NCBI GenBank assembly: GCA_945883495.1
Contig: CAMCXS010000064.1
Span: 1-32,858 of the forward strand
Source of the DNA: Akkermansia muciniphila
GTDB lineage: Bacteria; Verrucomicrobiota; Verrucomicrobiia; Verrucomicrobiales; DEV007
Reading direction: 5' to 3'
Length of the DNA stretch: 32,858 bases
Below the pieces are notes generated by a model, which worked only from the letters and a program-made list of their open reading frames with translations, was not told the DNA's origin and ran no database searches. The position numbers and the translations under genes were made by a program. This document shows, piece after piece, positions 1 through 32,858 of the stretch. Position 1 is the first letter of the stretch; every line of letters starts with the position of its first letter.

Positions 1-108
1 TGACTCATGGGCGGGCGGGGCGGAAAAGCAAATTCCTGTCAGTCAAATTCCTGTCAGTTCAGTTGACTCATGGGCGGGCGGGGCGGAAAAGCAAATTCCT
101 GTCAGTCG
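1..108. repeat. Dispersed GC-rich repeat, two direct copies
   Basis: A 43-base unit beginning TGACTCATGGGCGGGCGGGG and ending in AAATTCCTGTCAGTC occurs at 1-43 and again at 64-106, with an extra AAATTCCTGTCAGT between. The same family recurs at 4236-4312, 7862-7930, 9638-9711 and, diverged or inverted, at 11921-11970 and 27669-27722. The full unit begins with TTGAACCCCCACCATCCCACG. Here it runs directly into a sulfatase fragment that lacks its N-terminus. Confidence 0.85.
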
Positions 109-477
109 CCCGCCCCTCACTCCTTGGAGGGCCTCAGCCTGAAGCCCCAGCTGACCGACCCCGCAGCCCCGCGCGACCGCCCCGCCATCACCTCCCACAA
201 CCAAGGGAACTACAGCATCGTCACCGAATCCTGGCGCTACATCCGTTATGTCAATGGCGGCGAAGAACTCTACGACCTGGGGACAGACCCCAAAGAGTGG
301 AACAACCTCGCCGCCGAAAAACCCGACGTCTGCAAACAACTCCGCGCCTGGATCCCCAAAATCGACAACGGCCCCGCCCCCGGCAGCAGCGCCCGCATCC
401 TCACGCACTACGACAAAACCGCAGTCTGGGAAGGGGAAGTGATTGGCCTCCGCGATCCGATTCCCCAGGACAACTGA
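109..477 (+). pseudogene. Sulfatase C-terminal fragment
   Basis: The reading frame encodes about 120 residues that look like the C-terminal subdomain of a secreted arylsulfatase/choline-sulfatase type enzyme. Features include the run RPAITSHNQGNYSIVTESWR, then YIRYVNGGEELYDLGTDPKEWNNLA, the usual 'print the record' block near the end of planctomycete and verrucomicrobial sulfatases. The catalytic N-terminal part with the CxPSR formylglycine motif and the metal-binding aspartates is absent, because the frame enters directly from the dispersed repeat. It is therefore a 5'-truncated remnant. The family assignment rests on recalled sequence style, not on a search. Confidence 0.75.
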
Positions 478-611
478 CCTGCCCGGGTTCAGAGTTGAGG
501 GTGGAAAGCGGAAGGATCAGATTCAGCCTACTGCGGCGCTTCTCTTCTGGCCCAACGGGCCGGGACGCTGCGCGAGTTGAAAGTGGAAAGTTGAAGTTTA
601 AGAGGAAGAAA

Positions 612-631
612 AGTCAACCTGCTTGATCGTC
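612..631. repeat. 20-bp dispersed repeat AGTCAACCTGCTTGATNGTC
   Basis: The 20-mer AGTCAACCTGCTTGATCGTC occurs here and at 2828-2847, and with one or two changes at 1781-1800 and 2577-2596. The copies at 2577 and 2828 flank the palindromic element 2607-2816, which suggests they are boundary sequences of a mobile or REP-like unit. Confidence 0.75.
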
Positions 632-685
632 GCTTCGCCGAGAAGAAGTTGAAAACCAATGCCCACGCAGGTATTATGAACTCGG

Positions 686-958
686 ATGGACGCCGGCGAG
701 CTTGTCGAACTGCCAAGGGAAGCACTGAGGCATAGCCTCAAGGCTTTGCGACGAATGGCCGATTACGAGTTGGAGCCCCCGATCCAGCGCCGCATGCTCG
801 ACCTTGGCGAGCGCAAGGAGTTCCTTGCAGATGACGAGCGGGCCGAGTTGCTCTCCTTGCTTGAGTTCACCGAACACCGGATGATCGAGCGATTGGAAGC
901 TCGCTTGGCCCTTTGGGAACTGGAGCAGGCCGTCTCGGTTCTTCCAAAGGTGTCTTGA
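686..958 (+). CDS. Small hypothetical protein upstream of HNH nuclease
   Basis: This 90-residue acidic, charged, probably all-helical protein has no family that I recognise. Leucine/arginine-rich stretches (EALRHSLKALRRMADYELEPP, ERAELLSLLEFTEHRMIERLEARLALWELEQAV) suggest a helical bundle. The stop codon overlaps the probable TTG start of the HNH nuclease gene by four bases (TTGA), so the two are almost certainly translated as a coupled pair. Similar small-helical-protein plus HNH pairs are known in other bacteria. Their role is not established, and a toxin-antitoxin-like or selfish function is only a guess. Confidence 0.7.
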   Translation: MDAGELVELPREALRHSLKALRRMADYELEPPIQRRMLDLGERKEFLADDERAELLSLLEFTEHRMIERLEARLALWELEQAVSVLPKVS

Positions 959-1383
959 GCGTCGTCGGTCAGGATCTCAGGAATAAGGTCGTGGCCCGGG
1001 CCAACGGACGGTGCGAGTATTGTCAAGTCTCGGCGGAGGGGCAGATTGGCGCCTTTCCGATCGACCACATCACGCCCCGGAACAAGGCAGGAACCACTGT
1101 GTTCGGCAACCTTGCCCTGTCTTGCCCCCGGTGCAACGCACACAAGTGGGCGTTCGACAGCGGCTTCGATCCGCTCACTCGGGCTGAAGTGCGGCTCTTC
1201 CATCCGAGGGAAGATGCCTGGAGTGATCACTTTGAATGGTGCCTCGGTGAAGGCAGAGCGACCATCAACGGCAATACCCCGATCGGGCGCGCCACGGTGG
1301 AGAGATTGAAGATGAACGCCGAGGAGGTCTTGGAGATTCGCCACCTGTTGTGGAAACTGAACCCGTTTTTGGTCAAGCCGTAG
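955..1383 (+). CDS. HNH endonuclease
   Basis: This is an HNH-family nuclease of about 142 residues. The zinc-ribbon pair is visible: RCEYC near residue 20, then the catalytic FPIDHITPR block, then the asparagine-containing NLALSCPRCNAHK with the second CxxC. This matches the HNH (beta-beta-alpha metal) endonuclease family, which cuts DNA nonspecifically or at structures. I chose the TTG at 955 because it overlaps the preceding stop as TTGA, has AAAGG about 6 bases upstream, and places the start just before the conserved QDLRNKVVARANGRCEYC. The frame is also open upstream to an ATG at 913. Confidence 0.85.
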   Translation: MSVVGQDLRNKVVARANGRCEYCQVSAEGQIGAFPIDHITPRNKAGTTVFGNLALSCPRCNAHKWAFDSGFDPLTRAEVRLFHPREDAWSDHFEWCLGEGRATINGNTPIGRATVERLKMNAEEVLEIRHLLWKLNPFLVKP

Positions 1384-1472
1384 CTGGCCCAGCTTCCTAG
1401 GGGTTGCAGGGAATCAATCCCGACCTCCAGCGTCCTCCGCCTCGCTTATCCTAGAAACGGTGATGGTCTACC

Positions 1473-1628
1473 TCACGCAAAGAGGCAAAGGCGCAAAGAA
1501 GAAGGTGGAGGGGAGGACGTGATGAGCTCCGGTCATGGAACCTTCGGTTCACCTCGCGAGTGCCTTTGCGACTCCACCCAATTCCACAGTCCCACCCGAT
1601 CCTTGGCGTCTTTGCGCCTTTGCGTGAG
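1473..1628. repeat. Imperfect inverted repeat (CGCAAAGRGGCAAAGG type)
   Basis: The left arm (1473-1499, CTCACGCAAAGAGGCAAAGG) is largely complementary to the right arm (about 1604-1628, CGTCTTTGCGCCTTTGCGTG). This resembles the extragenic palindromic repeats clustered at 30703-31685, but the base words differ (GCAAAGGCGCAAAG rather than GCACGAAGACACAAAG). No gene lies within. Confidence 0.7.
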
Positions 1629-1992
1629 CCGTTTCCACTTCGGATTATAGGCTTATGGATTGATTCAACGAAGAGTCGACCGAATCATCGCCGTTTGATC
1701 TCGGAACCGTAATTCCATTTCCCCAGGTGGGTCCGGCGCCAAGATCACAAGCTTCGCCGAAGCCGGCAAACGGCCTGCACAGTCAACCTGCTTAATAGTC
1801 ACCTGGCGTGATTGAACCGGGAAAAATACCACAAGCCCTTTATGCAGCTGATTGATTGCATTACATGATCGAACGATGTCGCGAAGCCCCCTACCGGGTC
1901 CGGAAGGTGCCAAATCTATCGAAAGTCCCGCCCTTAGGAAACGTCGACGATAAAGAAACCCCTTTTCCCTAAGCCAAATAGACTGACGAGGC
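1629..1992. other. No recognisable gene; one 20-bp repeat copy
   Basis: Apart from the 20-mer repeat copy at 1781-1800, nothing is recognisable. An open frame exists on the minus strand, but its translation has no familiar motif and it runs through the repeat. Confidence 0.5.
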
Positions 1993-2424
1993 CTAGGGTT
2001 GACTTCTGCCATATTTTACGAAGACCGCCTGCAATGCCCCTCCGATTCCCATCACCACGGAAACAGCTCCGGCAATTGCCCAGTAGTCTTTAACCATGAA
2101 GGCGGGGAACGCAAGAAAACCAGCGATCAGCAGTCCGAGCCCCGCCAGCACCAAGCCCACAGTCGTTTGATGACCAGGAGCAGCTTCCGTGCCGAAATAG
2201 ACAAAGGCCACGCCAGCTGCGATGTGAGTAAAACACACCCTAAATGCCTTTACAAGGAATCCATCTGGATCAAATCCCACTTGAGCCCACCCTATACCGC
2301 TCAGAATTGATGCGATGAACCATGTAACGATTGTTCCGATGACTACAGCAGGAATCAACCCCAGCCAGCGCAGAATACCTGAAGAAGTTTGCACAGTTTC
2401 CGATTGCACAACCCTGACTGACAT
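1993..2424 (-). CDS. Small multi-pass membrane protein, hypothetical
   Basis: This is a 143-residue protein with four likely transmembrane segments: roughly residues 20-45 (LGLIPAVVIGTIVTWFIASIL), 60-80 (CFTHIAAGVAFVYFG), 85-110 (VGLVLAGLGLLIAGFLAFPAF) and 115-137 (YWAIAGAVSVVMGIGGALQAV). The ends are hydrophilic. I do not recognise the family. It stands alone, flanked by repeats on both sides. The good hydrophobic periodicity and a normal length support a real gene. Confidence 0.7.
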   Translation of the reverse strand: MSVRVVQSETVQTSSGILRWLGLIPAVVIGTIVTWFIASILSGIGWAQVGFDPDGFLVKAFRVCFTHIAAGVAFVYFGTEAAPGHQTTVGLVLAGLGLLIAGFLAFPAFMVKDYWAIAGAVSVVMGIGGALQAVFVKYGRSQP

Positions 2425-2576
2425 GCAAACGCCAATCCTTGAGAGTATTCTTCACGCTCGCGCCATCGTTGAAAGATCCGCTCCTGCCGTTGCAGCAATT
2501 TCCGTTACCCAAACAGTCGCAGCCTTCGCGGGCTTAGACCTCAGTGGACACCCTTGAACTGCAAGGGAATAAGAAC

Positions 2577-2847
2577 AGTCAACCTGCTTGATAGTCACTT
2601 TCTATAGGCCCAACGGGCCGGGATAAGATAGCCCAGGGCAAAAGCGAGGAACGAGCGAAGCCCTGGAATCCAAACCGATGTAGCCCAAGCCCTGAAAGGG
2701 CGAGACTTCGGTTATCCCGCACCTACAGCGAGGACGCCAGGGGCTTCGGTTTCCCAGCCCTGCAGTCGCCTGAGGCTCCCTTCGGCCTGGGCTATCGTGT
2801 CCTGGCCCGTTGGGCCTGAGGGCGCACAGTCAACCTGCTTGATCGTC
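2577..2847. repeat. Palindromic REP/MITE-like element flanked by 20-mers
   Basis: The core is 2607-2816. The left end GGCCCAACGGGCCGGGATAA then GATAGCCCAGG pairs with the right end CCTGGGCTATC, GTGTCCTGGCCCGTTGGGCC. The two 20-mer copies (2577-2596 and 2828-2847) lie just outside in direct orientation. A second element with the same ends and nearly the same length is at 5104-5310. It contains no coding motif. The rest of 2425-3150 holds nothing else recognisable. Confidence 0.8.
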
Positions 2848-3155
2848 CCTTTCTGGCTCAAGTCTCGGGTGAGTTCTACGCCGCGGATCCCGTCGAATTT
2901 GTCCTCGCGCCAAAGGAGTCGGCCCTCGCCCCCGGGGCGCGCCACGATCCCCTCGGCATCCCGTTCGGGGCTCGCCAGTATTACCCGGATCGGAGTGAAC
3001 CACGTTGCCCCGGCCTCGCCGAGACGATCCACACGGGCCAGTCACGCCGTTTCACCGAGGTCGCTGAACCCCCTCCATCCCCGGGCCGACGGTGACGCGC
3101 TAGCCACAGGGTTCAGCAAGCGATTTCCTGTCAGTTTAACGTTTAAGGGCGCGGG

Positions 3156-3184
3156 TTGCATAACCGCTCACAGGATGGCATAAT
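3156..3184 (+). promoter_or_regulatory. Promoter placing +1 at the antitoxin ATG (leaderless)
   Basis: TTGCAT at 3156-3161 and CATAAT at 3179-3184 are separated by 17 bases. The predicted start of transcription, about 7 bases after the -10 box, coincides with the ATG at 3191. No Shine-Dalgarno sequence precedes the ATG, so a leaderless transcript is likely. Confidence 0.5.
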
Positions 3185-3190
3185 CCGCCC

Positions 3191-3382
3191 ATGAGCATTG
3201 AGGCCATGGAGCGCGAAATCGCCGAGTTGAAGCTGCGCGTCGAGAAACTTGAGGCGAAGACAAAGCCGGTTGCGAAAGAGACTTGGCGGGAAGCCATCGG
3301 AACCGCAAGAGGGGACGTGATCGACCGCGAAGCCGCGCGGCTTGGGGCTGAGTATCGGGCTGAACAAAACAAGCGGGACTAG
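3191..3382 (+). CDS. Antitoxin of a PIN-domain TA pair (coiled coil)
   Basis: This 63-residue highly charged protein has an N-terminal heptad pattern (MEREIAELKLRVEKLEAKT) that predicts a coiled coil, followed by a helical C-terminal tail (DREAARLGAEYRAEQNKRD). It lies four bases upstream of a PIN-domain gene in the same direction. That arrangement fits an antitoxin that binds and neutralises the PIN nuclease and probably represses the operon. I see no classic AbrB, RHH or Phd domain, so the DNA-binding role is not shown by the sequence. Confidence 0.75.
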   Translation: MSIEAMEREIAELKLRVEKLEAKTKPVAKETWREAIGTARGDVIDREAARLGAEYRAEQNKRD

Positions 3383-3386
3383 CCCG

Positions 3387-3809
3387 ATGGTCGTTATTCT
3401 GGACACCAACCACTTTCAGGAGCTCCGGGAAAATTCGGTGTATGGCCAACGGTTGGTGAAGCGTATCTCTGATCTCGATGCCGAGGTCTTTTGCTGTATC
3501 GTCGCCGCAGAGGAATCCTTGAAGGGCTGGCTTGCCTTCATCCACAGCCGCAAGAACGGTGCAGAGCAGCTCGAACCGTACGCCCGCCTTCTCGATTGCA
3601 TTGTGACGCTGAACAAGTTCACCATTCTGCCGTTTGATCGCGATGCCGCCGCAGAATTTCATCTCCTCCAACAGAATCTCCCGCGCATCGGAAGAATGGA
3701 CCTGAAGATCGCCGCCATCGCGCTCGCCCATGACGCCACCCTGTTGAGCCGCAATTTGCGCGACTTCGATCAGATCCCTGGCCTTCGAGTCGAGAACTGG
3801 TTGGACTGA
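3387..3809 (+). CDS. PIN-domain ribonuclease toxin (VapC-like)
   Basis: This 140-residue protein has PIN-domain features: the first acidic residue in VVILDTNHFQEL at the N-terminus, a mid-protein glutamate region (IVAAEESLKGW), and the C-terminal pair in RIGRMDLKIAAIALAHDATLLSRNLRDF, where the aspartates of MDLKIAA and RDF complete the metal-binding set. PIN toxins of type II TA systems cleave tRNA or rRNA. The ATG at 3387 lies four bases after the antitoxin stop and leaves the catalytic LDTN close to the N-terminus. Confidence 0.88.
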   Translation: MVVILDTNHFQELRENSVYGQRLVKRISDLDAEVFCCIVAAEESLKGWLAFIHSRKNGAEQLEPYARLLDCIVTLNKFTILPFDRDAAAEFHLLQQNLPRIGRMDLKIAAIALAHDATLLSRNLRDFDQIPGLRVENWLD

Positions 3810-3864
3810 TCCCGAGAGGCTTATCCAGTGGTGGGCGATCAATCCGGGATGGCTGGGCGTCTCG

Positions 3865-4182
3865 TCAAGCGTCCGTTAACTGGGACAAGATCGACGGATC
3901 CTTGATGGTCCGATCGTCCGCCAGGAGAAAGACCTTGCTTAGGATCAGGCTCAAGGTGGTATCACTCTCGAATGGCAGGAAGATACTTTCGGTCGTACCG
4001 TTCCCGCGCGCCGCGACGATGCAAAGGTATGGGCCGTTGGGCTCCATCAGCACATTCCCTCTGCCAAGATGAATCTTGTGGATTCGCCGATCGCCCCGGA
4101 CGACAAGGAAACGATCTTGGATGGAACAGCGATCCGCGATTTTGAACCGGAGGTGATCGGATCGTGCCAGGCAAAATGCGCG
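3865..4182 (-). pseudogene. C-terminal fragment of a DUF4132/DUF7737-type protein
   Basis: The frame, closed upstream by a TAA at about 4185, encodes about 105 residues including DRFLVVRGDRRIHKIHLG, NVLMEPNGPYLCIVAARG and FLPFESDTTLSLILSKVFLLADD. These words match my memory of the C-terminal DUF7737 domain of large (>1000 residue) DUF4132-family proteins. Everything N-terminal is missing and the dispersed repeat begins about 50 bases away (4236), so it is a truncated remnant. The natural stop appears to be retained. Confidence 0.6.
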
Positions 4183-4235
4183 TTACCTACTTGGATCGGC
4201 TGATCGTCAATGCACATCGAACCTGGCACCAAGAA

Positions 4236-4312
4236 TTGAACCCCCACCATCCCACGCCGAACGGTGACTCATGGGCGGGGCGGAAAAGCAAATTCCTGTC
4301 AGTCAGTTCAGT
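4236..4312. repeat. Dispersed GC-rich repeat, full-length copy
   Basis: The copy begins TTGAACCCCCACCATCCCAC and continues through GGTGACTCATGGGCGGGGCG to AAATTCCTGTCAGTCAGTTC. It is the most complete copy in the window. It lies between the DUF7737 fragment and a short signal-peptide fragment. Confidence 0.85.
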
Positions 4313-4523
4313 AATCCCACGGAAGAAGAGCGACCTCTCCCTCACGGCCTCGCAGGCACTATGCACAGCAGCGGCGAGAGATTCCGTCCGGACTGGTTGC
4401 GGGATGCCGGTGCTGTTGAATCCGTTAGTTCACAGCCAGTTCCCGCAAACGGCTCTCTTCCACCCGGAAAACTCATCTTCACCCATTCGCAATAACCGAC
4501 TCAAACATGCCAGGATCCAATCC

Positions 4524-4670
4524 ATGACACCCACCCTCACTATCTTCGCCGCCCTGCTCCTGATCGCCAGCACCGCCCACAGCCATGAACCCGTGGCGCC
4601 AGCGCCCAGAGACAATGGATTGAAGGTGCTAGTGTATTCCAATACAGAATTCTTCGTGCCAGGTTTTTGT
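4524..4670 (+). pseudogene. 5' fragment of a secreted protein (signal peptide only)
   Basis: From the ATG at 4524 the frame reads a good Sec signal peptide (MTPTLTIFAALLLIASTAHS, cleavage near AHS-HEP) followed by about 25 residues. Then it meets the copy of the sequence duplicated at 6092-6192. The mature protein cannot be identified. It seems to be the 5' end of a secreted gene joined to unrelated sequence. Confidence 0.45.
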
Positions 4671-4680
4671 TGCGTCGCAA

Positions 4681-5078
4681 TCCGCATCGATCGCGCGACG
4701 CGGGCCGATCCCGTTGTTCGCGTGTGACGCGTGGTTGCTGCGGGCCCGGTTGGCCGAGGCGAAGAGGTTCCGCGACGAGGCGGCGGCGTTGATCGCGAAA
4801 CACCACTACGGCCGACGCGAACCCGACCTGGCCGTCCTCGACGCCGAGATCTCGCCCACCCTGGACACCTTCCGCACCGCCTGCGCCCAGGTCGGCGCGG
4901 AAGGCTGGTGGCACCTCATGCCCCGCCTCGAATCCCTCGTCGCCGCCCAGCCCAAGGGCAGCTGGTTCCGCCCGGACCGCCACAAACCGTGGGACCAACT
5001 CCTCGCCCCTTTCGCGCGGCGGAGAAGGCGTATCACGAGGAACGGGACGCGTATCTGCGGCAAGAGGCGGAAGGGTGA
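4681..5078 (+). pseudogene. Unrecognised helical protein fragment with frameshift
   Basis: The frame encodes a soluble helical protein: WLLRARLAEAKRFRDEAAAL, then AVLDAEISPTLDTFRTACAQ and WHLMPRLESLVAAQPKGSWFRP. At about 5011-5020 (TTCGCGCGGC) the sensible sequence jumps to another frame, continuing RAAEKAYHEERDAYLRQEAE to a stop at 5078. No plausible start codon is present. The first about 84 bases are duplicated at 6092-6192. I do not recognise the family. Loss of one base in the GCGCG tract explains the frameshift, either as mutation or as a read error. Confidence 0.5.
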
Positions 5079-5103
5079 TCCTCGTAGCGACAAGTGGGGC
5101 TTC

Positions 5104-5310
5104 TGGCCTGAAAGGCCAAGATAAGATAGCCCAGGCCGACGGGAGCCCAAAGCGACCGCAGGCCTGGGTCGCACATCGATCATCATCCCGTCCTGAAAGG
5201 GCGGGACAACCGTTGTCACGCCCTTTCAGGGCTTGGGTCAGGTGGGGCAAGACCCAGGGCGTCGTTCGTTCCTCACTTGCCCTGGGCTATCATGTCCCGG
5301 CCCGTGGGCC
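5104..5310. repeat. Palindromic REP/MITE-like element, second copy
   Basis: The left end (TGGCCTGAAAGGCCAAGATA then AGATAGCCCAGG) and the right end (CCTGGGCTATCATGTCCCGG then CCCGTGGGCC) match those of the 2607-2816 element. Length is about 207 bp against 210 bp. The interior also contains a CCCTTTCAGGGC / CCTGAAAGGGCG palindrome. Confidence 0.75.
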
Positions 5311-5427
5311 TGAAAGGAGTTGAGAGTGTTTGATGAATAGTTGCTGGAAGGAATCGCGACGATGAACGTGGCGAAGAGATCTGTCGCATTCACCCGCGCA
5401 GATCCGGCGTCGGACCCAATCTCGTGA

Positions 5428-5778
5428 TTACCGCTGGTGACCGTTCTTCAGGTGAGCTGCCAAACGGTCCTGCAGTGAGACGACGCATGCGGTCGGCAAG
5501 CGTCCGAGTCGGCTCTTCATGCGGCTCCGTGGCAGGGCCGAAGCGTACGAAAGGCGGACGATCGAGGATGTTTTGAGCCCGCTCATTTCAAACTCCGGGG
5601 TTCCCTCAGGGACGGGCAAGTCCCAGCCATCGATTGCTTGCTGCAGTTGGCTGCTGATTCCACACACGAGGAAGTCTCCAAATCCCGGAAGCTCCTTGAG
5701 CAAGAGGACGGGTCGAGATTTCGCGCCTCCGTCCGCCTGGGGCAATTGAGCCACGATGACGTCTCCCTCTGTGACCAT
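5428..5778 (-). CDS. MazF/PemK-type mRNA interferase toxin
   Basis: This 116-residue protein has the MazF/PemK family plan. The N-terminal strand GDVIVAQLPQADGGAKSRPVLLL contains the conserved basic-proline RPVLLL segment, followed by FGDFLVCGISSQ and the conserved SSIVRLSYASALPRSRMKSRLGRL near the C-terminus. Family members are sequence-specific endoribonucleases that cut mRNA or rRNA. The antitoxin gene lies immediately upstream, ending 13 bases before this ATG. Length is normal for the family. Confidence 0.87.
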   Translation of the reverse strand: MVTEGDVIVAQLPQADGGAKSRPVLLLKELPGFGDFLVCGISSQLQQAIDGWDLPVPEGTPEFEMSGLKTSSIVRLSYASALPRSRMKSRLGRLPTACVVSLQDRLAAHLKNGHQR

Positions 5779-5791
5779 GGACTCCTCGAAT

Positions 5792-6004
5792 CTAGGGTTG
5801 GGTCAGGTCCTCGCCGGCTTCGGAGTAGTCCGGCTCGTTCTCTCCGTAAGCGCGTTCCAGAAGAGAGGAGGAGGAATCCAAGAACTCCTCATGCTCAGCG
5901 GACTCTTCTCGAATTTCCACAATCAGCCGACTTCCCGATGGCAGTGGAATGGGGCTCTGGAGAGTCAGATGGGTGGAATCTGTGACTTCCGCGTGAAGGA
6001 TCAT
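5792..6004 (-). CDS. Antitoxin partner of MazF-type toxin
   Basis: This 70-residue acidic protein begins MILHAEVTDSTHLTLQSPIP and has an acidic C-terminal tail (EESAEHEEFLDSSSSLLERAYGENEPDYSEAGEDL), as expected for a MazF-binding segment. I chose the ATG at 6004 because AGGAG lies about 11 bases upstream. A GTG 21 bases further upstream (6025) is also in frame. The N-terminal beta-strand pattern is compatible with an AbrB or related fold, but no family motif is clear. Confidence 0.72.
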   Translation of the reverse strand: MILHAEVTDSTHLTLQSPIPLPSGSRLIVEIREESAEHEEFLDSSSSLLERAYGENEPDYSEAGEDLTQP

Positions 6005-6091
6005 TGGCTGGGAATCTCCTCTCACCTAGCCGAAAAGCAAGTCCACGGCAGGTCATAGGTTCAGGCAAAATGCCCTTGGGTGGTCGTTCGA

Positions 6092-6192
6092 TCCGCATCG
6101 ATCGCGCGACGCGGGCCGATCCCGTTGTTCGCGTGTGACGCGTGGCTGCTGCGTGGCCGGTTGGCCGTCGTCAGTGGGCAGTTGGCCGAGGC
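6092..6192 (+). repeat. Duplicate of the 4681-4764 segment
   Basis: The sequence from TCCGCATCGATCGCGCGACG through the GTGTGACGCGTGGCTGCTGC stretch matches 4681-4764 with a few substitutions, plus an insertion of about 20 bases before TTGGCCGAGGCGG. Only the start of the fragmentary gene at 4681-5078 is present. The remainder of 6005-6394 contains nothing else that I recognise. Confidence 0.75.
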
Positions 6193-6394
6193 GGTGCTTG
6201 GAGAGCGGAAGTGGCTTCCGTTTCGGGGCATGCCGAAGCTTCCCGCCTGCGGCAGGGCGAATTCCCCGATACCCGGAGCCGTCACGTTGAGTTCCTGAGG
6301 AGTGCCTGATCGCGTGTCGGTAAAATGGCGAATCCCACAGCTCGCCAGAATGGGATGGCTCAGAGCTATCGCCCGCGGAAAGACCGAGGATGGC

Positions 6395-7662
6395 TCATCC
6401 TGGGTCTAACACCACACGGAAGCCGCTGTCAATGGTCGAATACGCTGGCGAGTATAGGTAATTGCGATCCGACGACCATAGGTTTGCATCGTTGGTTCGC
6501 CAACACCCACCGCGCAAAACCCGCCCATCGGAGCCGTCATCGGAGTATCGATCCTGACACCACTCCGAAACATTGCCGCTGAGATCGTAAAGCCCGAAAG
6601 CGTTGGCCGCGAAGCTTCCGACCGGTGCCGTACGTTCGAATCCATCGTCGTAACCAGGGATGGGGGCGTACGGGCGATCGGTTTGCGCATTGTCTCAGTC
6701 CCACAATAATTCCCCGCTCCTTTCGGCGGCGGGAATGTTGGCCCCCACGGGAATTCCTTCAGCACGGCCTTGCGTACCGGTGCCACCGCCGCATCCTCTA
6801 GGGTGCCGATGCCCACGGCACAACTCCACTCGTGGTCCGTGGGTATGCGATAAGCGTCTTGCGGGCCGATCATCCGAGTGGTCTGCTCGCGCTTGGTCAG
6901 CCAGGCACAGAAAGTCGTGGCGTCGATCCAACTGATGGCCACCACAGGATGATCCTCCGTCTGCGCGAAATCCGGTTTGGGCCATTCTCTCTTCGTGTCT
7001 TCTACGAACGCCGCGTAATCCTTTAGCCGAGTCTCCCAAATGCTGAACAGGATCTTCCTCCCCGAAGTGGGCCCTCCAAAGATCGGCACCGGCACAAACC
7101 GCATTCCGAGGCTGTTCGTAAACGCAATCTCGGGACCCACCGTCGCGGACGCGTTCTGGGCGGGCGCCTTCCCAATCAGTTTTTCCTCAAGGTTGGCTAA
7201 CTGATAATCCCGCACGAGATCGGCCTCGTGCAGCTTGCCAGACTCGATCAATTCCTCCCGGTGCGCGTCGAGGGCCGCCCCAAACTGGACCACCATCGGC
7301 GCGGCGGCCTTCCGGCGGGCCTCAATGAGATGGGCCATTTGGGCACGGTAAGTCTTGCGGAACTTTTCCAGGGTCGGGTCCGCGCCATCGTCCTTTTCCT
7401 GGAGCGCGGCCTTTTCTTTTATCCGCTGAATCTCATTCCAGAAGGCCAAAGCCTCGTCACGGCGTTGGCCCTGGGTCGCCGACACCATCGCCCGTTTTAA
7501 AGCCTCAAGGTAATTTGCATCCAGCGCCGCCACGTCGGCAGTGTAATTCGTGCCCAGGTGGACCTCGTAGGCGGCTCGAAACAGCTTTTCGATTGAATCG
7601 AGGTCCGCCCATAGGGGGCATGCGACGGATTGGAACAGCAGACTGGCGAGAAGGAGCTTCAT
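6395..7662 (-). pseudogene. Secreted FGE-sulfatase (SUMF1-like) protein, one frameshift
   Basis: The N-terminus has a signal peptide (MKLLLASLLFQSVACPLWA), then a helical region (residues about 25-170), then an FGE-sulfatase/C-type-lectin domain: FTNSLGMRFVPVP, REWPKPDFAQTEDHPVVAIS, YRIPTDHEWSCAVG and FPWGP. At the G5 run 6662-6666 (CCCCC in the coding strand) the frame breaks. A one-base shift restores the expected end: GSFAANAFGLYDLSGNVSEW, then GRVLRGGCW and SGFRVVLDPG to a stop at 6395. Proteins of this class in Planctomycetes/Verrucomicrobia are usually not true formylglycine generators. The domain is related to the DGR target at 31791, but its C-terminus does not match the TR. It may be a gene with a sequencing error. 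Confidence 0.8.
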
Positions 7663-7768
7663 AGCGGCGCAACGTGAGTGTTTCGAGTGACCAGCTACTG
7701 AACTGAAAGGAAAACCGATAGATGGCCTGTGGGTGTCAGCCGGAGCGGAACCCGCTATCCTGACACCA

Positions 7769-7862
7769 ATGCAAAATCAATCCGACACCAACTGTAACGA
7801 ACCCAACACCACGATCAAGCTCGGAATCGACCCCCGGGCGGAGTGGTACTACGTCGCCCGGC
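7769..7862 (+). pseudogene. Possible IS110-family transposase N-terminal remnant
   Basis: From the ATG at 7769 about 30 residues read MQNQSDTNCNEPNTTIKLGI, then DPRAEWYYVARL. The TTIKLGID...YVAR pattern resembles the start of IS110-type DEDD transposases. The frame is cut by the dispersed repeat that starts at 7862. The match is short, so the call is tentative. Confidence 0.4.
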
Positions 7863-7930
7863 TGAACACCCACCATCCCACGCCGACCGGTGACTCGTTG
7901 GCGGGCGGGGCGAAAAAGCACATTCTTTGC
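7862..7930. repeat. Dispersed GC-rich repeat copy
   Basis: Contains CACCCACCATCCCACGCCGA followed by CCGGTGACTCGTTGGCGGGC and GGGGCG. It forms the junction between the possible IS110 fragment and the RAYT fragment. Confidence 0.85.
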
Positions 7931-8290
7931 AATCGAATGCCTGGTGGAGCTAGGCGCCCCGGTCACCGACGAGAACGGTGAGTTGGTGCGGCGCGGCTTT
8001 GCGGCGGCTAATGCCGACGGCCAAAGCGGTACAGAACTCAGCCAAGCCGCACAGCTGGGCACCCGGATTGGCTATTCCACCGCCGGCTTGGTCATTGGCT
8101 CCCGGACCTTCTGCGAAGAGCAGTTTCAACGCTACCGCCACGCCTTCGGTCCGAAACGCCGAACCGACGCCCGACCCTTGCGAGATGGAAACTGGGGCGG
8201 CCTCTGCGCCGCCAACAGGCATGGTAGCGTTCTTCGCCTTCCGCTCCCGCGCGGGACAGCTTCTGCTTCCAACAGTCAAGCGGGATGATT
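7931..8290 (+). pseudogene. REP-associated tyrosine transposase (RAYT) C-terminal fragment
   Basis: The frame contains STAGLVIGSRTFCEEQFQRY, RHAFGPKRRTDARPLRDGNW and GGLCAANR. These match the typical C-terminal region of RAYT (Y1_Tnp) proteins, with the GVVLGSRxFV...FGPxRxxGAR...WGGLC pattern. The catalytic HUH and tyrosine region is missing, because the frame begins at the dispersed repeat. RAYTs are thought to mobilise REP palindromes, which fits the palindromic elements nearby at 2607 and 5104. This copy cannot be active. Confidence 0.6.
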
Positions 8291-8355
8291 GTTGTTGTTT
8301 TCTGGCGGCTCATTTTCCAACAGTTGAGCGGGATGCTTCGTGTTCTCAGTGGCAC

Positions 8356-9637
8356 TCAGATCAATCCCTTCAAGCGATCCGCGAGGCGGAAGGCGAGGGC
8401 GGCGAGGGTGAGGGTGGGATTCGCGGCTGGGGAGGTGGGAAAGACGGATAGATCGCAGACGTGGAGGTTATCGTAGCCGATGTATTGGAGATTGGCATCT
8501 ACCACGCTGGAGTTGGCGGTGGCGCCATCGCCCATGCGAAGGGTGCCGACCTCGTGAGCAACGCCGCCGAGGCCGCCGGGCTTGAGCGAGATGCCTTCAT
8601 TGGCGATGGCGATGCCGCCGAACTCGGCGATGATCTCGTTCTTGAGATCGTTCGCCTCATTCCAGAAAGCATCCGCAGCGGGGCTCTTGGCCATGGTGGT
8701 CTTCGCCTTCACGAAGGACGGACCGGCGTGATCCACGCGGTTGCCATTCATGAGCGGCGCATTGAAGAGGAAGACGACCTCGCAGAACATGGCCTCGCCC
8801 TTAAGGCGGCGATGCGCGGCGAGAGTTTCGGGATCGAGATAGCGTCCGTGGTTCAGGTCCGCGCCGAGCTCCAGCAGGATATTGTAGGAATGGGCCGTGG
8901 CGCTGGCTTGCTTGTGGCGGGACATGGTCTTGCTGCACGAGTCGAAGCGATGCCATGGCTGCCCGGCGGGGATGGCGAAGTGGGTGAAGAGCACGGGATG
9001 ATCCGTGAAGCCCGTGCCCACGAGTCCGGCCGGATCCTTCAGCGCGCTGAGCTTCGCGAGCTTGGCACTCTCCACGGTGCCGGCGGCGAGCACCACTTGC
9101 TTCGCTTTGTAGGTCCGCGCTTTCCCCGCGAGGAGATCCTGTGCGGTCACGCCGGTGACCGTATGCCCCGCAGTTTCGATCTTCACCACGGCGTGATTGA
9201 GATTGACGGTGAGCTTGCCCGCCGCGGGATCGGGAGAGAGGCGGCCTTCTGTTAGAAGGTCCGCAGTGGAGAAGAGGCCGGCAGAAATATTGCCGAAGGC
9301 GGGGTTCACTTGGCGCACGGCCATCGGCGCATCGTAGTGGTCATGAGCGGCCCAGCGGGTTGTGAGCTTGTTTTTCACCTGCTGCTGATAGAGCGTCGGC
9401 GGCGCGGGCCAGTACATCAGGTCCTCGGCGCGCTGGTAGCCGGAGTTTTCCAGATCCCAGCGTACCGGCTGCGGCCAGGCATCCAGCTCCCACCACGTCA
9501 TGCGCGCCCCAGAAGATCGAGCGCCCGCCGAGATTGAAGGCCTGTCCGCCGACGTAGTTGGAGTTGGGGGTGTTCTCGTAGTTCGTCACCTTGTACTCGT
9601 CGAAGAGTGCCCACAGGTGCTTGTCGAATTTCCCGAG
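8356..9637 (-). pseudogene. GMC-type oxidoreductase fragment with frameshift
   Basis: The C-terminal two thirds of a glucose-methanol-choline family flavoprotein is present. Visible parts are AFNLGGRSIFWGA, then MTWWELDAWP, the FAD-contacting VVLAAGTVESAKLA, the GGVAHEVGTLRMG histidine region, and the terminal HVCDLSVFPTSPAANPTLTL block. The N-terminal GxGxxG FAD-binding fold is absent, cut by the repeat at 9638. The frame also breaks at about 9503-9510, in the coding-strand GGGGCGCGCATG tract, where one base is missing between FWGA and MTWWEL. The enzyme would oxidise an alcohol or sugar in an FAD-dependent way but is not functional as it stands. Confidence 0.8.
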
Positions 9638-9737
9638 TTGAACCCCCACCATCCCACGTCGACCGGTGACTCGTTGGCGGGCGGGCGCCAAAAGCAAATT
9701 ACTAGCAGTTTACTAGCAGTTAGTTTACTAGCAGTAG
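9638..9737. repeat. Dispersed GC-rich repeat plus TTTACTAGCAGT iterations
   Basis: 9638-9700 is a copy of the dispersed repeat (TTGAACCCCCACCATCCCAC, then CGGTGACTCGTTGGCGGGCG). It is followed by three near-tandem copies of TTACTAGCAGT at 9700-9737. The repeat cuts off the 5' end of the GMC gene. Confidence 0.8.
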
Positions 9738-9738
9738 T

Positions 9739-9777
9739 TTGACAAATCCTTCATGTGGACACAAGATGTCCACATGA
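9739..9777 (+). promoter_or_regulatory. Promoter and palindromic operator of Phd/VapBC-type TA module
   Basis: TTGACA at 9739-9744 and CAAGAT at 9762-9767 have a 17-base spacer. A perfect 11-base inverted repeat, TCATGTGGACA at 9751-9761 and TGTCCACATGA at 9767-9777, covers the -10 region and the start codon. It is a likely operator for the antitoxin. Predicted +1 coincides with the ATG at 9774, so the message may be leaderless. Confidence 0.65.
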
Positions 9778-10031
9778 AAGTCGTGACCGTCCGCGATCTC
9801 CGGAACAACTTCTCCAAAGTCGAAGCCTGGCTCGGCGAGGGAGAGGAAATCCGCATCGAGAAGCGGGGGAAACCCATCGGCTTCCTTTCGGCGACTTCAG
9901 CTTCCGCCAAGGCTGGGATTCAAAAGCCGGATTGGGAAGCCCGTCGGAAGGCGATCTGGGGAGATCGGGTGTTCACCGAAGATGAGGTCCGGGCGATGCG
10001 GGAAGCGGAACTTGAGGGTGACTTGGGATGA
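9774..10031 (+). CDS. Phd/YefM-family antitoxin
   Basis: This is about 85 residues, beginning MKVVTVRDLRNNFSKVEAWL, the N-terminal DNA-binding and dimerisation pattern of Phd/YefM antitoxins, then GEEIRIEKRGKPIGFL. The C-terminal part (DWEARRKAIWGDRVFTEDEVRAMREAE) is the toxin-binding tail. An ATG 21 bases upstream (9753) is also in frame, but I prefer 9774. It gives the canonical family N-terminus and coincides with the predicted transcription start. The stop overlaps the toxin start by four bases (ATGA). Autorepression through the palindrome at 9751-9777 is expected. Confidence 0.88.
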   Translation: MKVVTVRDLRNNFSKVEAWLGEGEEIRIEKRGKPIGFLSATSASAKAGIQKPDWEARRKAIWGDRVFTEDEVRAMREAELEGDLG

Positions 10032-10480
10032 ATATTTATCCGGACACTTCCTTCCTGTGCGCGATGTATCGCGAACAAGACAATTCGAAACGAGCGGATG
10101 CTTTCAACGATCAGCTTCCCGGAGCCCTTCCCGTTTCCTCGTTCCTGCTGCTGGAGTTCCGGCAGTCCGTTCGGTTTCAAGCCCGCCTCTTCGAAAAGGA
10201 TCGGAGCAAGGGTTTTTCCAAAGCCGAAGGCGCGGCCATGTTGCGCGCGCTGCAATCCGACCTCTCCGCCGGTGTCTTGGAAATGATCGCGCCGGACTGG
10301 GCGGACGTGCACCGGATCGCTGAGGAACTGAGTTCGAAACACACGGAGTCCGGCGGCCACCGTCTCTCCGACATCCTGCACGTCGCCACCGCCATTCATC
10401 TCGGAGCGGCACAGTTGCTAACCTTCGACGCGAACCAGAAGAAACTCGCCGAGGCCGAAGCCATGGTGGTGCCGCTCTAA
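10028..10480 (+). CDS. PIN-domain toxin (VapC-like)
   Basis: This 150-residue PIN protein starts MNIYPDTSFLCAMYREQDNS with the first catalytic aspartate at residue 6, has FLLLEFRQSV in the second acidic position, and ends with GGHRLSDILHVATAIHLGA and LLTFDANQKKLAEAEAM, which supply the other acidic residues. Such toxins cleave RNA, and the partner antitoxin is immediately upstream with a four-base overlap. Length and motif spacing are normal for the family. The pair forms an intact type II TA operon. Confidence 0.9.
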   Translation: MNIYPDTSFLCAMYREQDNSKRADAFNDQLPGALPVSSFLLLEFRQSVRFQARLFEKDRSKGFSKAEGAAMLRALQSDLSAGVLEMIAPDWADVHRIAEELSSKHTESGGHRLSDILHVATAIHLGAAQLLTFDANQKKLAEAEAMVVPL

Positions 10481-11126
10481 TCGCGCACAACTTCGTCACC
10501 GTCTCCGCCGAGGAAAAGTTCCCTTGGTGTCAGGCGCGAATACCAGGGTGACGCTGATGTAGGATGGTCCTTATTGCCCGTCCGTAGCGATCATAAACAC
10601 GGGGTAGGCGGACAAAATGTCCACCTTACGGAGGTTAATCCCGCGCCATTCGTGTCAGGCGCCATGCGCACCATCCCCAGGTCTACGGTGAATCGGTGGG
10701 GGCAGGGTTCAAAAGCAAATTCATACCATTACTTCTGTTCGAGCTTGGGAACTGAGTGGTGCCAGGCTCGGTGCGCATTGACCATCAGCGGTTCACAAAC
10801 GTTTGGCCTGATTTTGCCTGGCACCGCCCGATAACGCCCGGGACCGGCTCGAAATCGAGCTCATGGGAATTCGAGACGCGGTGAATGGCGATGCATGGGC
10901 ATGGACATTCCCTTCCTGCCCTCGATTCCAGCGGAACTTACATAGGACCGTACGTCGGACTTGTGATTCAAGCGCACGCCTTGGCACCTAGGAAAAAACA
11001 GTATTTATACTGGCTGAAAAATCATTTGCCATTGTTGATATTACAGATATTTACAATCCGTACAGAATCCGCCAATCAGTCAGATCCGCCTCGTTAGATA
11101 TCAAACAGTAAAACCACACAACGCAC
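10481..11126. other. Long intergenic region, AT-rich 3' half
   Basis: No gene is recognised. The region includes GGTTCAAAAGCAAATTC (10708-10724), related to the 3' part of the dispersed repeat, the GGACAAAATGTCC dyad at 10611-10623, and two CGTGTCAGGCGC-like words. From about 10990 to 11100 it becomes distinctly AT-rich, as expected for the promoter region of the gene at 11127. Confidence 0.5.
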
Positions 11127-11921
11127 ATGAAGAAACTGCAAACATCGCAGCACGATATGTTGCTGCGGGTCATCGCCGTTATCCTCCGCTCCAAGGGAGC
11201 TTGGAAGGACATTCGCGGATTCGCGAATCAGGTCAGTCAACTCAAAGAATCCTTGGCACGGATCAAGTCGCTGGCCAAGGATCAAGAATTGTTGCGCACC
11301 GGCGTCAGGCCGGAGCGGGATCAGTATCTATCCCTATTGGTTGATGCCGTGCTCGTCACCGCAGGTCAGATTCAGGCCTGGGCGACGGTGAACAAGGATG
11401 TCAAACTCGCCACCCGGTTCGCGCTATCCAGAACGAAGTTGAGCACGGCGAAACTCGAGCTGGGCGGCATTGCTCAGGAGGTTCATACCATCGCCACCGA
11501 GAACTTCGAAGCATTGGAGGACCTCGGCACGACCAAGGCGGCGCTCGATAACCTGAGTGACCTGATCACCACCTACGACGCTCTGGCGGGTGCGCCGCGG
11601 GACGCGATCAAGAACCGGGCCACCGTGACTCGGATTTTGGATCGGGAACTGCGCAGCGCCATGGACCTCGCGAGGAACTTCTTTGATCCGATGATGCGGC
11701 AGTTCGAGAGCAGCACGCCCGAGTTCTTCGAGGCCTATCAGTCCGCCCGTGGCGCCTTCAAACCTGGAGCTCGCGCCAAGCTGGACGAAAACGGCCAGCC
11801 TGTCGCCAAATGGAGGCAGGCCCTGGCGGCCAAGAAGGAAGCGAAACCCGTCTCCCGGTCCAAGGCCAAGTCGGCCAATGCCGCATCGACACCGGCGAAC
11901 ACCGTGCCGCTGGCGAGTTGA
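11127..11921 (+). CDS. Conserved-looking hypothetical helical protein
   Basis: This 264-residue, predominantly helical protein has no motif that I recognise. The middle (GQIQAWATVNKDVKLATRFALSRTKLS, LELGGIAQEVHTIATENFEAL) has a regular amphipathic pattern. The last about 45 residues (KWRQALAAKKEAKPVSRSKAKSANAAS) form a low-complexity basic tail. There is no signal peptide or membrane segment. The AT-rich upstream region and regular codon usage support expression as a single gene. Proteins of similar size and composition occur in Bacteroidetes/Verrucomicrobia without an assigned function. Confidence 0.7.
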   Translation: MKKLQTSQHDMLLRVIAVILRSKGAWKDIRGFANQVSQLKESLARIKSLAKDQELLRTGVRPERDQYLSLLVDAVLVTAGQIQAWATVNKDVKLATRFALSRTKLSTAKLELGGIAQEVHTIATENFEALEDLGTTKAALDNLSDLITTYDALAGAPRDAIKNRATVTRILDRELRSAMDLARNFFDPMMRQFESSTPEFFEAYQSARGAFKPGARAKLDENGQPVAKWRQALAAKKEAKPVSRSKAKSANAASTPANTVPLAS

Positions 11922-11970
11922 TTCAACTCCACCCTCCCACGCCGGCCGGTCACACGTGGGAGGGCGGGGA
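11921..11970. repeat. Diverged copy of the dispersed GC-rich repeat
   Basis: GATTCAACTCCACCCTCCCA then CGCCGGCCGGTCACACGTGG and GAGGGCGGGG matches the repeat plan with several substitutions. The copy follows the stop of the 11127 gene, and the internal CCCTCCCACG / CGTGGGAGGG dyad could act as a transcription-stopping stem. Confidence 0.6.
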
Positions 11971-12039
11971 TCTTGCGATGCCGCGTTGCATTCGAATTCG
12001 TGCACTTGCAAGGCGGCTCCGGAACCGCGAGAATCCTTT

Positions 12040-13122
12040 ATGGCACCGGCCAAACCCGTCCTCACCAGTTTCCAACCGGGTGACCTGGAAACGCTCCTCA
12101 CGGAATGGGGCGAGCCAAAGTTTCGCGCCCAACAAATCCTCGAGTGGGTCTATCGCAAAAGGGCCACCGCCTTTGAGGAGATGTCCAACCTGGGCCGGCC
12201 GCTTCGCGAACGCTTGGCCGCGCACTTCGATCTCCGCTCCCTCACTCTGGCCCGCCAGCAAGGTTCCGCCGATACTACCCGCAAGCTTCTCTTCCGGCTC
12301 CACGATGGCCGCTTCGTCGAATCCGTCGTCATCCCCGCGAATCCCGCGCTCTACGGCAGCCGCGCGGACCGCCGCACCATTTGCGTCTCCAGCCAAGTCG
12401 GTTGCGCCTACGACTGCAAGTTCTGCGCCTCGGGCTTGGCCGGCTTCACCCGGAACCTCACGCCGGATGAAATCGTCGAGCAAGTGCTCCAAGCCGAAAG
12501 CCTTGATGGAGAACGGATCGACAACATCGTCTTCATGGGCATGGGCGAACCGCTGGCGAATCTCCGCAACCTCCTTTCCGCCATCGCCATCCTCAACGCC
12601 GAGTGGGGCGTGGGCATCGGCGCCCGGCACATGACCATCTCTACCAGCGGTTTGGCGCCGCAAATCGAACGGCTCGCCGAACAGCCGCTGCAAGTCCGGC
12701 TCGCCATCAGTCTCCACGGCGCCACCGACGAAGTCCGCGACCGGATCATGCCGGTAAACAAAAAGTATCCGCTGAACCGGCTCTTCGATGCTCTCCGGCA
12801 TTACCAAGAGCTTAAAAAGCAAAAGGTCACCTTCGAGTATATCTTGATTGAGGACGTCAACGACGCCCTTGATCAAGCCACCATCTTGGCGACACGCGCC
12901 CGCTCGCTCAACGCCAAGGTCAATCTCATCCCCTACAACACCGTCGAAGGGCTTCCCTGGAAACGCCCTTCCGAAGCTCGACAGGAGCAATTCCTCAAGC
13001 TCCTCCGCGCCGGCGGTGTCCAAGCCACGCTGCGCCGCGAAAAAGGGCACGACATCGACGCCGCTTGCGGTCAGCTCCGGTTAAAAGAGGAGAAAGGCGG
13101 CATGATTACGGAAGCCGTTTGA
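12040..13122 (+). CDS. rlmN: Dual-specificity 23S rRNA/tRNA adenine C2-methyltransferase RlmN
   Basis: This 360-residue radical-SAM enzyme methylates A2503 of 23S rRNA and A37 of some tRNAs. The radical-SAM cluster motif CAYDCKFC supplies C122, C126 and C129. C115 (RTICVSSQVGC) and C343 (DAACGQL) match the family's two further conserved cysteines, the C-terminal one being the methyl carrier. FMGMGEPLAN (SAM-binding GEP motif), ISTSGLAPQI and LAISLHGATDEVRDRIMPVN are all present. The frame is open further upstream, but the ATG at 12040 gives the normal family length and N-terminus. The gene appears intact and is the best housekeeping marker in the window. Confidence 0.97.
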   Translation: MAPAKPVLTSFQPGDLETLLTEWGEPKFRAQQILEWVYRKRATAFEEMSNLGRPLRERLAAHFDLRSLTLARQQGSADTTRKLLFRLHDGRFVESVVIPANPALYGSRADRRTICVSSQVGCAYDCKFCASGLAGFTRNLTPDEIVEQVLQAESLDGERIDNIVFMGMGEPLANLRNLLSAIAILNAEWGVGIGARHMTISTSGLAPQIERLAEQPLQVRLAISLHGATDEVRDRIMPVNKKYPLNRLFDALRHYQELKKQKVTFEYILIEDVNDALDQATILATRARSLNAKVNLIPYNTVEGLPWKRPSEARQEQFLKLLRAGGVQATLRREKGHDIDAACGQLRLKEEKGGMITEAV

Positions 13123-13137
13123 GCATAGAAAGAACTC

Positions 13138-13677
13138 ATGAACTCTCGTCCCCCAATCCATTTGCTCATCGCGGCCGCGACCGTCCTCGCCGGTTGCTCT
13201 GGAGTCGAATCCAGCGCCCCCGTCGCCACGGCCACGCCGCCAGAAGTGCTCACCCCCGTGGAGGCACAGTCCGCCGCGCTCCCGCCGACAGGGCCCAGCA
13301 CCCCGGCGCTCCCGAAGCCAAGCCTCTCCAAGTTGACAAACCGGGATCGTCCCAAACTCGAATTCTTCGGAGCCACGATTTACGCGGACTCCATCATTGG
13401 CCTGGAGGCCAAGGGCAACGTCTTCATCGACGGGACGACTCTACATCGCGTGCAACGCGCTTTTCCCATCGCCGTGTACGCGGATCAGGTGAGTTTCGAT
13501 CCCGAGAAAGGCGAAGCCACCATTACCGGCTGGCCGATCGTGCAAACCGACAGCGCCTACGTGCAGGGCCAATCCGCTGGGACAGTGATCCATTTGAGCC
13601 AAGACCGGATGTCCGGCATTGATGGACCAGCCAAATACGTGGTTGGTGACAAGGGCGCTGACCTCTTTCTACCGTGA
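13138..13677 (+). CDS. Putative lipoprotein with OstA/LptA-like region
   Basis: This 179-residue protein has a lipoprotein signal peptide (LLIAAATVLAGCSG, lipobox LAGC with the cysteine near residue 20). A proline/alanine-rich linker follows to about residue 65. The C-terminal beta-rich region (FFGATIYADSIIGLEAKGNV, FPIAVYADQVSFDPEKGEATITGWP, GTVIHLSQDRMSG) resembles the repeating strands of OstA/LptA-type lipopolysaccharide transport proteins. The resemblance is weak, so a general envelope lipoprotein is the safe call. It begins 15 bases after rlmN and may be cotranscribed. Confidence 0.7.
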   Translation: MNSRPPIHLLIAAATVLAGCSGVESSAPVATATPPEVLTPVEAQSAALPPTGPSTPALPKPSLSKLTNRDRPKLEFFGATIYADSIIGLEAKGNVFIDGTTLHRVQRAFPIAVYADQVSFDPEKGEATITGWPIVQTDSAYVQGQSAGTVIHLSQDRMSGIDGPAKYVVGDKGADLFLP

Positions 13678-13751
13678 GGCACTGAACCACGCACCGGAAA
13701 ACCGTTAAGAATATGGAGATTATGCTTGTTTATTAATATTTGTTTACTATT

Positions 13752-13778
13752 ATGGGAGCAATAGTAACTATCTCCCAT
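13752..13778 (+). promoter_or_regulatory. Hairpin or operator overlapping the protease start codon
   Basis: ATGGGAG (13752-13758), a two-base bulge, and ATAGT (13761-13765) pair with ACTAT (13767-13771) and CTCCCAT (13772-13778). The ATG of the downstream gene (13777) is inside the right arm, and GGGAG in the left arm resembles a ribosome-binding site. The dyad could be an operator or an RNA hairpin that hides the start. The surrounding 60 bases are AT-rich. Confidence 0.5.
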
Positions 13779-15720
13779 GCGCCCAGCCCTCGCTTCCCTT
13801 CTCGGACTCGCCGTCCTGGCAGCCTTCACCGGCACTTTGCCGGGTCAAACCAACCTTGAAGGCCAACTCTTTCCGCAGCAAGCTCTTCCCAAATCCGTGC
13901 AGGGCGCGGAAATCCCTTCAGCTCTCGGCGCGAAACTGCCTCAAATCGCTGCCTGGTACGGACAATCCGAAGCAGAGTTGCGCGCAAGCTGCTGCAACGA
14001 CAAGTCTCTCATCGTGGATCGTTCTGGCCGACTCCTTTACGCTTGCCGTGGCCACCTTCCCTCTGGTCCAGCTCCCTCTAGACCGGGTCCGTCCCCCCGG
14101 CCCTCCTCATTACGGACATTTTTGCTCCACAGTCGCCCCGGGTCTAAGCGGGTGATCTACCTCGACTTTGATGGTCACAAGACCACCGGAACGGTGTGGA
14201 ACAAGTACGTGAAGAAGTCCATGATGACTCCACCGTATACGAGTGATGATGGCGCCGAGTTTAGCGAATCTGATCTGGCGAACATTGAGCTCATTTGGAG
14301 CATCGTGGCTGAGGACTTCGCCCCTTTTAACGTCGATGTCACCACGCAGAACCCAGGAATTGAAGCCCTCCGCAAAAAAGGATCTTCGGATGGAGCTTAC
14401 GGCATCCGCGTTTGCATCGGTGGGAGCAGCATGGATTGGCTTGAGTTCCCAGCTGGGGGAGTCGCCCTGCTAAATTCATTCGCATGGGATTCCGATACCC
14501 CAGCGTTCGTCTTCCCGGCAGAGCTCGGCGGGGGAAATCCGAAGTATGTAGGAGACACCATCAGCCACGAAGTTGGACACACCCTCAACCTGATGCATGA
14601 CGGGCAAGGCACCACTGAATACTACGAGGGCCATGGCGATTGGGCTCCCATCATGGGCGCAAGCTTTGACAAGAGCGTGGCCCAATGGAGCAAAGGCGAA
14701 TACGAAAATGCAAGCAACAAGCAGAACGATATCGCTCTCATCTCGCGCTACTGCCCTGTAGTGCCTGATCAACACGTGAGCAACGTATTCGGAGCCACCA
14801 ACCTGGCCGGAGACGAAGTTCGCGGACTCATTGAGACCCGATCCGATGCCGACATGTTCCGCATCTTCGCCGGAGCTGGCTCACTTTCACTCACCGCTCT
14901 CCCGGCCACGATCGCCCCCAATCTCGATATTGTCATGTCGCTGTATGACGGGTTTGGCGACTTGGTGACCACGGTGGCCGGTGCTGGAATGGACTCAAGC
15001 CTGAGCGAAGTGATCCAGCAGGGCACCTATTACGTCGCCATTGAAGGAGGCGGCAATGGCACCCCATCCACCGGCTACAGCGAATATGCCAGCATCGGAC
15101 AATACTCATTGAAAGCGCTTTTTTCGCCTCCCACCTCCCGGCCTCCCGTTGCCGTGGCTGAGAGTTCTAGGCGACTCGTGGGTCTCGCACCTCTTACCGT
15201 CACCTTCTCCGGTACCAGAAGTTCGGATCCGGATGGATTCATTGCTTCTTACAACTGGGATTTCGACGCTGGCGATCGCTCTGATTTGGCCAGCCCAACT
15301 TTCACCTATACAACTCCCGGAATCTATACGGCATCCCTCGTCGTTACGGACGACGGCGGCCTGTCGTCCGCGCCAGCCACTATCCGCGTGGTGGTGAAAC
15401 ATGTGCCGCGGGTCATCGTCGGCGAAATCGAGATGAAGAGAGTCATGACGCCCCGCGGCGTGCAGGCGACAGCGAACGTGATCATCAAAGATCTCGATGG
15501 CACTCCCAAGCAAGGAGCACGGGTCAGCGGCCGATGGTCTGGTCTTACCAAAGGCACCGGATCGGCATTGACCGGAAAATCTGGGATCGCAACTTTCTCA
15601 AGCTCACCGAGCAGGCTTCACGGTGCATTTACCTTCACCGTGTCACTCGTGTCATTGCCCGGATTCCCCTACTTGCCGGAGAAGAACAATGAGACAAGCG
15701 ATACGCTTTCCTCTCGCTAA
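13777..15720 (+). CDS. Secreted metzincin-type metalloprotease with PKD domain
   Basis: This 647-residue protein has a signal peptide at residues 1-23 (ASLLGLAVLAAFTGTLPGQ). The zinc site HEVGHTLNLMH lies at residues 264-274, followed by WAPIMGASF, a likely metzincin Met-turn. A pre-peptidase-C-like beta region (residues about 335-440, FRIFAGAGSLSLTALPA) and a PKD domain (about 458-545, SSDPDGFIASYNWDFDAGD, FTYTTPGIYTASLVVTDDGG) follow, then a C-terminal beta domain. It probably degrades extracellular protein. It converges with the cytochrome gene, with 13 bases between stops. Confidence 0.9.
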   Translation: MRPALASLLGLAVLAAFTGTLPGQTNLEGQLFPQQALPKSVQGAEIPSALGAKLPQIAAWYGQSEAELRASCCNDKSLIVDRSGRLLYACRGHLPSGPAPSRPGPSPRPSSLRTFLLHSRPGSKRVIYLDFDGHKTTGTVWNKYVKKSMMTPPYTSDDGAEFSESDLANIELIWSIVAEDFAPFNVDVTTQNPGIEALRKKGSSDGAYGIRVCIGGSSMDWLEFPAGGVALLNSFAWDSDTPAFVFPAELGGGNPKYVGDTISHEVGHTLNLMHDGQGTTEYYEGHGDWAPIMGASFDKSVAQWSKGEYENASNKQNDIALISRYCPVVPDQHVSNVFGATNLAGDEVRGLIETRSDADMFRIFAGAGSLSLTALPATIAPNLDIVMSLYDGFGDLVTTVAGAGMDSSLSEVIQQGTYYVAIEGGGNGTPSTGYSEYASIGQYSLKALFSPPTSRPPVAVAESSRRLVGLAPLTVTFSGTRSSDPDGFIASYNWDFDAGDRSDLASPTFTYTTPGIYTASLVVTDDGGLSSAPATIRVVVKHVPRVIVGEIEMKRVMTPRGVQATANVIIKDLDGTPKQGARVSGRWSGLTKGTGSALTGKSGIATFSSSPSRLHGAFTFTVSLVSLPGFPYLPEKNNETSDTLSSR

Positions 15721-15733
15721 AAGGGCACTCACC

Positions 15734-16381
15734 TCAGAGGTTGGAAGTCACCTGATCGAGCTCGGCACGGGAGTACGGATTGTTCCGTGGCCCATGCTTG
15801 TCCCGAGCCGCTTTGATCATGTCTGGCGTGATCGCCGGCGCGGAGTTGCCAAAATTTGACCGGACGTAGGACAAAACTGCGGCAATGTCCTCATCACTGA
15901 GTTGCGCTTTCCACGAAATCATCTGGCCCAGGTATGTTCCCGGGAACTGAATGCCGTTAAGCACAATCATCGCCAAACGCTCGGAGGGCCCGTTCACATA
16001 AGCGGAGCCCGCTAGGTTGGGGGCCATATTGGGAACAACCGCTTTGCCCTCAGGCCCGTGACACGCAGCGCAGAGCATGTAAGTTTGCTTTCCCTTCTCC
16101 AACAGCGCGGCCACGGCCGGATCGGCGTTTGGCGCGGCCCCGGCCGTCGCCGGAGTAGCCGGAGCAGCTCCCGGCGATTGAGCGGCCGCATCCACAGAAC
16201 CGGCCGGTGAGGTCGGGGTCGCCGTGGCCACGGGCTCGGGTCGCTGCGGCTTTGTGGCCATGGATCCGAGGAGACTCACCCCAAAGACTCCCAAACCCAC
16301 GAGAAGGGCAATACTGGTGATAATGACGAGAACCAAGCCCAGGGTCGCGGGCCACGTTGCTTTGGAGGCGTTAGAGGACAT
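15734..16381 (-). CDS. Membrane-anchored class I cytochrome c
   Basis: This 215-residue protein has an N-terminal transmembrane anchor (residues about 12-40, LGLVLVIITSIALLVGLGVFG), an alanine/proline-rich linker (about 45-85), and a cytochrome c domain. The domain has the haem motif CAACH and a distal methionine candidate in GQMISWKAQLSDEDIAAVLSYVRSNFG. This architecture, a tethered periplasmic c-type cytochrome, is common next to terminal oxidases and alternative complex III. No such neighbours are in the window, so the partner is unknown. It acts as a one-electron carrier. Confidence 0.93.
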   Translation of the reverse strand: MSSNASKATWPATLGLVLVIITSIALLVGLGVFGVSLLGSMATKPQRPEPVATATPTSPAGSVDAAAQSPGAAPATPATAGAAPNADPAVAALLEKGKQTYMLCAACHGPEGKAVVPNMAPNLAGSAYVNGPSERLAMIVLNGIQFPGTYLGQMISWKAQLSDEDIAAVLSYVRSNFGNSAPAITPDMIKAARDKHGPRNNPYSRAELDQVTSNL

Positions 16382-16629
16382 GTCCTAATTTCCGATGAGC
16401 TTACGCGCCCGACGGAAGCATGGGCGCACTCGATGTCAAGGAGCGGTGCCATGGATGCGCGGGGTCGCTGACACTTCCGTCATGTAGGTCTCCCGGGGTG
16501 AGCCCCTCTCCGCCCAGTGCAGCGATGTGGCAACGACCTCGGCGCCGCAAAACTCCACCCCGCGCACTTCAGGCTGGAGAAGCACGTTTTTTTTCTTCGG
16601 ATCGCGTCGCCCTCATCACAACAAGCTTC

Positions 16630-16658
16630 TTGTCAATCCTCCTCAGCAGGCCCATTCT
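16630..16658 (+). promoter_or_regulatory. Probable promoter for HTH gene, leaderless
   Basis: TTGTCA at 16630-16635 and CATTCT at 16653-16658 have a 17-base spacer. The predicted start of transcription lies at or next to the ATG at 16666. The -10 box is weak, so the call is tentative. Confidence 0.35.
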
Positions 16659-16665
16659 CCCTGGC

Positions 16666-17154
16666 ATGGAGTCGCACGAGGTCATCAAGGAAGCGTTCAA
16701 CCGCACGAGCCCCAAAGCCGTGGCCGCCGACCTGCAGGTCTCCCTATCCCTGGTTTACAAATGGGCGCAACCTTGCACCGATCTCGGGTCCGGCAGCCGC
16801 AACCCGCTGGATCGCGTCAAGCGGCTTATGGAACTCACTGAGGAACCCAAAATCATCGAATGGCTCTGCCAACAAGCTGGCGGGCACTTCGTCCCCAACC
16901 CCGAACCCACCGGCTCCGTCGCCTTTGAGATCGAGACCGGCACCAACGCCATCGTCAACCAATTCGCCCAACTCCTCGGCGTCATCACCCACGCCGCTGC
17001 GGATCGCTCGATTGGCGCCGATGAATCCGAGCGCATCCGCGAAGTATGGGATCACCTCAAATCCGTGACCGAAGGGTTCGTCCGCAGCTGCGAGGAGGGC
17101 GACTTTGAACATGCCGCCTCCCTGGCCCGCTCCGCACGTCCCCTCCCCCGTTGA
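16666..17154 (+). CDS. CII-like small HTH DNA-binding protein
   Basis: This 162-residue protein has an N-terminal helix-turn-helix (HEVIKEAFNRTSPKAVAADLQVSLSLVYKWAQ). It resembles the phage CII type, in which a transposase-like HTH is followed by a helical tail: PLDRVKRLMELTEEPKIIEWLCQQAGGHFVPNP, then VNQFAQLLGVITHAAADRSI and a C-terminal helix. Free-standing CII-like regulators are common in this phylum. The target is not visible. The frame is open upstream to 16420, but the ATG at 16666 starts directly at the conserved HTH and fits the promoter. Confidence 0.75.
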   Translation: MESHEVIKEAFNRTSPKAVAADLQVSLSLVYKWAQPCTDLGSGSRNPLDRVKRLMELTEEPKIIEWLCQQAGGHFVPNPEPTGSVAFEIETGTNAIVNQFAQLLGVITHAAADRSIGADESERIREVWDHLKSVTEGFVRSCEEGDFEHAASLARSARPLPR

Positions 17155-17856
17155 TCTTCTTCAGGCGGCCACGTCGCGGATGACGTTCTCATGGAAGTCG
17201 GGTCAACCGCACCTCCCAGCCCATGGAGCGATTCACAAGATCCTCGTGATTTACGCCGACTTGGTGCCCAGAGGGCAGGCCCAAGCCTGGCAACAACCTT
17301 GCAAACAAGCTGGCATCCGGATACCAGGTTGGATGAAGCGGAGAGGGCCACCGGCCCTTGCGGCGGTCCATCGCAAGCTGCCTTCTCCAGCCGCTAATCT
17401 CGGGGACATTGTCGACAGCGTCGGCTTTTCTTGGACTGCGAGTCACTCGTCGCCGCGTTTCTGAGGAAACTCGCTGACGATTTTGTCCAGGTGCGAACCC
17501 GCATCCAGAGCTAGACCAGTCGAGTCGCTGCCCCGAGCACCTCTCCGCTTCGGCTTCCTGATAGCCCCCAAAGCGGTGGGAGGGCAGGTTCCGCCGATGC
17601 CGCACGTCCACGATTCACTTGGCGCAGGATGGTTCACTACCTGCCCTCCGCCCAGTTCACTTGGGTCAAGAAGGAGCGCTCCGCGGGTGCCGCCTATCCG
17701 GCCCGAAGGGCAGTAGTCTAGTGAATGTGTGAGGATCATTCCTTGACAAGACTATCAAGCAATTCTTGAATTCTGTCTGGATTGGAAATTTTTCTCAATC
17801 GCAGTCCTCACCGCGCGCCGTCGTTTAGGCACTGTGTGACGATTTAGGTTGGAAGT
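17155..17856. other. Intergenic region, no recognisable gene
   Basis: Several overlapping open frames exist on both strands, but none shows a domain, codon regularity or a ribosome-binding site. I see nothing in it beyond local G/C-rich dyads such as the CTTGGTGCCCAGAGGGCAGG segment near 17260. A short AT-rich promoter-like stretch (TTCCTTGACAAGACTATCAA and beyond, 17740-17800) precedes the glycosyltransferase gene. Confidence 0.45.
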
Positions 17857-20843
17857 TTGAATCAGCTAGTCGCCATGATCCGCTCACTTGACAACGCTTC
17901 CTACAAGCCCAGATCCTCCGAGGCTTTAACGGACGAACGTGAGCATTTTGCCCGCCTGCGAAGCGACTACAAAGAGCAATTGGCCGCGCAATCCGCCGAG
18001 TTGGCAGTGCTACGGAAGGCGGTCGCGTCCGCGGAAGAATGGCAGCAGCAAACCTTTCATGGAGGGTGTCCAACCGAACAAGGGCCCGGCTTGGTGGATC
18101 AGAACCGCGAACGAGGAAACGGGGTTGCCCTGCCCCAGAAGGATGACGTTTCAGCCGTCAAGAGCCACGCCCTCGATGCCGCTCAGCCGCAGCGCTTTGG
18201 GGAACGCCTGCGGGTCAACTTGCACAGCCGCCGGACCTCGGCCGGCGAGAGCTTGGTGCGCTTGGGTGCAAAGATGGGTCTCACTAGCCGCCTTCGCCGT
18301 CTTGGCAGCGAAGCCCGATTCCTAGCCAAAGAGGGGCTCGTGAATGCGCCGTGGTATTGCCGCTCGCATCCGGAAGCGGGGCTTCGGCCCAGGGATGCGG
18401 TGATGCACTACCTACGGATCGGCGCGGCCCTTGGTTGGGATCCAAATCCATTCTTCGACACCTCTTGGTACCTCGAACGGTATCCGGACGTAGCTGCCGC
18501 TGGATTCAACCCGCTGGTGCACTTCGCCCAGCAAGGCTGGAAGGAGGGTCGTGATCCAAGCGCCCGATTCGAAACGGAGTGGTATCTCGATCAATGCCCG
18601 AAGGTCCGGAAGTCCCGAGTGAACCCGCTCAGCCACTTTTTGAGATCAGGCCGGGCCGCTGGACTCAGTCCAGTTCGCGCGTCCTGGTTTGCGCCGCGGC
18701 GCGCCACGGGGACGCATGGAGAGGCTTTCACCCCCCAGGTAACGGTGATCGTTCCCAACTACAACCATGCCCTCTTCCTCCGGCAACGTCTCGATTCGAT
18801 CTACGGGCAGAGCTACCGCAACTTCCGGGTGATTTTGTTGGACGATTGCTCCAATGACGAAAGCCGGACGATCCTTGAGGAATATGCCCGGAAGTATCCA
18901 GAGCAAACGAAGTTGATCGTCAACACGGTCAATGGAGGATCCGTCTTCGCCCAATGGCGCAAAGGAATTCAGTCCGCTCAATCGGGGTTTATCTGGATTG
19001 CTGAGAGTGACGACTTTGCCGAGCCAGAGTTTCTCGAAACCGTGATCCCATTCTTTCAGGATGAAGCGGTAATGATCGCCTACAGCCGGACCGTGTTTGT
19101 CGGCCCACATGGGTCGCCCATCGATTTTACATTCGACGGATATGTCTCCAGCGTGGGCAACGGTGCAAAGTGGAAGGGGGACTATGTCGAAACTTCGCAT
19201 CGCGAGGTTGCCACGGCGTTCGGAACACAATTCCCAATGCAAGTTCGGCCGTGTTCCGAAACCCGGGAGACCTTGCCTTGTTGGACGATCCCGAGTGGCT
19301 AACAATGCGCGCTTGCGGGGATTGGGTCTTTTACCTTCATGTGGCCCGGGGCGGAAAGATCGCCTACACCAACCAGACAAAGTCGTATTACCGCTTCCAC
19401 CAAGCGAATGCGTCGCGGGGGAGCTATCTGACACCGGAATACTACCACGAGCATGAGATCGTGGCCCGCACGGTGGCCCGACTCTATCAGGTGGAACCGC
19501 AGGTATTTGAAAGGCAATTCCACTTCCTGCGCGAGCATTGGGAATCTGTTTTCAAAGATCAACCGCAACCGTCCTGGAAGCTAGAGGATTGTTATGATGT
19601 GGCTCGCATCCGCGAGGCCGCAGCGTCTCGGCTCCCGAACCTCCTCATTGTCACCCACGATCTTTCGACCGGAGGAGGCGAAATCTTTCCAATCCGGCTG
19701 GCCGAAGCACTGGCGAAGCAGGGTTACGGAGTCACCTTCTTCAATCTTGATGGATCGACTGCGCCCCCCATCTTCCGGGACCTTCTTCCGGCGGCGATAC
19801 CCGTGATTCACTACGAGCGCTCCAGCTTGGATCTCAAGCGCATGCTGCTGCACTTGGGAATTGACATCGTCCACACGCATCACGCCGGGAGCGACGATCG
19901 TTTCGCGAGGCTCTTTTCTCCTGGCGAACCCCGGCCTCGGCATGTCGTCACGATGCACGGAATGTATGAAGTGCTGGATGTTGCGGATCTAGAGCGTCGG
20001 CAGGACATGCTCCAGGCTGCGGTGGATCATTGGGTCTACACTGCCGACAAGAATCTTGATCCCTTCGTCATCAACCGATTGTGTGGGAATGCCCGTTTCA
20101 CCAAAATCCCGCTAGGCATGAGTCTACCACGATTGTCCCCAATCAATCGCGCGGAAATTGGAATCCCGCCCGATGCCTTCGTGGTTTGCCTCGCCAGCCG
20201 GGCCTTGTTTGAAAAAGGCTGGCTCGAAGCAGTCTTGGCCATCGGGATGGTGCGGGAGCAAACAGGGCGAGATGTCCATCTGGTCCTCGTGGGCGAGGGC
20301 CCGGCCGCCGAGCAGCTGCGCGAGGCCGCGATCCCTTCCTTTGTCCACCTCGTTGGGTTTCAGCGGAGTCCAGTGGATTATTTCGCGATGGCTGACTTGG
20401 GATTGCTGCCGACTCGATATCGCTCCGAGAGTTGTCCCCTGGTCATCATCGAGTGCATGATGGCAGGACGCCCCGTCGTGTCTTGCGACGTCGGGGAGAT
20501 CGCGAGCATGCTCACCGCTCCCAATGGGAAAATGGCTGGAACGGTGATCCGGCTCAAAGATTGGATGATTCCGATCCATGACCTTGCGGCGGCGATCCGC
20601 CGGTTTGTCGTGGATGATCGAGCATACCTTGAGGCCACGGGCGCGGTGGCGGCGGCCAGGGAACGGTTTGACATTCGCGCCATCGCTCAAGCATATAGAA
20701 AGATTTACGCGGAGTCCTCTTTGCCGGATCCGCGGAACTCTTCCGGTGGCGGCGCCCCCAGAGCTGGCCTAAGCCAGGAGCGTCTACTTAGACCGTTGCT
20801 CGACCAGATCGACCATTCAGTCGACGTCGAACTGCCTGCGTAG
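17857..20843 (+). pseudogene. Large GT2-GT4 fusion glycosyltransferase, one frameshift
   Basis: Two frames together make one protein of about 995 residues. The first (17857-about 19215) has a coiled-coil start, then three tandem motifs like WYLERYPDVAAAGFNPLVHF at residues about 165-285. A GT2 domain follows: VTVIVPNYNHALFLRQRLDS, ILLDDCSNDES and the WIAESDDF acidic motif. The second continues with NTIPNASSAVFRNPGDLALL, then a GT4 domain: LLIVTHDLSTGGGEIFPIRL, HLVLVGEGPAAEQLREAAI and PLVIIECMMAGRPVVSCDVG. The frame changes at about 19215. It probably builds a surface polysaccharide. The TTG at 17857 is the furthest upstream start; the ATG at 17875 is an alternative. Confidence 0.85.
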
Positions 20844-20880
20844 TGCGGCAGCTGAGGGAAGCGGCGAGGGAGCCGCGAAG

Positions 20881-20891
20881 CCCCCCCCCCC
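20881..20891. other. Eleven-base poly-C run
   Basis: An uninterrupted C11 tract lies in noncoding sequence between the glycosyltransferase gene and an FGE fragment. Such a tract is prone to slippage and to sequencing error. Confidence 0.8.
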
Positions 20892-20913
20892 GGATGTTCG
20901 GACCTGTTAGACA

Positions 20914-21066
20914 GTCGTTCTCCCAGCTCACGTTCACGGCGGGGTGATCCTCTGTTTGGGGGAAATCCGGCTTCGGCCAGCTCCGCTCCTCGTCCTTGGC
21001 GAAAGGCGCATAGTCCACCCCCGCGTTCGCCGGGGACCGGATCCTCATCCGCACGGACCAGCGGAT
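20914..21066 (-). pseudogene. Internal fragment of an FGE-sulfatase domain gene
   Basis: About 50 residues read IRWSVRMRIRS...DYAPFAKDEERSWPKPDFPQ followed by TEDHPAVNVSWEN. This parallels the segment DYAAFVEDTKREWPKPDFAQ, TEDHPVVAISW of the gene at 6395-7662. Both ends are lost. It is a remnant of a gene of the same family, third in the window after 6395 and 31791. Confidence 0.75.
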
Positions 21067-21104
21067 TTGGTGTCTTCGAAGGCTGATCCCGGAGTGAGCG
21101 CAGG

Positions 21105-23843
21105 TTATGGATTGCAAGCTATCTGGATCACTTCCTTGTCCGTCCTGCTGAACTCCACCTGGCAGAGGACCCGGTTTCCGCCAAACGCCTGGGCCCAACC
21201 GGCTGCCAAGGCTCCGGTGCGATCCACCGGCGTCAGGAAATTGATGCTCCGGATCCGGTCCGGCCCAATGCGGTTGAACCTTTGCCCCTTGCTCAAGATC
21301 GGGAAGGCCGGGGTAAGGGCGGCGCCAGTCGAGCCGAAGTATCCCGTCAGGAGCATTTGATTGCTCCCGGCATCAATGCCGCCGCGCTCAGAGGTCAAGC
21401 CGCACAAAACCGTGTAGGTGCGGGTGACTGGCTCGAGGTCGAGACGTTGGATCGTCCCGATTTTGCCGCGGGCATTCCCCGGGGCGTAATCCCCCTCCCG
21501 TAGCAATTGGACGAGCGAAAAGCCGTCATGAACCCAGAGGCTGAGATCGTTGCTGGAGTTCACCCCAGGCCCTTGCAGTTGCGCCAGAAAGAGGAGACGC
21601 GGCTGGACACTGGAATCGATGCCGAAATGGAGGAACCGCTTGAACTTCACCAGCGGAAGCGAGGGATGGCTATCTCCTTTGCGCACGCAAAGCTGCAACG
21701 CGCCGCCGACCGCGTTGTTGGCCCACAAGCCTTCGTTGTCCGCCACGGTCACGCTCGGTGCGCCCAGGGCCATGGTCGCCCGGAAGGCATACCCCCCGGC
21801 CGCATTCATGACCTCCCCGAGAAACGTTTGATACGGGGTCAGGACCCCGCCGCCACCCGGCGAGGGGGCGGGAGTTCCTTTCCGCGTGATCATCGTGCGA
21901 CCTCCGCCCAGGATCGGCTGGCTCTCCAAGATCACGTTGTCCGCCGGTCCGGATTGCAAGGCGCAGGGGTAGATGACCTGCCCAGCCATGGAGAGCCGGG
22001 AAAACTGGCCGTAGAGAGGGCCGGCGCTGGAGACGCCCACCCCTTCCCGGAGAAGATCTCCGCCGGACCGGCGGAGCGCGGAATCTGAGGACGCCGTCAC
22101 CGCTGCGTTGGGTTTCAGGGCAAGAGTCATCGCCGCCCGGTATCCATGGCTTGCCCGCACCTGGAGGAACTTGGTCACCGTGGAAGGGCCGGCCGTGTCA
22201 CCTTCCACCACGATCGGGGTCAACGTGGTTCCGTCGTGACTGAACACGCCGAGATCGTTCGCGCTGGTGACCCCGGGGCCCGTGAAGCGGACCATGCCCT
22301 GGACCCTGGAGCCCCCATCCCCGGGAAGCAGTCCGTAGATGTCTTTGACGGCGAAGGGGAAGTTGGGACCGGTGCGGAAGTGGCGGCTGGTTTGCGAGCT
22401 GCTGTCGAGAAATACCGCTTTTCCGTTGGCGGCCGTCACCCCGGGGCCGGCGAGCTTGGTAAGGACAAAGGCCTCGGAAGAACTGAGCATCGCTTCGGAA
22501 AAGCTGGCGAAGACGGCTCCACCAGTGCCAGACGCGGAAGACCCCATTCTCTGCCCCCGGCTGTACGACTTGTCGGACAAGGTCGGCCGCAAGGGCCCCC
22601 CTTGATGGACCGCCCCCGCCCCGGTGAAACCGTGGCTGCTATCGCCGCGAGCCCCGATCACCACCCGATTGCCATACGCGGCCACGGCCGATCCGTAACT
22701 CTGGGAGTCTGCTAGGTCTGCCGCGTAGGTCAGAATCCCGGATTCTCCGTCGGCATTGAATCCCCTTGGATAGTAACCATAAACTTCCAAATATCCGTTG
22801 CCCACCGCGCCGACGCTCGCGGCTGGCGCCCCGGCGGCCACCAAGAGCCCGCTGATCGCGACGGAAGAACCCAGAAATTGTCCACTGGCATATCCGCTGC
22901 GCAAATCATAGGCATCGGTGAATAGACCCGTCATATCCCGGGCCACGTTGGGATGAACCCTGACCCGGCCGCCGTTGACGGCACCGAACGCCGTGCGGAA
23001 CGGAGCTCCCACTACCAGGGAATTCCCGTACATCGCCACTGCCCAGCCGTAGCCGTCTTCGGCCGTGGCGTCCGGTGCGGCGATTCGGGTCGCCTCTGTC
23101 GCCACCCCCGTGACCGGATGGATGGTGAAGAGATAAACCGATCCCGTCTGCACCATTCCGCTCAGCGTCTGGTTCGGCACGCCCACGGCGATCGTGAAGT
23201 TGTCGATAGCCACGGATGTCCCGAAGCTGGAGCCGCCAGCGATGACGTCTCCGGTCTCCAATCGCGCCGGGGGGAGGGAGTTGTCCAGGGTGCAGAGGTA
23301 GGCATCCCCCGCATCCACTTCCACCCCGCCGTCCTGATCCGCCCCGGGCGCGCCCACCACGATGTATTTGCCCCAAATGGCCACCGAGGAGCCAAAGACA
23401 TCCCCGGCGACGCCTCCGCCATCGATGCGGCGAACAAACGCTCCCGTCGAAAGCCGGAAGATGTAGACCGCCCCGCCATCGACCACCGAGGGGTCTTTCT
23501 TGGGCGCCCCGACCACCAGATAATCCCCGGAAGCGGCCACGGCGGTGCCAAACTCATCCCCTGGTGCGCCATCTGGAGCCACCAACCGCCGGTGCAACCG
23601 TCCCGTGGCGGCGTCGAAGACGGAGACCGATCCCGCATCGACGCCGAACGTTACATCATCTCCGGGAGCCCCGGCGATGGTGTAAAGCGAAGTGGCGGTC
23701 ACCGCCGAGCCCAAGCGGTCGTCGTTGGCGGCGTCCGGCGCCACAAACTCGCGCCGGGTGATTTGAGCAAAACTGGAGGACGAAGCCGCGAGAAGCGAAA
23801 TCACCCCCAAAAAGGTCAACACGAAGTGCTTGCGATTGTCCAT
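21105..23843 (-). CDS. Large secreted FG-GAP (integrin-alpha-like) repeat protein
   Basis: The protein has 912 residues from the ATG at 23843. A signal peptide (FVLTFLGVISLLAASSSSFAQ) precedes FG-GAP-like repeats (residues about 30-430) with recurring GSAVA...YLVVGAP words (RLGSAVTATSLYTIAGAPGDD, EFGTAVAASGDYLVVGAPKK, VFGSSVAIWGKYIVVGAPGAD). The second half carries repeated GPGVTAANGKAVF, GPGVTSANDLGVF and GPGVNSSNDLSLW blocks, similar to the DUF7453 choice-of-anchor-like proteins. It is likely extracellular and possibly adhesive or polysaccharide-binding. The frame is open upstream of the signal peptide, but the ATG used gives the natural N-terminus. It is intact. Confidence 0.85.
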   Translation of the reverse strand: MDNRKHFVLTFLGVISLLAASSSSFAQITRREFVAPDAANDDRLGSAVTATSLYTIAGAPGDDVTFGVDAGSVSVFDAATGRLHRRLVAPDGAPGDEFGTAVAASGDYLVVGAPKKDPSVVDGGAVYIFRLSTGAFVRRIDGGGVAGDVFGSSVAIWGKYIVVGAPGADQDGGVEVDAGDAYLCTLDNSLPPARLETGDVIAGGSSFGTSVAIDNFTIAVGVPNQTLSGMVQTGSVYLFTIHPVTGVATEATRIAAPDATAEDGYGWAVAMYGNSLVVGAPFRTAFGAVNGGRVRVHPNVARDMTGLFTDAYDLRSGYASGQFLGSSVAISGLLVAAGAPAASVGAVGNGYLEVYGYYPRGFNADGESGILTYAADLADSQSYGSAVAAYGNRVVIGARGDSSHGFTGAGAVHQGGPLRPTLSDKSYSRGQRMGSSASGTGGAVFASFSEAMLSSSEAFVLTKLAGPGVTAANGKAVFLDSSSQTSRHFRTGPNFPFAVKDIYGLLPGDGGSRVQGMVRFTGPGVTSANDLGVFSHDGTTLTPIVVEGDTAGPSTVTKFLQVRASHGYRAAMTLALKPNAAVTASSDSALRRSGGDLLREGVGVSSAGPLYGQFSRLSMAGQVIYPCALQSGPADNVILESQPILGGGRTMITRKGTPAPSPGGGGVLTPYQTFLGEVMNAAGGYAFRATMALGAPSVTVADNEGLWANNAVGGALQLCVRKGDSHPSLPLVKFKRFLHFGIDSSVQPRLLFLAQLQGPGVNSSNDLSLWVHDGFSLVQLLREGDYAPGNARGKIGTIQRLDLEPVTRTYTVLCGLTSERGGIDAGSNQMLLTGYFGSTGAALTPAFPILSKGQRFNRIGPDRIRSINFLTPVDRTGALAAGWAQAFGGNRVLCQVEFSRTDKEVIQIACNP

Positions 23844-24182
23844 GTTAGCATCCGAGCAGGTGTCTCGGGGAGTGACAAGTGATTTCGTGCAAACTGACGC
23901 AAATGCCACACTCTCCGAAAGTGCCAACCGATCTGATCTGATCCGCATAGGCAGGCTGAAATCAGGCAAGGCAAGACCCATTGGCGCCTTGACTACGATT
24001 GGCGCAAGCACGAGCGGGAGCTAAACGCGTTGCTCTTATGAAAATGCTCCCGCAGGTCGGATTTTCAGGGATGTCTTTCCCCGGCTTTCCGGGAGGGGAG
24101 CTGCGGAATCTCGTCCGCTTCAGAAGACCGGACCCAGTTTCGCGGGAGCAGTCGGCGCCACCTTTGCTGCCGCTGAAAGAAT
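23844..24182. other. Intergenic region, promoter side of 21105 gene
   Basis: No gene is recognised. The stretch 23845-24020 is upstream of the FG-GAP protein. A short GGGAGCTAAACGCGTTGC...AAAATGCTCCC dyad at about 24018-24052 may be a terminator for the minus-strand genes to the right or part of a repeat. Confidence 0.4.
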
Positions 24183-24993
24183 CTACTTCTGAGCCGTCAG
24201 AGGCCGTACCCAGATGTTCCGAAAGCGAACGGGGCAGTAGTGGGCGGGTAGGCTGATGGGACCGGTAGCGGTGGTGTCGTTGTAGTGGGGCACTTTGAGG
24301 TGGCCGGTGGTTCCGTAGATTTCTTGGTCGTTGTGAACCAGGACGCCGTTGTGCAGCAGGGTGAGGCGGGCGGGCTTGATGAGCTTCCCTTCGGCGAAGA
24401 CTGGGGCGGTGAAGAAGATGTCAAAAGTCTGCCACTCGCCTGCTGGACGGCAGGCATTCACCAAAGGCGGCGCAATGGCCGTCGGCGTAAAGTTTGATCT
24501 TGTAGTCGTAGGAGTCGAAGGTCTGAATCTCGAAGCGATTCATGAGCGCCACTCCATTGTTGCCGTGCGCATACCAGGGGCCTTCAAACTTGACGGGAAG
24601 GAACCATTCAGCGTGGACCTGGACATCGCCGAAGGATGCTTTGGAGACGAGTTTGCCCTCTCCGGCGACGATCTGTCCGTCCTCCAGTTTCCAGGTCGGG
24701 GCTGGCTCCCAGGCAGATAGGTCTCTGCCATCAAAGAGCACCACCGCATCCGACGGTGCGGGCACGGGCGGACCTGCGGGACCGACTTTGACTATGGGCG
24801 GCAGCGGGCGATCAGGATCGTGCATGACCCACTTCCCACCGGGCAACTGATGCGTGCCTTTGTAGCCGAAGACGCCGGAGCCATCGGCTGCTTTGACCAT
24901 ATCCGCTGCGGAGACGGGCAGCGCTGCGAGGAGGACCAAACCGAGGCATTGAATGAGGTAAATGTGGGACAAAGAGTGAATCATCGGCGTCAT
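24183..24993 (-). pseudogene. DUF1080 (3-keto-disaccharide hydrolase-type) protein, frameshift
   Basis: A signal peptide (HIYLIQCLGLVLLAALPVSAA) is followed by a DUF1080 beta-sandwich: VVLFDGRDLSAWEPAPTWKL, EDGQIVAGEGKLVSKASFGD, VQVHAEWFLPVK and NRFEIQTFDSYDYK. At 24465-24474 the frame shifts by one base (in a GGCGGCGC tract). It resumes as PPLVNACRPAGEWQTFDIFF and continues to the C-terminal HYCPVRFRNIWVRPL motif and the stop at 24183. The family includes glycoside 3-keto hydrolases and lectin-like binders. It sits downstream of the isomerase and ThuA genes, forming a catabolic cluster. With the frame restored the gene would be complete (about 269 residues). Confidence 0.85.
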
Positions 24994-25021
24994 GGATTAG
25001 CGTTTAGGAATGGAAGCAGGC

Positions 25022-25512
25022 TTACTCCTCGATGATGGCGATGTTCTTCACCATGTCTTGATGAAGCTGCGGGGTGTCGTGCTCAAAGTCGATGGTGACG
25101 AGGGCACGGTAGCCGAGGCGGTGGATTTCCTTGAGACAGTTGGCGCAGACTGCCGCACCTTCGCCGATGACGGTGTTGCGGCAGTCTAGGTCGCCCATGG
25201 AGAGCACGTCTTTGAGGTGAAAGCTGATCATGCGGTCCAGGCCGATCTTGCGCAGACAATCGCCGGGCTTGAGGTCGGAGCGTGTCCATTGGCCAACATC
25301 GCAGCAGGCTCCGATCTGCTTGCCGCGCTTCTTGGAGTGATCGAGCACGATGTCAGGGTGCCAGTAGTCGGACTTGCCGCGCTGGTGATTGTGGAGGGCG
25401 AGCGTCATACCGTATTTGATAGAAAGCGATTCAAGCATCTCGAACCACCTCGTCTGCGCTTCGGTGACGACGACGCTTGCGCCCAGGCTCTTCGATGGAT
25501 CGCTTAGTTCGG
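25022..25512 (-). pseudogene. Sugar-phosphate isomerase/epimerase, 5'-truncated
   Basis: About 160 residues of an AP-endonuclease-2/TIM-barrel protein are present: TLALHNHQRGKSDYWHPDIV, KQIGACCDVGQWTRSDLKPG and DRMISFHLKDV, then ALVTIDFEHDTPQ. The histidine and glutamate/aspartate ligands of the metal site in the C-terminal half are visible. The N-terminal half of the barrel is missing, because a TAG lies just upstream of AELSDPSKSL at about 25513. The next gene (YdhR) begins immediately after. The gene may have been split by insertion of the YdhR-like gene, whose base composition is more AT-rich. Confidence 0.7.
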
Positions 25513-25525
25513 CCTATTTTTGATT

Positions 25526-25831
25526 TTAGATACCTCTGGTGATCACTGACGCTTCTTCGTGAACCGGAATCGCAGTAATCGTCAGATCCGATAGGAATGG
25601 TTCAGCAGCAACCTTGGCGATAGCGGGTGAGGCCATAAATGCATCCATTGATGCCTTATCTTGCCAAATATACACGCTGGCAAAAAGACCAGCATCAAAA
25701 TCAGCCATCCACGTCTTCCTGATAAGACCCGGAACATTAGCAATATCTTTGGCGTAAGGCTCTTGCCACTTGGCTTTGTAGTCTTCAGGAGAGAGTGAAA
25801 GCTTGTATTGGAATATTTGTGCGTATTTCAT
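25526..25831 (-). CDS. YdhR-family putative monooxygenase-like protein
   Basis: This 101-residue protein begins MKYAQIFQYKLSLSPEDYKA and continues WQEPYAKDIANVPGLIRKTW, IYIWQDKASMDAFMASPAIA-like segments and the closing SDLTITAIPVHEEASVITRG. This pattern (a ferredoxin-like alpha-beta barrel of about 100 residues) matches the YdhR family, sometimes called mono-oxygenase ydhR. The substrate is unknown. The sequence is more AT-rich than its neighbours, suggesting recent acquisition. It lies between two parts of a sugar-catabolic cluster and ends 13 bases before a truncated isomerase gene. Confidence 0.8.
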   Translation of the reverse strand: MKYAQIFQYKLSLSPEDYKAKWQEPYAKDIANVPGLIRKTWMADFDAGLFASVYIWQDKASMDAFMASPAIAKVAAEPFLSDLTITAIPVHEEASVITRGI

Positions 25832-25846
25832 GATTGATGACGAGTG

Positions 25847-27586
25847 CTAATGTTTGGCGGTGAGTTCGAGGGTGGTGGCGTTGAAGAACTCGATGCACTG
25901 GGCGAGCTTGGGCATGGATTCGAGCCATTCGCGGGCGTATTCGATGCCAATCATGGTGGGCTTGATGCCGAGGCGATGGAGCTCCTGGAAGAACTCGCGT
26001 GCTTTTCCGTTACCGGTGCCCCAGGGGACGTCATGGCCATTTTTACCCGGCTCGTGGAGGTCGTGCATTTGGACGGTGAGGACCCGGTTGTTAAGCAGGC
26101 GGATGGCTTCGATGGGGTCGATGCCTTGGCGCAGCCAGTAGCCGAGATCGGGCGCTGCGCCGATGCGTTTGCTGCGGCCTTCGCACAGCGCGAGGACCAT
26201 CTCGGGACGCCAGGCGTGCGGGGAGATGTCGGGGCCGTGGTTGTGGATGCCGATGTTGATTCCGTATTCGTTGGCGAGTTTGTCGAGCAAGTCGAGCTGC
26301 TCGGCCTTGGGTTCGCAGATGAAGGTTTCGATGCCCATTTTGTTTCCAAACTCAAACAGCTTGCGGCAGGCGCCTTCGTCTGAGGGGATGTTTTGGGCAT
26401 AATAAACGGGCATGCGGACAGCGGCGGATTCCAGTTTCATGCGGATCTGGAACAGCTCGTCGTCGCTGAGGTTTTGATCGAAGTTTTTCGGGATGTCGTT
26501 GCTGACGCGCTGCATGAAACTGAGCCCGCCAATATAGGGCAGGCCGAGTTCAGCGGTCTTCTCGATGGCTTCGAAGAAGGTGTATTTGTGAAAGGTGTAG
26601 GCCTCGATGCCGAGGCGCCAGCCGAGTTTTTCCTGGGCGCGGACAGCGGGTGTGAGAAAGGCGCTGGGCGTGGTGTCGGCAGGCAGATCGCCGAGGACGA
26701 ACTGCACGGCATCGAGGTAAAAGCGGAGCATTTTCGCGTCCTCGAAGACGTGTGGACTGTGAGCGAGGGCGGAGTAGAAGACGCGACCTTTGCCGTAGTT
26801 GCGGACCCAGGCGAGGGCGTAGTCGTTATCGGCGCGGAGGCAGGAGTCGCCGGGCTTGTAGGTGGAGAGGTCGGTTTTTCCGGTGTCGATCGTCAACAGA
26901 ACGCGGACGGTTTTCCGGGAGTAGGGAGCATGGAAGCGGAAGATCTCATCCGTCCAAGGGTAGGCCTTGCCAACGAAGGCGTTGAGCAGCGGGTGGGTGG
27001 CATCGTCGAGAGCCATGACGATGGGTTCCTGGATATATCCGCCGCGATGGTTTGCGCCGCGTGCTCCAATCATGTGACCGAACTCGGGCCAGTCCTCTAG
27101 GGGCGGCCACTGCCATTTGGTAAAAGCGACGGATGTCCCATGGACGCCCATCAGGCCGGCGCCAGCGGTGACGAACTCCAGGAGGTTCTTCCGGCGTTCA
27201 GGCTCGGCCACGCAGGAGCCGATGGAATTGTTGAGAAAAACGGCGTCAAACTTCGCCAGCGATTCTTTGTCAAACAGCGCCGGGTCTTCGCTGATGGTGA
27301 CTTCAAAGGCTCCGGTGCGCTTGCCAAACTGTTTGAAGGCCTCGCTGGCGGCGAGGATAGAGGCGCGGTGGCCGTTGTATTCGATGTTGCGATTGAAGAT
27401 CAGAAGACGGCGAGCTTTCAGCGGCTTGGCCGTAGCCTGAGCGGGCAGGGCTTTCTCGATGCGTGCCCACTGAGCGGCATCTGGGACCAGTGAGTCCTCT
27501 GCACCCGAAGCTAGGCCACACGGGAGCATTGTCACAGCTGCCAATACGGCGGAACTGGAGGTGATGAGGAGATGGCGACGGTTCAT
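25847..27586 (-). CDS. ThuA domain fused to sugar-phosphate isomerase/epimerase
   Basis: This 579-residue protein has a twin-arginine-like signal (MNRRHLLITSSSAVLAAVTM) and an N-terminal ThuA-like domain (residues about 60-290: RRLLIFNRNIEYNGHRASIL, LAKFDAVFLNNSIGSCVAEP, ANHRGGYIQEPIVM). A C-terminal TIM-barrel isomerase domain spans about 320-575 (WRLGIEAYTFHKYTFFEAIE, AELGLPYIGG, NIGIHNHGPDISPHAW, IGIEYAREW). The metal-binding histidine and glutamate positions of the AP-endonuclease-2 fold are present. ThuA-type and isomerase proteins cluster with DUF1080 proteins in glycoside 3-keto oxidation pathways. It heads the minus-strand cluster and appears intact. Confidence 0.9.
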   Translation of the reverse strand: MNRRHLLITSSSAVLAAVTMLPCGLASGAEDSLVPDAAQWARIEKALPAQATAKPLKARRLLIFNRNIEYNGHRASILAASEAFKQFGKRTGAFEVTISEDPALFDKESLAKFDAVFLNNSIGSCVAEPERRKNLLEFVTAGAGLMGVHGTSVAFTKWQWPPLEDWPEFGHMIGARGANHRGGYIQEPIVMALDDATHPLLNAFVGKAYPWTDEIFRFHAPYSRKTVRVLLTIDTGKTDLSTYKPGDSCLRADNDYALAWVRNYGKGRVFYSALAHSPHVFEDAKMLRFYLDAVQFVLGDLPADTTPSAFLTPAVRAQEKLGWRLGIEAYTFHKYTFFEAIEKTAELGLPYIGGLSFMQRVSNDIPKNFDQNLSDDELFQIRMKLESAAVRMPVYYAQNIPSDEGACRKLFEFGNKMGIETFICEPKAEQLDLLDKLANEYGINIGIHNHGPDISPHAWRPEMVLALCEGRSKRIGAAPDLGYWLRQGIDPIEAIRLLNNRVLTVQMHDLHEPGKNGHDVPWGTGNGKAREFFQELHRLGIKPTMIGIEYAREWLESMPKLAQCIEFFNATTLELTAKH

Positions 27587-27599
27587 GCTGGCCGTATTC

Positions 27600-27722
27600 T
27601 TTTCGGGGTTAACTGAAAGGGCTACTAAACTGAAAGGGTTTTCCTTTTACTGAAAGGGTTTTCCGTTTGGAGCCCGGCCGCACACGAGTCACCGGTCGGC
27701 GTGAGATGGTGGGGTTCAGGGG
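27600..27722. repeat. ACTGAAAGGG iterations plus inverted dispersed repeat
   Basis: ACTGAAAGGG occurs three times at 27610-27655, the last two followed by TTTTCC. 27669-27722 is an inverted copy of the dispersed repeat (GAGTCACCGGTCGGCGTGAG, ATGGTGGGGTTCAG). A related ACTGAACTGAAAGGAAAACC appears at 7696-7715. Confidence 0.75.
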
Positions 27723-28246
27723 GCGGAAGGGAGTTTTCCCATTCATCTTGGGGTGAGTTGAACCCCCGTTGATGGTCTCGTCAAGGTTTTCGGTATCCCG
27801 GTGGTGGATCTGCGGTCGTTTCAGGGGGTTTGGGCCCGAATTTGGGCACGACCGCATGGATGGACAAGAGGCCATGGCCCCCGCCAAGCGAGGGTCATCG
27901 ATCCGGCACAAATTCGCGCGGATGAGAGACCGGTCGCGCGCGTGCGAGCCCCTGACGCGCGGACGGCGCACCAAACCACGCGGAGGGGACACGAAGTTGC
28001 GCGGTTGAGAACGCGAGAAATATCCGCCTCCCAACCGCATCCGTGCCATCCTGCCTATCCGCGCCTCATCCGTGCCCAACACAATCCTCCCGCCTCCCCC
28101 GCCCCGAGCGCCGCCGGCCTTTCTGGCCTTTCCCATCCACCCGATGGTTTCCACGGCGCGCGGGGCGGTTCATGCGGATTTGCCAATCGGGTGCCCGGTT
28201 GGTCGGGAGACGGTCCTGGTCCCCGGATCTGAGATCTCGGAGTGCT
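27723..28246. other. Region downstream of the DGR template repeat, no gene
   Basis: Overlapping open frames exist on both strands but none is convincing. The 28010-28130 stretch is low-complexity C-rich (ATCCGTGCCATCCTGCCTAT, CCGCCTCCCCCGCC). This segment lies immediately 3' of the template repeat in the sense direction and may be part of the template RNA. An imperfect echo of the target gene's end (DPGTRT against GSGTRP) is visible just beyond the TR. Confidence 0.45.
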
Positions 28247-28365
28247 CAGGGCGGAAACCCAGGTTGTTGTTCCGGTTCGTGGGCTGGTTCGCGTTGCGGT
28301 AGCCTGATCGGCAGTTCGCGGACGTGTTGTTGAACCCGCCACCCCGGTTCACCCGGTGCGCGCCT
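28247..28365 (-). repeat. DGR template repeat (TR)
   Basis: This is 119 bp, read on the minus strand. It aligns without gaps to the variable repeat at 31829-31947 with 11 mismatches, all at coding-strand adenines of the TR (28 adenines in total, 17 unchanged). Changed positions on the plus strand are 28267, 28270, 28271, 28277, 28280, 28315, 28316, 28327, 28330, 28348 and 28349. The TR starts at the RT stop codon (two-base overlap) and reads VNRGGGFNNTSANCRSGYRN then ANQPTNRNNNLGFRP in the target's frame. Its variable codons are almost all AAC, as in known DGR templates. It would be transcribed with the RT message as template RNA. Confidence 0.96.
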
Positions 28366-29359
28366 ACGGACCGTCCCCAATGGACGATTGCTCCAACACC
28401 CTTCCCGTCAAGGCCGGTTCCGTAAACGCCAAGGCCGCCGTAACCCGGTCTTGCAACTCCCTGCCGCTCAAACTGCCTCGTGCCCAGGCTCGTTCCAAAC
28501 CGCGCACCTTCTCCCTCAGTCTCCGGCGGCTCCGCCGATTCAGGCCCACCCAGCCTGGGTGGAAGCGGAACCCCACAAAATCCAATCCCCCACTCATCCG
28601 GTTCAACACCGGCGGTTTTATTTCCAGCCCCAACTCGTCCGTCGTAAACGCCACGACCCGGTTCCGCGCCGCTTTCAGCACGTCCTTGTCATCATGCCAC
28701 AGGATCAGGTTGTCCATGTACCGTGTGTAAGCTTTGATGCGCAGTTCCTCCTTCACCACACGGTCGAGAAATCCTAGATAGAAGTTCGCGAGGTGTTGGC
28801 TGGTCAGTGCGCCGATTGGCATCCCTCGCTCTGCTGGTTGGCCCGGCGGTTGAATCACGTCCGCCCACCAACTGATGAGCTCCCGTTCCCCGAAGAGGCG
28901 CTCCACTTTGGACAGGAGCCGGTCCCGGGGCACCGTTTCAAAGTAGTGGCGCACGTCCATTTTCAAATACCACCGGCAACGCGCCGACCAGCACCTCGCC
29001 TCCGCGATCGCCGCCCGCAGGCCGAGTCCCTGACGGCACGCAAAGGTCTGCCGCACCAGCCACCGTTCAAACACCGGCTCGCAAACGTTGATCACCGCGT
29101 GGTGCATCACCCGGTCCGGGAAACAGGGTGCTGAGATGAGCCGCTCCTTTGGATCGTGGATAGTAAACGTCCGGAACTCGCCGATCGGTCCCCGCCCGTC
29201 CACAAGGCGCCGTTGTAACTCCTCCAAACTCTCGGGCAGCCGTCGCAAGAATGCCTGCACGTCCCCGCGCGTCCTCTTTCCCCGGAGCGCTTGCGCCAGA
29301 GCGGTCTCCAGATTGGTCCACGTCCCGATCCGCGGCCACAGCTCAATTTCCCGCCTCAT
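28364..29359 (-). CDS. DGR-type reverse transcriptase
   Basis: This 331-residue RT has motif A as YLKMDVRHYFETV (D135), the DGR-typical motif PIGALTSQ at residues 181-188 (xGxxxSQ, with S and Q fixed), and the catalytic box YTRYMDNLILW at 214-217. In that box the usual second aspartate is asparagine (YMDN). Later motifs LGLEIKPPVLNRMSGGLDFV and GFRFHPGW and the arginine-rich thumb (RRSRRRLREKV) follow. It copies the TR RNA into cDNA with adenine-specific errors for transfer into the VR. The start ATG has AAGGG about 10 bases upstream. Its first codons overlap the tail of an HRDC remnant. Confidence 0.95.
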   Translation of the reverse strand: MRREIELWPRIGTWTNLETALAQALRGKRTRGDVQAFLRRLPESLEELQRRLVDGRGPIGEFRTFTIHDPKERLISAPCFPDRVMHHAVINVCEPVFERWLVRQTFACRQGLGLRAAIAEARCWSARCRWYLKMDVRHYFETVPRDRLLSKVERLFGERELISWWADVIQPPGQPAERGMPIGALTSQHLANFYLGFLDRVVKEELRIKAYTRYMDNLILWHDDKDVLKAARNRVVAFTTDELGLEIKPPVLNRMSGGLDFVGFRFHPGWVGLNRRSRRRLREKVRGLERAWARGSLSGRELQDRVTAALAFTEPALTGRVLEQSSIGDGP

Positions 29360-29400
29360 GATCCGCGATGCCCTTCAAAACCACTTTCCCGCCATCCTTG
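29343..29400 (-). pseudogene. 3' remnant of a second HRDC gene
   Basis: Immediately 5' of and overlapping the RT start, the other frame reads KDGGKVVLKGIADHEAGN and then stop. The intact HRDC gene at 30228 ends KDYGEEVLKVIAEHEARD and then stop. About 75% of bases match over some 90 positions (29322-29410 against 30210-30298). So this is the tail of a diverged HRDC gene that once preceded the present RT. Confidence 0.8.
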
Positions 29401-29462
29401 CACCGGCCTTCCCCGTTCAGGTCCTTTTCGCACCTGGTCGTTGAACCGCAATTTCCCGCAGC

Positions 29463-29490
29463 TTGCGATTCAGGGCGCGAGCGATAAGTT
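29463..29490 (+). promoter_or_regulatory. Possible promoter for the AbrB/PIN pair
   Basis: TTGCGA at 29463-29468 and TAAGTT at 29485-29490 have a 16-base spacer. The ATG at 29498 is 7 bases beyond, and no Shine-Dalgarno sequence is obvious, so a leaderless transcript is again possible. Confidence 0.35.
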
Positions 29491-29497
29491 TGGATTC

Positions 29498-29752
29498 ATG
29501 ACGACAACCCTGAGGATTCCTAAGGGGCCGATTGATGGTCTCGGTTTGCATGTCGGTGATACCCTGCAAGTACTAGCGGTGGAGGATGGCTCGATTCTGT
29601 TCAGCATCAGCCACAATGACCCCGCCGCTCCGTCCGGAAGTGCCAGTGAGTGGTTGAAGTCGGCCAAGGGCAGCGTGCATCTGGCCAACGGCGAATCACC
29701 GGATGCCCTGCGCCTGGAATACTACGCCGGCAAGTACGGGATCGGAGAATGA
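29498..29752 (+). CDS. AbrB/MazE-like antitoxin
   Basis: This 84-residue protein begins MTTTLRIPKGPIDGLGLHVG and continues DTLQVLAVEDGSILFSISHN, the swapped-hairpin pattern of AbrB/MazE antitoxins. A C-terminal toxin-binding tail follows (SEWLKSAKGSVHLANGESPDALRLEYYAGKYG). The frame is open further upstream, but the ATG at 29498 starts the domain properly. It lies six bases upstream of a PIN gene. The pair is inserted between the HRDC and RT genes on the opposite strand. Confidence 0.82.
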   Translation: MTTTLRIPKGPIDGLGLHVGDTLQVLAVEDGSILFSISHNDPAAPSGSASEWLKSAKGSVHLANGESPDALRLEYYAGKYGIGE

Positions 29753-29758
29753 GCCGGG

Positions 29759-30175
29759 ATGCGGGTTTTTCTCGACACGAACATCCTCTTGGATGTGCTC
29801 CTGAATCGTCCGGCTTTCGTGGCTGACAGCGAGGCCGTCATCCTCCGCTGTGAGGCTGTGGGAGCTGAAATGTACGTAGCTTGGCATGGGCTCGCCACCG
29901 CATACTACCTCCTCAAGCGCGGACGAACGGAACAGCAGGCCCTTTCCGAAGTGGACAAGATTCTTGCCTGGGCACGGGTAGCCGGAGGAACCGACCAGGA
30001 TGCAAGACGGGCGCGCCATCTTGGTTTCGACGATTTCGAGGATTCCCTGCAAGCCGTGTCCGCCGAATCTTGCGGGGCGGCCTGGATTGTCACCCGCAAC
30101 ACCGCCGACTTCTCCAAAAGCAACGTCCCGGCGCTGACTCCCGCGGGATTCCTCAAACAAGTGCCCGCGCCGTGA
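29759..30175 (+). CDS. PIN-domain toxin
   Basis: This 138-residue PIN protein starts MRVFLDTNILLDVLLNRPAF with the first aspartate at residue 6. Middle residues SEAVILRCEAVG and the C-terminal FDDFEDSLQAVSAESCGAAW, IVTRNTADF complete the acidic set. GCCGGG six bases upstream of the ATG is a weak ribosome-binding site. Pairing with an AbrB-like antitoxin is a known combination. It is likely an RNase. Both genes are intact. Confidence 0.88.
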   Translation: MRVFLDTNILLDVLLNRPAFVADSEAVILRCEAVGAEMYVAWHGLATAYYLLKRGRTEQQALSEVDKILAWARVAGGTDQDARRARHLGFDDFEDSLQAVSAESCGAAWIVTRNTADFSKSNVPALTPAGFLKQVPAP

Positions 30176-30189
30176 CCACGAATCGCCCC

Positions 30190-30244
30190 TGCGAACACGT
30201 TCCATGATTTCGATCCGAGCCCACAGATCAATCTCTCGCCTCAT
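30190..30244 (-). pseudogene. 5' remnant of a second RT gene
   Basis: Overlapping the end of the HRDC gene, an ATG at 30244 opens a frame reading MRREIDLWARIEIMER, which parallels the present RT start MRREIELWPRIGTWTN. After about 16 codons the resemblance ends near the TA module. It marks the lost RT that once followed this HRDC gene with the same overlap. Confidence 0.72.
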
Positions 30245-30686
30245 GCTCCGCGATGACTTTCAAGACCTCTTCCCCGTAATCCTTGCACCGCCCTTCACCC
30301 ACGCCTTCGATCGCCTTCAACTCTTCCACCGTCCCGCAGCGCTGCTCCGCGATGTCCGCCAACTGCGCGTTGGAGAAGATCTTAAACAGCCGAGGCACCT
30401 TGTCCCGTTCCCCGCGTTCCTTGCGCCAGTCCTTAAGCTTCAAATACAGCCGGAACCCATCGGGTCCGAGCCGTTCCTCGTAGCCGTCATCCGGTTTTTT
30501 GTCATTTTTGCGGAACGGCGGCTTTTCCTGAGGAGTTTTGCTTTCCCCATACTCCAGACAATAGGCCCAACCGCCATCCACCTGACGGCGGTCGATCTGC
30601 AAAATCCGGTGAGTGCCCAGGAATCGGTTCAACTCATCCTGGACCGGACCACCGGAAAACGGTACGAGAAAATGTTCAAATGGCAC
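30228..30686 (-). CDS. HRDC-domain DGR accessory protein
   Basis: This 152-residue protein starts at the GTG at 30686, reading VPFEHFLVPFSGGPVQDELN then RFLGTHRILQIDRRQVDGGW. The C-terminal HRDC domain (residues about 78-150) shows LYLKLKDWRKERGERDKVPR, LFKIFSNAQLADIAEQRCGT and EELKAIEGVGEGRCKDYGEE. HRDC domains bind nucleic acid in RecQ and RNase D. HRDC accessory proteins have been noted in DGRs, often in place of Avd. Upstream the frame runs into a palindromic repeat, so the GTG (which starts just before the conserved FxxPFSGG) is preferred. The stop overlaps an RT-start remnant. Confidence 0.85.
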   Translation of the reverse strand: MPFEHFLVPFSGGPVQDELNRFLGTHRILQIDRRQVDGGWAYCLEYGESKTPQEKPPFRKNDKKPDDGYEERLGPDGFRLYLKLKDWRKERGERDKVPRLFKIFSNAQLADIAEQRCGTVEELKAIEGVGEGRCKDYGEEVLKVIAEHEARD

Positions 30687-30702
30687 AACTGAGTCAGGTT
30701 TC

Positions 30703-30771
30703 CTCGCACGAAGACGCAAAGGCACGAAGAAGGAAAAGAAATTTCTTTGTGTCTTTGTGCCTTCGTGCGAG
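30703..30771. repeat. Extragenic palindromic repeat, type GCACGAAGACRCAAAGGCAC
   Basis: CTCGCACGAAGACGCAAAGG and CTTTGTGCCTTCGTGCGAG form a long hairpin. Other copies are at 30953-31021 (inside the 250-bp duplication), 31438-31502, 31530-31595 and 31619-31685. Together they form a cluster between the HRDC gene and the DGR target gene. Confidence 0.85.
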
Positions 30772-30791
30772 CACCCATCCTTCGTGCGAGC

Positions 30792-30850
30792 ATGGACCAC
30801 ATGGAACGTTTGGAACAGATCGCCACCGATGTCGTGGATGCCGCCGTCAA
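30792..30850 (+). pseudogene. Truncated 5' copy of the GxxExxY gene
   Basis: The first 20 codons (MDHMERLEQIATDVVDAAVK) match the intact gene at 31042 and are cut by the duplication junction at 30851. Confidence 0.85.
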
Positions 30851-30936
30851 AAAATCCGGTGAGTGCCCAGGAATCGGTTCAACTCATCCTGGACCGAACC
30901 ACCGGAGAACGGTACGAGAAAATGTTCAAATGGCAC
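30850..30936 (-). pseudogene. Truncated 5' copy of the HRDC gene
   Basis: The minus strand reads VPFEHFLVPFSGGSVQDELN, RFLGTHRIF before the frame is lost at the duplication junction. It matches the first 29 codons of the intact HRDC gene with one residue change (P to S). Confidence 0.85.
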
Positions 30937-31041
30937 AACTGACGCAGGTTTCCTCGCACGAAGACGCAAAGGCACGAAGAAGGAAAAGAAAATTCTTTGT
31001 GGCTTTGTGCCTTTGTGCGAGCCCCCATCATTCGTGCGAGC

Positions 31042-31428
31042 ATGGACCACATGGAACGTTTGGAACAGATCGCCACCGATGTCGTCGATGCCGCCGTCAA
31101 ATTGCACATGGCGCTGGGACCCGGCCTGTTGGAATCGGTCTACACCATTCTCCTGGCCAAGAAGCTTGAGGAACGCGGTTACCAGGTGGAACGCGAAGTC
31201 GCCATCCCGTTGGTCTACGAAGGCGTCACGTTCGAGATGGGATTCAGAGCCGATCTCCTCATCGAAGGTTGTTTTCTGGTGGAGTTGAAGTCGGTCGAGA
31301 AGCTCCAACCCGTTCACGCCAAACAACTGCTCACCTACCTCAAGCTGACCGGCCATCGCCTCGGTCTCCTCATCAACTTCGGCGAAGCCTATCTCAAGGA
31401 CGGCATCAAGCGGCTGGTGAACGGGTGA
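31042..31428 (+). CDS. GxxExxY protein (PD-(D/E)XK-type)
   Basis: This 128-residue protein contains the family signature GPGLLESVY (G-x-x-E-x-x-Y, residues about 25-33). The nuclease-like RADLLIEGCFLVELKSV carries the D...ExK pattern of the PD-(D/E)XK superfamily. The C-terminus reads KQLLTYLKLTGHRLGLLINF, GEAYLKDGIKRLVNG. The function of GxxExxY proteins is unknown. They are common in this phylum and often lie near repeats. An ATG at 31051 is an alternative start. It is divergent from HRDC and the two share a control region, duplicated just upstream. Confidence 0.9.
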   Translation: MDHMERLEQIATDVVDAAVKLHMALGPGLLESVYTILLAKKLEERGYQVEREVAIPLVYEGVTFEMGFRADLLIEGCFLVELKSVEKLQPVHAKQLLTYLKLTGHRLGLLINFGEAYLKDGIKRLVNG

Positions 31429-31437
31429 TCGCATTTC

Positions 31438-31685
31438 CTCGCACAAAGCCACGAAGACACAAAGAACTCTTCCCCCCTTCGTGCCTTTGTGTCTTCGTGC
31501 GAGAACCTTTCCCGACTGACGTATCGGGCCTCGCTCAAAGCCACGAAGACACAAAGATTTCGCCTCCCCTTCGTGCCTTTGTGCCTTCGTGCGAGATCCC
31601 TCCCCTACGGAGATCAGGCCTCGCACAAAGACGCGAAGACACAAAGATATCTCCTCCCCTTCGTGCCTTTGTGCCTTCGTGCGAG
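31438..31685. repeat. Array of three palindromic repeats
   Basis: Hairpin units at 31438-31502, 31530-31595 and 31619-31685 share arms of the form CACGAAGACACAAAG and CTTTGTGYCTTCGTGCGAG with variable spacers. They fill the 3' side of the DGR target gene, between its stop (31791) and the GxxExxY stop (31428). Confidence 0.85.
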
Positions 31686-31790
31686 CCCCGTTCCCCTTCC
31701 GAGTGCGCCCGCTCCAGCCGCTCCAGTGCCGCTGCGGTGGGGCGGGCAGAGCCCTTGCTCCCCACCGCCGCGTCCCTGGCGCGGCTTCCG

Positions 31791-32858
31791 CTAGTTTGCT
31801 GGCCGGGTTCCAGATCCGGGGACCAATGCAGGGCGGAAACCCAGGTTGATGCGCCGGTCCGCGGGCTGGTTCGCGTTGCGGTAGCCTGATCGGCAGCCCG
31901 CGGACGTGATGCTGAACCCGCCACCCCGGAGCACCCGGTGCGCGCCTGTGAGGCCCACTGGATCCTTCCGCGCCCCCTCTGGATACGCTGCGGCCTCGAC
32001 GTCGAGGGAATCCAGGCACCACTCATACACATTCCCGTGCATATCCACGAAGCCCCAGGGATTCGGAGGGTAGGTCCCGACCGGTGCCGAGTACTCTTTC
32101 CCGTCATCATGCTCCTTGTCCGCATCGGGAAATCCGCCTGTCTTGTCGTTGTAGTTCCCAAACTGGTGCAATTTCTCCACCTCATCCCCGAACGAATACG
32201 CCGTGGTGGTCCCGGCGCGGCAAGCGTATTCCCACTGCGCCTCGGTGGGGAGGCGGTATTCCCATCCTGGCGGAATGGTGCCCCGGGCGCGTTCCCGGTC
32301 GGTGAGGCGCTGGCAAAAGGCTTCCGCCTCGAACCAGCTGAGGTTTTCCACGGGCCCTTGCGGTCCGGTGGCGGTGTTCGTGCTCGGGTTGGTTCCGATC
32401 ACGGCTTCGTAAACGGCTTGGGTGACTTCCGTCCTGGCCAGCCAAAAACCTTCGGTCAAAGTGACCTCGTGCGGCTTCGCATACCACTGCTCCGTATCGC
32501 CCATGGTGAACGTGCCCGACTTGCACCAGAGCATTTTGGCGCCTTCGCCATTGTCGAAGGCTTCGCCGGGTTTGACCTCGAAGGCCACTTGCGGGGCTTT
32601 GAGCCCGAGCCAGGTCATTTGCCGGGCGCGGAGCCGGGCTTCGTGGGATCGGCCGGCCTTTTGCGCGGCCTCAAACGCGGCCAGTAACCCGGGCTGGGTC
32701 CAGGCGTCGGGACGTGGCGGTTCGCCGCCGGCTCGCCATTGCGCCACGATGCTGGTCTCCGGCAGGGGGAGGAAGCCGCTGCCCTGCTTCCAGACAAACT
32801 CCTGGGCTTTGTTTAGCTGATACCAGGCCTGGTTGACTGGATTGACCTCATTGACGTA
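31791..32858 (-). CDS. DGR target: FGE-sulfatase/C-type-lectin protein (5' end outside window)
   Basis: 355 residues are visible and the frame is open to the window edge. A helical region (residues 1-100, VNQAWYQLNKAQEFVWKQGS and RSHEARLRARQMTWLGLKAP) precedes the FGE-type domain from about residue 108. Visible domain motifs are MLWCKSGTFTMGD, EGFWLARTEVTQAVYEAVIG, WEYRLPTEAQWEYACRAGTT, YSFGDE, NPWGFVDMHGNVYEWCLDSL and HRVLRGGGFSITSAGCRSGY. The VR covers residues 304-344, close to the C-terminus, as in other CLec-fold DGR proteins. Diversified positions sit in the presumed ligand-binding face. The protein probably acts in recognition, not as a sulfatase activator. Confidence 0.93.
   Translation of the reverse strand, partial: YVNEVNPVNQAWYQLNKAQEFVWKQGSGFLPLPETSIVAQWRAGGEPPRPDAWTQPGLLAAFEAAQKAGRSHEARLRARQMTWLGLKAPQVAFEVKPGEAFDNGEGAKMLWCKSGTFTMGDTEQWYAKPHEVTLTEGFWLARTEVTQAVYEAVIGTNPSTNTATGPQGPVENLSWFEAEAFCQRLTDRERARGTIPPGWEYRLPTEAQWEYACRAGTTTAYSFGDEVEKLHQFGNYNDKTGGFPDADKEHDDGKEYSAPVGTYPPNPWGFVDMHGNVYEWCLDSLDVEAAAYPEGARKDPVGLTGAHRVLRGGGFSITSAGCRSGYRNANQPADRRINLGFRPALVPGSGTRPAN
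31829..31947 (-). repeat. DGR variable repeat (VR)
   Basis: 119 bp inside the target gene, 38 bases upstream (genomic) of the stop side. Relative to the TR the coding changes are AAC to CTC, AGC, ATC, GGC, GAC, CGC and ATC, and ACG to GCG, giving L, S, I, G, D, R, I and A. The right-hand block CAACCTGGGTTTCCGCCCTG is invariant and is the likely initiation-of-homing sequence. Two AAC codons in RNANQP are unchanged. Confidence 0.96.

Follow-up and report, generated by a model that had tools for sequence, protein, structure and literature searches.

Can a diversity-generating retroelement (DGR) without a visible avd gene rely on an HRDC-domain protein as the partner of its reverse transcriptase (RT)? 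The question is raised by a 32,858-nucleotide stretch of Akkermansia muciniphila DNA, called here the window, which is the entire contig C64 of its assembly, the sequence to its right being unreadable. The DGR RT of 331 amino acids is encoded at 28364..29359 on the minus strand (RVT_1, E 3.1e-15), and the template repeat (TR) lies at the 3′ end of this gene (28247..28365, minus strand). The variable repeat (VR; 31829..31947, minus strand) lies in the C-terminal part of a target gene of FGE-sulfatase fold (31791..32858, minus strand; PF03781, E 2.1e-44) whose 5′ end is past the contig edge. The two repeats span 119 nt with 91% identity, and all 11 mismatches between them fall on TR adenines. 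The HRDC gene is the nearest RT-strand gene upstream of the RT gene, 868 nt off with an opposite-strand insert between them, and a GxxExxY/PDDEXK_3 gene (31042-31428, plus strand; 131 bits against a cut-off of 35) is located between the target and HRDC genes. The window RT was found to be the sister of the RT of locus L126 (58-59% identical) and groups in the tree with RTs having A-type TR/VR pairs. The window cassette belongs to the HRDC class of DGRs and has the order target/VR, HRDC, RT and TR.

The HRDC accessory gene (30228..30686, minus strand) has a GTG start that aligns with the start methionine of its relatives, and encodes a 152-residue protein consisting of an N-domain, a linker and an HRDC domain. 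In Pfam, PF00570 matched residues 79-145 with an E value of 3.2e-15 (56.3 bits against a cut-off of 23.8), and the other row was a sub-threshold HHH match within the HRDC part. The AlphaFold model of the protein showed a mean pLDDT of 90.5 and a pTM of 0.60. The HRDC domain covers residues 69-151 (30234..30482, minus strand), its first helix starting at residue 69, and compared with E. coli RecQ HRDC (1wud) it gave Z 14.6 and an rmsd of 1.2 over 77 residues, and with RNase D Z 12.8; RecQ HRDCs were the best solved folds for this part. Its fold is the same as that of the RecQ and RNase D domains (PF00570; 1wud, 1yt3), whereas the window protein has an N-domain and no helicase or nuclease part. 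Searches of Pfam, NCBIfam and PHROGs matched nothing in the first 70 residues. The first-pass annotation had set the N-terminal 75 residues apart from HRDC as a possible new domain; a separate domain was indeed predicted there, and its length was revised. The folded β-α-β-β part, in blocks with pLDDT of 90-98, spans residues 3-47 and is followed by a flexible linker at 48-68, in which residues 57-64 have pLDDT below 50. We assign this N-domain, whose profile also matches at relatives, to residues 1-47 (30546..30686, minus strand). When whole-protein models were compared, its structural matches were weak (Z 4.3-5.2 for the window protein and at most 5.5 for the type 2 described below) and its arrangement common, ACT/ferredoxin-like or uL23-like folds being those compared. 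In Foldseek, uL23 ribosomal proteins appeared weakly at E 0.34 and worse, and the viral structure library gave a best E of only 0.044.

Avd, a basic four-helix bundle, was searched for at two levels. A profile of RT-adjacent Avd proteins found none in the window at E ≤10. The NF033474 (DivGenRetAVD) model, run against the whole assembly (96% complete), found none above its cut-off of 80 bits, its four sub-threshold matches reaching 21.5 bits at best. The window HRDC protein itself is not an Avd match (PF22296/NF033474). These searches bore out the first-pass annotation, both in the absence of Avd near TR, RT or VR and in naming the HRDC protein as the sole accessory candidate of the cassette. 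The same genome contains a second DGR on contig C187 (L008, G000:C187:1-4374) with a contiguous order of target, HRDC, RT and TR. Its HRDC gene overlaps the RT gene by ATGA, its RT is 39-42% identical to that of the window and has a frame that runs on into the TR, 11 of its 14 TR/VR mismatches are at adenines, and it gave no Avd profile match. It is unlikely that an avd gene is hidden past the edge of the window contig, because the genome search gave nothing above the cut-off and the C187 DGR has no Avd profile match either. A third DGR on contig C76 (L009, 4684-6203) is a relic. It retains a target with VR, followed by an N-domain protein that breaks off at about residue 91, an IS200-type transposase flanked by a pair of 71-bp repeats with 79% identity, and a TR with 10 of 12 mismatches at adenine. 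The transposase stands where the RT and most of HRDC would be, and no RT match was obtained in this relic.

The window copy itself has several oddities. The second Asp of the YxDD motif of its RT is Asn (YMDN; 28709..28711, minus strand). In an alignment of 178 RTs, YxDD is present in 176 and Asn is otherwise found only in L081 (YADN). Loss of the second catalytic Asp of YxDD impairs an RT. The insert that parts the HRDC and RT genes is a pair on the plus strand, made of a PIN-domain, VapC-like gene that is toxin-like (29759..30175; PF13470, E 3.3e-17) and, before it, a small gene that is antitoxin-like by position (29498..29752; PF04014 MazE, E 0.018, 15.4 bits, below the cut-off of 24.7). 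It is flanked on both sides by 89-bp copies of the junction between HRDC end and RT start (29326-30299). The copy at 29326..29414 retains the RT start and the copy at 30211..30299 retains the HRDC end, both on the minus strand and 83% identical to each other. Since the HRDC and RT genes normally overlap, such a junction duplication would let both survive the insertion. A long HRDC-RT gap also occurs in relatives (L167, 811 nt). In addition, a 250-bp tandem duplication in two copies (30601..31100, 96%) covers the first HRDC codons, and its outer copy carries a truncated N-terminus (30847-30936). A chimeric origin of the window HRDC, with an HRDC C-terminal remnant upstream of the RT, was considered and is disfavoured; L126 is the nearest relative of both the intact HRDC (43.5%) and the RT (58%), and local duplication around the insert is thus the simpler account. 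Separately, the region 30759-31689 between HRDC and target contains five copies of a MITE-like repeat around GCCTTCGTGCGAG, some as inverted pairs, where 0.14 were expected by chance.

These features raise the possibility that the window cassette is decaying and its HRDC gene a leftover, with diversification now provided in trans by the C187 DGR or not at all, and we hold this to be evenly balanced. The YMDN motif, the 868-nt distance with the toxin-antitoxin-like insert within, the extra truncated HRDC start and the presence of an already degraded DGR on C76, where a transposase has replaced the RT, are consistent with decay. On the other side, the HRDC and target reading frames are open and the RT keeps 28 of the 29 columns conserved at ≥95% in the 178-RT alignment. 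The single Asn may stem from an assembly error. Because adenines are the sole sites of TR/VR difference over the 119 nt, the element was active not long ago and any loss would be recent. From its motif and insert, the window DGR is probably impaired; its descent and anatomy make it a DGR, perhaps one that is now inactive. Decay of this copy is compatible with the explanation that we favour for the HRDC class as a whole, in which the HRDC protein serves as an RT partner.

The association of HRDC with DGR-type RTs was examined in an RT survey comprising the best 80 genome and best 80 viral RT loci from longer lists. The query was an alignment of HRDC-neighbour RTs, and the 80 genome loci are therefore not a sample of all DGRs. 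An HRDC protein adjoins the RT in 79 of these best 80 genome loci, the contig of the eightieth (L163) ending at the RT, and in 4 of the best 80 viral loci. The profile that was built of the N-terminal region, as the first-pass annotation had proposed, matches 78 of the 79 HRDC-bearing loci among these best 80 genome loci; in the remaining one (L184) the N-domain is lost to a contig end. The record titles of the genome loci name Verrucomicrobia, Planctomycetes, Bacteroidetes, Chlorobiaceae, delta-proteobacteria and others. No natural HRDC-RT fusion frame was present among the survey open frames. A plasmid search with the window protein returned 13 records, of which seven were annotated as recQ, one was a UvrD2 helicase, one an HRDC protein (on pPAES01) and four without a named feature. 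A phage search with the type-2 protein also returned 13, comprising 11 unannotated and two RecQ records. With the L049 protein, a viral scan recovered just the contig of that protein, and the A2 viral scan gave no matches; the alignment A4 held 86 rows after near-duplicates were removed.

In a phylum sample of 288 genomes, the best 30 matches were made into loci, 29 of them from other genomes. Among the matches listed, all 17 loci with open frames of 156-332 amino acids have an RT in the 1.5-kb flanks, as does an eighteenth short locus found later, and none of the 12 loci with open frames of 631-952 amino acids (RecQ size) has one. Thirteen further stretches were added from the matches listed, with open frames shorter than about 420 amino acids or with the N-domain only. 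They comprised nine HRDC frames without the N-domain, one without a profile match and three broken type-2 N-domains. Taken together, among the matches listed an RT lies within about 1.5 kb of 18 of 18 N-domain + HRDC frames and beside none of the 21 HRDC frames without the N-domain (12 RecQ-sized and nine of 154-415 amino acids). The three broken N-domains (on G209:C256, G090:C109 and G158:C223; loci L280 1204-1422, L281 1457-1891 and L282 15-599) end after 35-38 positions. By eye, one is placed behind an FGE-type frame and before an RT-start-like stretch and another runs into TR-like text, and all three look like DGR relics. Since the HRDC frames without the N-domain have no RT and those with it all do, it is the N-domain, and not HRDC as such, that marks the link with DGR RTs or their relics in the genomes examined.

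The relation of HRDC to Avd was followed in the same data. Among the 160 survey loci (best 80 + 80), 82 have HRDC only, one has both, three have Avd only and 74 have neither by the HRDC and Avd profiles, 73 of these last being viral. The profile of RT-adjacent Avd found Avd in four loci, namely L050, L051 and L052 without HRDC and L049 with it, and those of L049, L050 and L051 were confirmed by PF22296 and NF033474; none of the best 80 genome RT loci has Avd. In the phylum sample, where N-domain + HRDC loci number 18, Avd was found at one (L025 of genome G285), between HRDC and RT. The NF033474 cut-off was passed in 3 of the 288 genomes, which are G285, G158 (an Avd-RT locus and an HRDC-RT locus on a separate contig) and G145 (an Avd match without RT in its flanks). 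The plasmid pPAES01 of Prosthecochloris aestuarii (L271), as annotated, has the order target, HRDC, avd and RT, and its HRDC belongs by profile to a second subtype. Thus, HRDC and Avd stand together in three loci (L049, L025 and pPAES01), all with subtype-2 HRDC followed by avd and then RT, which rules out strict mutual exclusion; the mutually exclusive presence that the first-pass annotation had proposed to survey did not hold. At loci of type 1, the window-like subtype, Avd was absent in all those examined (0/79 genome loci, 78 of them with a type-1 N-domain and one cut; 0/3 viral; 0/12 phylum). The full profiles of the two types aligned with an hhalign probability of 99.8 and their N-domains alone with 92.9. 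Both are predicted to fold as strand-helix-strand-strand, the type-2 model being built from seven sequences with a mean pLDDT of 73.7. We propose this β-α-β-β N-domain, present in the window protein, as a shared accessory feature.

Two other small genes were seen next to RTs. In 56 of the 77 loci without HRDC (viral, L053-L125), a related frame of about 100 amino acids lies directly after the RT or at its end (for example L053:5950-6243). It has no Pfam match and no NCBIfam match over cut-off, is present at none of the Avd loci, and may be another accessory. On pPAES01 a hypothetical gene (L271, 5964-6260) lies after the RT and before a second FGE-family gene.

The anatomy of the HRDC class is uniform in most loci. 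In 81 loci, a count that omits L184 (N-domain cut) and L049, 69 show an overlap of the HRDC gene with the RT start; the two genes are ≤30 nt apart in five and farther apart in three, and HRDC follows the RT in four (L137, L139, L143 and L148). The scan for TR/VR, which covered L126-L205 and L046-L052, found a clear A-type pair in 67 of the best 80 genome loci and none in the flanks of the other 13. Of the pooled mismatches, 949 of 960 are at TR A, with nine at C and one each at G and T, each base having been given an equal chance. The A-type pairs beside HRDC loci indicate that adenine mutagenesis ran there without a visible Avd. The TR is at or 3′ of the RT end in 66 of the 67 (55 after the frame and 11 in read-through) and before the RT in one; it is before the RT in the three Avd-only viral loci and after it in L049, which has both helpers. 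The type-1 HRDC proteins have a median net charge of 0 and the window protein one of -3, and five trimmed Avd proteins have +6 to +11 with a pI of 9.4-10.1. The HRDC protein therefore probably does not simply copy Avd, and the idea that it mimics Avd by charge is unsupported. RT charges do not separate the accessory groups (medians 17 to 25.5).

The distribution of accessories was placed on unrooted RT trees, in which the direction of accessory change is not readable and to which pPAES01 does not belong. A 141-row tree included every second of the 73 viral rows with neither helper and excluded L163, and a 47-row tree was a hand-picked subset with 29 of the 94 type-1 rows. In the larger tree, the 94 type-1 RTs form one side of a branch with support 96, and the type-2 and the type-2 + Avd RTs each form one side of a branch. 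In the smaller tree, the type-1 split has 100/98 and the other two group splits 100/99 and 99/96. The type-2 and type-2 + Avd rows of this tree join (98/91) inside a set that holds Avd-only rows and rows with neither. Five changes of accessory label are enough to explain the RT tree, against shuffle means of 42.3 (141 rows) and 17.3 (47 rows). Distances of the N-domain correlated with those of the RT at r 0.63 (partial 0.47) and those of the HRDC part at 0.58 (partial 0.37), values that are confounded by shared ancestry. Accessory type follows RT phylogeny in these trees.

We consider it reasonably probable that the HRDC protein is the RT partner in a clade without Avd, in the place that Avd usually holds. 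In such a mechanism, the N-terminal β-α-β-β domain would dock on the RT, the HRDC domain would hold a nucleic acid, which may be TR RNA, cDNA or target DNA, and the pair of RT and HRDC protein would do the job of RT-Avd in BPP-1. This division of labour between an RT-docking N-domain and an HRDC domain that holds nucleic acid is proposed tentatively. The three loci with both helpers indicate that HRDC is no mere substitute for Avd, and the 74 of 160 survey loci with neither by profiles suggest that a DGR-type RT may need neither helper. A wider reading, which we put forward as a conjecture, is that the N-domain serves DGRs specifically as an RT-docking module, the RT of the HRDC clade being an Avd-independent mutagenic enzyme. 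The jobs of Avd and HRDC would then be separate and partly additive, one having replaced the other through an intermediate with type 2 and Avd. It has also to be weighed whether the HRDC protein acts at homing, by recognising the VR end, a single strand or a hairpin of the target DNA and aiding the entry of mutated cDNA, the RT alone making the cDNA. The accessible passages of PMC4891356 present the RecQ HRDC as a contact module for DNA and other proteins, RecQ HRDCs are the closest solved folds, type-2 HRDC alongside Avd in three loci fits a role other than that of Avd, and the near-neutral charge of HRDC is unlike that of Avd. However, gene overlap and co-inheritance with the RT suit an RT cofactor equally, and we regard a homing role as rather unlikely. 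A chance placement of the HRDC gene next to the RT, which the first-pass annotation had kept in view, is refuted by 79 of the best 80 genome loci and 18 of 18 phylum frames and has a negligible probability.

HRDC as a DGR accessory is already published in the sources as far as their accessible passages go, and the window element is a further case of this widespread known class. In Treponema denticola, a small HRDC gene is part of the core cassette in each of the nine isolates that carry a DGR, overlaps the RT gene (47 bp in one example) and was proposed as an RT helper (PMC4891356, accessible passages). The T. denticola and window DGRs share the small HRDC gene by the RT, and the overlap in Treponema is found in relatives of the window; they differ in that the Treponema accessory gene lies between TR and RT, whereas the TR of the window follows the RT. 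HRDC and MSL are given as “other known accessory proteins” of DGRs in the relevant lines of PMC10053308, and “avd or HRDC” is named as the accessory in those of PMC3240598, in line with the first-pass remark that HRDC-type accessories had been mentioned in DGR surveys. The accessible text of PMC7159879 and PMC5603734 added nothing on HRDC in DGRs. For BPP-1 rebuilt in E. coli, the available part of PMC12875486 states that Avd inactivation lowers repair to about 1e-9, and proposes the E. coli host for DGRs with alternative accessory factors. Both Avd (PF22296/NF033474), required in that rebuilt DGR, and the HRDC protein are thus small RT-partner genes, whereas the latter consists of β-α-β-β and HRDC, is neutral or acidic and, in the window, belongs to a cassette with the TR after the RT. 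Like the window, the pPAES01 DGR carries HRDC within a DGR-type cassette and has a gene of the formylglycine-generating-enzyme family upstream; it differs in having HRDC subtype 2, then an annotated avd and then the RT. Degenerate DGR loci and MITE-like repeats inside one genome, as described in the passages seen of PMC10907252, resemble the C76 relic and the repeats in the window. The accessible HRDC-DGR literature other than the main survey (PMC5758913) gave no description of the N-domain, the two subtypes or Avd co-occurrence. Added here are a separate small N-domain that marks DGRs or their relics in the genomes examined, relatives with both helpers, and a copy that looks partly broken.

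As far as the accessible sources go, the described mechanism is that of RT-Avd in phage BPP-1, and in a large bacterial clade adenine mutagenesis is seen with an unrelated helper and no visible Avd. The natural contrast that emerged from the surveys, with HRDC only, HRDC and Avd, Avd only and neither, together with the environmental plasmid pPAES01, makes the role of the accessory testable by simple deletions.
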